Shown here: piece by piece, positions 1 through 64,000 of the stretch
Numbering within the stretch: position 1 is the first letter of the stretch
How the letters are laid out: the number at the start of each line of letters is the position of its first letter
Translations under genes and position numbers: made by a program
Notes under the pieces: model-generated
The model's input: the letters and a program-made list of their open reading frames with translations, nothing else
What the model was told of the DNA's origin: nothing
Databases searched by the model: none
DNA from: Anaerolineae bacterium
Lineage (GTDB): Bacteria; Chloroflexota; Anaerolineae; Aggregatilineales; Phototrophicaceae
Length of the DNA stretch: 64,000 nucleotides
Assembly (NCBI GenBank): GCA_022820125.1
Contig: JAJEGA010000013.1
Location: 1 to 64,000 of the forward strand
Direction of reading: 5' to 3'

Positions 1-2
1 TC

Positions 3-131
3 ATCGAGGTGGTCTACAACCAGCTGCGTCCGCACAGCGCGCTAGGCTACCGGACACCGGCAGAAACCGAGGCGCAGTGGCAACAGCGCAACTCCCTCAA
101 AGTTTCTGAGATTTTGTGTCCAATAAATTAG
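3..131 (+). CDS. IS3-type transposase (OrfB), C-terminal end only
   Basis: The first bases read in frame as the last 42 residues of an integrase-type transposase. The segment YNQLRPHSALGYRTPAE is the usual end of the rve domain in IS3-family OrfB, where the final catalytic glutamate lies just upstream, outside the window. The frame stops with TAG at 129-131. The right terminal repeat of the element probably lies just after it, around 117-140, but its exact end cannot be fixed without the left end. The family is confident; which IS it is remains open. Confidence 0.75.
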   Translation: MEVVYNQLRPHSALGYRTPAETEAQWQQRNSLKVSEILCPIN

Positions 132-139
132 GACCACTA

Positions 140-198
140 CAAGCCGATGGCTCGCCCATACAGGTTGGTAAAATGGGGCGGCGCAAAGGCGAGCTGAA

Positions 199-202
<4 letters not shown>
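140..202 (+). pseudogene. C-terminal tail of an unidentified gene, cut by the IS3-type element
   Basis: After the transposase end, an open frame runs to TGA at 200-202 and ends with [10 protein letters not shown]. The stop overlaps the GTG start of the permease at 199 in the pattern GTGA, as expected for two genes of one operon. The tail is therefore likely the last piece of an upstream operon gene, perhaps the partner permease, whose body was separated by the insertion. The fragment is too short to identify. Confidence 0.35.
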
Positions 203-1053
<851 letters not shown>

Positions 1054-1058
1054 TCAGT

Positions 1059-1307
1059 TTGTCAGATCAACGCGACAATGTAGGGGCGACTCCTGAGTCG
1101 CCCGCTGCGGACAAGCCCAAGATTGAGCGCGAGCAAGCCGGCTTTCTGCCCATTCATACGAATGCCTTCGACCGCGTCTTCATCGGCGTCGTGATCTTGA
1201 TCGGGATTCATCTCTTGTGGCTGCGCTTCATGGAGCCGGCGCTGCCGATTGAAGTGGCGACCGTGCTTTCGCTCGTGATCGGGTATTTTGTTGTGCGGCG
1301 CGGCTGA
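1059..1307 (+). CDS. small membrane protein, DUF2160-like, partner of the glycerol-type permease
   Basis: This 82-residue protein has two membrane segments (VFIGVVILIGIHLLWLRFM and a C-terminal IEVATVLSLVIGYFVV). The pattern of a DR-F-I start to the first helix, an IHL-W motif and a second helix ending in basic residues matches the DUF2160 proteins that accompany GlpPQ-type glycerol permeases. The start is placed at TTG 1059 because a GGAG at 1047-1050 lies 8 bases upstream and no ATG or GTG fits. Codons 7-15 are made of a GGGCGACTC/GAGTCGCCC palindrome that is otherwise found between genes, so the N-terminus (NVGATPESPA) seems to have been acquired by insertion. Its function is not known; it probably stabilises the permease complex. 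Confidence 0.65.
   Translation: MSDQRDNVGATPESPAADKPKIEREQAGFLPIHTNAFDRVFIGVVILIGIHLLWLRFMEPALPIEVATVLSLVIGYFVVRRG
1079..1103. repeat. GGGCG palindrome inside a coding region
   Basis: TGTAGGGGCGACTC, a 2-base loop and GAGTCGCCC form a 9-bp perfect stem. It is the same repeat type as at 4423, 24211, 33331, 36021, 54663 and 61921, but here it lies in frame in the DUF2160-like gene. Confidence 0.85.
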
Positions 1308-1342
1308 ACGCCACAGGCAGCGCAGACGCATCTCTTAGTTGG

Positions 1343-2068
1343 TCAAATCTCGTCCGCTTGTTCAAATTCCTCTAGCCTTGTCTTGGCCAAGCGCTCAAGC
1401 CGGCGCGCCTGCGCCCAGAGGGGTCGCCGAATTCCCGGTTTCACGCTGCGCTCGCTGATAACACGCGCCAGACTGGCGATTGTTCGCGCTCGTCGCGCGA
1501 GACGAATGTCTGGATGTTCGCGCTTCCTTCGTAGTTCTTCAGGCAAAACGGACACACGAATCGATTTTGGCAGGTCAGTTTCATCGGTACGCTTGATCTC
1601 TTTTTCATTAAGAACAACCCCGAACTGCGACTCTCGTAATGCCTTCAGATAGACAGTATATTCCGCGCGATCAAGTGTTGCTTTTACTTCTGCTCTTCCA
1701 GCGGACTCCAAAGCCCAAAATGGCCACATTTCAATTTCGGCCACCTCGAAAGGATCAAGTACGCTCATTGCAACAGCGTCGGTTCGCTGATTGGTCAAGT
1801 GCCGACGGATGCGACCTCGAAGCTTTTCTACGGTTCGGCCAACATATATCGGCTCGCCGTCATAGTCATAAAACAGGTAGACGCTGTATTCGCAGTCTCC
1901 GACACGACGCCCGTCTCCATAATCTGTATCCAGCGCTTTCTTAACGCCGTCATACAGCGCTCTAACGTCTTCTGGTGGTTTCCTAGGTGTATAGTCCCAT
2001 ATTGAGATGGTGTGGTTTTTGATGAAATCGTTCCGGTGTTTCTCGCCAGCGATCACAGATGAATTCAT
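1343..2068 (-). CDS. GIY-YIG nuclease-domain protein, 5' end replaced by IS481 sequence
   Basis: The C-terminal 210 residues contain a GIY-YIG-type core: VYLFY and IYVGRT about 10 residues apart, a following arginine (RRHL), and a later YTVYLKAL...VVLNEKE segment that supplies the usual Glu and Asn. A basic C-terminal tail of about 80 residues follows. GIY-YIG domains cut DNA, but the role of this protein is unknown. No start codon of its own is visible. The frame stays open into the IS481 remnant, where a 1-base loss in the transposase brings both into one frame, and the nearest ATG (2068) lies inside IS sequence. The gene is thus either a truncated nuclease or one expressed from the IS end. 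The domain call is good; the start is uncertain. Confidence 0.6.
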   Translation of the reverse strand: MNSSVIAGEKHRNDFIKNHTISIWDYTPRKPPEDVRALYDGVKKALDTDYGDGRRVGDCEYSVYLFYDYDGEPIYVGRTVEKLRGRIRRHLTNQRTDAVAMSVLDPFEVAEIEMWPFWALESAGRAEVKATLDRAEYTVYLKALRESQFGVVLNEKEIKRTDETDLPKSIRVSVLPEELRRKREHPDIRLARRARTIASLARVISERSVKPGIRRPLWAQARRLERLAKTRLEEFEQADEI

Positions 2069-2400
2069 AGGGACTTCGCCCTTCAGGGTCTTCAGTCTTT
2101 TGCCAAAATTGTATGCCTGCAAGAACATCTCCAGGTGCTGACGCAACTCTTCATCGCTCTGATAAAAGTAACGATAGACCGTATTTTCTTTGATGCTTCG
2201 GTTGATGCGCTCGACTTGTCCGTTGGTCCAAGGATGATACGGTTTGGTCAAGCGATGTTCAATCCCGTGCGCTTCACAGATTTTATCGAACTTCAGCTTG
2301 CTTCTGCGCCGCGCCCGCGCCTGATGGGTAAACTGTGCGCCATTGTCGGTCAAGATGGTGTGCATCTTGTAGGGCAGGGCTTTAATCAGCCTGCGCATTC
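1983..2400 (-). pseudogene. IS481-family transposase remnant, C-terminal third, frameshifted
   Basis: It translates as LTDNGAQF, then HGIEHRLTKPYHPWTNGQVE and a conserved YNFGKRLKTLKG, the C-terminal part of the IS481 integrase core including the DDE glutamate region. Compared with the plus-strand copy at 2402-2817, it has GGG in place of GGGG just after the KTLK codons. Restoring that base would give RSPYEFICDRW and a normal end at the TAG at 1985-1983. The first two thirds of the gene are missing. Confidence 0.8.
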
Positions 2401-2401
2401 C

Positions 2402-2817
2402 TCCGGCGGCTGATCGAGACGGCGCCTTACCGCATCCATACTATTTTGACGAATAATGGCAGCCAATTTGCCAAACAGAAGACGACCAAGGGGAAACATA
2501 AGCTGGAATTTGATAAGATCTGCGGAAAGCATGGGATAGACTACCGGCTGACGAAGCCCTATCACCCGTGGACGAATGGGCAAGTTGAACGGATGCATCA
2601 AACCCTGAAAGAGCAGACGGTGTATCGCTACTACTATCAGACTCACGCACAGTTGCGCCAACACCTTGAAGCCTTCATACAGGCCTACAATTTTGGCAAA
2701 CGGCTCAAGACATTGAAGGGGCGAAGTCCCTACGAGTTTATCTGCGACCGCTGGCGGGAGAACCAGGAAAACTTTCACAATCATCCGCACCATCTCACTA
2801 CAGGACTATACAATTAG
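2402..2817 (+). pseudogene. IS481-family transposase remnant, C-terminal third, opposite orientation
   Basis: It reads RRLIETAPYRIHTILTNNG onward to HPWTNGQVERM and ends HHLTTGLYN with TAG. This is the same portion of an IS481 transposase as the minus-strand copy beside it, and it begins at the same residue (RRLI). The two copies are clearly diverged, so they are not a fresh inverted duplication. One metal-binding residue is altered (LTNNG where LTDNG is usual), consistent with decay. Confidence 0.8.
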
Positions 2818-3205
2818 CAACATATGCATCCGGCCGGGTCTCGACGAATATGCCAAAGACGGCCCGGGGCTGCGAGAATGTGAACTTGTATCTCTTCTGG
2901 AGACGATGGGTCCAGCCCGGGTTCGGTCGTCACGTCGGCTGGGCAATCGCATCAAAATGAAGTCGCATGGGATGACGAATAATCAAGCTGAAATTCAACC
3001 ACCGAGTACACCGAGTTAAGTTGAGGACACAGAGATATTGGTATTTTCGATCTTTTCTCAACATCTGACGCCGTCAGAAGGCCTAATCTGTCGCTGCCAT
3101 CTAACTGTCTATACAGATTTTCTCTGTGTTCTCTTTTCTCTCGGTGTACTCGGTGGTAAAAAATAATTTTATGCGATTGCCCCCTGCCCACCCCGCCGAG
3201 AGCGG
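2818..3205. other. gene-poor stretch downstream of the IS remnants
   Basis: Between the IS481 remnant and the promoter of the first NMT1-type gene no convincing gene is seen. Bases 2830-2960 contain a short open frame ending in WRRWVQPGFGRHVGWAIASK that may be the tail of a lost gene; I cannot identify it. The rest is taken up by the palindromic element at 2998-3157. Confidence 0.5.
2998..3157. repeat. 160-bp palindromic element with 17-bp terminal inverted repeats
   Basis: CCACCGAGTACACCGAG at 2999-3015 is the exact reverse complement of 3140-3156. A second inner pair (GACACAGAGA near 3026, TCTCTGTGTT at 3121) extends the symmetry. The size and structure suggest a small non-coding mobile element or a relic of one. 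A single 18-bp end recurs at 18259-18276. Confidence 0.7.
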
Positions 3206-3234
3206 TTTTATATGCCCGCATGCTGCGCTATAAT
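3206..3234 (+). promoter_or_regulatory. putative sigma-70-type promoter for the first NMT1-type binding protein
   Basis: A perfect TATAAT -10 box at 3229-3234 lies 17 bases after a weak TTTTAT -35 box at 3206-3211. The gene start follows about 35 bases on, with a strong AGGAGG-like ribosome site at about 3254-3259. Confidence 0.5.
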
Positions 3235-3268
3235 CAGGCTGAGTTGAACCGTTAGGAGGAAACGTCTC

Positions 3269-4360
3269 ATGCGCAAACTTTCCCTTTTATGTGTGATTTT
3301 CGTTTTGCTGGTAGGCCTCTCGGTCGCCAGCGCCGATGGCCACCTGACGCCGGTCAAGCTGCAATTGCAGTGGGTGGCGCAGTCACAGTTCGCCGGTTAT
3401 TTCGCCGCCGTCGACCTCGGCTTCTATGAAGAAGAGGGGCTGGACGTCACCATTCTCGAAGGCGCAGTGGAGATTGTGCCGCAGCAGGTCGTCGCTTCCG
3501 GCGGCGCGGAATTCGGACTGGCTTGGGTGCCCAAGGTGCTGGAATCCAACGAGCAGGGCGTCAACCTGGTCAATATCGCCCAGGTCTTCCAACGCAGCGG
3601 CACGCTCGAGGTCTCCTTCGTTGATACCGGCATCGAATCGGTGGACGACTTCGCCGGCATGCGCATCGGCACCTGGGGCTTCGGCAACGAGCACGAGCTC
3701 TTCGCCGCCATGCGCGCTGTCGATATCGACCCGGAAAACGCCGATGACGTTACCGTCATCCAGCAGCCTTTCGATATGTCCCTGCTGCTCAATGGCGAGT
3801 TGGACGCGGCCCAAGCCATGACCTACAACGAATACGCCCAGGTCCTGGAAGCGGTCAATCCCGACACCGGCGAGCTTTACCAGCCCGAAGACCTGAACGT
3901 CATCGACTTCAATGATGTCGGCACCGCCATGCTGCAAGACCACGTCTTCGTCAACGCCGATTGGCTGGCGGAAGAGGGCAATGAAGATATCGCCGTCGCC
4001 TTCTTGAAAGCCAGCTTCCGCGGCTGGATTCACTGCCGCGACAATCCCGACGAATGCGTCGAGATCGTGCTGGACAATGGCTCGACCCTCGGCGAGAGCC
4101 ACCAGACCTGGCAGCTCAACGAGATCAGCAAGCTGATCTGGCCCTCGCCCGCAGGCATCGGCATCATGGACGAGGACCTCTGGGCGCAGACGGTAGCGGT
4201 TTCGATTGAAGGCTTGGTTCTGAGCGAAGAGCCGGGCATGGACGCCTACCGCAGCGACCTGGCGCAGGCGGCGCTGGATTCGCTGGCGATGGACGATGTC
4301 GATGTGGTCGGCGATATGTGGGAGCCGGTCGAGGTGGAGTTGCGGCCCGGCGGCGAATAG
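3269..4360 (+). CDS. NMT1/THI5-like ABC transporter substrate-binding protein, copy 1
   Basis: This 363-residue exported protein has a signal peptide (about residues 1-22, cut near ASA-DG) followed by VKLQLQWVAQSQFAGYFAA and a GFYEEEGLDV segment, the hallmark start of the NMT1/THI5-like (SsuA-type) periplasmic binding fold. Family members bind pyrimidine precursors, sulfonates, nitrate or similar small molecules; the ligand here is not evident. There is no lipobox cysteine. A strong ribosome site precedes ATG 3269. A close paralogue follows at 4922, and no permease or ATPase of this transporter class lies nearby, so the partner subunits must be elsewhere or the protein has another role. The C-terminal half (WLAEEGNE...RGWIHCRDNP) is almost identical between the two copies. 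Confidence 0.85.
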   Translation: MRKLSLLCVIFVLLVGLSVASADGHLTPVKLQLQWVAQSQFAGYFAAVDLGFYEEEGLDVTILEGAVEIVPQQVVASGGAEFGLAWVPKVLESNEQGVNLVNIAQVFQRSGTLEVSFVDTGIESVDDFAGMRIGTWGFGNEHELFAAMRAVDIDPENADDVTVIQQPFDMSLLLNGELDAAQAMTYNEYAQVLEAVNPDTGELYQPEDLNVIDFNDVGTAMLQDHVFVNADWLAEEGNEDIAVAFLKASFRGWIHCRDNPDECVEIVLDNGSTLGESHQTWQLNEISKLIWPSPAGIGIMDEDLWAQTVAVSIEGLVLSEEPGMDAYRSDLAQAALDSLAMDDVDVVGDMWEPVEVELRPGGE

Positions 4361-4422
4361 GCTCAACATCCAAATTTGTCGGAAACTGCAAAATCGGCGA
4401 ATCCGGCAAAATCGTTGAAATC

Positions 4423-4496
4423 TGTAGGGGCGACTCTGTGAGTCGCCCACTTTTCTGAAGGGGAAACGACGGGCGATATGATATATCGCCCCTACA
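4423..4496. repeat. paired GGGCG palindromes in inverted order
   Basis: A hairpin with stem GGGCGACTC/GAGTCGCCC (4427-4447) is followed by one with stem GGGCGATAT/ATATCGCCC ending in CTACA (4471-4496). TGTAGGGGCGA at the left and TCGCCCCTACA at the right make the whole unit an outer inverted repeat. It lies between the first binding protein and the small membrane protein gene, and could act as a terminator or be a mobile repeat. Confidence 0.8.
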
Positions 4497-4546
4497 AATC
4501 CCTAGAATTATGTAGCAATTGACATTATATGAACGCTGAGGGCAAC

Positions 4547-4771
4547 ATGTTGAACAGCAGCGCCGGCGGACGGACAATATCTTTGTCTCTGGAAACCATT
4601 GTCATGGTATTGACTGCCATCGTGCTGATGCTGACGATCGTATGGACGAGCCGAGACCTTGAATACCGTCTTGATCAGCGCATTGAATCCGTCAGGCTTG
4701 AACTGAAGGCCGATATACAGCGCCTTGAAGACCGCTTGCTGCCCGTCGTCTTTCCACCGAACGAGGACTGA
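4547..4771 (+). CDS. small single-pass membrane coiled-coil protein
   Basis: This 74-residue protein has one hydrophobic helix (about residues 15-34, TIVMVLTAIVLMLTIVW), then a charged heptad-like helix (LEYRLDQRIESVRLELKADI) and a short proline-containing tail. The start at 4547 is preferred over ATG 4529 because GAGGG ends about 5 bases upstream. It belongs to no family I recognise. Its build (short N-terminus, one membrane helix, coiled coil) is the same as in the proteins at 38424 and 63822, although the sequences are not similar. It may be a membrane-anchored oligomerisation module. It could be part of the binding-protein transcription unit, but a palindrome pair separates them. Confidence 0.6.
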   Translation: MLNSSAGGRTISLSLETIVMVLTAIVLMLTIVWTSRDLEYRLDQRIESVRLELKADIQRLEDRLLPVVFPPNED

Positions 4772-4821
4772 AGCTCGCCAAGCTCATGAGCGAGCCATTC
4801 GCTAGAATCGTTTGCGGTCTT

Positions 4822-4850
4822 GTTGCGGCCCGGCGGCGAGTAGGCAACGA
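4822..4850 (+). repeat. relic of the 3' end of the NMT1-type gene
   Basis: The bases around GTTGCGGCCCGGCGGCGAGT match the last codons (LRPGGE-stop) and first downstream bases of the gene ending at 4360, with only a few changes. Nothing upstream is coding for that protein. This suggests a third, deleted copy or a duplication breakpoint. Confidence 0.55.
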
Positions 4851-4872
4851 TTCCGCGTGTAATTTGAAATCT

Positions 4873-4899
4873 CTAGGGGCGGCCTATCAGGTCGCCCGC
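4873..4899. repeat. GGGCG palindrome, CCT-ATC-AGG type inner stem
   Basis: CTAGGGGCGGCCTATCAGGTCGCCCGC has an imperfect stem with the same outline as the other intergenic palindromes. It lies 23 bases before the second NMT1-type gene. Confidence 0.7.
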
Positions 4900-4921
4900 T
4901 TTTTCTGAGAAAGCGGTCAAC

Positions 4922-6010
4922 ATGCGTCGTATCCCGCTGTTCTTGATGTGCCTGCTGCTTTATTCGCAGCATCCATTTGCTCAAGAGGGCGCGCTCATCC
5001 CAGTGCGCCTTCAATTGAACTGGGTGACTCAAGCGGAGTTTGCCGGCTATTATGCCGCTTATGATTTGGGCTTCTATGAAGAAGAGAACCTAGACGTCGC
5101 TATTCTCGATGGCTCTGTGGAAATCGTGCCGCAGCAGATGGTGCTTGCTGGCGCGGCCGAATTTGCCGTTGGATGGGTGCCGAAAGTGCTGGAATCCAAC
5201 GAGCGGGGCGCAAATCTGGTCAATATTGCCCAGATTTCTCAGCGCAGCGCGACGCGACAAATATCATTCGTCGATACTGGTATCGAATCAGTCGAGGACT
5301 TTGCCGGCATGCGCATCGGCGCCTGGGGCTTCGGCAACGAACACGAGCTCTTCGCCGCCATGCGCGCCGTCGGCATCAATCCGGATAATCCCGGTCATGT
5401 CACCATCATCCAGCAGCCATACGATATGTCGCTGTTGCTCAATGGCGAGTTGGACGCGGCGCAAGCCATGACCTACAACGAATACGCGCAGGTGCTGGAA
5501 ACGGTCAATCCCGATACCGGCGAGCTCTATCAGCCGGAAGACCTGAACGTCATCGACTTCAATGATGTCGGCACCGCCATGCTGCAGGATCACGTCTTCG
5601 TCAATGCCGATTGGCTGGCGGAAGAGGGCAACGAAGAACTTGCGGTCGCCTTCCTCAAAGCGAGCTTCCGCGGCTGGATCCACTGCCGCGACAATCCAGA
5701 TGACTGTGTTGAACTGGTGTTGCAGCGCGGCTCTACCTTAGGTGAAAGCCACCAGCGCTGGCAGCTCAACGAAATCAGCAAGCTGATCTGGCCCTCGCCC
5801 GCCGGCATCGGCATCATGGACGAGGACCTCTGGGCGCAGACGGTCGCCGTTTCGATTGAAGGTCTGGTCATCAGCGAAGAGCCGGGCATGGACGCCTACC
5901 GCAGCGACCTGGCGCAGGCGGCGCTGGATGCGCTGGCGCTGGACGGACACGATGTCACCGGCGAGGCTTGGCAGCCGCTCGAAGTCGAGCTGCGCCCCGG
6001 CGGCGAATAA
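4922..6010 (+). CDS. NMT1/THI5-like ABC transporter substrate-binding protein, copy 2
   Basis: This 362-residue exported protein is a close paralogue of the gene at 3269. It has a signal peptide (about residues 1-21, ending FAQ), then VRLQLNWVTQAEFAGYYAA and the GFYEEENLDV motif of the family. Differences from copy 1 are concentrated in the first 130 residues, while residues from about 140 onward, including DVGTAMLQDHVFVNADWLAE, are nearly identical, which suggests recent gene conversion or a strongly conserved lobe. There is no lipobox. The ribosome site is weak (GAAAGCGG). It could bind the same or a related ligand as copy 1. No cognate permease is in the window. Confidence 0.85.
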   Translation: MRRIPLFLMCLLLYSQHPFAQEGALIPVRLQLNWVTQAEFAGYYAAYDLGFYEEENLDVAILDGSVEIVPQQMVLAGAAEFAVGWVPKVLESNERGANLVNIAQISQRSATRQISFVDTGIESVEDFAGMRIGAWGFGNEHELFAAMRAVGINPDNPGHVTIIQQPYDMSLLLNGELDAAQAMTYNEYAQVLETVNPDTGELYQPEDLNVIDFNDVGTAMLQDHVFVNADWLAEEGNEELAVAFLKASFRGWIHCRDNPDDCVELVLQRGSTLGESHQRWQLNEISKLIWPSPAGIGIMDEDLWAQTVAVSIEGLVISEEPGMDAYRSDLAQAALDALALDGHDVTGEAWQPLEVELRPGGE

Positions 6011-6096
6011 ACGCTAACCATTACTCACTGCAAGACGCTCAAATCAACGCCCCTCCTCGTCCGACAGTGTAGGCGGGCGGGGAGGGGGCTTATGCG
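6011..6096. other. intergenic region between convergent genes
   Basis: The stretch is G/C-rich (CGCCCCTCC near 6050 and GGCGGGCGGGGAGGGGGC near 6072) and can fold weakly. It probably separates the converging transcripts, but no classical terminator with a T run is seen. Confidence 0.3.
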
Positions 6097-8787
6097 CTAT
6101 TTGCCCAGCTTCTCCAGCGCGTCGATTACCGGCTTCCAGCGCTTGGCGGTGTACTTGTCAGCCATGTCTTCCGCTTCCGACAAGGTCATCGGGCGGTCAT
6201 GGCTGCCATGACCCAGCGCCGCCAAAGCCCGTGTCCAGCGCTCCACATGGGCATCGCCATGCTGTGTCTCGGCTTGGTAGCCCTTCAGCGTATTAATCAG
6301 GCTCTGCGGCACGGTGTATTTTTCTTCTTCCGGTTCCGGTTCTGGCTCCGGCGGTGGCGGGACGGGCGTATTGGTCGGTGGCGGCGGCGGGATGGGCGTG
6401 TTCGTCGGTGGTGGTGGCGGGATGGGCGTGTTCGTCGGTGGCGGCGGCGGCACGGGCGTATTGGTTGGTGGCGGCGGCGGAACGGGCGTGTTGGTCGGTG
6501 GCGGCGGCGGGATGGGCGTGTTGGTCGGTGGCGGCGGCGGGATGGGCGTGTTGGTCGGTGGCGGCGGGACAGGCGTGTTGGTCGGTGGTGGTGGCGGCTG
6601 CAAAACTGTCAGCGCGTCGACCACAGGCTGCCAGCGGCCGCGGCTGTAGGTATCCGCCATGTCCTTCGCCTCTTGCAAGGTCATTGGATTGGCGTGGGAG
6701 CCCCAGCCCAATGCCGCCAGCGCCCGCGTCCAGCGCAGGACATGGGCATCGCCATGCTGCGTCTCGTCTTGATAGCCAATCAGCGTACTTATCAAGCTGG
6801 CGTAGGGTCCGCTGGGCTGAGGCTCATCATCCTCGGCTTGCTGCTGACTGTATTGCAATTGCTGCGGTGATTGGTCCTGTACGCTGTCTTGTGACGACTG
6901 TTGTGGAACTGGCGTGCTCGTCGGCGGGATGGGCGTATTCGTCGGCAGCGAGTCAGCCATGCCAAAATGCGCCGTGCCAGTGCGCTTTTTGCCATATGGC
7001 AGGTAAACCGTTAGATAGGCGGTGTAATCGGCGCCGGGTGTCAGCCCATTGACGCGCTGGCTGGTTTCGCTCCTGCCCAGGTTGAAGGTATAGCCGCCGA
7101 CTTGCAGCACGTAGCGGCTCGCGCGGTTAACGGCTGACCAGGACAGCGTGACATCGGTATCGTGGTTGCCATGATAATCGACCTCGATGTAGATGGGCGG
7201 GATGGCGGTGGGGCTGGGACTTGCCGTTGGCGCCACCTGCTGCCCCAGCTGCTGAGACGACGCGATTCGCGGTTTTGTGCTCATGAACATTGTACTTTTG
7301 GCGATGAGCCGGGACTGCTTGCTGGAGAAGGACTCGCCATTAGATACGCCAGTAACCGTGTAGTATTGGTGGGCTTCAATCGTGACTTTGAACGAGTGGT
7401 TGGCGCGCAAGCAGGTGTAATAGACCGTGTACTCGTCTTTGTATATGTCTCTCCAATCACCACCTTTGATTACTCGCGGCCCGGGTGTCCATTTGAGCAG
7501 TTCACCCAAACTCGTGAGGTGACCTGGAAACCCTTGGTCCATAGCTACCCCACATTTCAATTGCCCCGGAACCTTGTAATAACTCGCGCCCGGCACCGGG
7601 ACAATGCGGAACTCCAGCGACGAGTCACTGTGATTTTCGTGGCTGATGTTTACTTCCGGGCAATTTTGGTATGTTGTCGCGCCGCCGAGCTTATGGCAGA
7701 TTCTTTCAGCTGCGGTGGTAATCGTGAAGCTCTGGCTGCTCATGACTCTGGTACCGGCTATAGAATCCACCTTTACAGCGTAGGTTGTGCCGGGTTTGAT
7801 CAGTGAATTAGCGGGATCGAAATTGCTGTCCCACAGATTGCCCACCCGCAGGCTGAAGGGCGTGGTATTTTTGGTGACTTGATAGGACTTCCTGGCGAGC
7901 CTCACCCCGCCCTGGTGGATGATAACATCGATAGTATCGGTGACGCCGGGCATAGCGGCGATATCGAGGATAAAGAAGAAATCCCCGACCGTGCCAAGGC
8001 TGGCGCTTAGGTTGCGTTTGAATTGGGGCATGGTGTTGCCAACGCTGCCTGTGCAGGCGCCAGTCCTTTGATCAGTCCAAGTTCCGCTGGGCAGCACGAG
8101 AACATCGCGGGGGGTATTGCCGCTCAGCCCCAGGCAGCCCTTGGTTATCAGCGTACCGCCGCTCAATACTTTAATCGCGCCAGGACCGCCGGTATTATTT
8201 CGCAGCACAACATTGTTCAATGTAGCGGTACGCCCTGAGCGGATTTCGATGGCGGTGGCATTTTGCTCCTGACCGACAACAGATCTATGATTGTCTTCTA
8301 ACAGCGAGTTGCTCAGGTTGACGTTTGCTACATTGAGCATCAATTCAGAGCCCTTAAAGGTAACGTGATTCGCATTTAAGGTTCCGGAGCCGTCAATGAC
8401 AGATCCGATGGCCGATCGCCCGGTAGCGTCGACAGTTACCCTGTTCAAGTTCACGATTCCTTGTCCTAGATTTATGGGAAGGCCAATATTGGCGGGATAT
8501 ATGGGATAGCCGTTGCCATTTATCGTGACAGTCATAGCGTCTACGTGATCGTGTTTTCTAATATGTAACTCGCCTGTCAATTCGCAGTTGCTGCTGAGAT
8601 TGTAGGTGGCAGATACGTGAATAAGCCCTTGAAGCGGCATGCCGCAGGCGGAAACGGGTGGATTGACTTGGGCGGAAACGGGAAATACCGATATGTGCGC
8701 CAGCAGGCAGAGCGTGAAAAACAAAACTATTTGCAAAGCGACTCGCCTCCGCAATGGAAGCCTGCGCGAAGTAAGACTGAACATCAT
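6097..8787 (-). CDS. large secreted repeat protein (parallel beta-helix-like, Fn3-like, proline linker, duplicated C-terminal module)
   Basis: 896 residues. The start at 8787 is chosen because AGGAG lies 5 bases upstream and a signal peptide follows (RRVALQIVLFFTLCLLAHISV, cut near VSA-Q). Residues about 40-210 contain short repeats such as LNRVTVDATG, LNANHVTFKG and LNNVVLRNN, typical of right-handed parallel beta-helices of surface proteins. The middle carries beta-rich segments, including an Fn3-like one (DTDVTLSWSAVNRASRYVLQ). Two copies of a 65-residue module (YQ-ETQHGDAHV-RWTRALAALG...PMTL-EA-DMAD...RW-PV-DAL) sit at about 660-728 and at the C-terminus (826-893), separated by eight PPPPPTNTP units. 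The protein is probably cell-surface or extracellular, and binding or adhesion is the likely role. The C-terminal module is one I have seen only in uncharacterised secreted proteins. Confidence 0.75.
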   Translation of the reverse strand: MMFSLTSRRLPLRRRVALQIVLFFTLCLLAHISVFPVSAQVNPPVSACGMPLQGLIHVSATYNLSSNCELTGELHIRKHDHVDAMTVTINGNGYPIYPANIGLPINLGQGIVNLNRVTVDATGRSAIGSVIDGSGTLNANHVTFKGSELMLNVANVNLSNSLLEDNHRSVVGQEQNATAIEIRSGRTATLNNVVLRNNTGGPGAIKVLSGGTLITKGCLGLSGNTPRDVLVLPSGTWTDQRTGACTGSVGNTMPQFKRNLSASLGTVGDFFFILDIAAMPGVTDTIDVIIHQGGVRLARKSYQVTKNTTPFSLRVGNLWDSNFDPANSLIKPGTTYAVKVDSIAGTRVMSSQSFTITTAAERICHKLGGATTYQNCPEVNISHENHSDSSLEFRIVPVPGASYYKVPGQLKCGVAMDQGFPGHLTSLGELLKWTPGPRVIKGGDWRDIYKDEYTVYYTCLRANHSFKVTIEAHQYYTVTGVSNGESFSSKQSRLIAKSTMFMSTKPRIASSQQLGQQVAPTASPSPTAIPPIYIEVDYHGNHDTDVTLSWSAVNRASRYVLQVGGYTFNLGRSETSQRVNGLTPGADYTAYLTVYLPYGKKRTGTAHFGMADSLPTNTPIPPTSTPVPQQSSQDSVQDQSPQQLQYSQQQAEDDEPQPSGPYASLISTLIGYQDETQHGDAHVLRWTRALAALGWGSHANPMTLQEAKDMADTYSRGRWQPVVDALTVLQPPPPPTNTPVPPPPTNTPIPPPPPTNTPIPPPPPTNTPVPPPPPTNTPVPPPPPTNTPIPPPPPTNTPIPPPPPTNTPVPPPPEPEPEPEEEKYTVPQSLINTLKGYQAETQHGDAHVERWTRALAALGHGSHDRPMTLSEAEDMADKYTAKRWKPVIDALEKLGK
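6354..6597 (-). repeat. 30-bp tandem repeat encoding PPPPPTNTPV/I
   Basis: Eight units of about 30 bp give a proline-threonine linker between the two C-terminal modules of the surrounding protein. Such P-T-N-T-P linkers are common in extracellular Chloroflexota proteins. The number of units is likely to vary between strains. Confidence 0.85.
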
Positions 8788-9019
8788 ATTTTCTCCTAAT
8801 ATAGTATCTGTTTGGCGACGCCTTTCGTAATTTGCTGTTGGATAGATAAGTGGTGAAAATGCGGGCTGGGCGGCTGATACCCCTGGTCTCAATGAAACTA
8901 AACTGTAAGGACGACTCGGTGAATCGCCCGCCTTTTGCGGTAGCGGATCCGGGCGATCCGCCGACTCGCGGACAGACCCCCGCCTGTCGTCCAGCCTGGG
9001 AGCGAGGAATGACGCCGGG
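8788..9019. other. intergenic region with palindromes
   Basis: Upstream of the secreted protein gene. It holds a degenerate GGGCG palindrome run at 8904-8996 (TGTAAGGACGACTC...GAATCGCCCG, then GGGCGATCC...). No clear promoter was identified for the minus-strand gene at 8787. Confidence 0.45.
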
Positions 9020-10030
9020 CTAACTCCCGTGCATCGCCCGCTTCCGCGCCAGCATCCGCTCGCGCGCTTCCGGGCTGCCATCGTGGCTGGTGCCAAACCA
9101 GTAATCAAAGGGCATGCCCATCTCGCCGTAATTGCATTCAAAGTAGCGATGATGCAGCGAGTGGTAATAAGAGGCGCCTGACTTGACCTTCACACCGTCT
9201 TTGATCACGAAGTCTTCAAAGCCGCCATGCCCCAAAATTGCGGCAAAGGTGGCGTGCTGCCCATTCATCATCATGTGGATGGGATGCGAAGCCACCACCC
9301 AGTGAATCAGCATGCAGGTGTAATAGAGCAGGTGCTCGATCGGATGCATCGATAAACCCGACCAGGGTCCGATGTCGATGTTTCGATGATGCACGTGATG
9401 CGCGATCTTGTAGAAGAATTTCACATGCAGCAGGCGGTGCGCCCAGTAGAAGTGGAAGTCCCGCCAGAGCGGCACGAGCACGAGAATCAAGATGAACCAG
9501 ACCGGCTGCGCGCGCGGGTCGACGAAGGGGATGATGCCGTTGGCGTATGCCCAGAGCATGACTGCTTCAAAGCCGGTCCAAATCGTTCCAGCGCTGACGA
9601 CGCTCCAGAAGACGTTGTCACGCACCTGGTCGTTCCAAAGGAACTTTTTGCTCTTGCCCATCCAGCTCGGGGACCACTTGTATTGATAGCCTTGCGCCTT
9701 ATTCGTCCAAAGGCGGACGTGCAAAACGGTCGCCAAAGCGATCAACATCACCTGATTGCGGATGAAAACCTCCAGAATCCAGCCGGCGCTGAATTCCTTC
9801 ATGCGCGCCAGCTCCGGCGTCAGGAACATCCAGGTCACTGTCGCCACGATCATATACATCAGATTGACGGGCCAGATATAGTCCTTGACCCACTTGGCTA
9901 TTTCCCGCGGATTCGGCGGCCAAACGAACACCGGATTGGGGCCGATTTCTTTGTCCGGCTTCCAATAACCGCGCTCGTCCCGCGGCATGCCGTCGGCTAG
10001 TCCGTCCCTTTCTGCGCTTATTTCTGCCAT
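9020..10030 (-). CDS. fatty acid/sterol hydroxylase family membrane protein, copy A
   Basis: This 336-residue integral membrane di-iron protein belongs to the FA_hydroxylase (sterol desaturase) superfamily, which oxidises lipid C-H bonds using O2. The histidine clusters are in place: HRLLH (about 198-202), HHVHH (211-215), HPIEH (229-233) and HSLHH (290-294), with membrane helices around 54-72, 93-108 and 175-195. The gene lies downstream of the ABC permease at 10121 on the same strand and has a close paralogue at 13439. The N-terminal 50 residues (SAERDGLADGMPRDERGYW) are shared by both copies. The substrate is unknown; a membrane lipid or hopanoid-like compound is plausible. The start is ATG 10030. 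Confidence 0.85.
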   Translation of the reverse strand: MAEISAERDGLADGMPRDERGYWKPDKEIGPNPVFVWPPNPREIAKWVKDYIWPVNLMYMIVATVTWMFLTPELARMKEFSAGWILEVFIRNQVMLIALATVLHVRLWTNKAQGYQYKWSPSWMGKSKKFLWNDQVRDNVFWSVVSAGTIWTGFEAVMLWAYANGIIPFVDPRAQPVWFILILVLVPLWRDFHFYWAHRLLHVKFFYKIAHHVHHRNIDIGPWSGLSMHPIEHLLYYTCMLIHWVVASHPIHMMMNGQHATFAAILGHGGFEDFVIKDGVKVKSGASYYHSLHHRYFECNYGEMGMPFDYWFGTSHDGSPEARERMLARKRAMHGS

Positions 10031-10120
10031 CGTATATCAACCTCAATAATATTTGTCCGATTCAAGCATATCGCAGGCCCGCGCCCGGTGCAAATTTGCC
10101 CGGCAAGAACGCTGGATTGT

Positions 10121-10978
10121 TTACTCGCCGGCGGTATTCAAAACAATACCCTGCATAAAGTGCTTTTGAAGGGCAAAGAACAGGATGAGCGTGGGAATTG
10201 ATGCTGTCAGCGCGCCGGCCATTTGTTGGGGGATGGTGCCTTTGCCGTAGGCGCCGGAAAGCATCGCCAACGATGTCATGACAGGGCGCACATCGTCTGA
10301 CTTCGCCAGAACCTGCCCAAAGAGAAAATCATTCCATATCCAACTGAATTGCGTCACAAACAGAAAAAGAGCGGGCGCTTTCGCCATCGGCAGCACAATG
10401 CGCAGATAGGTTTGAAAAGAGGATGCCCCATCTAATGAGGCTGCTTCGATCACTTCCCCTTGCATGCCGATGAAGTAATTGCGGAAGACAAAAATACAGA
10501 AGGGCACGGCAATGGCGGAGTAGAACAGCAGCATTCCAAACCGGGTATCGTAAAGACCGACCGACTGGTATAGCCCGAACAAGGGCATTAGATACATCTG
10601 AAAGGGGAAGATAGTGCCGCTGTAGATGATCAGAAACCAGAAGAAAGGGAAGCGGATTTTCAGCATGGCAATCGAATATGCCGCCGATGACGCGGCGATG
10701 ACGGCGGCCACAGAACCGACGAATGCGTATATGAGGCTGCTAAGGAGCCCGTTGCCGATGCCAGCTAATTCGGAAGCGGACGCAATGTTGTCGAGGATCA
10801 TTGCGGCATTCGCTGGCAGCGCCAGGATTCCGCTTTGCGCTTGCTCCCTGGGGGTCTTCATACTGCTCAGCGCCACGATCGCCAGCGGAGTAACCCAGGC
10901 CGTTGTGAACAAGCATAGCAGCGCCAGCACGAGGTAGCGGTCGAGTGCGCGTTGCCTTATAGATCGTCTCTCTACCAT
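10121..10978 (-). CDS. sugar ABC transporter permease, MalG-like
   Basis: This 285-residue inner-membrane protein has six hydrophobic segments and a typical EAA loop (EVIEAASLDGASSFQTYLRI). The C-terminal GIVLNTAGE resembles CUT1 MalG-type ends. The start at ATG 10978 overlaps the stop of the upstream permease gene (10972), so the two are translationally coupled. The operon order on the minus strand is binding protein (13280), MalF-like (11952), MalG-like (10978), hydroxylase (10030). No ATPase gene belongs to this set in the window; it may share the MalK-type protein encoded at 26894 or one elsewhere. The substrate is probably an oligosaccharide or polyol. Confidence 0.9.
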   Translation of the reverse strand: MVERRSIRQRALDRYLVLALLCLFTTAWVTPLAIVALSSMKTPREQAQSGILALPANAAMILDNIASASELAGIGNGLLSSLIYAFVGSVAAVIAASSAAYSIAMLKIRFPFFWFLIIYSGTIFPFQMYLMPLFGLYQSVGLYDTRFGMLLFYSAIAVPFCIFVFRNYFIGMQGEVIEAASLDGASSFQTYLRIVLPMAKAPALFLFVTQFSWIWNDFLFGQVLAKSDDVRPVMTSLAMLSGAYGKGTIPQQMAGALTASIPTLILFFALQKHFMQGIVLNTAGE

Positions 10979-11952
10979 AAGGCGCTTCGTTTCAAGGTCG
11001 CTCGCAAATAAAAGATCGAAAATGCTATAACAATCGTGGACAGTATCACCGCCACCGCCCCGGCATAACCCATTCGCCACATGATAAAAGCTTGGCGGTA
11101 CATCGTTACCGCCAGCGTCTCTGATGAACGCCCCGGTCCGCCTTGAGTCATCACCCAGACCAGGTCAAAAGTCATAAAGCTTCCGATGACCGACATGATG
11201 ACAACGATCGCCGTGATTGGTCGGAGCAGGGGCAGTTTGATGCGCCAGAAGAGAATTCGTTCACCAGCGCCGTCTATCTTTGCCGCTTCGATGAGTTCTG
11301 GCGGTATGGTCTGCAAGCCAACGAGAAACAGCACCATGCTGGGTCCTAGCGCGCGCCATGAGGATGCGACGATCATCGCCAGCGTGTTTGTCGGCGCAAA
11401 AACCAGCCATGGTCGCGCCAAGGCCTCAAGACCGACCCAGCGCAGCGTTTCATTCAAGACGCCATTGTTGGTGTAGACATAGCTCCAGATAGCGGCGACC
11501 ACGGTTGTAGACAATATCGCCGGCAGATAGATGAGCGTTTTCAAGACCCGCTGCCCGGGGATTCGTTCCAAAATAACCGCCAGCAGCAAGCCGCCCGCGA
11601 CCGGCAGCAGCAAGCTCCCGCCAGTCCAGATCAAAGTGTTCGAGAACGACCTGGTGAAAGTTGGATCACGGATCGCGTCAATATAGTTTTTTAAGCCCGC
11701 AAAGCGGGGCGGGGTAATCAAATCCCAATCGGTAAAGCTGATGGCAAAGGTATGGGCGACCGAATAAAGCAGCAGCCCGCCGACGAGCAGAAGCGCTGGC
11801 AACAGATAAAGATAAGGCTCAATCTTGCGCAGCAGCGCCAGCGCGCGTGTGGGCGCTTCAAGCGGCGCCCTGCCCAGCGCTGTGATCGGGCCCTCTTTAC
11901 GAAGCGGCTCAGTGCTCACTTGGTTTGTATCGGGCAACAGGCCCGCCTGCAA
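10972..11952 (-). CDS. sugar ABC transporter permease, MalF-like
   Basis: This 326-residue inner-membrane permease has a cytoplasmic N-terminus of about 45 residues followed by six hydrophobic segments. The EAA loop is PPELIEAAKIDGAGERILFW, and the motif MTQGGPGRSSETL near the end is typical of MalF-type subunits. The longest frame begins at TTG 11952, 47 bases after the binding-protein stop; GTG 11919 is an alternative, and neither has a strong ribosome site. It pairs with the permease at 10121 to form the membrane channel. Confidence 0.88.
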   Translation of the reverse strand: MQAGLLPDTNQVSTEPLRKEGPITALGRAPLEAPTRALALLRKIEPYLYLLPALLLVGGLLLYSVAHTFAISFTDWDLITPPRFAGLKNYIDAIRDPTFTRSFSNTLIWTGGSLLLPVAGGLLLAVILERIPGQRVLKTLIYLPAILSTTVVAAIWSYVYTNNGVLNETLRWVGLEALARPWLVFAPTNTLAMIVASSWRALGPSMVLFLVGLQTIPPELIEAAKIDGAGERILFWRIKLPLLRPITAIVVIMSVIGSFMTFDLVWVMTQGGPGRSSETLAVTMYRQAFIMWRMGYAGAVAVILSTIVIAFSIFYLRATLKRSALW

Positions 11953-11999
11953 TCAAGATGCTTGGAGAGGCGCTTGATACGCCTCTCATATACCAGAGC

Positions 12000-13280
12000 T
12001 TATTCGCCGCCGGCGCTTGCCCAATAGTCCTGAGCAATCTGCTCCGCGCCGTCCAGAACCGTCTGCAAGGAAGCCGGATCCAACACGAACTGACCGAGCA
12101 AATCAACCACCTGTTCGACGATTTGCGGCGGCGTCGCTTCCCAGTATCGCGTGTAGAGCTCGTATTCGCCATTGGCGACGGCATTCGCCAGATCAACCAG
12201 ATGACCCGGGCGCGTCTCTTCGGGCGCCAGCAGACTCGGCGAGTTGATGTCGCTGGTTTCCGCCCAGATCGTTTGCCCTTCTACACTCATGAAGTAATCG
12301 GCAAACTCGAGCGCGACATCACGCTGTGGCGAATTCTCTGCAATCAGCAGCGGACGTCCCTCAATGATCAGGCTGCGATTCCCCGCTTCTGTGATTCCTG
12401 GCATGACGAACACGCCATAGTCCTCACCGGCGATGAAACCGGCGCGCTCGAGGGAAGCTGTATACCAGTCGCCAATCAGAAACATGCCAATACTGCCGTT
12501 CACAAATGGTTCCGCCCAGTTATCGGCGAAGTCGCCCGGCTGCGAGAAGTAGCCCGCATCCAGCAGATCGCGCCACTGCTCCATAATGGCGATTACCTGG
12601 GGATCGTTGTAAGCCGTCTCGCCCGACATCACACTCTGATAAAGGGCGGGATCAACGCGCACCATCATTTCTTCGAACCAGATGAAGCTGCACCAGCGAC
12701 ACCCGACCACGTCCAGACCAAAGGGGGTTACCCCATTGCTCTTTAGCGCTTCCGCAACCGCCATCAGTTCGTCCCATGTGGTCGGGACTTCGAGGCTGTG
12801 TTCAGCGAAGACATGCTTGTTGTAAAAGACGATCCAGTAGTTAATCATCTTCGGCAAGCCATAGGCGCGCCCATCAAAGCCAAACGAACCCATCATGCTG
12901 GCTGGGTATCCACCGTTGTCAATGTGGGTCTGCCAGATGTCGGTGACATCCGCAAGCAGCCCCGCATCCACCAGGTCTTTCATGCGATAGCCAAACCACC
13001 AGTCAAAGAGAGGAAAAGCGTCTTCGGTCGGCAGCGCGCCGCGCACCGCGGCCTGGTAAGAGTCCGTTGAGGTGAAAATTACCGTGTTGACGCCGATGCC
13101 TGTTGCGCCAAGCGATGCCTCGCCGACGGCATCCTGGCCCGCCTCGTGCCAAGCCGCGTCATTCGCCCAGTCGATCACGGCGGGATCATCCTGCGCCGCT
13201 ATACTGCCTCCCAGCAGCAACGCTGCGATCAGCGCCAGCGCCGAGAGTTGTCTCAGAAATACGATGCAGTTTCTATTCAT
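12000..13280 (-). CDS. sugar ABC transporter substrate-binding protein (family 1)
   Basis: This 426-residue exported protein starts at ATG 13280, with AGGAG 8 bases upstream and a signal peptide (LSALALIAALLLGGSIAAQ) whose end lacks a lipobox cysteine. The mature part has family-1 binding-protein features: FPLFDWWFGYRMKDLVDAGLL, YGLPKMINYWIVFYNKHVF and a GSIGMFLIGDW segment near the hinge. The ligand is not known. It begins an operon with two permeases and a lipid hydroxylase. In the leader, an SD plus ATG-AGT-TGA mini-frame near 13342 and a 12-bp palindrome (GTTTGGACAAAC, about 13309-13320) might be regulatory. Confidence 0.88.
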   Translation of the reverse strand: MNRNCIVFLRQLSALALIAALLLGGSIAAQDDPAVIDWANDAAWHEAGQDAVGEASLGATGIGVNTVIFTSTDSYQAAVRGALPTEDAFPLFDWWFGYRMKDLVDAGLLADVTDIWQTHIDNGGYPASMMGSFGFDGRAYGLPKMINYWIVFYNKHVFAEHSLEVPTTWDELMAVAEALKSNGVTPFGLDVVGCRWCSFIWFEEMMVRVDPALYQSVMSGETAYNDPQVIAIMEQWRDLLDAGYFSQPGDFADNWAEPFVNGSIGMFLIGDWYTASLERAGFIAGEDYGVFVMPGITEAGNRSLIIEGRPLLIAENSPQRDVALEFADYFMSVEGQTIWAETSDINSPSLLAPEETRPGHLVDLANAVANGEYELYTRYWEATPPQIVEQVVDLLGQFVLDPASLQTVLDGAEQIAQDYWASAGGE

Positions 13281-13438
13281 TTCACAATCTCCTTTGTTAG
13301 AATTCTTGTTTGGACAAACCTGGCTAATCAACTCATGGGCTATTCTCCTTAGATGTTTGATTCAATCTGATATTTGCGTTGACACTGGCAGCCGAGAGTA
13401 CGCCGTCAGGGAGGGATTCAGGATGTGGGCGCTTTACC
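13281..13438. other. intergenic leader of the sugar transporter operon
   Basis: Contains the GTTTGGACAAAC palindrome near 13309 and, on the minus strand, a good ribosome site followed by a two-codon frame (ATG AGT TGA). No convincing -35/-10 pair was found, so transcription may continue from the hydroxylase gene upstream. Confidence 0.35.
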
Positions 13439-14449
13439 TCAACTGCCGTGCATCGCGCGCATCCGAGCCAGCATCTTCTCGCGCGCTTCCGGCGAGCCGT
13501 CGCAGTTCGTGCCAAAGAGATGATCCAGCGGAATCGTCGGTTCGCCGTAATTGCACTCGAAGAATCGATGATGCAGCGAATGCCAATAGTTGCCGTAAGA
13601 GATCTTCAAATCGTCCTTGACGACGATTTCTTCGAAGCCGCCATGCCCCATTATCGAACCGAAGGTCACCTGCTGCCCCTGGAAGATCATATTGATCGGA
13701 TGCGCGCCGATGAGCCAATGGATCAACATGCTCGCGTACATCACGATGTGTTCAATCGGGTGCTGCGACAAACCCGACCAGGGACCGACTTCAATATTCC
13801 GGTGATGCACATGATGAACCGCTCGGTATAGAAACTTCACGTGCAGCAGGCGATGCCCCCAATAGAAGTAAAAGTTGTACCAAAGCGGCGATAGAAAGAG
13901 GATCACCATAAAGGCGATCGGCTGCTCGCGCGGGTCAAGATAAGGGATGAAGCCGTTGGCGTAGGCATAGTGCATCAGCGCTTCAAAGCCCGTCCAAACC
14001 ATGCCGGCGCTGGCGATACTCCAGAACATATTGTCGCGCACCTGATCGTTCCAGAGGAATTTCTTGCTCTTGCCCATCCATTTCAGCGACAGCTTGTATT
14101 GATAGCCCTGCGTCTTCATTGTCCACATGCTGACGTGGAGCGCTGAGGCGTAAACAATCAGCATGATCTGGTTGCGCAAGAAAATTTCGAGCATCCAGCC
14201 GGCGCGGAATTCGCTCATGCGCGACATCTCCGGCGTCAGGTAGGCCCATGTCAAAACCGCCACAATCATGAATAGAACATTCCAGGGCCACAGGTACTCC
14301 TTCAGCCATAGTGCGGCTACCCGCGGCTTCGGCGGCCAGGTGAACCAGGGGTTGGGCAAGCCTACGTCGCCATCGGGCCGCCAATACCCGCGCTCGTCCC
14401 GCGGCATGCCATCGGCAAGACCGTCTCTTTCCGCGCTTATATTCGCCAT
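13439..14449 (-). CDS. fatty acid/sterol hydroxylase family membrane protein, copy B
   Basis: This 336-residue paralogue of the protein at 9020 has the same histidine clusters (HRLLH, HHVHH, HPIEH, HSLHH) and the same N-terminal leader. ATG 14449 is preferred over the in-frame GTG at 14458 because it aligns with the copy A start and AGGTG lies just upstream. The two proteins are alike across their whole length, with conservative changes in the membrane helices. It is the first minus-strand gene before the sugar transporter operon, so the two hydroxylases bracket that operon. The substrate is unknown. Confidence 0.85.
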   Translation of the reverse strand: MANISAERDGLADGMPRDERGYWRPDGDVGLPNPWFTWPPKPRVAALWLKEYLWPWNVLFMIVAVLTWAYLTPEMSRMSEFRAGWMLEIFLRNQIMLIVYASALHVSMWTMKTQGYQYKLSLKWMGKSKKFLWNDQVRDNMFWSIASAGMVWTGFEALMHYAYANGFIPYLDPREQPIAFMVILFLSPLWYNFYFYWGHRLLHVKFLYRAVHHVHHRNIEVGPWSGLSQHPIEHIVMYASMLIHWLIGAHPINMIFQGQQVTFGSIMGHGGFEEIVVKDDLKISYGNYWHSLHHRFFECNYGEPTIPLDHLFGTNCDGSPEAREKMLARMRAMHGS

Positions 14450-14546
14450 TGTCCGCACCTGTTTCTATTCTGAAATTAATATTTACTGCTAGTTTACAGC
14501 AGCCCCGCTCCAATGTCAAATTGTCAGCTGCAATGCCTTGGCTGCT

Positions 14547-14575
14547 TTGACTCCAGGCGCGTCAGATGTTACACT
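14547..14575 (+). promoter_or_regulatory. sigma-70-type promoter for the secreted protein at 14608
   Basis: TTGACT at 14547-14552 and TACACT at 14570-14575 are separated by exactly 17 bases. Transcription would begin near 14582, giving a leader of about 26 bases before ATG 14608. That supports 14608 as the real start. Confidence 0.65.
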
Positions 14576-14607
14576 AGCCTTGACCAAAAGTAGAATTGAG
14601 CAAAATA

Positions 14608-15254
14608 ATGGCCAGAGTAAAATTGTTCGCGGTTTGCCTTGCGCTCTTGTTCGCGCTTGTGCCGCTGGTTTCGGCCCAAGTCCCCCCCCCGCAGATTTAC
14701 AACTGAAGTGTGACAGCACAGGTCTGTTTTTCCAATGGCGCGCGGTCGATGGCGCGAAGCATTATCGCTACCGGCTCATCGACGAAGACGGCAAGCGCCT
14801 CCTCCAAGCCCGCACGACGAACACCAGCGTTAACTTAGGCGCTGGCGATGCGGGACAAAACTACACCGCCAGAGTCCGCGTTAAGCTGAAAAAAGGTATT
14901 TCCAAATGGACGAGCGCGCGGGCGAAATGCCCGGCGCCGCCTCCAGCTCCCACAGTCACATTAACCATCAATCAAATCTATAGGGACCGCGCGGATCTTG
15001 AATGGAGTTGGGAAAATCTACCCGCTTCTACACTGGATGTTACCATCCTTATGCGCCCCAAAGACACCGCTGGCAACTGCGCTTGGAATCATTCCAGGAC
15101 AATCTGGCCGAAACCACCACCAATAGAAGGTAAAGACGCGGCCAAATACCACCCCTTGTGCTCCGATACCGAATATTATTGGGCATTCGTAACATACGAC
15201 GCCTCAGGAATCCTAAAGTGGTTGAAAGAGGAGTATTTCCGCACCTTGCCCTAG
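14608..15254 (+). pseudogene. secreted beta-rich (Fn3-like) protein, frameshifted at a poly-C tract
   Basis: ATG 14608 opens a clear signal peptide (MARVKLFAVCLALLFALVPL, cut after VSA). The frame reaches a run of nine C (14682-14690) and then stops after PQIYN. With one more C it would continue as PPADLQLKCDSTG into an open frame of about 185 residues ending at 15254. That part has two Fn3-like beta domains (FFQWRAVDGAKHYRYRL and ADLEWSWENLPASTLDVTIL) and several cysteines. The result is either a sequencing or assembly slip, a decayed gene, or a gene switched by tract length. The full product would have about 215 residues, be exported and have an unknown binding role. It resembles the Fn3-like part of the protein at 6097. 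Confidence 0.65.
14682..14690 (+). repeat. C9 homopolymer at the frameshift site
   Basis: Nine consecutive C bases lie about 75 bases into the coding region, just after the signal-peptide cleavage site. Ten would restore the frame. This is the classical position and type of a slippage-prone tract. Confidence 0.75.
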
Positions 15255-15261
15255 CCACCGG

Positions 15262-16098
15262 CTAGACTGGCGCCACATGCAGGTCAATGCCGCTGTCGAG
15301 CAACTCTTGCTGTTGAGATTCGCTGATGCCATCATCAGTCACCAGCGCTTGGATATCCCGCGTCGCCAGGACTTGCGCCATGGCTGGAGAGCCGATTTTG
15401 CTGGAGTCGATGACGACGACTGTGGTCTCCGCCGAGCGAATCATCGCCTTCTTGACCGCTGTATCCAGCATCTGCGAATCAGCCAAGCCAGCCGGGATGG
15501 TGAAGCCGACGCCGGAGATGAATGCTTTGCGGGCGAAGAAGTCCTCAAAGAAGCGCTCGGCGACAGGGCCTACCAAGGTCTGCGCGGTTGAGCTCAGTAG
15601 ACCGCCGGTGCAGAGAATCGCGCTTTCAGGCAAATAGCGGAAGAGCGCGTCAATCGTGCGGATGCTGTTGCTGGCGATCGTGAGATTGCGCTTGTCTTGA
15701 AGGAAGGGAATGATGGCTCGCACGGTCGTGCCGGAGTCGAGAAAGAGCACATCATCATCGTCAACGAAGTTTTCCGCCACGTAGCGCCCGATCGCCCGTT
15801 TCTCGGCGGCGCGGATGGTCGCCCGTTCAATGTGATGCGTCTCGTTGAGTTGAAAGGCATCGCCATTGTAGATGGCGCCGCCATGCGACATGGTGACGTA
15901 GCCGGCTTGCTGCAGAATCTTCAGATCACGCCGGATCGTCATTGTCGACTTGTGAAATCGCTTGCCCATTTCGATGATGGTATCGTTGCCGACCTGCGCG
16001 AGGTGGCTGAGGATGGCGCGGCGTCTGGCTTCCGGTAACATGATGTTTCGCTTGGTCCTCTTCAATGCGACTTGACGTTTGCTCAATGTGGCTGCCAT
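15262..16098 (-). CDS. DeoR-family transcriptional regulator
   Basis: This 278-residue cytoplasmic regulator has an N-terminal winged helix-turn-helix (about residues 23-78: RRRAILSHLAQVG...STMTIRRDLKILQQAGYV, then SHGGAIY) and a C-terminal DeoRC sugar-phosphate sensor domain (DDDVLFLDSGTTVRAIIPFL, LTIASNSIRT, AFISGVGF, VVVIDSSKIG). Family members usually repress sugar or sugar-acid genes and are released by a phosphorylated sugar. It lies beside the enolase-superfamily operon, its likely target, although this is inferred from position only. M1 at 16098 has a poor ribosome site; M20 (16041) is an alternative. A good promoter is seen at 16155-16184. Confidence 0.88.
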   Translation of the reverse strand: MAATLSKRQVALKRTKRNIMLPEARRRAILSHLAQVGNDTIIEMGKRFHKSTMTIRRDLKILQQAGYVTMSHGGAIYNGDAFQLNETHHIERATIRAAEKRAIGRYVAENFVDDDDVLFLDSGTTVRAIIPFLQDKRNLTIASNSIRTIDALFRYLPESAILCTGGLLSSTAQTLVGPVAERFFEDFFARKAFISGVGFTIPAGLADSQMLDTAVKKAMIRSAETTVVVIDSSKIGSPAMAQVLATRDIQALVTDDGISESQQQELLDSGIDLHVAPV

Positions 16099-16154
16099 GC
16101 GCGCTTGATGCGTGAAGTGTCTGTATTCGATATTTTATGGAGAATTACGTTAGG

Positions 16155-16184
16155 ATATTAGCGAAGTTACTCAGTCCATGTCAA
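16155..16184 (-). promoter_or_regulatory. promoter of the DeoR-family gene
   Basis: Read on the minus strand, TTGACA (16184-16179) and TAATAT (16160-16155) are 18 bases apart. The transcript would start near 16148, about 50 bases before the coding start. Alternating CGCG-rich palindromic bases around 16204-16232 might be an operator. Confidence 0.6.
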
Positions 16185-16286
16185 GTTGTGATACAGTAAA
16201 TTCGCGCGAGTTGCGTATTTCGCGCGCGATTGCCGCCGACTTTCGCCGCGGGAGCAACTGTAGCGTTACAGGCGCGCGCCGGCGAT

Positions 16287-17411
16287 TCAATCGATACGAT
16301 AGCGCTCGATGATCTTCTCATTTAAGCTTAGACCGAGGCCCTCGCGCTCATTTGGCTTCAAGACGCCCTGCTCGAATGGAATCGGCTCGCGCATGACCGA
16401 ATGCCGCAGTGGATTGAAGAGTTGGTTGTATTCGTATATCAGGAAGTTGGGCATCACGGCGCAGGCGGCGATCGCGGCGATGATGCCGATGCCCGCGCCA
16501 ACCCCGTGCGGCGCGACGGTCACGTTCTCCAGAGCGGCCAGATCGGCAATTTTCATCATGCCCGTGATGCCGCCGCAGCGCGTGATGTTGGGCATAATCA
16601 CATCGACCGCTTCCGCCTTGAGCAGGTCGCGGAATTGAACCCAGCTCCCAAGCCACTCGCCGGAAGCAAGCGGCAGATCCACCCGCCGGCGAATCCGCGC
16701 CAGGTCGTCGGCGTACTCCGGATGCACCGGCTCTTCCAGCCAGAAGACATCCAGCTTTACCAAATCCTGCGCCAGCGCGATCGACTCGGCCGCGGTGTAA
16801 GCGCCGTTGGCATCAACCAGAAGCTTGATGTCGCTGCCGATTGCTGAGCGCGCCGCTTCAACATGTTCGATATCCACCCCGAGCCCTCGCCCAATCTTGA
16901 GCTTGACAGCCTGAAAGCCCTGCTGCAGGAATTCGCGCGCCTTTTCCGCTGTGGCTTCCGGCGTCGCCATATACGGGATTGGGCTGGCGTAACAGCCTAC
17001 CGTGTCGCGCATGGCGCCGCCCAGCAAGTTCGGCAGCGAATCGCCGTAGATTTGCCCGCGCAGGTCCCACAGCGCCATATCGACGCCGCTGATGCCCATC
17101 GGGGCGAAGCGCATCGTCTCGTTCATCGCCGTCCATAAGGCAAGATGATGCCGCGGGTCCGCGCCGAGCAGCATGGGCGCAAGCACTTCATTGATATGCG
17201 CCGCCGTGCCGCGCGGGCCCGGGCGCCCCATCGCCTCGCCGATGCCGACCAGCCCCGCGTCGGTTGATATGCGCACGATGATCGCGCCTTGCCCGAGCAG
17301 CGGGTTGTTTCTCATGCTGAAAGCGGGCTGCGACAGCTCAGGCGGGACGACCTTCAGCGCGTCGGCGAAGGCGGCGAAAAGGGGGATGGCTTCGACCTGG
17401 GTGATTTTCAA
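16287..17411 (-). CDS. mandelate racemase/muconate lactonizing-type enzyme (enolase superfamily)
   Basis: This 374-residue protein has the two-domain enolase-superfamily fold. Residues expected in the mandelate racemase subgroup are visible: K170-x-K172 (VKLKIG), metal ligands near D200 (LLVDANG), E226 (WLEEP) and E252 (SGEW), and H302 (APHG). Such enzymes abstract a proton next to a carboxylate and usually dehydrate or racemise sugar acids. Substrate specificity cannot be read from sequence. It follows the phytanoyl-CoA-dioxygenase-like gene at 17415 by 3 bases on the minus strand, so they are one operon, and is followed by the DeoR gene, which has its own promoter. Confidence 0.88.
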   Translation of the reverse strand: MKITQVEAIPLFAAFADALKVVPPELSQPAFSMRNNPLLGQGAIIVRISTDAGLVGIGEAMGRPGPRGTAAHINEVLAPMLLGADPRHHLALWTAMNETMRFAPMGISGVDMALWDLRGQIYGDSLPNLLGGAMRDTVGCYASPIPYMATPEATAEKAREFLQQGFQAVKLKIGRGLGVDIEHVEAARSAIGSDIKLLVDANGAYTAAESIALAQDLVKLDVFWLEEPVHPEYADDLARIRRRVDLPLASGEWLGSWVQFRDLLKAEAVDVIMPNITRCGGITGMMKIADLAALENVTVAPHGVGAGIGIIAAIAACAVMPNFLIYEYNQLFNPLRHSVMREPIPFEQGVLKPNEREGLGLSLNEKIIERYRID

Positions 17412-17414
17412 GGC

Positions 17415-18209
17415 TTAACCCAGTAGCGGATTCAGATGCGTCGCCGCCAGATCGCCCGGCTGCGTACCCGGCAGCCAGTGGTCGCGGTCGCTGACGCGGT
17501 TCTTGTTGTCCAAATCGCTGACCCGCGTTCCATCAGCGAAGTAGATCACTGTCATCGCCGGACGCATACGATCGGAGAAATTCGGCGGCGCCGAGTGCAG
17601 CGTCCAGCCGCTGTGGAAGGTCGCCGCGCCCGCTTGCATCACACCCGCTTGCCGCAGCTTGAAGCCCTTGCGCTTGACAAAGGCGCGCAATTGCGCCTCC
17701 GACTCGTCCGAAATTGGAATATCGCCCAGGTAGCCTTCAGCATGCGAGCCGGAAGCAAAGCGCAGCGTGCCCATATCGGCAGTGATGTCGGCCAGGGTCA
17801 TCCACATGGTGATGGTGTTTTTGGTGGCCAGGGGCCAATAATGCTGATCCTGATGCCAGGGCGTGATGCCGCCGCCGGCCTCCTTGAAGAGCGCCTGGTC
17901 GTGATAGAGCCGGGCGCGTTCCACGCCCATCAGCCGCGCGGCGATGCCGGCGAAGCGCTTCGCCATGACGTATTCTTTCACTTTGGCGTTGTGTTCCCAC
18001 AGATTCGTCGTCTGCAAGAAGGCTTTGCCGTAGGTGTCGCGGTCTTGCAGGGCGCGCGTCTCCTTGTTGCGCGCGGCCACCGTCCGCTCAATCGCTTCTT
18101 TGTATGGCGGGATGTATTCCGCATCGAGCACCTTGTCCAGCAGAATATGACCATCGCGCTGGTATTGCGCGATCTGTTCGGCAGTTATCGGGTAAACGGC
18201 ATCCAGCAT
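17415..18209 (-). CDS. phytanoyl-CoA dioxygenase (PhyH) family protein, 264 residues
   Basis: This is a cytoplasmic Fe(II)/2-oxoglutarate-dependent oxygenase. The iron facial triad is seen as H119-x-D121 (WHQDQHYWPL) with the distal His in TLHSAPPN (about 205), followed by R for 2-oxoglutarate binding (RMRPAMTVIYF). The N-terminus YPITAEQIAQYQRDGHILLD is typical of the family. Chloroflexota and Poribacteria carry many such genes of unknown substrate. It lies in an operon with the longer PhyH gene upstream (18283) and the enolase-superfamily gene downstream (3-base gap), suggesting stepwise oxidation of an organic acid or sugar-derived compound. Confidence 0.85.
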   Translation of the reverse strand: MLDAVYPITAEQIAQYQRDGHILLDKVLDAEYIPPYKEAIERTVAARNKETRALQDRDTYGKAFLQTTNLWEHNAKVKEYVMAKRFAGIAARLMGVERARLYHDQALFKEAGGGITPWHQDQHYWPLATKNTITMWMTLADITADMGTLRFASGSHAEGYLGDIPISDESEAQLRAFVKRKGFKLRQAGVMQAGAATFHSGWTLHSAPPNFSDRMRPAMTVIYFADGTRVSDLDNKNRVSDRDHWLPGTQPGDLAATHLNPLLG

Positions 18210-18258
18210 CTTATGATTTTCCGTACTTTGGCACAGGTCGGCTCGGCATCCTCAAAAC

Positions 18259-18276
18259 CTCGGTGTACTCGGTGGT
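18259..18276. repeat. single 18-bp end of the 2998-3157 element
   Basis: CTCGGTGTACTCGGTGGT is identical to 3140-3157. It lies between the two PhyH genes, 6 bases before the stop of the longer one. Only one arm is present, so it is either a relic of an insertion or an independent use of the motif. Confidence 0.6.
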
Positions 18277-18282
18277 TAAAAA

Positions 18283-19317
18283 TCAGTGATCGTGCTCCAC
18301 ATCTTCGTGCGGCACCAGCACCATGAAACCGGCGCCGTCGCCCATCATCGATTTGACGCGATTGTCGTCAAAGCGCTCGCCGTAGAGCTCGGGCGCGTTG
18401 GCGGCGCAGAGGGCGCCGAACTTCGGCTGGGCGTAGGGCAGGTGGGTAGCGCCGCGCGCGAGAATATGCTGGTGATTGGCGGCGCCTGTGGCGTCGGCGC
18501 CTTCATAATGCGCGCGGTTGCCGCCGTGATCCCATGCCACGCGAGAACGGGCGTTGCAATAGTGGCTGACGAAAGCCCGCCGCGGACGCTCGGACTCGTT
18601 GCGATGCGAGCGATGAAAAACATGACCGCCAAAGAAGACCACATCCCCCGGCTCGGCATAGATCGGCGTCTCCTCCTCGTATCGCAGCGCCACCTGAGCC
18701 AGCGTGTTTGTCTCTACATCGGGATGGCTGACGCTCTTGACCGCTTCGATATCGCTGAGGATGGTATCGCCCTGCTGCGTCACGCCATCGCAATCGGGGT
18801 AGATCGGCTCGTGCTGGGAGCCCGGCGTCATCCAGAGGCAGCCATTCGCTTCGTCAGCCGGGTCAATCGCCATCCAGGCGCCGATTAAGGTATCGGGCTG
18901 CGTGGGGATATAATAAGAATCTTGATGAAATCCCTGCCCGCCTTGCCCCGGCTGCTTGAAGAAGAGCATCGTTTGCAGCGCCAGGATGTCAGGTCCGATC
19001 AGCGCCTCCAGCACATCGACGATTCGCGGATGCAGCAGGAAGCGCTCGGCGATTTCGCAGGTGCGGTGTGGCATGTGGATGCGGTCGTAGAAGCGGCGGC
19101 GTTCGGCTTCTGTCGCGTCTTCCGGCGGCGTTGGCAAGCCCGGCATGGCGCGCCGCCCCGCCATCATATCATCGGTGAAATCCGCCCATTCCCGCGCTTC
19201 TTCCGGCGCGACCAAGCCGCGTACGACCAGATAACCATCGCGGCGGAAGCTTCGGTATTCTTCCACCCGGACTTGATAGGGTTCGTGTATTCTTGTGGAC
19301 GCTTCTGCCAAGACCAT
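18283..19317 (-). CDS. phytanoyl-CoA dioxygenase (PhyH) family protein, 344 residues
   Basis: This is a Fe(II)/2-oxoglutarate oxygenase, longer than its neighbour. The family motifs are present: YRSFRRDGYLVVRGL at the N-terminus, FHQDSYYIPTQPDTLIGAW supplying H-x-D, CLWMTPGSQH, and HVFHRSHRNESERPRRAF with the distal His and the 2-oxoglutarate arginine. The start at 19317 is chosen because AGAGG lies about 8 bases upstream; the longer frame begins with a poor TTG at 19374. It is first in the minus-strand operon leading to 18209 and 17411. Insertions around residues 200-300 distinguish it from the 264-residue paralogue. The substrate is unknown. Confidence 0.85.
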   Translation of the reverse strand: MVLAEASTRIHEPYQVRVEEYRSFRRDGYLVVRGLVAPEEAREWADFTDDMMAGRRAMPGLPTPPEDATEAERRRFYDRIHMPHRTCEIAERFLLHPRIVDVLEALIGPDILALQTMLFFKQPGQGGQGFHQDSYYIPTQPDTLIGAWMAIDPADEANGCLWMTPGSQHEPIYPDCDGVTQQGDTILSDIEAVKSVSHPDVETNTLAQVALRYEEETPIYAEPGDVVFFGGHVFHRSHRNESERPRRAFVSHYCNARSRVAWDHGGNRAHYEGADATGAANHQHILARGATHLPYAQPKFGALCAANAPELYGERFDDNRVKSMMGDGAGFMVLVPHEDVEHDH

Positions 19318-19545
19318 GTCTCTTACCTCTACAGTCAGTTCTCGTTGGGCGGCCGACATTCGCACAGCTAACAATATATCGCGCAGCCTGCAAATTCGCG
19401 AGTGTTAGGTCGCTAGGGAAGGACTCAGTTTCTTCATGACAGAGACCCAAAGTTGTATTCGCAAAATGTTAGCAAACGCGAGTAAGTATTGTTGAGCGGT
19501 CGAAATTGCGGCGGGTGCAGATGTACTCAGACGTCATACTTTTCC

Positions 19546-19860
19546 CTATTCCTCGAAATATCGGCCCAAGTTGCTTCGGGCGAAGAGAATCCGCACAATA
19601 TAAATCTGGTCATCGACGTATTGGTAGACAAGGTAGTGCTGCTCTACTTTGACTAGGAGTAGATCATCTGGGATTTCATAATGCCGGCGTCCGATTCCTG
19701 GCATTGCCCGGACGCGTTGGATGCCCTCGGCCAGCTTGCTTACGTACGCGTCAACCTGCTCTTCGCCAAACCTATCGAAGGTGTAACGGCGAATATCCGC
19801 AAGGTCATTCCTAGCTTCCGGCGAAAACTTAGCAGAGGGTATCTGCGGGTTTCTGGTCAT
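19546..19860 (-). CDS. RelE/ParE-family toxin
   Basis: This 104-residue protein has the ParE/RelE plasmid-stabilisation fold: FSPEARNDLADIRRYTFDRFG at the N-terminal helices, GIGRRHYEIPDDLLLVKVEQHYLVYQY in the central sheet and IVRILFARSNLGRYF at the end. ParE-type members poison gyrase and RelE-type members cut mRNA; this one is closer to ParE by its missing RelE catalytic pattern. It overlaps the upstream antitoxin gene by 32 bases, as is typical for such pairs. Confidence 0.85.
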   Translation of the reverse strand: MTRNPQIPSAKFSPEARNDLADIRRYTFDRFGEEQVDAYVSKLAEGIQRVRAMPGIGRRHYEIPDDLLLVKVEQHYLVYQYVDDQIYIVRILFARSNLGRYFEE

Positions 19861-20128
19861 CGCTTATCGGAATGTTGGCTTCGTCTCGCTCTTGAGCCCA
19901 GCGCTTCGTATCTTCGAGAAATGTATCTGGATTGAAAGGAGTTCCTTCACCGTCCTTTAGGCGTTCTAGCGACCGGTGGCAACTGTCGCGAAATTCCGCT
20001 AGGTCGCGCTTGCGCTTCTCATCGTAAACCGCTACTCCGTTCAGCCATTCTCCTACTGAAACGTTGGCGGCTTGCGCTCTCTGCCGAGCCAACTCCCAAT
20101 CTTCCTCAACTGTTACGTTTGGCTGCAT
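19829..20128 (-). CDS. ParD-like antitoxin
   Basis: This 99-residue protein starts at ATG 20128 (GAGG 7 bases upstream). Residues 4-30 (VTVEEDWELARQRAQAANVSVGEWLNGVAV) look like a ribbon-helix-helix DNA-binding unit. The acidic C-terminal half (ERLKDGEGTPFNPDTFLED) would wrap the toxin. It precedes and overlaps the ParE-like gene. Autoregulation of the pair is expected from the family, but no operator was identified. Confidence 0.7.
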   Translation of the reverse strand: MQPNVTVEEDWELARQRAQAANVSVGEWLNGVAVYDEKRKRDLAEFRDSCHRSLERLKDGEGTPFNPDTFLEDTKRWAQERDEANIPISDDQKPADTLC

Positions 20129-20437
20129 GTGCGATCCTCTGCTATCATCGTCCGACACTTGACCATTATACCCGATGGTGGTCGCAACCTATCAACGAAT
20201 ACGAGACGCCTATATCTAAAGCATTGTATCTCAAAGAATCTTATCGATGCTAATGTCTGTTAATGTCCTGCAATTGATAGGACAAGGCGACTGTATAGCC
20301 ATTTTAACTCGGTGTATTTGATTGCCAATAGTTTTCGCGCGATTGTCTTGATGCGCCGCAAGCCTCGTTTTTGCGATTGCCGCTTAATCGCTATACTAGC
20401 GGCAGAACACGAGTGATCTGACAGAAAGGACCTCGAC
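20129..20437. other. divergent intergenic region of about 310 bases
   Basis: No gene is seen. It contains the aldo/keto reductase promoter (20368-20397) and a small hairpin TGTCCT/AGGACA (20264-20269 with 20279-20284). The AT-rich start near 20160 probably holds the antitoxin promoter on the minus strand, but no clear boxes were found. Confidence 0.4.
20368..20397 (+). promoter_or_regulatory. putative promoter for the aldo/keto reductase
   Basis: TTTTTG (20368-20373) is followed after 18 bases by TATACT (20392-20397). The AAAGGA ribosome site at 20425-20430 and ATG 20438 follow at normal distances. Confidence 0.5.
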
Positions 20438-21478
20438 ATGGAACAGCGAAGCTTCGGCAACACCGATCTGACCTGCTCGGCGCTCGGCTTCGGCACCTGG
20501 GAGCTGGGCACAACGCAATACGGCGAAATTGACGTCGACGAAGCCGTGCGCGCGGTGCATATGGCGATTGACCACGGCATCACCCTTTTCGATACCGCCG
20601 AAGTCTACGGTCCATTCACGTCTGAAGAGCTGCTGGCGCGCGGCCTGGGCGAGCGGCGCAAGGACATCGTGCTGGTGACCAAGGTCGGCTTCATCTTTCA
20701 TGATGACCCAGCCATCGTTGGCGACGCCGCCATCGTCGGTCGCGATGCGTCAGCCGCCTACATCACTGAACGGACGGAAGGCTGCCTGAAGCGGCTGAAC
20801 ACTGATTACGTCGACCTGATGCTGATCCATTGGCCCGATATGAAAACGCCGCATGAAGAGACGATCGGCGCGCTGGAAGCGATGAAAGCGGCTGGCAAGA
20901 TCCGCCACTATGGCGTCTCCAATTATGATGTGCCGATGATGGAAGCCTGCCAGCAATTTGGCAGCCTGGCGGCCAACCAGGTCGGCTACAACCTCTTCGA
21001 CCGGCGCGTTGAAGGCGCGGTCTTGCCTTATTGCGGCGAGCAGGGCATCGGCTTCATGGCTTATGGCAGTTTGGCATTTGGCTTGCTGACCGGCGCTTTG
21101 ACGCCCGACACCGTATTCGCCGAAAACGACTGGCGTGGGCGCGGAATGGCTTTTGGCTTGCCGCTATTTGAGCGTGAGAACTTCCTCAAAGAACTCCGTG
21201 TCACCGAGCGGCTGAAGGCGCTGGCAGCGGGCTACGACAAGTCGGTGGCGCAGTTGGCGCTGGCTTGGGTGCTGAGCCATCCGGCGGTGACTGTGGGCTT
21301 GGTGGGCATGCGCAACGAACGCGAGCTCGAAGAGAATATCGCCGCCGCCGACTGGCGCTTGACCGAAACCGACCGCGAGGAAATCGACCGCATCTTCGCC
21401 GAAGAAGACGTCCCCACCCATGCCGAGTCCCGGCAGATGACGGACACTTCCAAGGGCGGCGACTCGCACGCGGATTAA
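20438..21478 (+). CDS. aldo/keto reductase
   Basis: This 346-residue cytoplasmic NAD(P)H-dependent oxidoreductase has the TIM-barrel AKR fold. The catalytic tetrad is in place: D52 and Y57 (FDTAEVYG), K82 (VTKVG) and H of LMLIHWPD (about 124). Family start GFGTWELG and the cofactor segment near the C-terminus (WVLSHPAVTVGLVGMRNERELEEN) are clear. Such enzymes interconvert aldehydes or ketones and alcohols of sugars. It is monocistronic with its own promoter and lies between a toxin pair and a convergent desaturase gene. The substrate is not known. Confidence 0.9.
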   Translation: MEQRSFGNTDLTCSALGFGTWELGTTQYGEIDVDEAVRAVHMAIDHGITLFDTAEVYGPFTSEELLARGLGERRKDIVLVTKVGFIFHDDPAIVGDAAIVGRDASAAYITERTEGCLKRLNTDYVDLMLIHWPDMKTPHEETIGALEAMKAAGKIRHYGVSNYDVPMMEACQQFGSLAANQVGYNLFDRRVEGAVLPYCGEQGIGFMAYGSLAFGLLTGALTPDTVFAENDWRGRGMAFGLPLFERENFLKELRVTERLKALAAGYDKSVAQLALAWVLSHPAVTVGLVGMRNERELEENIAAADWRLTETDREEIDRIFAEEDVPTHAESRQMTDTSKGGDSHAD

Positions 21479-21522
21479 GTTCCCGTCATTGTGGGGCGAG
21501 CCACTGGCTGGCTCTCGCTCGT

Positions 21523-22695
21523 TCAGCCTTCTTGCAGGCCCGCCGGCGCCAACTCGCCGATGGAGCGCTCCAATTCAGTAGACGAACGAAGGGGCTCTTC
21601 GTCGAGCATGGGTTCCGGATTTGCCGTCGCTGGCAGCGGCGTATCGAATTCGTAATCGGGCTCGCTCTTCTGCCGTTCCCAGACCAGGCGCATTTCTCGC
21701 CAGGCGCCGATCAGCGTCCGCGGCGCCGGCATATCGTCTTTGATCTCCTGGTAGAGCTTGCCCAGGTTGTAACAAGGCACACCAGCGTACATGTGATGTT
21801 CGATGTGCCAGCCCATTCGCCAATACAAAAACGAGAATAGCGGATTCAACTTGATCGAGCGCGTGTTTTTGCGGAAATCGCGGCTGTGTTCGCGCAAGCC
21901 GCAGTGCTGCGTAAGCCCGACAAAATATGAAAGCCAATTGCCGATGAAAGCCGGCAGGGTGAGCAAAAGCGGCAGCACCCACCAGCCGCTGATGATGGCG
22001 ATGAGAAACACCCCGCCATGAAAAGCCAGCAAAAAGCGCGACCACAGAATAGACCGCCGATGCTGCTCCGGCTGGTCTTTATGCAGCGCCGACAGCCATT
22101 CGTTAATCGGCGCCCGCTCGTCCGCCGGCACTCGCCCAATGGCGCCTAGCAGAGTGATGATCAAGGTCGAGATAAAGCCGCCTTTGCCGAAGGTGCGCCC
22201 GCGCTGCGTCAGCAGGTTGACAGTGAACATTTGCAGCATAAAGGAAGACGCGAGCGACGGCTCCAGCGGCAGCAAGTTCTCGCGATCGCCCTCCGGGTGC
22301 AGGGTATAGCGGTGGTGGTAGGTGTGGCTGCTGGCGTAATCGAAGGCGTCCCACCAGCCGATCAGACTGAACAGATAGAGGAAGACCTTGTTGAGCCACT
22401 TGGTCTTGAAGACGGTGCCATGCCCCAATTCATGCGGCGCGGTGCCGGTGAAAAAGCTCGCCACCGTGCCGTGGAAAAACAGCGCGACCAGCATCGCCAG
22501 CCATAGCTCATGCCACCAAAAGCCAAATGCCAGCGCGCCGGTGACGACAAATAGCGCGGCATGCCCGCCCGCTTGAAACCAGCCCTGGGCGTCGCTCCGC
22601 CGCGAAAGCTCGCGCAGCCGCCCTCTTTTCATCGGGCAACGATACCAGTCGACGCGCAGGGTCTTCCGCACTTCAGCAAGGGGTTGATACGTCAT
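21523..22695 (-). CDS. fatty acid desaturase
   Basis: This membrane di-iron desaturase of about 390 residues has the three histidine boxes HELGHG (about 88-93), HTYHH (124-128) and HIEHHMY (about 305). Hydrophobic helices flank them (LFVVTGALAFGFWWHELWLAMLVALFF and VFLIAIISGWWVLPLLLTLPAF). It introduces double bonds or oxidises acyl chains or carotenoid-like lipids. The frame is open up to 22818, but the region beyond M42 (22695) is not like the family and would overlap the neighbouring promoter, so 22695 is preferred although its ribosome site is weak. The gene converges with the aldo/keto reductase gene and diverges from the sugar-binding protein gene. Confidence 0.85.
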   Translation of the reverse strand: MTYQPLAEVRKTLRVDWYRCPMKRGRLRELSRRSDAQGWFQAGGHAALFVVTGALAFGFWWHELWLAMLVALFFHGTVASFFTGTAPHELGHGTVFKTKWLNKVFLYLFSLIGWWDAFDYASSHTYHHRYTLHPEGDRENLLPLEPSLASSFMLQMFTVNLLTQRGRTFGKGGFISTLIITLLGAIGRVPADERAPINEWLSALHKDQPEQHRRSILWSRFLLAFHGGVFLIAIISGWWVLPLLLTLPAFIGNWLSYFVGLTQHCGLREHSRDFRKNTRSIKLNPLFSFLYWRMGWHIEHHMYAGVPCYNLGKLYQEIKDDMPAPRTLIGAWREMRLVWERQKSEPDYEFDTPLPATANPEPMLDEEPLRSSTELERSIGELAPAGLQEG

Positions 22696-22854
22696 CGCCG
22701 CACTCTGCTTTTGTCCCGCATTTTTAATTGTTCGTATTCTAGCCTTAATTGCCGGATAATTCATCTTTATCGCGCTAAGCCAAATTGGTAGCGGCGCATT
22801 GACAAAATGTGTTACCATTTAGGCGCAAGCTATAGACAGAGAAAAGAGGAGAAG

Positions 22855-24198
22855 ATGATTCGCAAATTGTGTCTCACCATGCTGTTCGCGTTATTGCTGG
22901 GGTTGCTGGCCGGGCTCGCCGTCGCGCAAGATTCCGTCAGCATCACCGTCCGCTGTAAAGCCAGCCCGCCGGAAGAGGACTGGCGCTGCAACAACTTCGC
23001 CGAAGTGGAAGCCGAAGTGGAAGCCGACCTCGGCATCGATATCGACCTGAACCTGATCCAGGACAACGCCGGTTGGGGCGATTACAAGAATGAATTCGTC
23101 TTGGCGTCGGAAGCTGGCGAAGCGCCTGACATCATTCTGTCCGGTCACGAAGATATTGGCGCCTGGGCGCCGGCCGGCTTCATCATCCCGCTGGATGATG
23201 TGATCCCCATGCACAGCGAATTTGACGACATCGTGCCGTCCTTGTGGGATTCGCATGGCTACGCGGGCCAGATATGGGGCATCCCGCAAGACGCCGAAGC
23301 GCGCCCGATATTCTACAGCAAGCTCTTGCTGCGTGACCTGGGCTGGAGCGAAGACGATATCGAGTCCTTGCCCGAACGCGTCGCCGCTGGCGAGTGGACC
23401 TTCGCCGATATGCTGGCGACCGCGGAAGCCGCCATTGACGAAGGCGTCATCGACGCCGGCAATGGCTGGTGGCATCGCCCGAGCAACGGACCCGACTTCC
23501 TCTATTACTACTTCGGTCACGGTGGCGAAGTCCTCGATATGGAAGGCAACCTCGTGGTCGATAGCGACGCCCTGGTCGCAACTTACGAGCTGTTGGGCGG
23601 CGCCGTCGCCTCTGGCGTGATGCGTTCCGATATTATCGGCGTCGACTGGAACGAAGTCTGGCATCCGACGGTAGCGCAAGCCGATACCGTGCTCTTCGCC
23701 GCTGGCGGAACCTGGAACTGGCCCAACTGGGCGATCAACTATGTCGCCGACAAGGGCGGCGATGAGTTCCTCTTCGAGAATATCGGCTTGACGCTGATCC
23801 CGGCTATGGCAACGGGCAACGCCATCACGCTGACGCACCCGCTGACTTACATGATCAGCAGCGGCAGCGAGAATCCGGATGTCGCCCTGGCGCTGATCGC
23901 CGCTATCACCACGCCCGAACACAACAACAAGCACGCCATCGACAGCTTCCACCTGGGCATCCTGAACGCGCAGTTGGAATCCGAAGCCTACGCCAATAAC
24001 CGCTTGCTGAGCAGCGCGCACTACATGCTCGACCACACCACGGCGCTGCCCAACCATCCGGGCTGGAACGCCTGGTCGAACGCCTACTTCCTCGGCATCC
24101 AAGCCGTCGAAACAGGTGAAGCGGACGCGGCCGGCGCCGCCGACATCGCCATCGCGCAGATGCAGAACGAATTGGGCGACGGCATCATGGTGCGCTAG
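22855..24198 (+). CDS. sugar or glycerol-phosphate ABC transporter substrate-binding protein (family 1)
   Basis: This 447-residue exported protein starts at ATG 22855 with a strong AGAGGAG site. The signal peptide (KLCLTMLFALLLGLLAGLAVAQ) lacks a lipobox. Typical family-1 segments are EADLGIDIDLNLIQDNAGWGDYKNEFV, EAPDIILSGHEDIGAWAPAG and VDWNEVWHPTVAQADTVLFAAGGTW. It begins an operon with two permeases, an ATPase and a glycerophosphodiester phosphodiesterase, the same gene content as ugpBAECQ of enterobacteria. A glycerol-3-phosphate, glycerophosphodiester or related polyol ligand is therefore the best guess, but this is context only. Confidence 0.87.
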   Translation: MIRKLCLTMLFALLLGLLAGLAVAQDSVSITVRCKASPPEEDWRCNNFAEVEAEVEADLGIDIDLNLIQDNAGWGDYKNEFVLASEAGEAPDIILSGHEDIGAWAPAGFIIPLDDVIPMHSEFDDIVPSLWDSHGYAGQIWGIPQDAEARPIFYSKLLLRDLGWSEDDIESLPERVAAGEWTFADMLATAEAAIDEGVIDAGNGWWHRPSNGPDFLYYYFGHGGEVLDMEGNLVVDSDALVATYELLGGAVASGVMRSDIIGVDWNEVWHPTVAQADTVLFAAGGTWNWPNWAINYVADKGGDEFLFENIGLTLIPAMATGNAITLTHPLTYMISSGSENPDVALALIAAITTPEHNNKHAIDSFHLGILNAQLESEAYANNRLLSSAHYMLDHTTALPNHPGWNAWSNAYFLGIQAVETGEADAAGAADIAIAQMQNELGDGIMVR

Positions 24199-24210
24199 AG
24201 CCTTACCATC

Positions 24211-24300
24211 TGTAGGGGCGTTTCGTTGAAACGCCCTCCCAATCGTGGAATCTATAGGGGCGACTGACGGTCAGTGTCCACGCGGCTCCGTGAGTCGCCC
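24211..24300. repeat. two GGGCG palindromes between binding protein and permease genes
   Basis: The first has the stem GGGCGTTTC/GAAACGCCC (24214-24236). The second is an expanded form, TATAGGGGCGACT...AGTCGCCC (24253-24300), with extra bases in the loop. They sit within the operon, where they could dampen expression of the permeases relative to the binding protein. Confidence 0.75.
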
Positions 24301-24318
24301 ACAAGCCAATCCCAACTC

Positions 24319-25302
24319 ATGTCCGAGCCCGTTGCCAAACCCAAATCATCAGCCGCCCTGGTGCAGAGCCGACGCAACGCCCTGAGATCCTACTTGGGCG
24401 CTTATGGCTTCATGGCGCCGGCCGGCGTCCTCGTCATCATTTTCTTCTTGATTCCGGTCGCCATCGTGCTCTACCTCAGCGTTACCAATCTGGCGAGTTC
24501 CAACTTCACCTCCGATCTCGCCAAGATGGAATTCATCGGTCTCAAGAATTATCAGACCCTGCTCAATGACCAGTTCGCGCGGAAAATTTTCTTCAACACG
24601 ATTTTTTATGTCCTCGTCACGCTCTCGTTATTCAACGTCTCGCTGGCGCTGATTGTCTCGCTGCTGACGACGCATATCGACCGCAGCGCCGGCTTCGTCT
24701 TCCGCGCCCTGTGGATTCTGCCGCGCATCACCTCGCCAGTTGTCTACATCTTGATTTGGAAGCGAATGATGGCGGAAGCGCCTTTCGGGATCCTCAACCA
24801 ATTCAACGAGTTCCTTGGCCAGCCCACTTATAATTATGTCGCGACCAATCCCTGGGTATTCGTGGTCGTGGTGAACGGCTTCATCGGCGTCTCTTTCGGC
24901 ATGATCATCTTCACCTCGGCTATCGAGTCGATCCCAAAAGATTTGCTCAACGCCTCGCTGGTTGATGGCTCGTCGCGGATGCAGCGCATTCGATACGTGA
25001 TCTTGCCGCTGATCCGCTGGCCCCTGCTCTTCGTGGTGACTTACCAGACCTTGTCCCTGTTGACCTCCTTCGTTGAGATCCAACTGTTGACCGACGGCGG
25101 TCCCGGTCTCTATCGCACCGAGGTCTGGTCGCTGACGGCTTATCATCGCGCGCTGTCCAATTATTTCGGCAACGCGCAATGGGGCTATGGCTCGGCTTTC
25201 GCTGTACTCCTGGTCATGATCGGCGTGGTGCTGGCTGTGATTTATATGCGCGTATTCCGCTTTGATGAACTGGTGGCTGAACCGCGGGTGGAGGCGCTAT
25301 GA
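24319..25302 (+). CDS. ABC transporter permease, MalF/UgpA-like
   Basis: This 327-residue inner-membrane protein has a basic cytoplasmic N-terminus, six hydrophobic segments, the EAA loop IPKDLLNASLVDGSSRMQRIRY and the MalF-type LLTDGGPGLYRTEVWSL motif. ATG 24319 is chosen; the frame extends upstream only through a GTG within a palindromic repeat. The stop overlaps the start of the PDZ-containing permease by 4 bases (ATGA). It forms the heterodimeric channel with that protein. Confidence 0.9.
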   Translation: MSEPVAKPKSSAALVQSRRNALRSYLGAYGFMAPAGVLVIIFFLIPVAIVLYLSVTNLASSNFTSDLAKMEFIGLKNYQTLLNDQFARKIFFNTIFYVLVTLSLFNVSLALIVSLLTTHIDRSAGFVFRALWILPRITSPVVYILIWKRMMAEAPFGILNQFNEFLGQPTYNYVATNPWVFVVVVNGFIGVSFGMIIFTSAIESIPKDLLNASLVDGSSRMQRIRYVILPLIRWPLLFVVTYQTLSLLTSFVEIQLLTDGGPGLYRTEVWSLTAYHRALSNYFGNAQWGYGSAFAVLLVMIGVVLAVIYMRVFRFDELVAEPRVEAL

Positions 25303-26876
25303 CGGCGCGCGAACCCTTGTTTGATTCAGCCAAGTCAAAAGCTGACGAAACGCCGCCTTCGTTTCAAGCGGATCTGATCGAAGGGCTGCGGCTCGGCTTT
25401 ATCAGCATTCTTATCGCGCTCGCCGCGGCCTTTTTCTTCAGCGGCATCGTGCATCCGCTCTTCGCCCTCGGCAGCGTCGAAGAGACGGTGATGGATGTGC
25501 TGACCCGTCTCTGCCTGCTGGCGCTGCCTTTCATCGCCTATATCGCGTCGGCCAGCGTCGCCCGCCGCTATACCGCGACGAACATCAGCCGGGCGCTGGG
25601 GCTGGCGTTGACTTGCGCGGTCATACTCTTTGCCGCCATATCGGCTGGCCACTATGCCCTCAATTACGGCGTCTTCGCCCCGCGGCCATCGCTGCAGATG
25701 ACGCTGAGCCAGACAGAGGCCGGCGTTCGCGTGGAGACCATCGCCGCCGGTGGCGCCGCCGACAAAGCCGAGATGCAGGTCGGCGATGTCATCACGGCGA
25801 TTCGGCGCGATGCGGTTGATCTTGAGGCTTTCAATAAACGCCTGAGCCAAGCAGAAGCGGGCGCGCCGCTGCGCCTTCGTTTCACGCGCGGCGCCGAGGA
25901 AATGCAAGAGACCGTCCGGGTGGCGCTGGTTTCCGACAAGCAGTTGAACCTGCTCTTGCCGGGCCTCCTCTTCGGGCTCGTCTTTACCGCCATCATTGTT
26001 TTTCTGCCCGGTCATTGGGCGCCGTACATCGCGCTGGTTGGGCTGCTGTCCCCCCTCATCGTCGGCTATTTCTGGGTCATTGTCGCCACGTTCTCGTACC
26101 GAACCGAAGGGCTCGTGCCACTTGACAGCAATGACAATTTTGGCGGCTTCACCTTAAAGAACTGGGAATCGATCTTCGCCGGCAATATCGCCGGCTTGGA
26201 GTTCAATATCTGGCCCATCCTGATGACCTCGCTGGCGATCGCTGTGTTGATGACCTTTGTCGTCTTGTTGGTATCGTCGATGGCTGGTTACGCCTTGTCG
26301 CGCATGCACTTCCCCGGGCGGCGCTTTTTCCTTTCATTCACTTTGATTCTTCATGGTTTCCCGGCAATCACCTTACTGATTCCCATCTTTTTTGTGCTGC
26401 TGCGGCTTGGGGATCTTCCCGTCATCGGCGACATGGTCGGCTTCAACACCATCGGCGGCATCGCCCTGGTTATGGTCGCCTTTCAACTGCCGCTCGGCGT
26501 CTGGCTGATGAAAGGCTTCTTCGACAATATCCCTTGGGACATGGAGCGTTCGGCGCTGATCGACGGCGCCTCTCGTTTTCGCACTTATTGGGAGATCCTG
26601 CTGCCGCAGATTCGCCCCGGTTTGCTGGCGCTGGGAATCTTCGCCTTTATTGGCGGCTGGAACGCCTATATCATCCCCGCCACCTATTCGATCGGATCGG
26701 GGCTCAGCAACCTGCCGGTCTTCTTGAACGAGTTGATTGACGAGACCGCGCCCGTCGACTGGAATCAGGTGGCGGCCGTCGGCTTATTCCAATTGATCCC
26801 GATTTTCATTTTCTTCATCTTCGCCCAGGAATATCTCTTGAATATCTACGCCGGCGGCACCAAGGGAAGTTCCTAA
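25299..26876 (+). CDS. ABC transporter permease, MalG/UgpE-like, with N-terminal PDZ domain
   Basis: 525 residues, almost twice the usual 280. Residues 240-525 are a standard MalG-type permease: helices, an F-G-GFTLKNWESIF segment, the MALSR-like GYALSRMHFPGR, and the EAA loop ERSALIDGASRFRTYWEILL (about 416-435). In front of it lie three extra membrane helices (about 30-56, 66-88 and 99-121), a PDZ domain (138-208: GVRVETIAAGGAADKAEMQ, GDVITAIRRDAV, LRLRFTRG) and a fourth extra helix (217-237). By topology the PDZ domain would face the outside. PDZ domains bind C-termini or extended peptides, so it may dock the binding protein or a protease. It overlaps the upstream permease gene (ATGA) and is followed 17 bases later by the ATPase gene. 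Confidence 0.88.
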   Translation: MTAREPLFDSAKSKADETPPSFQADLIEGLRLGFISILIALAAAFFFSGIVHPLFALGSVEETVMDVLTRLCLLALPFIAYIASASVARRYTATNISRALGLALTCAVILFAAISAGHYALNYGVFAPRPSLQMTLSQTEAGVRVETIAAGGAADKAEMQVGDVITAIRRDAVDLEAFNKRLSQAEAGAPLRLRFTRGAEEMQETVRVALVSDKQLNLLLPGLLFGLVFTAIIVFLPGHWAPYIALVGLLSPLIVGYFWVIVATFSYRTEGLVPLDSNDNFGGFTLKNWESIFAGNIAGLEFNIWPILMTSLAIAVLMTFVVLLVSSMAGYALSRMHFPGRRFFLSFTLILHGFPAITLLIPIFFVLLRLGDLPVIGDMVGFNTIGGIALVMVAFQLPLGVWLMKGFFDNIPWDMERSALIDGASRFRTYWEILLPQIRPGLLALGIFAFIGGWNAYIIPATYSIGSGLSNLPVFLNELIDETAPVDWNQVAAVGLFQLIPIFIFFIFAQEYLLNIYAGGTKGSS

Positions 26877-26893
26877 CCCGGGAGCGCCAAATT

Positions 26894-27976
26894 ATGGAAA
26901 TTCGAATCGACAATCTGACCAAGAAGTTTGGCGATGTGGTCGGCGTCGAAGACCTGACGCTGCATATCGAAGATGGCGAGTTTGTGGCTTTTCTCGGTCC
27001 CTCCGGCTGCGGCAAGACAACCACGTTGCTGACCCTCGCCGGCATCTACAAACCGACCGACGGGCTCATCCGCTTCGGCGATCGCGTGGTCAACACTGTG
27101 CAGCCGAAGGATCGCAACATCGGCATGGTCTTCCAGAGTTACGCCCTGTATCCGCACATGACGATCTTTCAAAACATCGCCTACCCGCTAAAGCTGAAGA
27201 AGGCGCCGAAAAACGTTCAGAACGAGCAAGTGCGGCAGGTCGCCAACGTCATGGGCATCGGCGAATTGCTCGATCGCCGGCCCGGGCAGCTATCCGGCGG
27301 GCAGCAGCAGCGAGTAGCGTTGGGACGCGCTTTGGTCAAAGAACCGGATGTGCTGCTCTTCGATGAGCCGCTCTCCAATCTTGACGCGCGCCTGCGGCTG
27401 ACCATGCGTGGGGAGATCAAGCATTTGCAGAAGAATCTTGGCATCACCTCGATTTACGTGACCCACGATCAGGTGGAAGCGATGACCATGGCTGACCGCA
27501 TCGCCGTGATGAACGGCGGGCATTTGCAGGCTTTTGACGCGCCGGATGAACTATACGACCGACCGAAGACGCGCTTCGTCGCCGGCTTCGTTGGCAACCC
27601 GCCGATGAATTTCCTCGATGTGGAAGTCTCGCCAGCCAACGGTCAGTTTCTGGCCCAAGCCGATTCGATTGAATTGCCGCTGGGCGTCGAACGGGGCGAA
27701 GCCTCCGCCGGGCACAGGGGCACGGTCGTCATGGGCATTCGGCCCGAAGATATTCAGATAGTCGACGAAGGCGATGTACGCGGCGAGATATTTGTGGTGG
27801 AGCCGCTCGGTCGGGAAGATCTCATCGATGTGCGCATCGGACCGCATAGTTTCATCTTGCTCGCCGATACCGAAAAGCAGCACCGCGCCGGCGAGCTGGT
27901 CTCGCTGAATTTCGATATGACGCAGGCGCAATTCTTCGATCCCCAAACTGAACGATCGCTGCTTTGGCATCAGTAA
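26894..27976 (+). CDS. ABC transporter ATP-binding protein, MalK/UgpC-like
   Basis: This 360-residue cytoplasmic ATPase powers the importer. Walker A is GPSGCGKT (35-42), Q-loop MVFQSY (Q81), signature LSGGQQQR (133-140), Walker B VLLFDEP with the D-loop SNLDAR, and switch H191 (VTHDQVEAMTMAD). A C-terminal TOBE/regulatory domain (about 235-360) contains VVMGIRPEDIQI and is typical of MalK-type subunits that bind regulators or serve several permeases. It is the only MalK-type gene in the window and could also serve the sugar permeases at 10121-11952. Confidence 0.93.
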   Translation: MEIRIDNLTKKFGDVVGVEDLTLHIEDGEFVAFLGPSGCGKTTTLLTLAGIYKPTDGLIRFGDRVVNTVQPKDRNIGMVFQSYALYPHMTIFQNIAYPLKLKKAPKNVQNEQVRQVANVMGIGELLDRRPGQLSGGQQQRVALGRALVKEPDVLLFDEPLSNLDARLRLTMRGEIKHLQKNLGITSIYVTHDQVEAMTMADRIAVMNGGHLQAFDAPDELYDRPKTRFVAGFVGNPPMNFLDVEVSPANGQFLAQADSIELPLGVERGEASAGHRGTVVMGIRPEDIQIVDEGDVRGEIFVVEPLGREDLIDVRIGPHSFILLADTEKQHRAGELVSLNFDMTQAQFFDPQTERSLLWHQ

Positions 27977-27984
27977 AGACGCTC

Positions 27985-29403
27985 ATGCTAGACGAGCAGC
28001 TTGAGAGCCTCCAGCCGCCGCCCGCCGATGCGGATCATACGCTTGCCCGGCGCTATGCTCCGCTCATTCGCTTTGACGCGCGCGAGCCGTTTTTTCCCTC
28101 GGTCGCCGGCTATAGCGTCATCCGCCGGAACTGCGCCTCGCCTTCGTTTCCGCGCGAGATCGACTTGCCGGAAAATGCCGCCTTCGCCATCGAATACGCG
28201 ATCTGGTGGGATTGGGACATCCAGCATCTCTATGAGTTGGAACATATTTGGCTTTATGTCGATAGCGGCGGCGATATCGTCGCTGCCGAGGCGAGCTGGC
28301 ACGGGCGCTATCATCAGATGCGGGACGAGAGCGGCTCGCTGCCCCTGGAGGGCTGTCGGCTCGCGCTATATTCAGAACCGGGCAAACATGCTTTCGCGCC
28401 ATCGCCGGCATGGCTGCTGGGCAGAAGAGCGAAGACCGCAGCCAGTTGCGGCGCCCGCGCCGGACGGATGGGCGTTCACGTCACGCCCTTATTTGACGGC
28501 GTCATCAACGACGCCACGCCACTTAACAATCGCCTGGTTCACACCTGGCTCGAGCGCCTGCGCTTTGAACCGTCCTTCGAGTTTTCCACAAGTTTCGACC
28601 TGCGGCGCGCCAGACTTGTTCCCTGGCATATTCTCTTTGAATGGATACCGCGGCGCGTCTCCAGCTGGCTTGGTCATCTAAGCGCGACAATCCCGCCTGA
28701 TCAGCGGCGCGTCTTGCGCATCGCCCATCGGGGCGCGTCAGCCTATGCCGCCGAAAACTCGCTGGCAGCTATTCGCGCGGCGGCAGAACTGGGCGCCGAC
28801 CTCGTCGAAATCGACATCCGCGCCACTGCCGATGAGGTCCCGGTCGTCATCCACGACAGCAGCCTCAAGCGCACGCACGGCTTGGACGGCGATGTTTCTG
28901 AATACACCATGAAGTCGCTGCGCCAAATGACAGCGGCAAAGAGCCCGGTCATCAGCTTTGAGGAAGCGGTGAAACATTGCCGCGAGCTGGGCTTGGGGCT
29001 CTATCTCGATATCAAGCGGCTCACGCCCGGCGCGGCGCGTTCCATGTTTGATTCGCTTGATCGCCACCACTATATGCGGAACACGATCTTCGGCGCCTTC
29101 CGCCCCGATTATCTCGCCGATATCAAGACGGCGCGCCCCGATGCCAAGACCTCCATTCTGTTCGGCGCGGTCGATATCGATCCGGTCAAGCTGGCGCTTT
29201 CCATTAATGCCGATTATGTGCATCCCTGCTGGGAAAACCGCGCGGAACAGCCGCACCGTCTGTTGAAGCCCGACTGGATTCGGGCGGTGCGGGAGGCGAA
29301 CCTGGGCATCGTCTGCTGGCATGAAGAACGCCCCGCGGAGATCGCCGCTTTGATGGCGCTGGGCGTCGATGCCATCTGCTCGGACAGACCTGAATTGCTG
29401 TAG
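27985..29403 (+). CDS. glycerophosphodiester phosphodiesterase with an extra N-terminal domain
   Basis: 472 residues. The C-terminal half (about 245-472) is a GDPD TIM barrel: HRGASAYAAENSLAA supplies H and R, LVEIDIRATADEVPVVIHD supplies E-x-D and H, and LYLDIK and ICSDRPELL close the barrel. It would cleave glycerophosphodiesters to glycerol-3-phosphate and an alcohol, like UgpQ. The first 235 residues are a separate domain (YAPLIRFDAREPFFP, AIEYAIWWDWDIQHLYELEH, YSEPGKHAFAP) that I cannot name; its aromatic and acidic character suggests binding or a second activity. No signal peptide is seen. ATG 27985 is preferred; TTG 27964 would overlap the ATPase gene. The position after the ATPase supports a Ugp-like pathway. 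Confidence 0.85.
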   Translation: MLDEQLESLQPPPADADHTLARRYAPLIRFDAREPFFPSVAGYSVIRRNCASPSFPREIDLPENAAFAIEYAIWWDWDIQHLYELEHIWLYVDSGGDIVAAEASWHGRYHQMRDESGSLPLEGCRLALYSEPGKHAFAPSPAWLLGRRAKTAASCGARAGRMGVHVTPLFDGVINDATPLNNRLVHTWLERLRFEPSFEFSTSFDLRRARLVPWHILFEWIPRRVSSWLGHLSATIPPDQRRVLRIAHRGASAYAAENSLAAIRAAAELGADLVEIDIRATADEVPVVIHDSSLKRTHGLDGDVSEYTMKSLRQMTAAKSPVISFEEAVKHCRELGLGLYLDIKRLTPGAARSMFDSLDRHHYMRNTIFGAFRPDYLADIKTARPDAKTSILFGAVDIDPVKLALSINADYVHPCWENRAEQPHRLLKPDWIRAVREANLGIVCWHEERPAEIAALMALGVDAICSDRPELL

Positions 29404-29430
29404 AGCACCTGAGCCATTGTGAGGCGCCTC

Positions 29431-30555
29431 ATGACATCGGATCCGCTTTTTCCCACCAGTGTAATCGGCAGCCTGCCGCGCCCGAAGTGGGTGATTGACC
29501 AGTTGATCGCGCATCAGAACGGCGGCATGAGCGACCGCGAATTGGACGCGTCGCTGGACAAGGCGATCCCTTTCGCGATTGGCTTGCAAGAATCAGCCGG
29601 CATCGACATCATCTCGGATGGCGAATGGCGCCGCATCGGCTATTTCGAAGTCTTCGCCCAGATGGTTGATGGTTTCCAGCAAGCGGAGTATCAGACGCAA
29701 GCGCTGGCGCCGGAACTGCTGCCCGATACCGGCTTGTCCCCGCCGCAGCAGTGGACCTTGAAGGAATTCAAACAGGCGCTCGTCGTGGAAGGAATGACCT
29801 ACTCTCGGCCGATTGCCGCGCCGGGCGCAGCCTTTCTGCGTCAAAATACCGGGAAAAGCATCAAAGTCGCTTTGCCATCGCCCTATATGATTGGCGGGCG
29901 TTTGTGGCACCCAGCCTATTCAAGCGCGGCTTATCCAAGTCGCCGCGATTTCATCGAAGCCGTCATCCCGATTCTGCGGGCGGAAGTCCTCGCCTTGCGC
30001 GCTGCCGGCGTCGATGTCGTGCAGTTTGATGATCCCTGGCTCTGCTTCTTCGTCGACCCCGAACACCGCGCCCGTTTCGCCGACGCGGAAGCCGAGATTG
30101 AGCGAGCGATTGACGATCTAAATCGTGTGCTGGCTGGCATCGACGGGATCAAGACGGCGCTTCATGTCTGCCGCGGCAATCGCGCGCGAACGGTTTATGC
30201 CAACGGCGATTACGAACCGATCATGCCGCATCTGCTGCGCGCCGATGTGGATCAATTGGCGATGGAATTTGCGGTTTCGCAAGCCGGCGATGTGTCGATA
30301 TTCGAGCAATTCCCCACCGACAAGGAAATTGGCTTGGGCGTGGTCGATGTGCGCGGCGAAATCGCCGATACGCCGGCTGTCATTGTGGAGCGGGTCGAGA
30401 AGGCGCTGCGCTACCTGGCGCCGGAACAGATCACGCTCAATCCCGATTGCGGCTTCGCGCCCACCAGCACCAACCCAATCTCGCTGGAAGAAGCTTACCA
30501 AAAGCTGAAAGCCATGTCCGACGCCGCGGAGATTCTACGGCAACGCTACGCCTGA
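29431..30555 (+). CDS. MetE-like (cobalamin-independent methionine synthase C-terminal domain) protein
   Basis: This 374-residue cytoplasmic protein has only the catalytic barrel half of MetE. The start SVIGSLPRPKW, the DGEWRRIGYFEVFA segment and the zinc ligands are visible: H-x-C in LHVCRGN, E in the IFEQFPTDKEIGLGVVDV region and C in NPDCGFAP. Stand-alone proteins of this type transfer methyl groups from varied donors, or act on epoxide or homocysteine-like substrates; without the N-terminal half a folate donor is unlikely. GAGGCG precedes ATG 29431. It lies between the phosphodiesterase and diol dehydratase genes, so it may act in the same pathway, but the substrate is unknown. Confidence 0.8.
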   Translation: MTSDPLFPTSVIGSLPRPKWVIDQLIAHQNGGMSDRELDASLDKAIPFAIGLQESAGIDIISDGEWRRIGYFEVFAQMVDGFQQAEYQTQALAPELLPDTGLSPPQQWTLKEFKQALVVEGMTYSRPIAAPGAAFLRQNTGKSIKVALPSPYMIGGRLWHPAYSSAAYPSRRDFIEAVIPILRAEVLALRAAGVDVVQFDDPWLCFFVDPEHRARFADAEAEIERAIDDLNRVLAGIDGIKTALHVCRGNRARTVYANGDYEPIMPHLLRADVDQLAMEFAVSQAGDVSIFEQFPTDKEIGLGVVDVRGEIADTPAVIVERVEKALRYLAPEQITLNPDCGFAPTSTNPISLEEAYQKLKAMSDAAEILRQRYA

Positions 30556-30667
30556 CGATCCCCCGCCAGATTGCGCTTTGCAGGCGCCTCCCGCCATTGC
30601 CATTCGACAGCCTCGCCACCATGTGTTAGATTCTGCTTGCGACTCAAGCAATGGCGAAACAAAAACT

Positions 30668-32905
30668 ATGGAACGCTCAAAACGATTCGACCTGCTGGCA
30701 AAGCGGGACATCAACAAAGAGACCTATGTCGAGCCCTGGCCCGAAGCCGGCTTGATCGTCGCCGACAGCCCCTACGATCCGCAGCCGAGCCTCACAATTG
30801 AGGACGGCACGGTCGTCGAAATGGATGGCGTTGTACGCCGCGACTTTGACGCGCTGGATATCTTTATCGCCTCGCAAGCGCTGGACCTGGAGACGGCGGA
30901 AGCGGCGATGGCGCTGCCATCCGAGGACTACGCCCGCATGTTGGCCGACATCAATGCGCCGCGCGAAGATATCGCCCGCTTGATCGCCGGCTGCAGCCCA
31001 GCCAAGCTGACTGACATCATCCGCCACATGAACGTGCTGGAGATGATGATGGGCTTGGCCAAGATGCGCATCAGACGAAGGCCAGCCAATCAAGCCCACG
31101 TCACCAACTGGCGCGAGCATCCGGCATTGCTGGCGGCGGACGCGGCAGAGGCGGCGCTGCGCGGTTTCGCCGAAGTGGAGACCACCGTCCGCGTCGCTCG
31201 CTTCGCCCCCTTCAACGCGCTCGCCATCCTGGTTGGCACGCAGACCGGGCGCGGCGGCGTGCTGACGCAATGCTCGGTGGAAGAAGCGCTGGGCTTGCGC
31301 CTGGCGATGAAAGGGCTGACAAGCTACGCCGAGACGCTCTCGGTTTATGGCACCGAGAAGACATTCGTCGATGGCGATGATACGCCTTGGTCGAAGGCTT
31401 TTCTCGCTTCCGCCTACGCCTCGCGCGGCGTCAAAATTCGTTTCACCTCCGGCACCGGCTCGGAAGCGCTGATGGGCCGCGCTGAGGGCAAATCGATGCT
31501 CTACCTGGAGGCGCGCTGCCTGCTGGTGGTCAAAGGCGCTGGCAGCCAGGGTGTGCAGAATGGTTCGATTTCCTGCATTGCCTTGCCGGAAGCCTTGCCC
31601 GGCGGCGTGCGCGCGGTGCTGGCGGAGAACCTGCTGGCATCCATGCTTGGCTTGGAAGTGGCGGCTGGCAATGATGCGCTGGCTTCGCATTCCAGCATTC
31701 GCAAGACGGCGAAGCTGATGCTGCAATTCATCCCGGGGGCGGATTTTATCTTCAGCGGTTACAGCGCCATCCCCAAGCGCGACAACCTCTTCGGCGGCGG
31801 CAATTTCGATGCCGAAGATTTTGATGACTACAACGTCTTGCAGCGCGATATGCAGATTGACGGCGGCGTCCGCCCGATTACCGAAGCCGAGGCGCTGTCG
31901 ATCCGGCGCAAGGGCGCGCGCGCCATACAAGCGGTCTACCGTGAACTGGGTTTGCCCGATATCACGGATGACGAAATCGACGCGGCCGCTGTGGCGCATG
32001 GCAGCGATGACATGCCCGCTCGCGATATCGTACCCGATCTCGAAGCGGCTGACGCCTTCATGGCTGGCGACGATGATTTCACCACCGTCATCCGCGCCTT
32101 AAATAAGTCTGGCTTCAGCGATGTCGCCGACAACATCCTGGAGATGGGGCGGCAGCGCGTCGCCGCCGATTACCTGCAGCCGTCGGCGATTTTCGACGCC
32201 GACTTCAAGGTGCAGAGCGCGATCAACGACGCCAATGATTACACTGGTCCTGGCAGCGGCTATCGCCCGAGCGGTGAGCGCTGGCGCGAGATGCAAGCCA
32301 TCCCGCAAGCCAAGTCGCCCGAAGGTTTTGTCGACCCGCATGTCGCCGAGCCATTGTCGCGCCTTGCCGAGATCGGTCCCGCGGCGGTGGGCAGCGGGCG
32401 CGAAGTCATCCTGGCGCTCGGTCCGGCTTTCGGCAGCGCGCTTGGGAAGACGATCGGCGGCTTGGAACATGAAGACGTGCTCGAAGCCATCCTCACCGGC
32501 GTCGCCTCCGAAGGCATGATCGCGCGTATCATCCGCGTTTATCATTCATCGGATTGCGCCGCCATCGGCTACGTCGGCGCCCGCCTCAGCGGCAGCGGCA
32601 TCGGCATTGGCTTGCAATCGCGCGGCACCGCCGTCATCCACCAGAAAGACCTGGCGCCCCTGAACAACCTGGAACTTTTCCCGCAATCCCCCAGTTTGAC
32701 GCTGGCCACCTACGAAGACATCGGCCGCAATGCCGCCCGTTATGCGATGGGCATAGCGACTGTCCCAGTCGCTGTTGAGATTGACAATGGCGCCCGCCTG
32801 CGCCTCATCGTGAAGACCGCGCTGCTGCATCGCCGGGAAACGGACGAAGTCTGCCCCGAGCGCCCGCCGCAAGAATTGCGCTTCGATTGGGAGCCCGAGT
32901 TTTGA
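30668..32905 (+). CDS. B12-dependent diol/glycerol dehydratase, fused large and medium subunits
   Basis: 745 residues. Residues 1 to about 535 match the PduC/DhaB large subunit throughout (RSKRFDLLAKRDIN, LTDIIRHMNVLEMMMGLAKMR, AHVTNWREHP, DGDDTPWSKAFLASAYASRG, GSEALMGRAEGKSMLYLEAR, DAEDFDDYNV). Residues about 560-745 match PduD/DhaB2 (VILALGPAFGSALGKTIGG, LSGSGIGIGLQSRGTAVIHQ, LNNLELFPQSPSLTL). The usual N-terminal extension of the medium subunit is absent at the junction. The enzyme would convert glycerol to 3-hydroxypropionaldehyde or 1,2-propanediol to propionaldehyde with adenosylcobalamin. The small subunit follows with a 4-base overlap. No reactivating factor or microcompartment shell genes are in the window. 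ATG 30668 is chosen by alignment to PduC; its ribosome site is weak. Confidence 0.92.
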   Translation: MERSKRFDLLAKRDINKETYVEPWPEAGLIVADSPYDPQPSLTIEDGTVVEMDGVVRRDFDALDIFIASQALDLETAEAAMALPSEDYARMLADINAPREDIARLIAGCSPAKLTDIIRHMNVLEMMMGLAKMRIRRRPANQAHVTNWREHPALLAADAAEAALRGFAEVETTVRVARFAPFNALAILVGTQTGRGGVLTQCSVEEALGLRLAMKGLTSYAETLSVYGTEKTFVDGDDTPWSKAFLASAYASRGVKIRFTSGTGSEALMGRAEGKSMLYLEARCLLVVKGAGSQGVQNGSISCIALPEALPGGVRAVLAENLLASMLGLEVAAGNDALASHSSIRKTAKLMLQFIPGADFIFSGYSAIPKRDNLFGGGNFDAEDFDDYNVLQRDMQIDGGVRPITEAEALSIRRKGARAIQAVYRELGLPDITDDEIDAAAVAHGSDDMPARDIVPDLEAADAFMAGDDDFTTVIRALNKSGFSDVADNILEMGRQRVAADYLQPSAIFDADFKVQSAINDANDYTGPGSGYRPSGERWREMQAIPQAKSPEGFVDPHVAEPLSRLAEIGPAAVGSGREVILALGPAFGSALGKTIGGLEHEDVLEAILTGVASEGMIARIIRVYHSSDCAAIGYVGARLSGSGIGIGLQSRGTAVIHQKDLAPLNNLELFPQSPSLTLATYEDIGRNAARYAMGIATVPVAVEIDNGARLRLIVKTALLHRRETDEVCPERPPQELRFDWEPEF

Positions 32906-33312
32906 CTGAAACGAAAGGCGAGTATCCGCTGCGCGACAGCGAAACCGACGCGCTCTTAACCCACAGCGGCCGTCCGCTAAGCGATATCAGCGCCGACGCC
33001 ATCGCGGCTGGCGACATCACCGGCGATGACCTGCGCACCCATGCCGATACCCTGCGGCGGCAAGCGGCGATCGCGCGCGAAGCCGGCTACCCGCAGCTGG
33101 CGGCAAACTTTTCGCGCGCGGCGGAGCTGACCGATGTGCCCAATGACGAGCTCCTCAAGATCTACGAAATGCTGCGCCCGGAGCGCGCCTCTTATGACGA
33201 GCTGACGCGTCTGGCGGATTACCTGGAAGCGACCTATGGCGCAAAAGAGAACGCCGCCTTCATCAAAGACGCCGCGGCGACTTACCGCGAGCGCAATCTG
33301 CTGCGCCGTTGA
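32902..33312 (+). CDS. diol/glycerol dehydratase small subunit
   Basis: This 136-residue PduE/DhaB3-like protein completes the dehydratase. Typical segments are YPLRDSETDALLTHSGRPLSDIS, an LRRQAAIAREAGYPQLAANFSRAAEL helix and VPNDELLKIYEMLRPERAS. It starts at TTG 32902, whose first two bases overlap the TGA of the fused subunit gene, with GGGAG 8 bases upstream. It is shorter at the N-terminus than PduE of enteric bacteria, which lacks its solubility- or shell-targeting extension here, in line with no microcompartment. Confidence 0.9.
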   Translation: MTETKGEYPLRDSETDALLTHSGRPLSDISADAIAAGDITGDDLRTHADTLRRQAAIAREAGYPQLAANFSRAAELTDVPNDELLKIYEMLRPERASYDELTRLADYLEATYGAKENAAFIKDAAATYRERNLLRR

Positions 33313-33330
33313 TGCGTTCGTCGTGGAATC

Positions 33331-33401
33331 TGTAGGGGCGAGCCTTGGCTCGCCCGTTTATGCGCAAAATTCAACGGGCGACTCACAGAGCCGCCCCTAC
33401 A
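33331..33401. repeat. paired GGGCG palindromes in inverted order
   Basis: TGTAGGGGCGAGCCTTGGCT with following CGCCC (stem GGGCGAGCC/GGCTCGCCC) is followed by GGGCGACTCACAGAGCCGCC and CCTACA at 33376-33401. The arrangement mirrors that at 4423-4496. It separates the dehydratase genes from the sugar-acid genes and may end transcription. Confidence 0.8.
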
Positions 33402-33425
33402 TCGTATTGATATTGGGAGCACTAC

Positions 33426-34700
33426 GTGACCAACCAACCTGTGGAAGCCAACATCAACACCCACTCCCGCCCATCCGACCTGCGCATCACCGATCTGCGC
33501 ATCGTCAATCTCGAGCCGCTGCCATTCAACGTTACGCTGCTGCGGCTGGATACCAATCAAGGCATCAGCGGCTACGGCGAAGTCCGCGATGGCGCCAGCC
33601 CGACTTACGCGCTGCTGCTCAAATCGCGCTTGCTCGGCGAGAACCCCTGCAATATCGACAAGCTCTTTCGCAAGATCAAGCAGTTTGGCTATCACGGGCG
33701 GCAGGGCGGCGGCGTTTGCGGCATCGAAATGGCGCTCTTTGATCTGGCGGGCAAAGCCTACGGCGTCCCCGCTTATCAGCTGGCTGGCGGCAAGTTCCGC
33801 GACGAAGCGCTTATCTATAGCGACACCGACACGGTCGCGGACGGCGCCGCCATGGGCGAGCGGCTCAAAGGGCGCATGGACGCTGGCTTCAAGTTCTTGA
33901 AGATGGACATCGGCATCGGGCTGCTCAAAGGCATTGAAGGCGCAGTTGCGGCGCCGCCGGGCGCGCTCGAACGGCGCGATGTCATGCACCCCTTCACCGG
34001 CATCCAGCTCACCGATATCGGCATTGAATACTTGGTCGACTACGTGCGGGCTGTCCGAGACGTCATCGGCTACGAAATCCCGCTGGCGGCTGATCACTTC
34101 GGGCATATCAATGTCGAATCCTGCATCCGGCTGGGGCAAGCGCTGGATCAATTCTCGCTCGCCTGGTACGAAGACATGATCCCCTGGCAATTAACCGGGC
34201 AGTGGCGCCACTTGAAACAGTCAGTGCTCACGCCCGTCTGCACCGGCGAAGACATTTACCTGAAAGAAGGCTTTCTGCCCCTGCTGGAAGCGGGCGCCGT
34301 CTCTGTGATTCACCCCGATCTCGCCACCTCCGGCGGCATCATGGAGACCAAGAAAATCGGCGACCTGGCGCAAGCTTACGGCGTGCCGATGGCGATGCAC
34401 ATGGCGGGTTCGCCCGTTTCATTTCTGGCGAATGTCCATTGCGCCGCCGCGACCGAGAACTTCTACGTCCTGGAGAATCACTCGGTGGATTTGCCTTGGT
34501 GGAGCGATCTCATCGATGGCATATCAAAGCCGCTGATCGTTGATGGCTGCGCGCCTGTGCCGGAAGCGCCGGGCCTCGGCTTCGGCGAGCTCAACGAAGA
34601 AGTCATTCGCGCGCACATCGACAAGACACGCGCCGACGGTTACTTTGAGCCGACGGCGGAATGGGATGACGAGCGCTCGCTGGATCACTTGTGGAGTTGA
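33426..34700 (+). CDS. enolase-superfamily dehydratase (mandelate racemase type), 424 residues
   Basis: GTG start at 33426 with GGGAG 7 bases upstream. The N-terminal capping domain ends near residue 125 and the barrel carries LKMD (K159-x-D161) instead of K-x-K, AADHFGH (D223, H227), WYED (E249), CTGED (E275), HPDLATSGG (D298) and AMHMAGSP (H325). This set, especially the D-x-x-x-H motif and the terminal His, is like D-galactonate/mannonate-type sugar-acid dehydratases. An insertion around 170-200 is not common. It heads a run of sugar-acid genes and overlaps in expression with the glucarate-dehydratase-like gene 2 bases downstream. Confidence 0.85.
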   Translation: MTNQPVEANINTHSRPSDLRITDLRIVNLEPLPFNVTLLRLDTNQGISGYGEVRDGASPTYALLLKSRLLGENPCNIDKLFRKIKQFGYHGRQGGGVCGIEMALFDLAGKAYGVPAYQLAGGKFRDEALIYSDTDTVADGAAMGERLKGRMDAGFKFLKMDIGIGLLKGIEGAVAAPPGALERRDVMHPFTGIQLTDIGIEYLVDYVRAVRDVIGYEIPLAADHFGHINVESCIRLGQALDQFSLAWYEDMIPWQLTGQWRHLKQSVLTPVCTGEDIYLKEGFLPLLEAGAVSVIHPDLATSGGIMETKKIGDLAQAYGVPMAMHMAGSPVSFLANVHCAAATENFYVLENHSVDLPWWSDLIDGISKPLIVDGCAPVPEAPGLGFGELNEEVIRAHIDKTRADGYFEPTAEWDDERSLDHLWS

Positions 34701-34702
34701 CC

Positions 34703-35980
34703 ATGCGCATTAGCGAAATCCACATCACACCCGTCGCCGTGCCCGACCCGCCCCTGCTGAACGCCGCCGGTCTCCACGCCCCCTACGCCCTGCGCCTCAT
34801 CATTGAACTCGTCAGCGCTGACGGGCTCTCAGGTTGGGGCGAGATCCCCGGCAGCGAAGCGGCGCGCGCCGCCTTGCAGCTGGCGGCTGCCCATCTCGTT
34901 GGCATGGATCCCTGGGGACTCAATGCCATCGACGCTGTGCTGGAGTCGCTGGCGACGCCGGACGAGCGCGGCGCGACCCCCTGGGATCAGCGGACCGGCG
35001 TGCATGTAAAAAGCGCTATCGAAGTCGCCTGTTACGATCTGATAGGAAAGTCCATCGGGCGGCCCGTCGTCGATATGCTCGGCGGTCCCGCTCGCGAGCG
35101 GGTGCCCTTCGCCGCTTATCTCTTTTACAAATATGAAGGCGCCGGTGGCGAATTCGGCTTCGATCGCGATGTGTCCGCAAGCGGCTGGTTCGCGGCGCGA
35201 GGCGAAGCGGCGCTGGATCCCGCCGGCGTCGTCGCCCAAGCTCAGGCGATGATCGAACATTACGGCTTCAAATCGATCAAGCTCAAGGGCGGCGCTTTTG
35301 AGCCGCAGCAGGAGGTGGACGCGATCCTCGCTTTGCGCGAGGCTTTTGGTCCGGATATGCCCTTGCGCCTCGATCCCAACGCCATCTGGCGCTTCGATAC
35401 CGCCATCGCCGCGGGAAAACAGCTCGAAGGTGTGCTGGAATATTTCGAAGACCCGGTGCGCGGGCAGGCGAACATGGCGGCGGTGGCGGACGCGGTCGAT
35501 ATCCCGCTGGCGACCAATATGTGCACAACCTCGTTCGCCGATCTGCCCGGCAGCGTCGCCCATCAATCCGAGGCGATCATCCTTTCGGATCATCACTTCT
35601 GGGGCGGCTTCCGCCCTTCGCTCGATCTGGCGCGCTTTTGTAAAACTTTCGGGCGCGGAATGTCGATGCATTCGAATAGCCATCTGGGGATATCGCTGGC
35701 GGCGATGACCCACCTGGCCGCCGCCGTGCCCAACCTGACCTACGATTGCGACACCCATTATCCCTGGCAGGACAGTTGCGATCTGCTGGTTGAGCCGCTG
35801 CGGTTTGAAGCTGGCGCCATCGCTGTGCCGCGCGGGCCCGGCTTGGGTATCGAAGTCGATCGCGCTAAACTTGCGAAGCTGCATCAGCAGTACTTGAAAT
35901 GTGGCTTGACCGAGCGCAACGACGAGATTGAAATGCAAAAGCTTCAGCCCGGCTGGACCTTCCAGGCGACGCGCTGGTAG
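34703..35980 (+). CDS. glucarate dehydratase-like enolase-superfamily protein
   Basis: 425 residues. It follows the D-glucarate dehydratase pattern closely: MRISEIHITPVAVPDPPLLN and GLHAPYALRLIIEL at the start, SIKLKGGAF (K193, K195), LRLDPNAIWR (D224, N226), LATNMCTTSF (N272), ILSDHHFWGG and MHSNSHLGISLAAM with the catalytic His, then YDCDTHYPWQ. The expected reaction is dehydration of glucarate or a related hexarate to 5-keto-4-deoxyglucarate. GGAG lies 6 bases before ATG 34703. The DHDPS-family gene at 36116 could take the next step. Confidence 0.88.
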   Translation: MRISEIHITPVAVPDPPLLNAAGLHAPYALRLIIELVSADGLSGWGEIPGSEAARAALQLAAAHLVGMDPWGLNAIDAVLESLATPDERGATPWDQRTGVHVKSAIEVACYDLIGKSIGRPVVDMLGGPARERVPFAAYLFYKYEGAGGEFGFDRDVSASGWFAARGEAALDPAGVVAQAQAMIEHYGFKSIKLKGGAFEPQQEVDAILALREAFGPDMPLRLDPNAIWRFDTAIAAGKQLEGVLEYFEDPVRGQANMAAVADAVDIPLATNMCTTSFADLPGSVAHQSEAIILSDHHFWGGFRPSLDLARFCKTFGRGMSMHSNSHLGISLAAMTHLAAAVPNLTYDCDTHYPWQDSCDLLVEPLRFEAGAIAVPRGPGLGIEVDRAKLAKLHQQYLKCGLTERNDEIEMQKLQPGWTFQATRW

Positions 35981-36088
35981 TAGGGGCTACCCACCGGGTC
36001 GCCCGTAAGAACGCAGAAATCGTAGGGGCGAGCCATTGGGTCGCCCACACAACAAACGATCTGTAAGGGCGACCTATCAGATCGCCCG
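35980..36088. repeat. cluster of three GGGCG palindromes
   Basis: Three copies at 35980-36005, 36021-36047 and 36061-36088 have different inner stems (ACCC/GGGT-type, AGCC-ATT-GGGT, ACCT-ATC-AGAT). They fill nearly the whole gap between the glucarate-dehydratase-like and DHDPS-family genes. Confidence 0.8.
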
Positions 36089-36115
36089 AACGGTGGATTG
36101 GGGCAAAATCAAACC

Positions 36116-37057
36116 ATGACAATCGAAACACCTGCGCTCCTTGACGCCCTCAACAGCGTCATCGGCATCCCGCTGATTCCCTTCAGCGGGCGCTGCGTCG
36201 ACTATGCCGGCCACGCCAAAAATATCGATTATCTGATGCGCAATAATGCCCTAAGCGAGAGCCGCCCGCGCGTGATTTCTATCGCCGGCACCAGTTTGGT
36301 CCACCATATCGGCTATGACGATCAGGTCAAGCTGCTCGATATCGCTGGGCAGCGTATGGAAGGGCAGGGCGTCTTGATGGCGGCGGTGGTCCCCAATCCG
36401 CTGCCGGCCGCCAGCGATCTGATCGCGCGTTTCGCCGCCCTGAAACGCCCGCCTGATGTCACCCTGATCATGCCGCTCAGTGGCACATACGGTCCCGCCG
36501 GGCTTTATCAAACGCTGATGGCTTTCGCCGAAGAACAAGCGCGCGAGCACGGGGCGCGCTTCCTCTATTATTATCGGCGTCCGCGCGACCGCGATATGAT
36601 TATCCGCCTGGTTCAAGACTCGCCTCATGTCATCGGCGTCAAAATCGGCACAGACGAAGAGGATGTGCTGCCCTTCACCGATGCGCTCGACGACGGCAAG
36701 ATCGTCATCTGGGGCATCGGCGATCGCTCAACCGCGGCCGCCAAAATGGGCGCCAAGGGGCATACTTCGGGCATCAACATTGTGGTCGCGCGCGCCTCGG
36801 ACGAGATCAACAATGCGCAGCGCTGCGGCGATTACGAACTGGCGCAGCAGATCGAAGAAGAGATTTCGCCACTCGAAGATATCCGCTTCATGGAAGAGCG
36901 CGCCTACAATTATTCGGCGGTGATGGAAGCGATCAACTGCAGCGGCTTTGATGATGTGGTCGGCGGCGCCGGCGGTCCCTTCAACCCGCCCGTGCCCGCC
37001 GATATTGCCCGCCGGATCAAGCGCATCATGGCGTCGATCGCGCATTATCACCGTTAG
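36116..37057 (+). CDS. dihydrodipicolinate synthase (DHDPS/NAL) family aldolase or dehydratase
   Basis: This 313-residue cytoplasmic TIM-barrel enzyme of the class I aldolase DHDPS family has the Schiff-base lysine in VIGVKIGTDE (K176) and the supporting Tyr in FLYYYRRP (about 153). GIPLIPFSG at the N-terminus is typical. Family members include 5-dehydro-4-deoxyglucarate dehydratase and 2-keto-3-deoxysugar-acid aldolases. Given the glucarate-dehydratase-like gene just before it, the former role fits best, but the sequence is divergent and this is inference. ATG 36116 is used. Confidence 0.82.
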   Translation: MTIETPALLDALNSVIGIPLIPFSGRCVDYAGHAKNIDYLMRNNALSESRPRVISIAGTSLVHHIGYDDQVKLLDIAGQRMEGQGVLMAAVVPNPLPAASDLIARFAALKRPPDVTLIMPLSGTYGPAGLYQTLMAFAEEQAREHGARFLYYYRRPRDRDMIIRLVQDSPHVIGVKIGTDEEDVLPFTDALDDGKIVIWGIGDRSTAAAKMGAKGHTSGINIVVARASDEINNAQRCGDYELAQQIEEEISPLEDIRFMEERAYNYSAVMEAINCSGFDDVVGGAGGPFNPPVPADIARRIKRIMASIAHYHR

Positions 37058-37069
37058 TCTATAGAATCT

Positions 37070-37141
37070 CGCAGGGGCGGCTTATCAGGTCGCCCGACAC
37101 GCGCCATCATGTACGGTGGGCGTCACATTGGCTCGCCCCTC
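37070..37141. repeat. two GGGCG palindromes, inverted order
   Basis: GCAGGGGCGGCTTATCAGGT with following CGCCC lies at 37070-37095, and GGTGGGCGTCACATTGGCTC with CGCCCCT at 37116-37141. The stems are imperfect. They sit between the DHDPS-family gene and the next dehydratase gene. Confidence 0.65.
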
Positions 37142-37178
37142 CGCAGTTCGCTGGCGAAAATAGAAAAGAGGACCTCAT

Positions 37179-38342
37179 ATGAAAATCACCGACGTGCAAG
37201 CCTGTGTCATCGGCCGGCAAGAACCGGATAGCGGCGGCAGCGTCTGGACCTTCGTGCGCGTCTACACTGACGAAGGCATCACCGGCACCGGCGAATGCAA
37301 CTCCGGCGGTCCCGGCTTCAGCGGCTTCGCCACCAAGCACGCCATCCTCGCGCTCAAGGAATTGCTAATCGGCGAAGACCCCTTCAATATCAATATGCTC
37401 TACGAGAAAATCCGGCGCGCCGGGCGTTATGGCGGGGCGAGCAGCGCGCCCTTGATCTTCGCGCTGACCGGCATCGACAACGCCCTGCACGATATCGCCG
37501 GCAAGGCGCTGGGCGTGCCGGTGTACAAGCTGCTCGGCGGGAAATTCCGCGACGACATTCGCCTCTACGCTGATTGCCATTTTGGCGCGGACGACAGCCC
37601 GGCGTCCTTCGGCGACAAAGCGCTGGAGGCGGTGGCGGAGGGCTACGGCGCCGTCAAATTCGATGTTGACTACACCGGGCATGGCAAGCTCGATGCGTTC
37701 AACTGGACGGTTGGCGCGCAGGAGATGACGCATATCATCGGCTTGGTCGAGGGTGTGCGCGAGGCGATTGGCTATGAGATCGACCTGGCGATCGATTGCC
37801 ACGGCCACTTCGACCTGCCCTCAGCCATCACCTTCGCCCGCGCGCTGGAACCGCTGCGGCTGATGTGGCTGGAGGAGCCGGTGCCAGCCGAGAATGTCGA
37901 TGCCTTGGCACAGGTGCGCGCCGCCACCTCGACCGTTATTTGCACTGGCGAAAATCAATATACGCGCTTTGATTTTATGGAACTCTTCGAGAAGAAAGCG
38001 GTTGATGTCATCATGCCCGACCTGGCGAAAGCGGGCGGCATCGCCGAGGGGCTGCGCATCGCGGACCTGGCGGACGCCCACTATATCCCAATCGCCCCCC
38101 ACAATGTCTCATCGCCGCTGGGCATGATGGCTGCCTGCCATGTGCTGGCGGCGGTTCCGAACTTCCTCTTCCTCGAGTTCCACGCCCGCGGGATATCCTG
38201 GTGGAGCGATCTCTGCGATGGCGATAAACCCTTTGTGCATGATGGCGTCATGACCGTGTCCGAGAAGCCCGGCATCGGCGTCGAGCTCAACGATAAGGTC
38301 GCCAAGTCGCTGCTGTGGAATGGCGACAGCTACTTCGATTGA
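37179..38342 (+). CDS. enolase-superfamily dehydratase, galactonate dehydratase-like, 387 residues
   Basis: The N-terminus MKITDVQACVIG and the barrel motifs VKFDVDY (K160-x-D162), IDCHGHFD (D206, H208, H210), WLEEP (E232), CTGEN (E258), VIMPDLAKAGGI and APHNVSSP (H308) place it with galactonate/mannonate-type dehydratases. It would dehydrate a sugar acid to a 2-keto-3-deoxy acid. A good ribosome site (AGAGGA) precedes ATG 37179. It ends the plus-strand run of sugar-acid genes. Confidence 0.87.
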   Translation: MKITDVQACVIGRQEPDSGGSVWTFVRVYTDEGITGTGECNSGGPGFSGFATKHAILALKELLIGEDPFNINMLYEKIRRAGRYGGASSAPLIFALTGIDNALHDIAGKALGVPVYKLLGGKFRDDIRLYADCHFGADDSPASFGDKALEAVAEGYGAVKFDVDYTGHGKLDAFNWTVGAQEMTHIIGLVEGVREAIGYEIDLAIDCHGHFDLPSAITFARALEPLRLMWLEEPVPAENVDALAQVRAATSTVICTGENQYTRFDFMELFEKKAVDVIMPDLAKAGGIAEGLRIADLADAHYIPIAPHNVSSPLGMMAACHVLAAVPNFLFLEFHARGISWWSDLCDGDKPFVHDGVMTVSEKPGIGVELNDKVAKSLLWNGDSYFD

Positions 38343-38423
38343 ACTAAAGCGGCATTTGGCGGCGCGTAATCTAGGCGCTATACTTAGGGTAAGTGTGATA
38401 GGGACGCTGAATTGGGGCGAGTT

Positions 38424-38855
38424 ATGGATTGGGCGAATGTGCTGGAGAATGCGCTGCCGGTTTTCACAATTTGCGGCGTATTTTTCTTGTGGCTGCGCCA
38501 GGACAACAAACGGCTGGAAGACAAGATGGACAGGAAAATCACGCAGTTGCGCAATGACATGACCGATCAGAATGAGCGGTTGCGCAATGACATGGCCGGT
38601 CAGAACGAGCGGTTGCGCAATGACATGACCAGTCAGAACGAGCAGTTGCGCAAAGACATGACCAGTCAGAATGAGCGGTTGCGCAATGACATGACCAGTC
38701 AGAACGAGCGGTTGCGAGAAGAAATGAACGCGCGTTTTGATGCGATGGAAGCCCGTCTTCGCGGCGTTGAAACCGAACAAGCGCGTGTGGCTGGCTTGTT
38801 GGAGGGCTTGGCTCTCACAAGCCGACTGCCAGAGCAAGAAGGTTCGCTCGAATAG
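38424..38855 (+). CDS. small membrane-anchored coiled-coil protein with 11-residue repeats
   Basis: 143 residues: an N-terminal membrane helix (about 11-27, ALPVFTICGVFFLWL), then at least five near-identical 11-residue units (QNERLRNDMTS) forming a long charged helix, then a second coiled segment (MNARFDAMEARLRGVETEQARVAGLLEGL). Hendecads favour right-handed coiled coils. ATG 38424 is preferred over TTG 38412 (GGGGCGAG upstream). The function is unknown; membrane-tethered scaffolds and BDR-like or DUF1640-like proteins have this outline. The repeat number may vary. It is built like the proteins at 4547 and 63822. Confidence 0.65.
   Translation: MDWANVLENALPVFTICGVFFLWLRQDNKRLEDKMDRKITQLRNDMTDQNERLRNDMAGQNERLRNDMTSQNEQLRKDMTSQNERLRNDMTSQNERLREEMNARFDAMEARLRGVETEQARVAGLLEGLALTSRLPEQEGSLE
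38543..38721 (+). repeat. 33-bp tandem repeat in the coiled-coil gene
   Basis: At least five copies of a unit around CAGAACGAGCGGTTGCGCAA occur in register with the reading frame, with few differences between copies. Recent expansion or ongoing gene conversion is likely. Confidence 0.8.
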
Positions 38856-38876
38856 CCTGGCTTCCTCACCTGCCAG

Positions 38877-39893
38877 CTACAGATTGACAGTCCCTCCGCT
38901 GTCGCAAGCCTCCACGACGCCGAAGACGAATGCCATCGTATGGATATTGTCTTGCGCCGTCGTGCTGACAGCTTTGCCCTGAGTCACCGCTTCGTAGAAT
39001 TTCTGCAGCAGATAATCCTGGCTTTCGCGTTCCATGCCGATGAGCGGAATCTCGCGCCGTTCATCGTGTATGCTGGATTGCCCGCGCGCGCCTTCGTCGA
39101 CGCTCTCGAGCTGCTGGATATAAACTCGATCGTCTTCGACCAGGATGACGCCGCGTTCGCACTCGAAGCGCCAATCCGCGTTCCAACTGGTCTCGAAGGC
39201 TTGCGAACACCAGGAGCCGGTATATGACGCCTCTACGCCGTTAGCGAATTTGATCATGGCGGCGGCGCTGGCATCGCCATCGAACCAACTCCAGGGCGGG
39301 TTCCAGCTGCGCGCCGAGATTGAGACGGCGTCGCTGCCGAAAAAGAAGCGCATCAAATCGAAATGATGGATCGACATGTCAACGATAAGCGGGTGGGCCA
39401 TCTGCTCGCGGAAGCCGCCGAAATGCGGTCCGCGGAAGAATTCGGCACGGGCCGCGGCCAAGGCGCCCAACTCGCCGCTATCGAGAATCGCCTTGATCGT
39501 CTGCGTCAGCGGGCGATAGCGATAATTCTGGGCGACGCTGCACAGCATGCCGGTGGCCTTTGCCGCGTCGACGATCGCTCTCGCCTCCGCCAGATTGCCC
39601 GCCAGCGGTTTCTCGGTCAATACGGGCAAGCCCGTTTCCAGCGCGCGGATGCAGATCTCGCGGTGCGCTTCAGGCGGCGTGACGTTAATCACGGCGTCCG
39701 TTTCAACATTTTCCAGCGCTTCCGGCAGCGATTGGAAAATCAGCGAGGGATCCAAATTGTAGGCTTCCGCTTGCGCTCGCGCGATCTCGTCGTTTATCTC
39801 GACAAAGCCGGCGAAGTGGACATAGGGCGACCGCTGCACGGCGCGCAGCCAAGTGCTGCCCATGCCGCCGATGCCGACCTGAATGACTTTCAT
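38877..39893 (-). CDS. Gfo/Idh/MocA-family oxidoreductase, 338 residues
   Basis: This is a cytoplasmic NAD(P)-dependent dehydrogenase. The Rossmann start VIQVGIGGMGSTWLRAV, the EKPLAGNLAEARAIVDAAK segment containing the catalytic Lys, and VDMSIHHFDLMRFFFG with the catalytic His region are clear. Such enzymes oxidise or reduce sugars or inositols. It is on the minus strand, divergent from a second family member at 40078; the roughly 185-base gap between them likely holds both promoters. The substrate is unknown. Confidence 0.9.
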   Translation of the reverse strand: MKVIQVGIGGMGSTWLRAVQRSPYVHFAGFVEINDEIARAQAEAYNLDPSLIFQSLPEALENVETDAVINVTPPEAHREICIRALETGLPVLTEKPLAGNLAEARAIVDAAKATGMLCSVAQNYRYRPLTQTIKAILDSGELGALAAARAEFFRGPHFGGFREQMAHPLIVDMSIHHFDLMRFFFGSDAVSISARSWNPPWSWFDGDASAAAMIKFANGVEASYTGSWCSQAFETSWNADWRFECERGVILVEDDRVYIQQLESVDEGARGQSSIHDERREIPLIGMERESQDYLLQKFYEAVTQGKAVSTTAQDNIHTMAFVFGVVEACDSGGTVNL

Positions 39894-40077
39894 AGCGATG
39901 TTATCCTTTGTAATAGGATAAACTACATCAATCCCGCGCAGTCTATCAGCTTCTATGGGCGAGCGCCAATTAAACCGTCATCCGAGGCGCGCCGGATTTG
40001 ACAGCCTGCGAATCTCTGAAGTACGCTCCAGCAGAAAAGCGCGGCGCCAAACAACACAGTGAAAGGATATCGACCTT
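39894..40077. other. divergent intergenic region between two oxidoreductase genes
   Basis: The stretch contains ATCCTTTGTAATAGGAT near 39902, a short inverted repeat (ATCCT/AGGAT) next to the minus-strand gene, and a GAAAGGA ribosome site before 40078. No other structure is evident. Confidence 0.35.
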
Positions 40078-41169
40078 ATGTCGCGACTCAGAATCGGCAT
40101 CATCGGCTGCGGTTCCGTAACCCAGATCATTCATCTGCCCACGTTGAATCAGTTGAACGATCTATTTGAAGTCACCGCCCTCTGCGATGTCAGCCAGAAT
40201 GTTCTGGCTGGCCTGGGCGATGACTGGGGCATCGCGACGCGGCTGCCCGATTATCAAGATCTGCTGGCGCTCGATACAGTTGACGCCGTGCTGATCGCCA
40301 ACCCGGACGTCTTTCATGCCGAGGTCGCCATTGCGGGGCTGCGGGCGGGTAAACATGTGCTGGTCGAGAAACCGATGTGCCTGAACCTGGCGGAAAATGA
40401 CGCCATCATTGCGGCGGAAAAAGAAACGGGGCTGACTGTTCAAGTGGGCACGATGCGGCGATATGCGCCGGCTTTTATCGAGGCTTGTCGGCTGGTTAAA
40501 GAATTGGACGAGATTCGGCTGGCGAAAGTCCACGATCTCATCGGCAAGAATTCGCTGGTGATTGAGCCAACCTCGCGGGTCGTCGCCGCAGACGATATAC
40601 CGTCGTCCATGAGCGAAGCCATGCGCGAGCGCGCGGCGGACCAGATACGTGTTGCCATCGGCGATGCGCCTGCCGCGCTGCAGACCGCTTATCGCATGAT
40701 GCTTGGCTTGAGCACGCATGATCTCTCAGCGATGCGCGAAATGCTGGGCATGCCGCAGCGGATCTTATATGCTTTGCAGCGCTGCGGCGGGCGCTATCAA
40801 ACCGCGGCTTTCGATTATGGCGATTTCATCTGCCTGTTCTCGACGGGCGTGGACAACATCCCGCGCTTTGACACGTACTTGCAAGTTTATGGTGACGACC
40901 GAGTCATCCGCGTCGATTACGATACGCCTTTCGTGCGCAACCTGCCCATCACACTCAGGGTCACCGATACCACCGACGGGATGAACAAGCGGAATACGGC
41001 GACGCACCCCGGCTGGGGCGACGCCTTCACTGAAGAATGGCGCGCCTTCCATCAGAACGTCCTCAGCGGCCAGCAGGCGAAATCTAGCCCGCAAGATTTC
41101 CGAAACGATCTCGTCTTGTTCCGCGACATGATTCGGTTGATGGGCGAGGCCAGCAGCCCGGCGCATTAG
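40078..41169 (+). CDS. Gfo/Idh/MocA-family oxidoreductase, 363 residues
   Basis: NAD(P)-dependent dehydrogenase with LRIGIIGCGSVTQIIHLPTL at the Rossmann start, VEKPMCLNLAENDAIIAAE with the catalytic Lys, and LSTHDLSAMREMLG with the catalytic His. It has only distant similarity to the gene at 38877. A GAAAGGATAT ribosome site precedes ATG 40078. It probably acts on a sugar, inositol or sugar acid imported or made by the surrounding genes. Confidence 0.9.
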   Translation: MSRLRIGIIGCGSVTQIIHLPTLNQLNDLFEVTALCDVSQNVLAGLGDDWGIATRLPDYQDLLALDTVDAVLIANPDVFHAEVAIAGLRAGKHVLVEKPMCLNLAENDAIIAAEKETGLTVQVGTMRRYAPAFIEACRLVKELDEIRLAKVHDLIGKNSLVIEPTSRVVAADDIPSSMSEAMRERAADQIRVAIGDAPAALQTAYRMMLGLSTHDLSAMREMLGMPQRILYALQRCGGRYQTAAFDYGDFICLFSTGVDNIPRFDTYLQVYGDDRVIRVDYDTPFVRNLPITLRVTDTTDGMNKRNTATHPGWGDAFTEEWRAFHQNVLSGQQAKSSPQDFRNDLVLFRDMIRLMGEASSPAH

Positions 41170-41277
41170 CGGCGCGTCATTTGCCCCAGAATGGCAAGGA
41201 TCGTGCAAGTCCGTTAAACTACTGCACACGATTTTGCCTTAGGCTTGATCACCATATTCGTCAATTTGGAGGGAAAA

Positions 41278-42834
41278 ATGTTCAAACGCAAACTGTTCAT
41301 TTGCCTGGTGTTGAGCGCTCTGCTCATCACATCGTCCGCGGTCATGGCGCAAGATGATATATTGCTCTACGGCGGCAATCAGGATATCGACAATATCGAC
41401 CCGGCGACCGGCGAGAATTACTCGATCAACGCCGCGCTGCGCAGCTTGTATGACGCCCTTTACATCTATCGCGGCAGCGAGATCGAGCCGCATCTTGTCG
41501 CGAGCCACGAAGTCAATGACGACGCGAGCGTTTGGACCTTCAAGCTGAAGGAAAACGCCGTCTTCCATGATGGCAGCCCGGTCAACGCCGACGCCGTCGT
41601 TTACAGCTTCAATCGCGCGTTGGCGATTTCCGGTCCGCCGACCTGGCGCTGGGCGACTATAGCGGACGAGAACACGGCGCAAGCCATTGACGAATTCACC
41701 GTCCAGTTTACGCTGACCCAGCCCTACGCGCCCTTCATCGGCACCTTGGCGCAGCTCTTTATCGTCAACCCCGCCGTCGTTGAAGCCAATCTGGGCGACG
41801 ACATGGGGCAGACCTATCTCAAAGAGAATGCCGCCGGCTCGGGTCCCTTCACGCAAGGGCGCTGGGAAATCGGCAATATCTATGAGTTCATCGCGGTCGA
41901 CGACTACTGGGCTGGCTGGACCGGCGACGACCATTTGGACGGCTTCTTCTGGGTTATCCAGCGCGATGCCTCCACCCAGCTCAATTCGCTGCTGGCCGGC
42001 GAAACCCACATCGCCGATTCTGTCGCCGCCAATGACAAGGAAAAGGTCCTCGGTTCTGACCAGTTTTCCTGGGAAGAGCACAGTGGTTACTTCACCAACA
42101 CGCTCAAGCTGAACAATACCGGCGAATACACCAGCGACATCAACCTGCGCAAAGCCATCGCTCATGCCATGAATTATGAGGCGATGGTCGAGGCGCAAGA
42201 CGTCAAGATCACAGTGCTGCCCGGCCCGACGCCGGCCAACTTCGCTGGATATGTCGATGGGTTGGATTATCCAAGCTATGATCTGGACAAGGCGCGCGAA
42301 TACCTGGCGAAGACGCCTTGGCCCGATGGCGGCATCACGCTGGATTATGTCTACGTCACCGAATTGCCGCGCGAGGAGATCCCGGGCTTGATTTTGCTGG
42401 AAGGCTTGGCGGAGATCGGCATCGAGATGGTTATGATTCCGATGCTGTGGCCTGATATGGTCGCCAGCTGCGCCACGCCGGATACCGGTCCGGACATCAT
42501 CAATATCTACACCTTGCCGGCTTTCATCGACCCGGACGCCCACCTCTACAATCAATATCACTCTGAGCAATGGGGCAGCTTCAACTCTTGTAGCTTCTAT
42601 CACAACGACCGCGTCAACGAGTTGCTGGATACCGCTCGCGTGACCGGGGATGCGGATGCGCGCGCTGTGATGTACACCGAGGCGCAGGAGATCATCGCCG
42701 CTGATCAGCCATCGGTGTGGATGTACACGGAAGACAGCAGCACATCGCTGAACACATGCGTGAAGGGCTACGTTTACTCTCCCGCATATCCGTTAACTGT
42801 GCTCTTCCAGGATCTGTGGATGGACGGCTGCTAG
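41278..42834 (+). CDS. oligopeptide-type ABC transporter substrate-binding protein (family 5)
   Basis: This 518-residue exported protein starts at ATG 41278 with a GGAGGG ribosome site and a signal peptide (LFICLVLSALLITSSAVMAQ) lacking a lipobox. Family-5 segments are ENYSINAALRSLYDALYIY, WTFKLKENAVFHDGSPVNADAVVYSFNRAL, AAGSGPFTQGRWEIG and INLRKAIAHAMNYEAM. It binds peptides, nickel complexes or other small organic compounds. The matching permeases and ATPases are at 44673-48603, but two unrelated genes lie in between. A stem-loop at 42848-42873 directly follows the stop. Confidence 0.92.
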   Translation: MFKRKLFICLVLSALLITSSAVMAQDDILLYGGNQDIDNIDPATGENYSINAALRSLYDALYIYRGSEIEPHLVASHEVNDDASVWTFKLKENAVFHDGSPVNADAVVYSFNRALAISGPPTWRWATIADENTAQAIDEFTVQFTLTQPYAPFIGTLAQLFIVNPAVVEANLGDDMGQTYLKENAAGSGPFTQGRWEIGNIYEFIAVDDYWAGWTGDDHLDGFFWVIQRDASTQLNSLLAGETHIADSVAANDKEKVLGSDQFSWEEHSGYFTNTLKLNNTGEYTSDINLRKAIAHAMNYEAMVEAQDVKITVLPGPTPANFAGYVDGLDYPSYDLDKAREYLAKTPWPDGGITLDYVYVTELPREEIPGLILLEGLAEIGIEMVMIPMLWPDMVASCATPDTGPDIINIYTLPAFIDPDAHLYNQYHSEQWGSFNSCSFYHNDRVNELLDTARVTGDADARAVMYTEAQEIIAADQPSVWMYTEDSSTSLNTCVKGYVYSPAYPLTVLFQDLWMDGC

Positions 42835-42847
42835 TCTAAGTTTGCCA

Positions 42848-42873
42848 GCCTCCCTCGAGTGCTTGGGGGAGGC
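42848..42873 (+). terminator. stem-loop after the binding protein gene
   Basis: GCCTCCC (42848-42854) pairs with GGGAGGC (42867-42873) around a 12-base loop. There is no T run, so it is likely a partial terminator or mRNA-stabilising hairpin that raises the binding protein level over the downstream genes. Confidence 0.5.
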
Positions 42874-42976
42874 TCAATTCCTGATGCCACAGAATTGATA
42901 GGTGCCCGATCCGCGTATTGCGCGGTGAGAGGTTGCTAATTAATGATCCATCCTAAAGAACAAGAGAGCAAGCATT

Positions 42977-43552
42977 GTGCAAGATCAGCAGTTAAAACCT
43001 TCAAATGGGAACCCGTTAAATCTGGAATCCCTCTTTTCCGAATTGCCCGTCATGACAGAATGGTATGCAGGAGAGTGTTATTCTGCACTCTTGGTATGTC
43101 TTGAATACAACGATCATAAGTCCGGCACGGAAGCAGATCTCCGCGACCTCAATGAAACGATCGTAAGGCTTAAACTTGTATGGACAAGACCTATTGAAGA
43201 TAATGACCGTAGGAACTGGGGCGGGCCCAGTAATGCGGCTGAACGGGCCGGCGAAGGCATAGCATGGCTCATTATCCACGAATTTACAGATTACACAGTC
43301 ATCAAGCGGTCTCTCAAGAAGACAGGAGTCGACTTCTGGCTCGGATACAAAGAGGACGTGGAAAAACTTGTATTCCAGGATAAAGCTCGTATGGAAGCAA
43401 AGGGAAGGACTGCATTAGAGTACGACAGTCAGATCCAGCAAGTGGTGAAGAAAGCCCGTAAACAGACAGAACAGTCAGACAGTACAAAGCTGCCAGCCTA
43501 TTTAATCGTCACAGAGTTTAGCCGACCAGTGATATACCTGGTGGAAAAATGA
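42977..43552 (+). CDS. hypothetical protein, first gene of a lower-GC two-gene cassette
   Basis: 191 residues, soluble, with no signal or membrane segment. It has mixed alpha/beta character, with a conserved-looking EWYAGECYSALLVCLEYNDHK stretch, a GEGIAWLIIHEFTDYTVIKRS helix, and a C-terminal strand pair (LPAYLIVTEFSRPVIYLVEK). I do not recognise the family. GC content is clearly lower (about 45%) and codon use differs from its neighbours. The start at 42977 is GTG (GCATTGTGCAAGATCAGC); a clear ribosome site is lacking. The stop overlaps the next gene in ATGA, so the two are translated together. It lies inside a peptide transporter operon. Confidence 0.6.
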   Translation: MQDQQLKPSNGNPLNLESLFSELPVMTEWYAGECYSALLVCLEYNDHKSGTEADLRDLNETIVRLKLVWTRPIEDNDRRNWGGPSNAAERAGEGIAWLIIHEFTDYTVIKRSLKKTGVDFWLGYKEDVEKLVFQDKARMEAKGRTALEYDSQIQQVVKKARKQTEQSDSTKLPAYLIVTEFSRPVIYLVEK

Positions 43553-44676
43553 AAGACAAAGTGCGCAAGGTAAACAGCTTACACAGGGAAGCTATGGAAC
43601 TGTCTGATCGGTCATTTGTAGCGAGAAGGTATGGCGATCGCGATGACTATCTTCTCTACACTCGAATGGCACTTGAAAAGGAAGCGGCCGCTGCTGACCT
43701 TATGGTTGACGAAGATATCGAGCCAACCCGCTCCGTGCTGCACCGCAGCGCTGCGACCCTTGCTTGGCGTTGCGAAGAGTATGAGCGGGCGAAACGTCTA
43801 ATTTATCGGGCATTGGCTGGCAATCCACCGACTGACATAGAGCTCGAACTAAATGACCTACTAGGTGACATCAAACTTGCGCTGTCTAGCATTCATCTTA
43901 GCGAGAAGCATTTGCGACTGACTCTAGACGGTAATGATATTGCTTTCGGTAGAGCGCCTGTAAAGTTGTTAGCAACGCGAATCCTAAGTATTGAGGATAT
44001 GCTCCATGCAACTGCCAATTCGCCGATACCGCTCTACTATGATGCAGTAGGCGCTGCAAGTTTTTTCGTTGACCTAACAGTTAGCCAAGAGTCTCAACAA
44101 ACCCTTCCAGGGTTCGATAACTTTGATGAATTAGTAGAGCCCTTGATATATAGTCTGGACCTCCTCAATCGCGGAAGAATAGAAGCTCTCGAAAAGAAAA
44201 TTGCTGACCCCAGACAATTTGGTGATTTTGTCAAAGCGGCCATGAAGCTCGCTCCGGATGGCGATTCAATTTCATCCGTAAACTTGCAGGCATCGATTGC
44301 GGGTAGTGTTCAGGCGATAACATTCGAGCGAAGTCAAGACGAGTTGAGCGCGATTCCTATTCCCGATGCGCCAAGAGATAAAATAATGATTCGCCCGACA
44401 GAAAAGCCTGTTAGAAAAGTAGGATTCTTGCAACGTGCGGATGGAAGCCATGGTAGCGTCTGTGAATTGCATACTAATACCGAGGGCACATGGATCATTG
44501 AAGTTGATGAAGAGATCATTCATCAAATTCTGGGCAAATACTGGAAGAAAAGGGTTGAAGTGGAAGGGCAACGCATGAAGAGAACACGCTCTCTGAAACG
44601 GATCTTTGTAGCGAATCTAGCCAGCATTAGAGAGATTCCCCGTAGCCCGGATCAGACCTCGCTTCTTCTAAAATGA
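43549..44676 (+). CDS. TPR-like helical protein, second gene of the cassette
   Basis: 375 residues, soluble. Residues about 10-115 are helical repeats of a kind found in uncharacterised bacterial proteins (EAMELSDRSFVARRYGD, EKEAAAADLMV, EPTRSVLHRSAATLAWRCEEYERAKRLIYRALAGNPP). The remainder is predicted mixed, with a beta-rich C-terminal part (KVGFLQRADGSHGSVCELHTNTEGTWIIEV) and a basic end. No enzyme motif is seen. Base composition matches the gene before it and not the permease after it. It overlaps both neighbours by 4 bases (ATGA at 43549 and at 44673), so it is coupled to the first permease of the importer. A regulatory or defence-like role is possible but not shown. Confidence 0.65.
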   Translation: MKDKVRKVNSLHREAMELSDRSFVARRYGDRDDYLLYTRMALEKEAAAADLMVDEDIEPTRSVLHRSAATLAWRCEEYERAKRLIYRALAGNPPTDIELELNDLLGDIKLALSSIHLSEKHLRLTLDGNDIAFGRAPVKLLATRILSIEDMLHATANSPIPLYYDAVGAASFFVDLTVSQESQQTLPGFDNFDELVEPLIYSLDLLNRGRIEALEKKIADPRQFGDFVKAAMKLAPDGDSISSVNLQASIAGSVQAITFERSQDELSAIPIPDAPRDKIMIRPTEKPVRKVGFLQRADGSHGSVCELHTNTEGTWIIEVDEEIIHQILGKYWKKRVEVEGQRMKRTRSLKRIFVANLASIREIPRSPDQTSLLLK

Positions 44677-45686
44677 ACCTTCGCTTTTACATCCTGCGGC
44701 GCATCGCCCTCGTCATCCCGACGCTGCTCGGCTTAAGCGTCTTGACTTTCGCCATCGCTCGCATCGTCCCGGGCGACCCGGTCGGCTTGGCGGCCGGTCC
44801 GCAAGCGACCGAAGAGATCAAGGAAGCCCTGCGCCGCGAATTTGGCTTGAATCATCCCCTGCCGATCCAATACGTCAATTACATGGCTGGTCTTTTCCGT
44901 GGCGATTGGGGCGAGTCGCTATACACGCGCCGGTCAGTCATCGGCGATCTGCGCACATTCTGGCCCGCCACGCTCGAGTTGACGACCGCAGCGGTGATCA
45001 TCGCGACGCTGCTGGGCGTGCCCGCTGGCGTTATCTCTGCTATGTACCGCAACCGCCTGCCCGATCATGTCGCTCGCGTCCTGTCGTTGTTTTTTGTCAG
45101 CTTTCCTTCATTCTGGCTGGCAATGATATTCCAGACCTGGTTCGGGCGCGATCTCGGGCTCTTCCCGATTGGCAAGCGCCTGCCTGTGCTGGTCGCGCCT
45201 CCGGCGCCAACGACCGGGTTATTCTTGATTGACAGCCTGGCGCAACTGGATTTTGAAACCTTTATCGTGTCGTTGCGACATCTCTTCATCCCGGCGCTGG
45301 TGCTTTCTTTCGGCGCCTTCGCCAGCATCACGCGCATCACCCGCGCCAGCATGGTCGAGGCGCTGGAGAAAGACTTCGTGCGCATGGAGCGCGCCATCGG
45401 CATCCCTTATCGCGTCATCATCTTCAAATATGTGCTGCGCAACGCGCTCATCGCTACGATTACCGTCATCTCGCTCAATTTCGGCTGGCTGATGGCGGGC
45501 GCGATTCTGATCGAGACGATCTTCGATTGGCCCGGCTTGGGCTTATACGCCGTCCACGCATCGCTCAGCCTGGACTTTCAGCCGATCATGGGCATCGCCA
45601 TTCTCTACGGCGTGGTCTTTAGCGTGATAAATATCCTGACCGACATCGTCTACGGCATCCTTGATCCGAGGATTCGTTATGGCTGA
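44673..45686 (+). CDS. peptide-type ABC transporter permease, DppB/OppB-like
   Basis: This 337-residue inner-membrane protein has the family start RFYILRRIALVIPTLLGLSVLTFAI and IVPGDPVGLAAGPQAT, a first periplasmic loop, and the EAA loop EALEKDFVRMERAIGIPYRVI. GC content returns to that of the flanking regions. It forms the channel with the next gene. The ATG overlaps the stop of the cassette gene. The stop lies 5 bases after the ATG of the next permease gene. Confidence 0.93.
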   Translation: MNLRFYILRRIALVIPTLLGLSVLTFAIARIVPGDPVGLAAGPQATEEIKEALRREFGLNHPLPIQYVNYMAGLFRGDWGESLYTRRSVIGDLRTFWPATLELTTAAVIIATLLGVPAGVISAMYRNRLPDHVARVLSLFFVSFPSFWLAMIFQTWFGRDLGLFPIGKRLPVLVAPPAPTTGLFLIDSLAQLDFETFIVSLRHLFIPALVLSFGAFASITRITRASMVEALEKDFVRMERAIGIPYRVIIFKYVLRNALIATITVISLNFGWLMAGAILIETIFDWPGLGLYAVHASLSLDFQPIMGIAILYGVVFSVINILTDIVYGILDPRIRYG

Positions 45687-46572
45687 GTCACTTGACAAGC
45701 GCAAAGCGGCGCGCTCCGCTCGCTGGGAGAATATCGCCCGCGGTCTCTACCGGTTCCGCTCCAACACCCTGTCGATGATCGGTCTCATGATGCTGGTCTT
45801 CATCCTGCTGGTGGCGATCTTCGCGCCGGTCATTGCGCCCTATCCTGAAGACGCCGCCGGCAAGACCCGCGTCTCGGCTCGCTTGAAACCACCGGACGCC
45901 GAGTTTGCCTTCGGCACGGACAAGGTGGGCCGCGATGTCTTCAGCCGCGTCGTGATGGGAACAGGCCTCGCCCTCCAGGTCGGCACTGTTATCATTCTGC
46001 TGGCGACGACAATCGGCGTGACAATCGGCGCCGTCTCCGGTTATGCCGGCGGCTGGATCGACGACCTGCTGATGCGCATTACCGACATCTTTCTGACGGT
46101 TCCGGCTTTGGTCTTGGCTATTGCCATATCGGCGGCGCTGGGTAAAGGCATCATCAACGCGATGATTGGCATATCGCTGGTCTGGTGGCCCGGTTTCGCC
46201 CGTTTGACGCGCGGGCTCGTGCTTTCACTGCGCGAGGAACCCTTCGTCGAAGCGGCTTATGGCATCGGCGCCGGTCACATGCGCATCATCTTCCGCCATA
46301 TCCTGCCGAATGCCGTCTCGCCGATCATCATCAAAATGACCACCGACTTCGGCTTCGCTGTTTTGACCGCCGCCGCGCTCGGCTTCATCGGCTTGGGCGC
46401 GCAGCCGCCGACGCCGGAATGGGGCGCCATGATCAACGACGGTCGGCGCTTCTTCCCCGACGAATGGTGGATCGCCACCTTTCCGGGCTTGGCGATCTGG
46501 CTGATGGTCTTCAGCTGGAATCTGATCGGCGATGGGCTGCGCGATGTTTTAGACCCGCGCTCGCGGCGGTGA
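45679..46572 (+). CDS. peptide-type ABC transporter permease, DppC/OppC-like
   Basis: This 297-residue inner-membrane protein has an N-terminal helix after a basic leader, the FGTDKVGRDVFSRVVMGTGLAL motif, and the EAA loop EEPFVEAAYGIGAGHMRIIFRHIL, with GAQPPTPEWGAMINDGR near the end. ATG 45679 has GAGG upstream and overlaps the preceding gene by 8 bases. It pairs with the DppB-like protein. Confidence 0.93.
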   Translation: MAESLDKRKAARSARWENIARGLYRFRSNTLSMIGLMMLVFILLVAIFAPVIAPYPEDAAGKTRVSARLKPPDAEFAFGTDKVGRDVFSRVVMGTGLALQVGTVIILLATTIGVTIGAVSGYAGGWIDDLLMRITDIFLTVPALVLAIAISAALGKGIINAMIGISLVWWPGFARLTRGLVLSLREEPFVEAAYGIGAGHMRIIFRHILPNAVSPIIIKMTTDFGFAVLTAAALGFIGLGAQPPTPEWGAMINDGRRFFPDEWWIATFPGLAIWLMVFSWNLIGDGLRDVLDPRSRR

Positions 46573-46579
46573 TTCTCGG

Positions 46580-47605
46580 ATGACCGAATTGCTCAACATA
46601 AACGACTTGCATCTGGAATTCCACACCTATGATGGCGTGGTCAAAGTGCTCGCCGGCGTCAACTTGAAGATGCGGCGCGGCGATGTGCTCGGATTGGTCG
46701 GCGAGACAGGCTGTGGCAAATCAATGACCGCGCTCTCGGTGCCCCGCTTGATCCCGATGCCGCCGGGCAAAATCACCGCGGGACGCGTGACTTTCAACGG
46801 CGAGGACATCCTCAGTAAAAGCGAGAGCGATATGGAGGCGTTCCGCGCCCGGCGCCTCGGCATGATCTTCCAGGACCCGGTGACGAACCTCAATCCGCTC
46901 TTTACCATTCGCGAGCAATTGGTGGACGCGGTGCTCTACCAACGAGCAGGCGGGCGGAAAGTCCCCGGTCGCTGGCGCGGATTCATGCCATCGGCGAGGC
47001 AGATGCGAAAAGAGGCGCACGAACGCGCCGTTGAATTGATGCGCCTGACCGGCATCCCGGACGGGGACAAGCGCATTCATGACTATCCGCATCAGTTCAG
47101 CGGCGGCATGCGTCAGCGTGTGCTGATCGCGATGGCGCTGGCCGGCGACCCCGATCTCTTGATCGCCGACGAGCCGACTACGGCGCTTGATGTGACCATC
47201 CAGGCGCAAATCTTGCGGCTCATCCGTTCCTTGGTGGCGCAGCTCGGCTTAACCGTCTTGCTCATCACGCATAATCTGGGCGTGGTGGCGCGCAGCTGCG
47301 AGCGCGTCGCGGTCATGTACGCGGGCCGCGTCGTCGAAGAATCGCCCGTGCGCGAGTTGTTTCACAACCCGAAGCATCCCTACACGCGCGGGTTGATCGC
47401 AGCGGTGCCCCAGAAGGATGTCGATCGGGGCGGCTTGGAAGGCATACCGGGGATTATCCCCAATCTGATCAATCCGCCTTCTGGCTGTCGCTTCAACCCC
47501 CGCTGCGACCATGTGATGGATATCTGCCGCGAGCGCGTTCCACCGGCGATTGACGTTGGCGCCGGGCACAGCGCCTCGTGCTTCCTTTATGGGCAGGACG
47601 CATGA
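46580..47605 (+). CDS. peptide-type ABC transporter ATPase, OppD-like
   Basis: 341 residues. Walker A is [10 protein letters not shown], signature FSGGMRQR, Walker [14 protein letters not shown] and switch [10 protein letters not shown]. The C-terminal oligopeptide-transporter extension, with cysteines in [14 protein letters not shown], matches the 4Fe-4S-type or structural Cys motif of OppD/DppD. The stop overlaps the start of the OppF-like gene in ATGA (47602). Confidence 0.93.
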
Positions 47606-48603
47606 ACCATCTGCTCGAAGTCCGGGATCTAAAAAAGTTCTTTCCCGTTCAAGGTGGCTTGCTGAACCGGAAACTGGCGGACTTCCGCGCCGTCGATGGC
47701 GTCAGTTTTGTGCTGCAAGAGGGCAAGACGCTCGGTCTGGTGGGCGAGTCGGGCTCGGGCAAAACGACGATTGGCAAGTGCATCCTGCGCTTGATGGAAC
47801 CCAGCGCCGGGCGAATCTTGTACGACGGAAGCGACATCACCCACTTGAAACAGCGCGACTTGCGCCGCCTGCGCAGCGAGATACAGATGATCTATCAGGC
47901 GCCGGCCGCCTCGCTCAACGGGCGCATGACCGTTGGGCAGATCATCGGCGAGCCGCTTTGGATCCACGAGCGCCTCAAGGGCGATGCCGCCCGCGCCCGC
48001 GTTCTGGAATTGATGAGCGTCGTCGGCTTGAAAGACGAGCACTACTATCGTTATCCGCATGAATTCAGTGGCGGGCAGCAGCAGCGCATCGGCATCGCGC
48101 GCGCTTTGGCGGTGCAGCCGAGGCTGATCGTGCTTGATGAACCGACCTCGGCCCTGGATGTCTCGGTGCAGGCGCAAATCCTCAATCTCTTGCAGGACCT
48201 GCAAGATCAGTTTGGCTTGACCTATCTCTTCATCTCACACGATCTCGGCGTCGTGCGTTATATGTGCGATGAGGTGGCGCTGCTTTACTTGGGGAAAATC
48301 GTCGAGGTCGCTGCGACCGAAGTCATTTTTGAAAACCCCAAACATCCTTATACGCAAGCGCTGATCTCCGCCATTCCCGAGCCGGACCCCGATATGCAGC
48401 GCGAGGAAATCATCTTGCGAGGGGAATTGACGCTTCGGGCGGGGGCTAGCGGGGGCGAGGCCGGCTGCCCCTTTGCGCCGCGCTGCCATGCCGAAAAACT
48501 GACGACCTGCGAGACCGTTCCCCCGCCATTGCTCGATGTGGAACGCGCCCACCGAGTCGCCTGCCACCTGCATCCGCCTGTGTCGGCCGCGGAGCCCGCC
48601 TGA
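47602..48603 (+). CDS. peptide-type ABC transporter ATPase, OppF-like
   Basis: 333 residues. Walker A is GESGSGKTT, signature FSGGQQQR, Walker B RLIVLDEPTSALD and switch FISHDLGVV. The C-terminal Cys motif (CPFAPRCHAEKLTTC) is present. It overlaps the OppD-like gene by 4 bases. Its stop TGA overlaps the ATG of the first DUF917 gene by one base, so that gene belongs to the same transcript. Confidence 0.93.
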   Translation: MNHLLEVRDLKKFFPVQGGLLNRKLADFRAVDGVSFVLQEGKTLGLVGESGSGKTTIGKCILRLMEPSAGRILYDGSDITHLKQRDLRRLRSEIQMIYQAPAASLNGRMTVGQIIGEPLWIHERLKGDAARARVLELMSVVGLKDEHYYRYPHEFSGGQQQRIGIARALAVQPRLIVLDEPTSALDVSVQAQILNLLQDLQDQFGLTYLFISHDLGVVRYMCDEVALLYLGKIVEVAATEVIFENPKHPYTQALISAIPEPDPDMQREEIILRGELTLRAGASGGEAGCPFAPRCHAEKLTTCETVPPPLLDVERAHRVACHLHPPVSAAEPA

Positions 48604-49718
48604 TGCTGCGCGAAGTCACCTTGGACGACATCCGCCCCATTGCCATTGGCGCCGGCATCTTGGGCACGGGCGGCGGCGGCAACCCCTACCTCGGCGGCTT
48701 GCACCTGGCGTCGGTCATACGCGAGAAGGGTCCGCAGCCCTTGATTGATCCCTTCGCGCTGGCGGATGAGGCGCTGGTCTGCGTCGTCGGCAGCATCGGC
48801 GCGCCGACTGTCAGCATCGAGAAACTGCCCGAAGGCACGGAGATGGCGCGGGCGCTGCGCCTGCTGGAGGAGCATACGAGCCGCCGGTTTGACGCGGTTG
48901 CTATTGCCGAAATCGGCGGCGCCAACTCGATGCAGCCGTTGATCGGCGGTTTGCAGGCGGGCATCCCAACGGTTGATAGCGACAGCATGGGGCGAGCCTT
49001 TCCCGAGATTCAGATGTCTTCTTATCTTTTTGGCAGCGATGCAAAGGTCGCGCCCTACGCCATGGTGGACGCCGCCGATAACGCCGCTGTCGTGCCCCAA
49101 GCCGCCAGCGACCTCTGGGGCGAACGGATCGCGCGCAACATCGCCGTCAGCATGGGCGCCCGCGCGGGCTTGGCCGCCTGCATGATGAGCGGCGCGCAGT
49201 TGAAAGCCTCGGGCGTGCACTATACGATGTCGCTGGCGCATCATCTGGGAAGGCGCGTTATCGAGGCGCAGGAGCAGAAATCGGATGTGCCGGAGGCGGT
49301 GGCTGACGTCCTGGACGGGCAAGTCATCTTCCGCGGCAAGATCTCTGATGTCAATCGGCGCACAACCAAGGGTTTCGCCCGCGGCTGGGTGCGGATTGAT
49401 GGATTTGCTCCACCTGAGGCCTCAGGAGGAAGCTTGGAGATCGAATTTCAGAACGAATTGCTGATCGCGCGGATCAACGGCGAGGCGCTCGTTACGACGC
49501 CTGATCTAATCTGCATCGTCACGGAAGAGGAAGGCGAACCCGTGACAACCGAAATGCTGCGTTATGGCACGCGGGTCGCCGTCATCGCGGCGCCGGCGCC
49601 ACAGCAACTCAAGAGCGAGATCGCGCTGGAAGTGGTCGGCCCCGGGGCATTCGGTTACGATGTCGAATTCCGTCCGCTGCCGGGCGGGGTGATTGGCTTG
49701 CCGCCCGACGCTGGTTAG
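48603..49718 (+). CDS. DUF917 family protein 1
   Basis: 371 residues. The family start AIGAGILGTGGGGNPYLGGL and later VDSDSMGRAFPEIQM and FRGKISDVNRRTTKGFARG segments are present. DUF917 proteins are often encoded beside hydantoinase/oxoprolinase proteins and transporters, and are thought to take part in ring opening or amide hydrolysis, but their chemistry is not settled. This copy and the one at 56867 are closer to each other (ending GYDVEFRPLPGG-type) than to the middle three. It is translationally coupled to OppF, so its substrate probably enters through this importer. Confidence 0.85.
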   Translation: MLREVTLDDIRPIAIGAGILGTGGGGNPYLGGLHLASVIREKGPQPLIDPFALADEALVCVVGSIGAPTVSIEKLPEGTEMARALRLLEEHTSRRFDAVAIAEIGGANSMQPLIGGLQAGIPTVDSDSMGRAFPEIQMSSYLFGSDAKVAPYAMVDAADNAAVVPQAASDLWGERIARNIAVSMGARAGLAACMMSGAQLKASGVHYTMSLAHHLGRRVIEAQEQKSDVPEAVADVLDGQVIFRGKISDVNRRTTKGFARGWVRIDGFAPPEASGGSLEIEFQNELLIARINGEALVTTPDLICIVTEEEGEPVTTEMLRYGTRVAVIAAPAPQQLKSEIALEVVGPGAFGYDVEFRPLPGGVIGLPPDAG

Positions 49719-49771
49719 CATCGAACATTTATGCAATTGTTGCCCGACTGTTTGTTGCGGAGTTTGGGAAA

Positions 49772-50785
49772 ATGGCGGCTGAGAATCAGATACTGCTCTA
49801 CGAGACGGCGGATGGCGAAACCCGCCTGGAAGTTCTGTATCAAGACGAAAGTGTATGGCTCAGTCAGCGAGATATGGCGGAGTTATTGCACGTCACGATT
49901 AGAAACATCAGCGGCCATATCAATAACATATATGCGGAAGGAGAATTAGCAGCTGATCCAACTCGGAAGTATTTCTTCCGAGTTCAAAACGAAGGCGGGC
50001 GCAGGGTTTCAAGAGAAATTGCTCACTATAACCTCGACATGATCATCTCAGTCGGCTATCGCGTGAATTCTTATCGCGGCACACAATTTCGTATATGGGC
50101 GACCAGGCAATTGCGCGAATTCATCGTCAAAGGCTTCGTCATGGACGATGACCGGCTGGCGCATGGCGGCTCGAATTATTTTGAAGAATTGGAACAGCGG
50201 ATTCGCAATATCCGCAGTTCAGAATACAACTTTTACCGCAAGGTTCTCGATGTTTTCGCAACAAGCATCGATTATCAAACGCGCAATCCGACAGCGAAAA
50301 GGTTTTTTGGCACGGTGCAGAATAAATTTCATTATGCGATTCATGGGCATACCGCCGCCGAACTGATTTTGGAGCGTGTCGGCAGTGACAAGCTGAACAT
50401 GGGCTTGACCACCTGGAAACGCGATACGATGACATTGCGCGATGCCTACATCGCCAAGAACTATCTTGAAGCCATTGAGTTGAAGCGCCTGAATTTGCTA
50501 GTTGAGCAATTTCTGGCTTACGCGGAATTGCAAGTTGTCGATATGCGGCCAATGTATATGAGCGATTGGGTGAAGAAACTCGATCAATTCATTGGCGAAT
50601 TGAACGAGATGCCATTACTACAGAATGCTGGTAAAGTTTCGCGTGACGCGATGAAGGTACGCGTCCGAAATGAGTATGAAGCCTATCGCGATCGCCTTAT
50701 GCTGGAAGAAAAGCTTTCCGAAGAGGAATTCGTCCGCCGTCTGCAAGACGAGGGAGAAAAGATGCTGCCGCCGGCCGACGATTAG
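49772..50785 (+). CDS. RhuM-family (virulence RhuM-like) protein
   Basis: 337 residues. The start NQILLYETADGETRLEVLYQDESVWLSQRDMAELLHV, then KYFFRVQNEGGRRVSREIAHYNLDMIISVGYRVNS and the RIWATRQLREFIVKGFVMDD segment are diagnostic of the RhuM family. The N-terminal part looks like a winged DNA-binding unit, and the C-terminal half has Fic-like helices in related proteins. RhuM genes are carried on genomic islands and by phages; their role is not known. GC is lower than in the flanking DUF917 genes, so it is probably an insertion. A GGAG-like site lies upstream of ATG 49772. Confidence 0.85.
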   Translation: MAAENQILLYETADGETRLEVLYQDESVWLSQRDMAELLHVTIRNISGHINNIYAEGELAADPTRKYFFRVQNEGGRRVSREIAHYNLDMIISVGYRVNSYRGTQFRIWATRQLREFIVKGFVMDDDRLAHGGSNYFEELEQRIRNIRSSEYNFYRKVLDVFATSIDYQTRNPTAKRFFGTVQNKFHYAIHGHTAAELILERVGSDKLNMGLTTWKRDTMTLRDAYIAKNYLEAIELKRLNLLVEQFLAYAELQVVDMRPMYMSDWVKKLDQFIGELNEMPLLQNAGKVSRDAMKVRVRNEYEAYRDRLMLEEKLSEEEFVRRLQDEGEKMLPPADD

Positions 50786-50799
50786 AGGAAAGCCGCGAC

Positions 50800-50931
50800 A
50801 TGACCCACGCTCCCAACTTCGCAAGCGGCGCCCGCTGGACGAGCGACGCCTTGCCCGTCACTGGTGGCGTCTATAGCGCAATGGTCTTGGCTGTGGTTGA
50901 TCCGGCTGCCTTCTGTTACGATATAGAATAG
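50800..50931 (+). CDS. short open frame, possible gene remnant
   Basis: A 43-residue frame starts at ATG 50800 with a good AGAGGAAAG site and a plausible coding sequence (APNFASGARWTSDALPVTGG). It ends abruptly at TAG 50931. Higher GC than the RhuM gene suggests it is the N-terminal stub of a gene of the original cluster whose remainder was lost. I cannot identify it. Confidence 0.35.
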   Translation: MTHAPNFASGARWTSDALPVTGGVYSAMVLAVVDPAAFCYDIE

Positions 50932-50968
50932 CGTTTGTTATGTCTATAACGCGCGTAAAGAGGAGATA

Positions 50969-51934
50969 ATGAAAACCAAGTTAACTATAGCGACTTTTTT
51001 GTTGCTTGTTTTTGTCAACACCGCATTCGCGCAAGTCGATAATTGCTGCTTCGTAGATCGGCAGTGCAGCAGCGACAAGGAATGGCTTGATGGCTATTGG
51101 GCGTTCCAGAACAACCAATGCGCCGCGCCCGCCCAATCTCAGCCGGCGCCAGCGGCAAGCTCATCCACGCCTGTTGACAACTGCTGCGGCATTGATCGCC
51201 AGTGCCAGACTGACCAGGATTGGATCAACGGTTATTGGGCATATCAGAATAATCAGTGCTCCGCGTCGATCAGCTCACCGCAAGGTGCGCCAGCGTCTAT
51301 TCCCGCGCGTACGCTGGTTTCGACGCCGCTTATGCCAGCGGGGGTCTCGCGCTTGCTCGCCAATCCCGCCGCTGATCCTTTCAACAATTGCTGCTTCATG
51401 CACCATAACACTTGCCACAGCGACGAAGACTGGCGGCAAGGTTATTGGGAATATCTCAATCGCCAGTGCATTCACCCGGCGCCGCTTGGCACGCGCCCCG
51501 CAATAACGGGCGATCACCCGAAGTTTACGAAACTGGTGAACGATGCCCTGCGCTTGATTGGGCTTCATGCGCCGGAGTGGCTGCATTATATCGACAACAG
51601 CGGCGCGCTCGAGTTTAGGCTGATGCCGCTCGGTGGCAGCGGGGGATTCTATAACCAGTCTTGGACTATTGGGCACGAGTGGCTGGATTGGGAGCGCAAC
51701 GACCCGAACTGGCATCCCGATCACAAATATGTTGTGGGTTATGCGGGCGGCATTACGCATGAAGCCTGCCATGCCATCAAACAGCGTACCTATACGCAAA
51801 CAAATGACTGGAGAAACGAAGCCGATTGCGAAGAAGCGCGATTGGATGTCATCGAGTCCATCTCACCCGAATCCCCTGACGTCGGTTGGCTGAGAGCTTC
51901 GGTCGCGGATTATCACGCGCGCGCCGGCATATAG
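50969..51934 (+). CDS. secreted cysteine-rich protein with three C-C...C...W-GYW modules and an HExxH motif
   Basis: 321 residues. A signal peptide (about 1-21, ending AFA) is followed by three 26-residue modules of the form NCC-x-DRQC-x-D-x-W-x-GYWA-x-QNNQC (about 25-51, 71-97, 140-167), joined by proline/serine linkers. The C-terminal domain (about 180-321) contains GITHEACHAI, an HExxH zinc-protease motif (H264, E265, H268) with acidic residues 16-21 positions later (EADCEEARLD) that could supply the third ligand. It would act outside the cell as a small metallopeptidase held by disulfide modules. I know the modules only from uncharacterised Chloroflexota proteins. AAAGAGGAG precedes ATG 50969. 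Confidence 0.75.
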   Translation: MKTKLTIATFLLLVFVNTAFAQVDNCCFVDRQCSSDKEWLDGYWAFQNNQCAAPAQSQPAPAASSSTPVDNCCGIDRQCQTDQDWINGYWAYQNNQCSASISSPQGAPASIPARTLVSTPLMPAGVSRLLANPAADPFNNCCFMHHNTCHSDEDWRQGYWEYLNRQCIHPAPLGTRPAITGDHPKFTKLVNDALRLIGLHAPEWLHYIDNSGALEFRLMPLGGSGGFYNQSWTIGHEWLDWERNDPNWHPDHKYVVGYAGGITHEACHAIKQRTYTQTNDWRNEADCEEARLDVIESISPESPDVGWLRASVADYHARAGI

Positions 51935-52004
51935 CAGTCGCTACGCTGCCAGCGCCCGGGCGGAAAACTGGTTTCATATCGATTTCACTCAAGGAGAAGA
52001 GCAA

Positions 52005-53561
52005 ATGAGAATCGGAGTAGATGTCGGCGGGACGAACACCGACGCCGTCTTGATGGATGGCACGAAGGTCGTCAGTTCGACGAAGACGCCGACCACCGCC
52101 AACGTATCGGAGGGCATCGCCAAAGCCTTGCGCGCGGTGATCGAAGATTCCGGCATCGACCGGGCGGCGATCGACGGCGTGATGATCGGCACAACGCATT
52201 TCACCAACGCGGTGGTCGAGCGCAAGCACCTGACGCCGACCGCTTGCATCCGCCTGGGCTTGCCAGCGACGGTCTGCCTGCCGCCGATGGTGGATTGGCC
52301 CGATGACCTGCGCGATATGGTTGGCGGCAACTCGCACCTGGCGCATGGGGGCCATGAGTTTGATGGGCGCGAGATATCCGATTTTCAGCCGGACGAGGTG
52401 CGCGAGATCGCCAAGATGATCCGCGATGCCGGTTTGAACGCCATCGCTATCTCGTCGGTGTTCTCGCCGGTCAACGCCACCTTTGAAGAGCAAAGCGCAG
52501 AGATAGTGCGCTCGGTCATCCCCGACGCCAATATCACGCTGTCGAGCGAGATCGGGCGCATTGGCCTGCTGGAGCGGGAGAACGCCGCCATCATGAACTC
52601 CTGCCTGCGGCGGCTGGCGGCGCGCACGGTGGATGGCTTCAAAGCGGCGCTGGATGAATTGCAGATTGCGGCGCCCTTCTACATCAGCCAGAACGACGGC
52701 ACACTGATGAACGCCGACTTCGCCAAAGAATATCCGGTGCTCACCTTCGCTTCGGGACCAACCAACAGCATGCGCGGCGCCGCTTTCCTCAGTGGCTTGC
52801 GCGATGCCATCGTGGTTGATGTCGGCGGCACGACGACAGACATCGGCGTCTTGCAGCAGGGCTTCCCGCGGGTGGCGGCGCTGGCGGTCGATATCGGCGG
52901 CGTGCGCACCAACTTCCGCATGCCTGATACCTATTCCATTGGCTTGGGCGGGGGGAGCTTGATTGAAAACGAGCCCTTGAAAGTCGGTCCCCGCAGCGTC
53001 GGCTACGAACTCACCGAGAAGGCGCTGGTCTTCGGTGGCGATGTCTTGACCGCGACTGATGTGATTGTCGCTGGCGGCGCGGAAGATATTGGCGATGCGA
53101 GCGCCGTGAGCCATCTTGATCCGTCCCTCGTCTCCGCCGTTCAGGAACGCATCATGGAGATGATCGCGATTGCGGTCGATCGCATGAAGACGAGCGCGAC
53201 GCCGGTGCCGGTCATTGTGGTGGGCGGCGGCAGCATCCTGGTCACAGGCGAGATCGAAGGCGCTTCCGAGATTATCAAGCCCGATCACTTCCCGGTCGCC
53301 AATGCCATCGGCGCGGCCATCGCCCAGGTCGGCGGTGAATGCGACCGCATCTTCTCCCTCGCCGAGCTCAGCCGCGATGAAGCGCTGGATCAAGCCAAGG
53401 GCGAAGCGAGCGACCGCGCGGTTAATGCCGGCGCCGGTGCCGGCAGCATCGAGATTGTGGATGTGGAAGAAGTCCCGCTGGCGTATCTGCCCGGCAACGC
53501 CACCCGCATCATGGTCAAAGCCATCGGCGACCTGGTGGAGGCGCAATCATGCGAATCATAG
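52005..53561 (+). CDS. hydantoinase/oxoprolinase family protein (HyuA-like, short form)
   Basis: 518 residues, shorter than the roughly 690 of classical HyuA. The start RIGVDVGGTNTDAVLMDG is the ATPase-like phosphate-binding loop of the family. Further segments are VMIGTTHFTNAVVERK, the NAAIMNSCLRRLA helix, SGPTNSMRGAAFLSGL and VVDVGGTTTDIGVLQQG. Members hydrolyse cyclic amides (hydantoins, 5-oxoproline) in an ATP-dependent manner. No HyuB gene accompanies it; four DUF917 genes follow instead, the first overlapping by 13 bases. AAGGAGAAG precedes ATG 52005. Confidence 0.9.
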   Translation: MRIGVDVGGTNTDAVLMDGTKVVSSTKTPTTANVSEGIAKALRAVIEDSGIDRAAIDGVMIGTTHFTNAVVERKHLTPTACIRLGLPATVCLPPMVDWPDDLRDMVGGNSHLAHGGHEFDGREISDFQPDEVREIAKMIRDAGLNAIAISSVFSPVNATFEEQSAEIVRSVIPDANITLSSEIGRIGLLERENAAIMNSCLRRLAARTVDGFKAALDELQIAAPFYISQNDGTLMNADFAKEYPVLTFASGPTNSMRGAAFLSGLRDAIVVDVGGTTTDIGVLQQGFPRVAALAVDIGGVRTNFRMPDTYSIGLGGGSLIENEPLKVGPRSVGYELTEKALVFGGDVLTATDVIVAGGAEDIGDASAVSHLDPSLVSAVQERIMEMIAIAVDRMKTSATPVPVIVVGGGSILVTGEIEGASEIIKPDHFPVANAIGAAIAQVGGECDRIFSLAELSRDEALDQAKGEASDRAVNAGAGAGSIEIVDVEEVPLAYLPGNATRIMVKAIGDLVEAQSCES

Positions 53562-54634
53562 ATGAAGCTGTCCTTGAAGACCTCGCCCTGGGCGCGGCCG
53601 TCTTGGGCACGGGCGGCGGCGGCGATCCCTACATCGGCAAGCTGATGGCGCGGCAAGCCATCCGCGATTATGGACCGGTCGAGCTGTACACCCTCGACGA
53701 GCTGGATGATGACGACCTGGTTGTGCCGACGGCGATGATGGGCGCGCCGACGGTCATGGTGGAGAAGATGCCCAACGGCGATGATATCGTCAATGCCTTT
53801 CGGTCGGTGGGCAAGTACATCGGCAAGCCGGTCAAAGCGACGATGAGCATTGAAGCCGGCGGCTTGAACTCGGTCGTGCCGATTTATTGCGCCGCTCGCC
53901 TGCGCGTGCCCATGGTCGATTGTGATGGCATGGGGCGCGCTTTCCCCGAGCTGCAGATGGTCACGCATACGATTCACGGCATCTCTTCGACGCCCTTCGC
54001 CATGTCCGATGAGCGCGGCAATACCGTCTTGATGGAGACAGTCAGCAATCTGTGGACGGAGACCTTCGCCCGCAGCGTCACGGTCAACATGGGCGCGATG
54101 GCGATGATCGCGCTCTACGCCGCCACCGCTGCCGAACTGCGCGAAGCCGCGATACCGGGCACGATCACGCTGGCGGAAGAGATTGGCAAGGTCGTGCGCC
54201 GCGCCCGCCTGAAAGAGGACGAGCCAGTGGAGACGATTCGGCATGCAGTGGGCGGTTTCTTGATATTCAAGGGCAAAATCGCTGATGTCGAGCGGCGCAC
54301 CGAAGCCGGCTTCGCTAAAGGCGACGCCATGATTGAAGGCATCGACGAATATGCTGGACAGAAGCTGCAACTGAGCTTCCAAAACGAGCATCTCGCCGCC
54401 CGCATCGACGGTGAATTCAAGGTGACAGTGCCGGATCTGCTGGCGGTCTTGGATGTGGATACCGGCGAGCCGATAACCACCGAAGGCTTGCGTTATGGCT
54501 TCCGCGTCGCGATTATCGCTATCCCCTGCGCGGAGAAGTGGCGCAGCCCCAAGGGATTGGAAATCGTCGGTCCCGCGTATTTCGGCTACGACACCGACTA
54601 CGTCCCGGTCGAACAAACCTACGGAGCCGTCTGA
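53549..54634 (+). CDS. DUF917 family protein 2
   Basis: 361 residues. LGAAVLGTGGGGDPYIGKLMARQAI opens the protein, and VDCDGMGRAFPELQM and FKGKIADVERRTEAGFAKG follow. It overlaps the HyuA-like gene by 13 bases, which means tight co-expression. It is very similar to the copies at 54703 and 55788. A role with the HyuA-like protein in cyclic amide breakdown is likely from context only. Confidence 0.87.
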   Translation: MRIIDEAVLEDLALGAAVLGTGGGGDPYIGKLMARQAIRDYGPVELYTLDELDDDDLVVPTAMMGAPTVMVEKMPNGDDIVNAFRSVGKYIGKPVKATMSIEAGGLNSVVPIYCAARLRVPMVDCDGMGRAFPELQMVTHTIHGISSTPFAMSDERGNTVLMETVSNLWTETFARSVTVNMGAMAMIALYAATAAELREAAIPGTITLAEEIGKVVRRARLKEDEPVETIRHAVGGFLIFKGKIADVERRTEAGFAKGDAMIEGIDEYAGQKLQLSFQNEHLAARIDGEFKVTVPDLLAVLDVDTGEPITTEGLRYGFRVAIIAIPCAEKWRSPKGLEIVGPAYFGYDTDYVPVEQTYGAV

Positions 54635-54662
54635 CTTCTGCTAAATCAAATCGGTCGGACCT

Positions 54663-54690
54663 TGTAGGGGCGAGCCATTGGGTCGCCCGA
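54663..54690. repeat. GGGCG palindrome between DUF917 genes 2 and 3
   Basis: TGTAGGGGCGAGCCATTGGG with following TCGCCC is identical in type to the copy at 36021-36047. It is the only break in an otherwise overlapping run of four genes. Confidence 0.75.
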
Positions 54691-54702
54691 AAGGCTACTG
54701 CA

Positions 54703-55788
54703 ATGCGACTGCTTTACGAAGAGCAAATTGAAGATATCGCCTTGGGCGCCGCGGTGCTGGGCACGGGTGGTGGCGGCGACCCCTACGTCGGCAAGCTGAT
54801 GGCGCGGGAGGCGGTGCGGCAATACGGACCGGTGGAGCTCTACACGCTGGACGAACTTGATGACGACGACCTGATTGTGCCTTCAGCCGGCATGGGCGCG
54901 CCGATCGTCATTGTGGAAAAGTTGCCCGCTGGTGATGACATGATCCGCGCGTTCAAGGCGCTGGGGCGCTACTCGGGCCGCGAGCCGCGCGGCACCATGA
55001 GCATCGAAGCGGGGGGCTTAAACTCGATCATGCCGATCTATGTCGCCGCCCGCCTGCGCATTCCCATGGTCGATTGCGATGGCATGGGGCGCGCTTTTCC
55101 CGAGATTCAGATGACGATCTTCACCGCGCACGGCATCACCGCCAGCCCCTTCGCCATGTCCGATGAACGCGGCAATGTGCTGCTGATGGACACGGTCAGC
55201 AACGCCTGGGTGGAGACCTTCGCCCGCTCCTGCGTCGTGCACATGGGCGCTGAGGGCATGATCGCGCTGTATTCAGCGACGGTGCGGCAGTTGAAGGAAG
55301 CGGCGATTCACGGCACGATCACGCTGGCGGAAGATATCGGGAAGACGGTGCGCAATGCCCGGCGCGAAGAGGCGAATCCGGTTGATGCTGTGCGCAAAGC
55401 GGTGGGTGGATTCCTGATCTTTCGCGGCAAGATCATTGATGTCGACCGGCGAATCGAAGGCGGCTGGAATCGCGGCGACGCCAAGATGGCTGGCACAGGC
55501 GGCTTCAGCGGGCAGCAGCTCAATCTCGACTTCCAAAACGAGCATCTCGCCGTGCGGGTTGATGGCGAGTTCGCCGCCACCGTGCCTGATCTGATCGCCG
55601 TGCTCGATAGCGAAACCGGCGAGCCGATCACGACCGAGGCGCTGCGCTATGGCATGCGCGTCGCCGTTATCGCCTTCCCCTGCGCGCCGCAATGGCGTGA
55701 GCCGGCGGCATTGGCATTGGCTCACCCGCGTTACTTCGGTTATGACGTCGATTATGTGCCGGTCGAGCAGCGCTACCGGGGTACTTGA
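54703..55788 (+). CDS. DUF917 family protein 3
   Basis: 361 residues. MRLLYEEQIEDIALGAAVLGTGGGGDPYVG opens the protein; an upstream open frame through the palindrome is not part of it. VDCDGMGRAFPEIQM and FRGKIIDVDRRIEGG follow. It is highly similar to copies 2 and 4, which points to tandem duplication. The next gene starts within its stop (TGATG). Confidence 0.87.
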   Translation: MRLLYEEQIEDIALGAAVLGTGGGGDPYVGKLMAREAVRQYGPVELYTLDELDDDDLIVPSAGMGAPIVIVEKLPAGDDMIRAFKALGRYSGREPRGTMSIEAGGLNSIMPIYVAARLRIPMVDCDGMGRAFPEIQMTIFTAHGITASPFAMSDERGNVLLMDTVSNAWVETFARSCVVHMGAEGMIALYSATVRQLKEAAIHGTITLAEDIGKTVRNARREEANPVDAVRKAVGGFLIFRGKIIDVDRRIEGGWNRGDAKMAGTGGFSGQQLNLDFQNEHLAVRVDGEFAATVPDLIAVLDSETGEPITTEALRYGMRVAVIAFPCAPQWREPAALALAHPRYFGYDVDYVPVEQRYRGT

Positions 55789-56870
55789 TGCGACTTCTCG
55801 ACGAAGAGCATATCAGCGACATTGCGGTCGGCGCGGCGATTTTGGGCTCCGGCGGCGGTAGCGACCCCTATATCGGCCTGCTCATGGCGCGTGAAGCCAT
55901 AAGACAATTTGGACCCGTTGAACTGGTCGCGCTCGACGAACTGGATGACGATGACCTGGTCGTGCCGGCTGCCGGCATGGGAGCGCCCACCGTCATCGTG
56001 GAAAAACTGCCGGCGGGCGATGATCTTATTCGCGCCTTTCATGCTTTGGGCAAGTACAGCGGGCGGGCGCCCCGCGCGACGATGAGCATTGAATCCGGCG
56101 GTATGAATTCGATAAGACCGATCTACCTTGCGGCGCGCCTGAGCCTGCCGGTGGTTGATTGCGATGGCATGGGGCGCGCCTTTCCCGAGATTCAGATGAC
56201 CGTGCTGACCGCGAATGGCATCAACGCAAGCCCCTTCGCCATGTCCGATGAGCGCGGCAACATCGTGCTGATTGAGGCCGTCAGCAACAAGTGGGTCGAG
56301 GTATTTGCTCGCGCCTGCGTGATGCAAATGGGCGCGGTCGGGTCGATCGCTCTCTATGCGGCGACGGTACGGCAGCTGAAAGCAGCGGCAATTCAGGGGA
56401 CGATCACGCTGGCGGAAGCGATCGGGGTGACGGCGCGCAATGCCCGCCGCGAAAAAGCGAATCCGGTCGATGCGATACGCGAGGCGGTCGGTGGCTTCCT
56501 CGTCTTCCGCGGCAAGGTCACCGATGTCGACCGGCGAATCACAGCTGGTTTCGCCAAAGGCAGCGCGAGCATGGCTGGCAGCGGCGATTTTGCTGGAAAA
56601 CGCCTGGAGCTCGAATTTCAGAATGAACATCTGGTAGTGCGCGTCGATGGCGAATATGCCGCCACCACGCCGGACTTGATCGCCGTGCTCGATAGCGAAA
56701 CCGGCGAGCCGATCACGACCGAGGCGCTGCGTTATGGCATGCGCGTCGCCGTCATCGCCTTCCCCTGCGCGCCGCAATGGCGTGAGCCGGCCGCGCTCGA
56801 TTTGGTGCATCCGCGTTACTTCGGATACGATGTCGATTATGTGCCGGTTGAGGAGCGCTTGGGCGCATGA
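55788..56870 (+). CDS. DUF917 family protein 4
   Basis: 360 residues from ATG 55788, which overlaps the preceding stop by one base. VGAAILGSGGGSDPYIGLLMAREAI shows the motif with Ser in place of one Thr and of one Gly, a deviation from the other copies. VDCDGMGRAFPEIQM and FRGKVTDVDRRITAGFAKG are retained. The last 60 codons are almost identical to copy 3 even at the DNA level, suggesting recent gene conversion. Confidence 0.87.
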   Translation: MRLLDEEHISDIAVGAAILGSGGGSDPYIGLLMAREAIRQFGPVELVALDELDDDDLVVPAAGMGAPTVIVEKLPAGDDLIRAFHALGKYSGRAPRATMSIESGGMNSIRPIYLAARLSLPVVDCDGMGRAFPEIQMTVLTANGINASPFAMSDERGNIVLIEAVSNKWVEVFARACVMQMGAVGSIALYAATVRQLKAAAIQGTITLAEAIGVTARNARREKANPVDAIREAVGGFLVFRGKVTDVDRRITAGFAKGSASMAGSGDFAGKRLELEFQNEHLVVRVDGEYAATTPDLIAVLDSETGEPITTEALRYGMRVAVIAFPCAPQWREPAALDLVHPRYFGYDVDYVPVEERLGA

Positions 56871-57952
56871 TAAAACAAGTTGCCATTGACGACACCCTCC
56901 CCATTGCCATTGGCGCCGGGGTGCTCGGCACGGGCGGCGGCGGCAGCACCTATCTAAACCGGCTGCGGCTGAACAACGAGTTGCGCCAGGCTGGGCGTCC
57001 AGTCCCGATCATTCAAGCGGATGATGTGCCCGATGATGCGCTGGTCTGCGCCGTCGGCGGCATGGGCGCGCCCACGGTCAGCAACGAAAAACTGCAAGAA
57101 GGGCGCGAGATCTTGCGGGCGGTGCGCGAACTGGAAGCGCACCTGCGGCAGAAGATCTACGCCATCGTCATCGGCGAGATCGGCGGCGGCAACGCGCTGG
57201 GACCCATGATCACGGCGCTGCAAGGCGGCAAGCCAGTTGTCGATGGCGATGGCATGGGGCGCGCCTTTCCCGAGCTTGATATGGATACTTTTATGATTTA
57301 TGGCGCGGCGCCGGCGCCCTTCACCTTGGCTGACGCGCATGGCAATGTCGTCATTTTCGAGCGGATTGGGTCGGCCAAGCAAGCCGAGGAATTCGCCCGC
57401 AGCTTGACGATTGAGATGGGCGGCTCGGCCGGGCTGGTGATGCCGGTGATGACTGGCGCGCAGTTGAAAGCGACCATCATTCGCGATACGCTCAGCTTGG
57501 CGAAACGAATCGGCGAAACCGTGCTTGACTGCCGCGCGCGCAACACCGAGCCGGCGGCAGCAGTCGCCGAGCTGTGCAATGGCAAAGTGCTATTCAGCGG
57601 CAAGATTATTGATGTCGAACGACGGACGGTGCAGGGTTTCGCCCGTGGCAAGCTCGTCATCAGCGCATTTGACCGATACGATTATCAACTCGAGATCGAT
57701 TTTCAAAACGAGAATCTGATCGCGCGCAGCAATGGCGAAGTCCTCTGCGCCGTGCCGGATCTGATCACGCTGGTCACCCTGGATGAGGGCGAGCCGATCG
57801 GGACGGAGTCGCTTCGGTATGGCTTGCGCGTGGCGGTGCTGGCGCTGCCGGCGCCGAAGGAGCTGAAAACGGCGGAAGCGCTGGCGGTCGTGGGCCCGCG
57901 CGCCTTTGGCTACGATGTGGATTTTGTTCCGCTGCCGGGGGATTTGCTTTAG
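56867..57952 (+). CDS. DUF917 family protein 5
   Basis: 361 residues, overlapping copy 4 in ATGA. AIGAGVLGTGGGGSTYLNRLRLNNEL and a VDGDGMGRAFPELDM segment resemble copy 1 (48603) more than copies 2-4, for instance in the ending FGYDVDFVPLPGD and the GAQLKAT helix. Copies 1 and 5 may thus form one functional type and copies 2-4 another. This is the end of the cluster. Confidence 0.87.
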   Translation: MIKQVAIDDTLPIAIGAGVLGTGGGGSTYLNRLRLNNELRQAGRPVPIIQADDVPDDALVCAVGGMGAPTVSNEKLQEGREILRAVRELEAHLRQKIYAIVIGEIGGGNALGPMITALQGGKPVVDGDGMGRAFPELDMDTFMIYGAAPAPFTLADAHGNVVIFERIGSAKQAEEFARSLTIEMGGSAGLVMPVMTGAQLKATIIRDTLSLAKRIGETVLDCRARNTEPAAAVAELCNGKVLFSGKIIDVERRTVQGFARGKLVISAFDRYDYQLEIDFQNENLIARSNGEVLCAVPDLITLVTLDEGEPIGTESLRYGLRVAVLALPAPKELKTAEALAVVGPRAFGYDVDFVPLPGDLL

Positions 57953-58060
57953 CCTCGTCCCAGCTTTAATCTTCTAATCTTGGTATGCTGCGAAGGTCAA
58001 GTTAGAATCAGTGGCGCGCAGGCGGACGGGTTGGGCGACGCAGAAGAAAGGGCATGTGAC

Positions 58061-58339
58061 ATGACTGATGTGACGAAGAACAAAGCATCGGATGAAGAGG
58101 CGGTTGGATCGCAGAGCGCGCTGATGGAAGTTGTGGCTGCGATGCATAAATTGACCTTGGAGGAAAAAGCGCAACTCCTGGAATACTTGAGTCGGGCGCT
58201 GCAATACGGCATCAGACGGGAAGCGTTCAAAGATGTATCCTGGGAAGAGTTTAGTGAGCGCAGCTTCGGGAGCTTGCCAAATTTGCGGTTTGGGCGCGAT
58301 GAATCCGGCAACCGCGAAGTTTACGAAGTCTTGGAATGA
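58061..58339 (+). CDS. VapB-type antitoxin, putative
   Basis: 92 residues from ATG 58061 (AAAGGGC upstream). It contains a helical LMEVVAAMHKLTLEEKAQLLEYLSRAL segment and an acidic, aromatic C-terminal part (VSWEEFSERSFGSLPNL) of the type that blocks a PIN-domain active site. It is not a classic AbrB or ribbon-helix-helix protein. It overlaps the toxin gene in ATGA, so the antitoxin assignment rests mostly on this pairing. Confidence 0.65.
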   Translation: MTDVTKNKASDEEAVGSQSALMEVVAAMHKLTLEEKAQLLEYLSRALQYGIRREAFKDVSWEEFSERSFGSLPNLRFGRDESGNREVYEVLE

Positions 58340-58740
58340 TCTACCTGTTAGATACCGACATTTGCATATATCTGCTAAATGGACGCGAACCACAGGTGAA
58401 GCGGAATGCGGATCTAGCGCCCAGATCCGAAATCGCCATCAGCGCTTTGACGATGGCGGAAATGTTCTCAGGCGCTGCTAGATCTGAGCAGCCGTTGCTA
58501 ACTTATGCAAAACAGTCGGCTTTCTTCATGCATTATTCGATTCTGCCGTTTGACGCTGCCGCTGCCGATGTATATGGACGAATAGACGGTTGGCTAAAAG
58601 GTCGCGGCATGAGGATCGGACCGCTGGATACTCAAATCGCCGCGATTGCGCTTGCCCATAATCTGACGCTCGTCACCCACAACACGCGCCATTACAGCCG
58701 GGTTCCGAATCTCCCAATTGAAGATTGGGTGGTCCTTTAG
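58336..58740 (+). CDS. VapC-type toxin (PIN-domain ribonuclease)
   Basis: 134 residues. The PIN-domain acidic residues are visible: YLLDTDICIYLLNG (D6), ISALTMAEMFSGA (E), GPLDTQIAAIALAHNLTLVTHNTRHYSRVPNLPIEDW with D and the final acidic position. VapC toxins cut tRNA or rRNA when not bound by the antitoxin. It follows the putative antitoxin with a 4-base overlap. Confidence 0.9.
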   Translation: MIYLLDTDICIYLLNGREPQVKRNADLAPRSEIAISALTMAEMFSGAARSEQPLLTYAKQSAFFMHYSILPFDAAAADVYGRIDGWLKGRGMRIGPLDTQIAAIALAHNLTLVTHNTRHYSRVPNLPIEDWVVL

Positions 58741-58768
58741 ACGCGCGTATGCTTCTAGGAGGCTTTGC

Positions 58769-60232
58769 ATGCCCGAAAAACCCCACATCATCATCTTCAA
58801 TCCCGATCAATGGCGCGGCGATGTCATGGGCCATCTCGGCAATCCCGCCGCCGTCACGCCGAACTTGGATCGGATTGTTGAGAACGATGCCGTCTCCTTT
58901 CGTTACGCCTTCTGCCAGAATCCCGTCTGCACGCCCAGCCGCTGTTCGTTCATGACCGGCTGGTATCCGCACGTCCGCGGGCATCGCACCATGTTCCACA
59001 TGCTGCAGCCGGATGAACCGGTGCTGCTAAAATACCTCAAGGACAATGGCTATTTCGTCTGGTGGGGCGGCAAGAACGACCTCGTTCCGCGGCAGGACGG
59101 TTTCGCCGAATATTGCGATGTCAAGTACGAAGCGCCGCGCGAATTGCAGCCCAATCTGCACCGCGCCGACGAGTGGCGGGGCGATCCCGCAGGCGACAAC
59201 TATTATTCATTCTACGCCGGCAAGCTGGAAGCGGGGGAAGAAGAAGTTTACTACGACAACGACTGGGCGATGGTTGATGGCGCTGTTGACTTGATCCGAA
59301 ACGCGCCGCCGGATCAGCCGCTGTGCATTTACCTCCCGCTGGGATACCCGCATCCGCCCTACGGCGTCGAAGAGCCCTGGTACAGCCAGATCGACCGCGA
59401 CCGTATTCCGGCGCGCATTCCCAGCCCCGGCTGGGAAAAGAAGCCGAGCCTCGTCGCCGGCATCTACGAGCGGCAGGGCTTAACGGGCTGGAGCGAGGAG
59501 CGCTTCACCGAGCTGCGCGCGACCTATTACGGCATGTGCGCCCGCGTCGACGCGCAGTTTGGCATGGTCGTCGCCGCCTTGAAAGAGCGCGGCGCCTACG
59601 AAGACAGCGCCATCTTCTTCTTTTCCGATCACGGCGATTTCACCGGCGATTACGGGCTGGTCGAAAAGACGCAGAATACCTTTGAAGACTGCCTGACGCG
59701 CGTGCCGCTCATCGTCAAGCCGCCGGCTGACGCGCCGATAAATCCGGGCATCCGCGATCAACTGGTGGAGTTGATCGATTTCACCGCGACCGCCTACGAA
59801 TGGGCCGGCATCAAGCCGGATTACGATCACTTTGGGCGCTCGCTTTCGGGGCTGATCGGCGGCGCTGTTGATGAGCATCGCGACGCCGTCTTCTGCGAGG
59901 GCGGGCGCCTAATCGGCGAGGAACAGGCGATGGAGAAAGACAGCCCGTCCTTCTATGATCCGGCGGGTTTGTATTGGCCCCGCGTTCAACTGCAGGGAAG
60001 CGAAGCTGGCGAGCATAGCAAGGCGACGATGTGCCGAACGCGCGACTTCAAATATGTGCGCCGCCTATACGAAAGCGATGAGCTATACGACCTGCGGCGC
60101 GACCCAGGCGAAGTGCAGAATCGCATTGACGACCCGGCTTATGCGGACGTTTTAACGCAACTGCGCGAGCGGATGCTGACCTGGTATCAGACGACCTGCG
60201 ACGTGGTGCCCTACAAAACGGATGTGCGCTGA
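58769..60232 (+). CDS. type I sulfatase
   Basis: 487 residues. ATG 58769 has AGGAGG 6 bases upstream. The sulfatase signature is C-T-P-S-R (C54 in NPVCTPSRCSFMTGWYPHVRGHR), where Cys is converted to formylglycine by a separate enzyme. Metal-binding segments are IIIFNPDQWRGDVMGHLG at the start and FFFSDHGDFTGDYGL in the middle. No signal peptide is seen, so it probably acts in the cytoplasm on imported sulfate esters. Such sulfatases are numerous in bacteria living on sulfated polysaccharides. It is not in an operon with the toxin pair. Confidence 0.92.
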   Translation: MPEKPHIIIFNPDQWRGDVMGHLGNPAAVTPNLDRIVENDAVSFRYAFCQNPVCTPSRCSFMTGWYPHVRGHRTMFHMLQPDEPVLLKYLKDNGYFVWWGGKNDLVPRQDGFAEYCDVKYEAPRELQPNLHRADEWRGDPAGDNYYSFYAGKLEAGEEEVYYDNDWAMVDGAVDLIRNAPPDQPLCIYLPLGYPHPPYGVEEPWYSQIDRDRIPARIPSPGWEKKPSLVAGIYERQGLTGWSEERFTELRATYYGMCARVDAQFGMVVAALKERGAYEDSAIFFFSDHGDFTGDYGLVEKTQNTFEDCLTRVPLIVKPPADAPINPGIRDQLVELIDFTATAYEWAGIKPDYDHFGRSLSGLIGGAVDEHRDAVFCEGGRLIGEEQAMEKDSPSFYDPAGLYWPRVQLQGSEAGEHSKATMCRTRDFKYVRRLYESDELYDLRRDPGEVQNRIDDPAYADVLTQLRERMLTWYQTTCDVVPYKTDVR

Positions 60233-60292
60233 GCTATTGTGGCGATTTCACTTCCCTCCTTGTGGGGGCAAGGGGCTAGGGCATGGGGGCGC

Positions 60293-61894
60293 TCAACCGC
60301 AGCCAGCCGACAAGCCATACTGCAAGCTGAGGCGCTGGTTGGCCGGCAAACCATCGAGCCGGCATGCGACGCCGTTGCTCCAGACGACGCGCAGATCCGC
60401 GCTGGCGTTGGCGCCCAAGCCGAAATGCAGCGGCAGTTGATTGTTGCCGCCCAGCCCGGCGCCGATGCGAACCGCCTGCATCTGGGTGATGCCATCCGGT
60501 GTACTCAAGTAGACGCGCGTCCCGACCGCGTCGCGATTCACGTCAACGCCGTTTCCGCGCAGCTCCACTGAAAGCCAGCGATTGCGCCCACCTTGATTCT
60601 GGTACAGCCTATAGCCGCTATTCCAATTGCCGGTGACCAGGTCCAGGTCGCCATCGCGGTCATAATCGGCATAGGCGACGCCCAGGGTCGGCAGCGCTTC
60701 ATCAATGCCGCTCGTCTCGCTGACATCGGCGAAACTGGATTCCCCGCTGTTGTGGAAGAGGGCGTCCGCGCGCGGGTTCATGAAGCTGGTTTCGAGCTCG
60801 GGAAAGGTCTGGAAGAATTCGGTCGCGGCGACATAGAGATCCTGCCAGCCGTCATTGTCGAAATCGAAGAAGACGGCGCCCCAGCCGACCCCGCTACCTG
60901 GACCCAGATTGATGGCGACGCCGGCTGAATGCGCCCGGCTGCGGAAGTCGCCGTCATCGTTGCGCAGCAGGTACATCGTATAAACCATGTCGGTGATGTA
61001 GAGATCGAGATCGCCGTCGTTGTCGTAATCGGCCGCATCGACGCCCATGCCGTTGATCAGCAGGCCGCTCCCGCTTTCATCGGACGCGTTCGTCCAGCAC
61101 CAATGGGCGCAGCCGGCGCCGTCATTGCGCCAGAGCACATTGCCGATTTCGTTCTGCAGCTTGTCGTTGACGACATAGATATCCTGGTCGCCATCGCCGT
61201 CGTAATCAAGGAAGGCGGGCGCGAAACCGGCGCCCAGCGTATAGGCGTAATCCAGCGTCAGCGTGACATCGGTGAAGCTGCCGTCGCCATTGTTGTGATA
61301 AAGGCGGTCAGCCTGCGCCGAGAAATCAACCGGGTCGCATTCGGGGAAGCAGGACCAATTCGTCAGGTAAAGATCGAGCCAGCCATCGCTGTCGTAATCG
61401 CCCCAGGCGGCTGACGTGCCTTTGCCGGTGTCGCCGACGCCGGCGCGCAGGGTGACATCGGTGAAGCCTTCGCCGCCCTCGTTGCGGAAGAGCCGATTGG
61501 CGCCGAAGTTGACAATGTAGAGATCAAGCCAGCCGTCGTTGTTGTAATCAGCCCAGGTGGCGCCGCCGCTCGGCACATCGGGAGGGCTGAGCTGCTGCGA
61601 GAATTCGGAGACGGTGAACGCGCCATCGCCATTGTTGCGGTAAAGCACATTGGGATCGAGATTGCCGGTGACGAAAAGATCGATCCAGCCATCGCGGTCG
61701 TAATCGCCCCAGGCTTGCCCGATTGCCAGGTAGCCTCGCATCGCGTCTTTGTCGTCCCAGATGGCGCGGTGGGTGGCAGTAATGCCGGCTTCGGCGCTGA
61801 CATCGACGAATATCGGAGAATCTGGCTGGGCGGATGTGAATGCGCCCGATACAAAGCTGACGAGCAGAATTAGGAATCGGATTGCATTTGCCAT
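60293..61894 (-). CDS. secreted FG-GAP/VCBS repeat protein with UnbV/ASPIC C-terminal domain
   Basis: 533 residues. ATG 61894 starts a signal peptide (AIRFLILLVSFVSGAFTSAQ). Seven calcium-binding D-x-D-x-D-G loops of FG-GAP/VCBS blades (DYDRDGWIDL, DYNNDGWLDL, DYDSDGWLDL, DYDGDGDQDI, DYDNDGDLDL, DFDNDGWQDL, DYDRDGDLDL) make a beta propeller. The C-terminal domain (WLSVELRGNGVDVNRDAVGTRV, RIGAGLGGNNQLPLHFGLG) is the UnbV/ASPIC domain. It is probably a surface or secreted adhesion or ligand-binding protein. The frame extends upstream into a palindromic repeat, which is not part of the protein. The gene converges with the sulfatase gene. Confidence 0.9.
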   Translation of the reverse strand: MANAIRFLILLVSFVSGAFTSAQPDSPIFVDVSAEAGITATHRAIWDDKDAMRGYLAIGQAWGDYDRDGWIDLFVTGNLDPNVLYRNNGDGAFTVSEFSQQLSPPDVPSGGATWADYNNDGWLDLYIVNFGANRLFRNEGGEGFTDVTLRAGVGDTGKGTSAAWGDYDSDGWLDLYLTNWSCFPECDPVDFSAQADRLYHNNGDGSFTDVTLTLDYAYTLGAGFAPAFLDYDGDGDQDIYVVNDKLQNEIGNVLWRNDGAGCAHWCWTNASDESGSGLLINGMGVDAADYDNDGDLDLYITDMVYTMYLLRNDDGDFRSRAHSAGVAINLGPGSGVGWGAVFFDFDNDGWQDLYVAATEFFQTFPELETSFMNPRADALFHNSGESSFADVSETSGIDEALPTLGVAYADYDRDGDLDLVTGNWNSGYRLYQNQGGRNRWLSVELRGNGVDVNRDAVGTRVYLSTPDGITQMQAVRIGAGLGGNNQLPLHFGLGANASADLRVVWSNGVACRLDGLPANQRLSLQYGLSAGCG

Positions 61895-62115
61895 GAAGGC
61901 GCGCCTCGAAGTTACAAAATTGTAGGGGCGATTAACCTGATCGCCCGCCATGATTGACTGGTCGGATGCGGGCGACCTGATAGGTAGCCCCTGCAAGTTC
62001 CTTCGTGTTCGGGTATCTTATGTCCAACATACGATACCTTCGATTATTAAAAATACATTCACAGCGGTGAATATGGGCGACCCGGCGGTTTGCCCACCAT
62101 GAATCGCCTGAGCCA
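61895..62115. other. intergenic region with palindromes, about 220 bases
   Basis: Holds the repeat pair at 61921-61996 and a GGGCGACCC/GGTTTGCCC-type remnant near 62074-62095. The AT-rich stretch TTCGATTATTAAAAATACATTC (about 62039-62060) may contain a minus-strand promoter for the FG-GAP gene, but boxes are not convincing. Confidence 0.4.
61921..61996. repeat. paired GGGCG palindromes in inverted order
   Basis: TGTAGGGGCGATTAACCTGA with following TCGCCC at 61921-61947 and GGGCGACCTGATAGGTAGCC with CCTGCA at 61970-61994. The layout is the same as at 4423-4496 and 33331-33401: one copy in each direction about 25 bases apart. Confidence 0.75.
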
Positions 62116-63726
62116 CTAGCGCGCTGTCGTCCGCGCGTAGGGCGGCCAATCCAGCGGCACCCCCAACTCATCTTTCAACAGGCACTGGAAATCGCGCAGG
62201 TGGCTCTCGGTATTGCGCACTTGGCGCGGCTTCAGCCCCTTATCCAGACAGTAAGCCGCCAGCGCGCCGGCTGATTCGCCGATATTCCACTCCACCGGAT
62301 GCAGGCGATAGCAACCGTTGGTGATATGGGTGACGCCCAGGTTCTTGCAGGCCGGCAGCAGGTTCTCGACCCGCTGCGGGATCAACGCGCCCAGCGGGAT
62401 CTGGAAGGGATAGCAACTGATGTCGATGTAATTGCGCATGCCGGTGCTGGGATGCAGGTCAATGCGGTAGCTGCCGATGCCGACGCTGTCATCGAATTGC
62501 TCGGCGCTGTCCATGCCTGCGCGCTGCTGGACGCCGACATGCTCTTCCAACACCGTGAACTCTGCCAGGATGCGCCGCGCTTCCCGCACGTAGACATATT
62601 TCGCCATGCCATCGCTGGTGCCGACAATATCGGGACGCAAGCGCAGCCCCGGATAACCATAGCCTTTTCCATCCGTGCGCGGCGCTTCCGTCTGCATCCA
62701 ATACAGGAAAGCGAAACTCAGCTGCTTGCATTCGCGCAGGGCAGCTTGCTTGACATCTTCGCCCACGCCGAGCAGGGGCTTGAGCCAATAATCGATCTGG
62801 GGCCAGTTGACCAGCGTGATATCACTGGGGAAGGCGCCCTCGGGGTAGTGGTCTTTGTAGAGAATGCGACGGAAATGCCAGAGATCGCCCGGTCCGCCGG
62901 TGTAGCGATGGCGAAAGTCGGCATGGAAGATTTGGCGGTGGACCGGCTCCAGCGTTTGCGGGCTGGAATAATGCCAGCTCAGATTCTTGTCGGGCCAGAA
63001 ATCGGCTTTATAGTCGCGCCAAAAATCGTAGCCTTCCGGCTTGTCGATGGTATGGTCTTCGCCGTCAAGATGGTCGATGGCGAAACACCAGGAAATCGAC
63101 TGCTGATCGAGCGGCAAGGGATCGCCTTCGACGGCATGCATCTCGCCGGTTTGCGCTTGGCTCTCGGCGCCGATGATGGATTCGACACCCGCCAGTTCAA
63201 GCAGGTCGCCCAACTCGGTGGCATCGAGGATATAGGGCGCGGATACAACGAGTTGATCGCCGGTGCGCGTATCTTCCAGCGTGACCGCCAGCATGCGGTC
63301 GCCATCGGTCTCGGCTGCTACAGGAATGTGATCGAGCAGAATGTCGAGTTGCCTGCTCGAACGGTAGCGGGAGAGCATCTCTTCGATCACAGCCAAACCG
63401 ATGCGCGGTTCATGGCAGAGGCGGCTGACGTTGCCTTGGCCCGGGTTCCAGTTCATGGTGTGGCGCGCTTTGTCCGTGAGCGGGTAGTTGCGGCGGTAAT
63501 AATCGCGCACGCCATCGGAGAAGCGCATGTAGCTGGCGGTGGCGCCGCATTGATCGACCCAGGGATTCTCGTCCGGCGGGACCGCCTGCGCCGTCAGTTG
63601 CCCGCCGATCCAGTCGGTCTCCTCAGTCATGATGACGCGCTTGCCCAGGCGCAGCGCCGCCAGCGCAGCCCCGATCGCGCCGGTGCCGCCGCCGACGATG
63701 AGAATGTCGCAAGTCCGTTCTTTCAT
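62116..63726 (-). CDS. FAD-dependent oxidoreductase (FAD_oxidored type)
   Basis: 536 residues. ATG 63726 has AAGGA upstream. The dinucleotide-binding start CDILIVGGGTGAIGAALAAL and the TEETDWIGGQLTAQ segment (GG motif) are typical. The C-terminal part has ITNGCYRLHPVEWNIGESAGALAAYCLDKG, characteristic of this group. Members are flavoenzymes that oxidise carbohydrate- or polyol-type substrates; the precise substrate is not known. There is no signal peptide. It diverges from the coiled-coil gene at 63822, and the shared AT-rich region holds at least one strong promoter. Confidence 0.88.
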   Translation of the reverse strand: MKERTCDILIVGGGTGAIGAALAALRLGKRVIMTEETDWIGGQLTAQAVPPDENPWVDQCGATASYMRFSDGVRDYYRRNYPLTDKARHTMNWNPGQGNVSRLCHEPRIGLAVIEEMLSRYRSSRQLDILLDHIPVAAETDGDRMLAVTLEDTRTGDQLVVSAPYILDATELGDLLELAGVESIIGAESQAQTGEMHAVEGDPLPLDQQSISWCFAIDHLDGEDHTIDKPEGYDFWRDYKADFWPDKNLSWHYSSPQTLEPVHRQIFHADFRHRYTGGPGDLWHFRRILYKDHYPEGAFPSDITLVNWPQIDYWLKPLLGVGEDVKQAALRECKQLSFAFLYWMQTEAPRTDGKGYGYPGLRLRPDIVGTSDGMAKYVYVREARRILAEFTVLEEHVGVQQRAGMDSAEQFDDSVGIGSYRIDLHPSTGMRNYIDISCYPFQIPLGALIPQRVENLLPACKNLGVTHITNGCYRLHPVEWNIGESAGALAAYCLDKGLKPRQVRNTESHLRDFQCLLKDELGVPLDWPPYARTTAR

Positions 63727-63752
63727 GGTTGATTCCTTATACTTTCGCATCT

Positions 63753-63782
63753 TTGACAATTCCAGCACGAGTGTATTATACT
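63753..63782 (+). promoter_or_regulatory. sigma-70-type promoter for the gene at 63822
   Basis: TTGACA (63753-63758) and TATACT (63777-63782) lie 18 bases apart, near consensus. On the other strand, TATAAT (63780-63775) overlaps the same bases and could serve the FAD gene, giving a back-to-back arrangement. Confidence 0.65.
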
Positions 63783-63821
63783 CGCGCTATCAGTGGCAAG
63801 TTACCATCAGTAAGGATTGTC

Positions 63822-64000
63822 GTGGATCAAGCGCAAATTCTCACACTTCTTGGGCTGGCGATGAATGCCGTCGTGATGGTCTTTATGATGCTTGGTTACT
63901 TCCGGCGCTTCGCCACGAAGGACGACATCAAGGATCTGAGCGACAGGCTGGTCAATGTAGAAAATAGGCTGGTCAATGTCGAAACGGGGCTGGTCAATGT
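63822..64000 (+). CDS. membrane-anchored coiled-coil protein with 7-residue repeats, partial
   Basis: GTG 63822 (AAGGA 6 bases upstream) begins a frame that runs off the window. About 59 residues are visible: a membrane helix (LLGLAMNAVVMVFMMLGYF), a basic stretch, then FATKDDIKDLSDRLVNVENR and repeats of RLVNVE-type heptads. It has the same outline as the genes at 4547 and 38424. The function is unknown. Confidence 0.65.
   Translation, partial: MDQAQILTLLGLAMNAVVMVFMMLGYFRRFATKDDIKDLSDRLVNVENRLVNVETGLVN

Follow-up and report, generated by a model that had tools for sequence, protein, structure and literature searches.

Gene content of the locus

The window, here the whole 64,000-nucleotide stretch of an Anaerolineae genome that was analysed, encodes an ABC importer on its forward strand (Table 1). 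The genes follow one another as solute-binding protein, MalF-type permease, PDZ-bearing MalG-type permease and MalK-type ATPase, an order that is constant across the PDZ operons. The start of the MalG-type gene shares four bases (ATGA) with the end of the MalF-type gene upstream, and the 525 codons of the MalG-type gene are uninterrupted (zero internal stops). The encoded protein opens with three helices; an HtrA-type PDZ domain, one more helix and a whole MalG-type permease follow. No PDZ-specific extra gene was found in the operon and, likewise, no protease or stress gene is linked to it in the conserved neighbourhood.

Table 1. Features of the importer operon and of its PDZ-bearing permease (positions in the window; residues are those of the fusion protein).
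Feature	Position	Strand	Basis and remarks
Solute-binding protein (SBP_bac_1)	22807..24198	+	Pfam, signal inspection; Sec-type signal without lipobox
Partner permease, UgpA/MalF type	24274..25302	+	Pfam, NCBIfam; 342 aa, no large P2-type loop
PDZ-bearing MalG-type ABC permease	25299..26876	+	ORF, Pfam, AlphaFold2 (AF2); 525 aa
Extension helix 1	25362..25466	+	AF2 model, hydropathy; residues 22-56
Extension helix 2	25485..25571	+	AF2, hydropathy; residues 63-91; invariant E62 in loop before helix
Extension helix 3	25584..25661	+	AF2, hydropathy; residues 96-121
HtrA-type PDZ domain, predicted extracytoplasmic	25683..25931	+	Pfam, structure match, AF2, conservation; residues 129-211
SLQM, inferred counterpart of PDZ carboxylate-binding loop	25689..25700	+	Register inferred from AF2 strands; residues 131-134
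Extension helix 4	25944..26003	+	AF2, hydropathy; residues 216-235
MalG-type permease core	26019..26873	+	Pfam, NCBIfam, structure match; residues 241-525
EAA-loop region ERSALIDGASRFRTYWEILLPQIRP	26544..26618	+	Sequence and invariant columns
ATPase, UgpC/MalK type	26894..27976	+	Pfam, NCBIfam
Glycerophosphodiester phosphodiesterase (GDPD) in C-terminal half	27964..29403	+	Pfam, NCBIfam; overlaps ATPase gene

The overlap of the GDPD gene with the ATPase gene recalls the order of ugpBAECQ. Together with a dehydratase encoded downstream, this makes a glycerol-containing substrate plausible; judging from the neighbouring genes, the importer probably takes up a compound that contains glycerol, for example a glycerophosphodiester. 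Sponge Anaerolineae have been proposed, on genomic grounds, to import glycerol-3-phosphate (PMC6306507). The GDPD gene is often missing from the more distant PDZ operons, and the binding protein of the PDZ operon is only distantly MalE-like. The dehydratase gene (30578-33312, + strand) encodes a diol/glycerol dehydratase whose large and medium subunits are fused (PF02286, PF02288); a 141-aa ORF comes next, where a small subunit would be expected. No Pfam family matches the N-terminal 250 aa of the GDPD protein (27964-29403, + strand), and relatives of this protein as a whole adjoin some PDZ-less importers too.

Architecture of the fusion protein

An earlier note, made from the letters alone, had proposed that helices, a PDZ domain, a further helix and a C-terminal MalG permease share one reading frame, and Pfam, AlphaFold2 and structural matches bear this out. 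The model of the fusion, built with 63 relatives, has a mean pLDDT of 86.5 and a pTM of 0.70, with the PDZ domain at about 95; in an earlier model the N-terminal module was confident and the permease part poor. Within the helix module, P53, E62, P77 and R89 are invariant or nearly so. Helices 1-4 are covered by none of the PDB matches listed, for which the module was searched as part of larger queries.

The permease part carries Pfam BPD_transp_1 at residues 326-513 (E 3.9e-14), and its best-ranking NCBIfam models are MalG, GlcU and UgpE, all below their own cut-offs. The core superposes on MalG and SugB (TM about 0.8 by target). D422, G423 and P440, in the EAA-type loop, are invariant in PDZ and PDZ-less sequences alike; in type I permeases, this loop region is where the ATPase makes contact. 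The BPD_transp_1 domain, the MalG fold, the EAA loop and the operon of binding protein, permeases and ATPase place the protein among type I importer permeases, in a transporter of the MalFGK2/UgpAEC kind. MalG, SugB and UgpE (CUT1-type) share this core, the fold, the operon partners and the EAA loop, but are about 280 aa long and have neither a PDZ domain nor extra N-terminal helices, unlike the 525-aa fusion. Extra soluble domains are rare on the permeases of type I ABC importers, which serve as a model transport machine, and the fusion apparently represents a variant with a new permease layout. The N-terminus of MalG lies inside the cell. Setting the helix count against this known topology, the N-terminus of the fusion would also be inside, and the PDZ domain would face outwards, on the side at which the binding protein docks.

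The PDZ domain is recognized by Pfam PDZ_2 at residues 134-206 (28.1 bits in the full-length scan, for a gathering score of 27). Scanned alone, the region scores 33.4 bits (E 5.6e-8), and each of the 13 family members scanned has a PDZ_2 match (E 1.8e-12 for the best). Thus, the domain predicted earlier is confirmed, with its bounds shifted from about 138-208 to 129-211. It superposes on the HtrA2 PDZ domain 2pzd (Z 15.3, 1.1 Å over 80 residues), and HtrA2, DegQ and DegP domains are its structural matches (Z 13-15). Both PDZ domains of DegP/DegQ align with the profile of the family, and NCBIfam models of HtrA-type proteases match the PDZ part below their own cut-offs. Core residues G142, A154, G162, D163, R170, R194 and R197 are invariant among 21 divergent sequences.

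These HtrA, DegP and DegQ domains are the closest by structure and share fold and sequence profile with the domain at this locus. Unlike those proteins, however, the fusion is membrane-embedded and has no protease domain: Pfam finds PDZ and permease domains only and no protease family, which separates it from HtrA proteases, and the HExxH zinc motif of site-2 proteases (TM-PDZ-TM) is absent from the translation. A further probable difference lies in the carboxylate-binding loop, which in canonical PDZ domains reads X-hydrophobic-Gly-hydrophobic. The putative counterpart here is SL(E/Q)(M/F), with Gly in one of 21 sequences and E/Q in the other 20. The near-absence of this Gly suggests a non-canonical binding mode in which the domain would not grip a free C-terminus. 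None of the eight PDZ_2 matches in the same genome lies on another importer permease. One of several PDZ proteins of this genome, L284 (G000:C66:2800-5500), is HtrA-like and has its PDZ domain in a 340-aa frame.

Distribution and evolution

Of 33 other congeners sampled, 27 proved to carry the fusion when searched with the N-terminal 294 residues. It was likewise present in several genera belonging to the same family and in two more families of the order. In all, at least three families of a single Anaerolineae order have it. The named collection yielded 40 PDZ-bearing loci, together with 40 close relatives that lack the module. Nearly all of the former are labelled Chloroflexota/Anaerolineae; one is labelled Bacteroidetes and is probably a mislabelled MAG. 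Outside the order, the full-length module was not found in the class and phylum samples. No stand-alone or otherwise fused four-helix module was detected in 396 class and 400 phylum genomes (E 1e-12), the only matches being confined to the PDZ part or the stretches close to it.

Because the same architecture recurs in dozens of independent genomes, chance and misassembly, the latter raised in the earlier note as a possible source of the fusion, are ruled out. The fusion is real and conserved. The earlier impression that its layout was new also holds up: no description was found in the open-access literature searched, and the PDZ-MalG fusion is apparently undescribed so far.

On a tree of the permease part only, the PDZ rows form a single clade (SH-aLRT 100) and need one change. 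The N-terminal PDZ module was gained once by a MalG-type subunit. Values of dN/dS within the genus are 0.19 (PDZ domain), 0.23 (helices 1-3) and 0.09 (permease), so that the PDZ domain is under purifying selection, and loss of the PDZ domain alone was not seen within the clade. No permease orthologue without PDZ was detected in 19 relatives that lack the module, at a threshold of E 1e-50 and in a search that had no internal positive control (PDZ-less orthologues elsewhere score far better, with E-values on another scale). The single clade, the dN/dS value and the result in these relatives indicate that the PDZ domain works as a part of the transporter. That it might instead be a functionless passenger of a neutral fusion, as orthologues elsewhere that manage without the module might suggest, is hardly credible given the purifying selection, the conserved core motifs and the lack of observed loss.

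These orthologous operons without PDZ (loci L097-L136) occur in Chloroflexota, Actinomycetota and Spirochaetota. They have the same gene order and 50-60% permease identity, but their permeases are of about 300 aa, without the module, and their binding proteins are mostly lipoproteins.

Binding proteins and their anchoring

The binding protein had been described earlier as lacking a lipid anchor, and this was correct, as its signal is of Sec type without a lipobox. Among 31 readable binding proteins of PDZ operons none has a lipobox. The same is true of 69 of the 70 further SBP_bac_1 proteins of the window genome; the sole flag lies past the likely signal cleavage site and is hence spurious. 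The counts are 0 of 30 in three other PDZ-carrying genomes and 25 of 30 in three PDZ-less Chloroflexota, lipoboxes having been called by a simple pattern and hydropathy rule rather than a trained predictor. Predicted soluble, unanchored binding proteins are thus a lineage-wide trait. Lost lipidation machinery is ruled out as the cause, since Lgt and LspA are encoded. The window genome (G000) and its relatives G042, G060 and G092 differ from the other Chloroflexota sampled in that nearly all of their SBP_bac_1 proteins lack a lipobox.

The earlier note had further suggested that the PDZ domain could tether the soluble binding protein. The lack of lipoboxes in PDZ operons and a weak signal of PDZ-binding protein coevolution (below) agree with this; free binding proteins throughout the genome and dozens of importers without PDZ do not. 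On its two other suggestions, that the domain senses envelope stress or recruits a protease, the results speak neither way. The C-terminus of the binding protein (NELGDxVIIR-like) was considered as a PDZ-specific ligand and rejected: it is equally conserved with and without PDZ, so nothing singles it out.

Possible roles of the PDZ domain

We tentatively favour a role as a protein-docking module at the interface of binding protein and permease, though at somewhat less than an even chance. The domain would hold or orient the soluble binding protein itself or a second protein attached to it, and would probably use a non-canonical surface for this instead of gripping a free C-terminus. This would be comparable to the role of the unrelated P2 loop of MalF in E. 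coli MalFGK2, also an extracytoplasmic extra domain of an importer permease near the binding protein. P2, however, has another fold and lies between core helices of MalF, whereas the PDZ module is N-terminal to the MalG core. The reading as a whole, in which a once-acquired N-terminal module docks the binding protein at the permease for import of a glycerol-type cargo, is held with the same reserve. Its stronger form, a built-in receptor that docks the binding protein (or its partner) on MalG and gates transport, is rather doubtful. If true, it would be a mechanism of binding-protein delivery not described for ABC importers.

Distances between PDZ domains give a partial correlation of 0.26-0.32 with those of the binding proteins (permutation p about 0.01), 0.11-0.33 with MalF and values near zero or negative with MalK, but the data come from one origin and a small number of independent rows, and rate effects common to extracytoplasmic parts could explain the signal. 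With a single origin, every between-group correlation amounts to effectively one event. PDZ-binding protein coevolution is therefore weakly favoured, as a hint. Against docking, the C-terminus of the binding protein does not differ between systems with and without PDZ, and the genome encodes about 70 other unanchored binding proteins, yet no other permease with a PDZ domain.

There is a bacterial precedent in EpsC/GspC, whose non-protease envelope PDZ selects exported proteins through a folded domain (PMC12369372). GspC/EpsC of type II secretion is likewise membrane-anchored and part of a transport machine, but it belongs to a secretion apparatus, has another layout and includes no permease.

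Two other roles appear unlikely, though not negligibly so. The domain may bind a protein in trans, whether an HtrA protease, another protein of the envelope or an exported protein that has misfolded; the state of the envelope would then regulate or remove the transporter. Its HtrA type would fit, as would the several other PDZ proteins of the genome, including the HtrA-like one on C66, but the conserved neighbourhood has no linked protease or stress gene, and in 20 of 21 sequences the putative carboxylate loop carries E/Q where Gly is usual, which argues against ordinary binding of C-terminal peptides. Alternatively, and with a comparably low probability, the four helices and PDZ may form a structural or oligomerisation part that packs on MalF/MalG or pairs one PDZ with another and stabilises the complex, with no peptide ligand. 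PDZ2 of DegP serves oligomer assembly, and the alignment of the family profile to both DegP/DegQ domains is consistent with such a part, as are the confidently predicted helices with their nearly invariant residues. However, once the rest of the operon is accounted for, distances between PDZ domains do not follow those between helices 1-4 (partial correlation about -0.1), and orthologues of 50-60% identity exist without the module.

Replacement of the lipid anchor as a specific adaptation is very unlikely. The contrast between 0 of 31 lipoboxes in PDZ operons and the lipoproteins that prevail in PDZ-less orthologous operons speaks for it, but nearly all binding proteins of the PDZ lineages lack a lipobox despite Lgt and LspA. 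As free binding proteins are lineage-wide and dozens of importers do without PDZ, this rationale loses most of its force.

A PDZ domain kept on MalG across an order is a natural experiment on the capture of binding proteins without a lipid anchor, and widens the range of envelope PDZ domains past proteases and secretion. The 50-60% identical orthologues without PDZ allow clean domain-swap tests.

Other observations

Two other unusual permeases are encoded in the same genome. In L275 (G000:C123:6900-10200), MalF- and MalG-type permeases are apparently fused in one long frame, and in L282 (G000:C94:1-3900) a long additional membrane region is inserted into a MalF-type permease close to the N-terminus. 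On the reverse strand of the window are two neighbouring phytanoyl-CoA dioxygenase (PhyH) genes (17415-19374) and a ParE-type toxin gene (19546-20158), which is overlapped by an upstream 109-aa ORF without a Pfam match that is likely the antitoxin.
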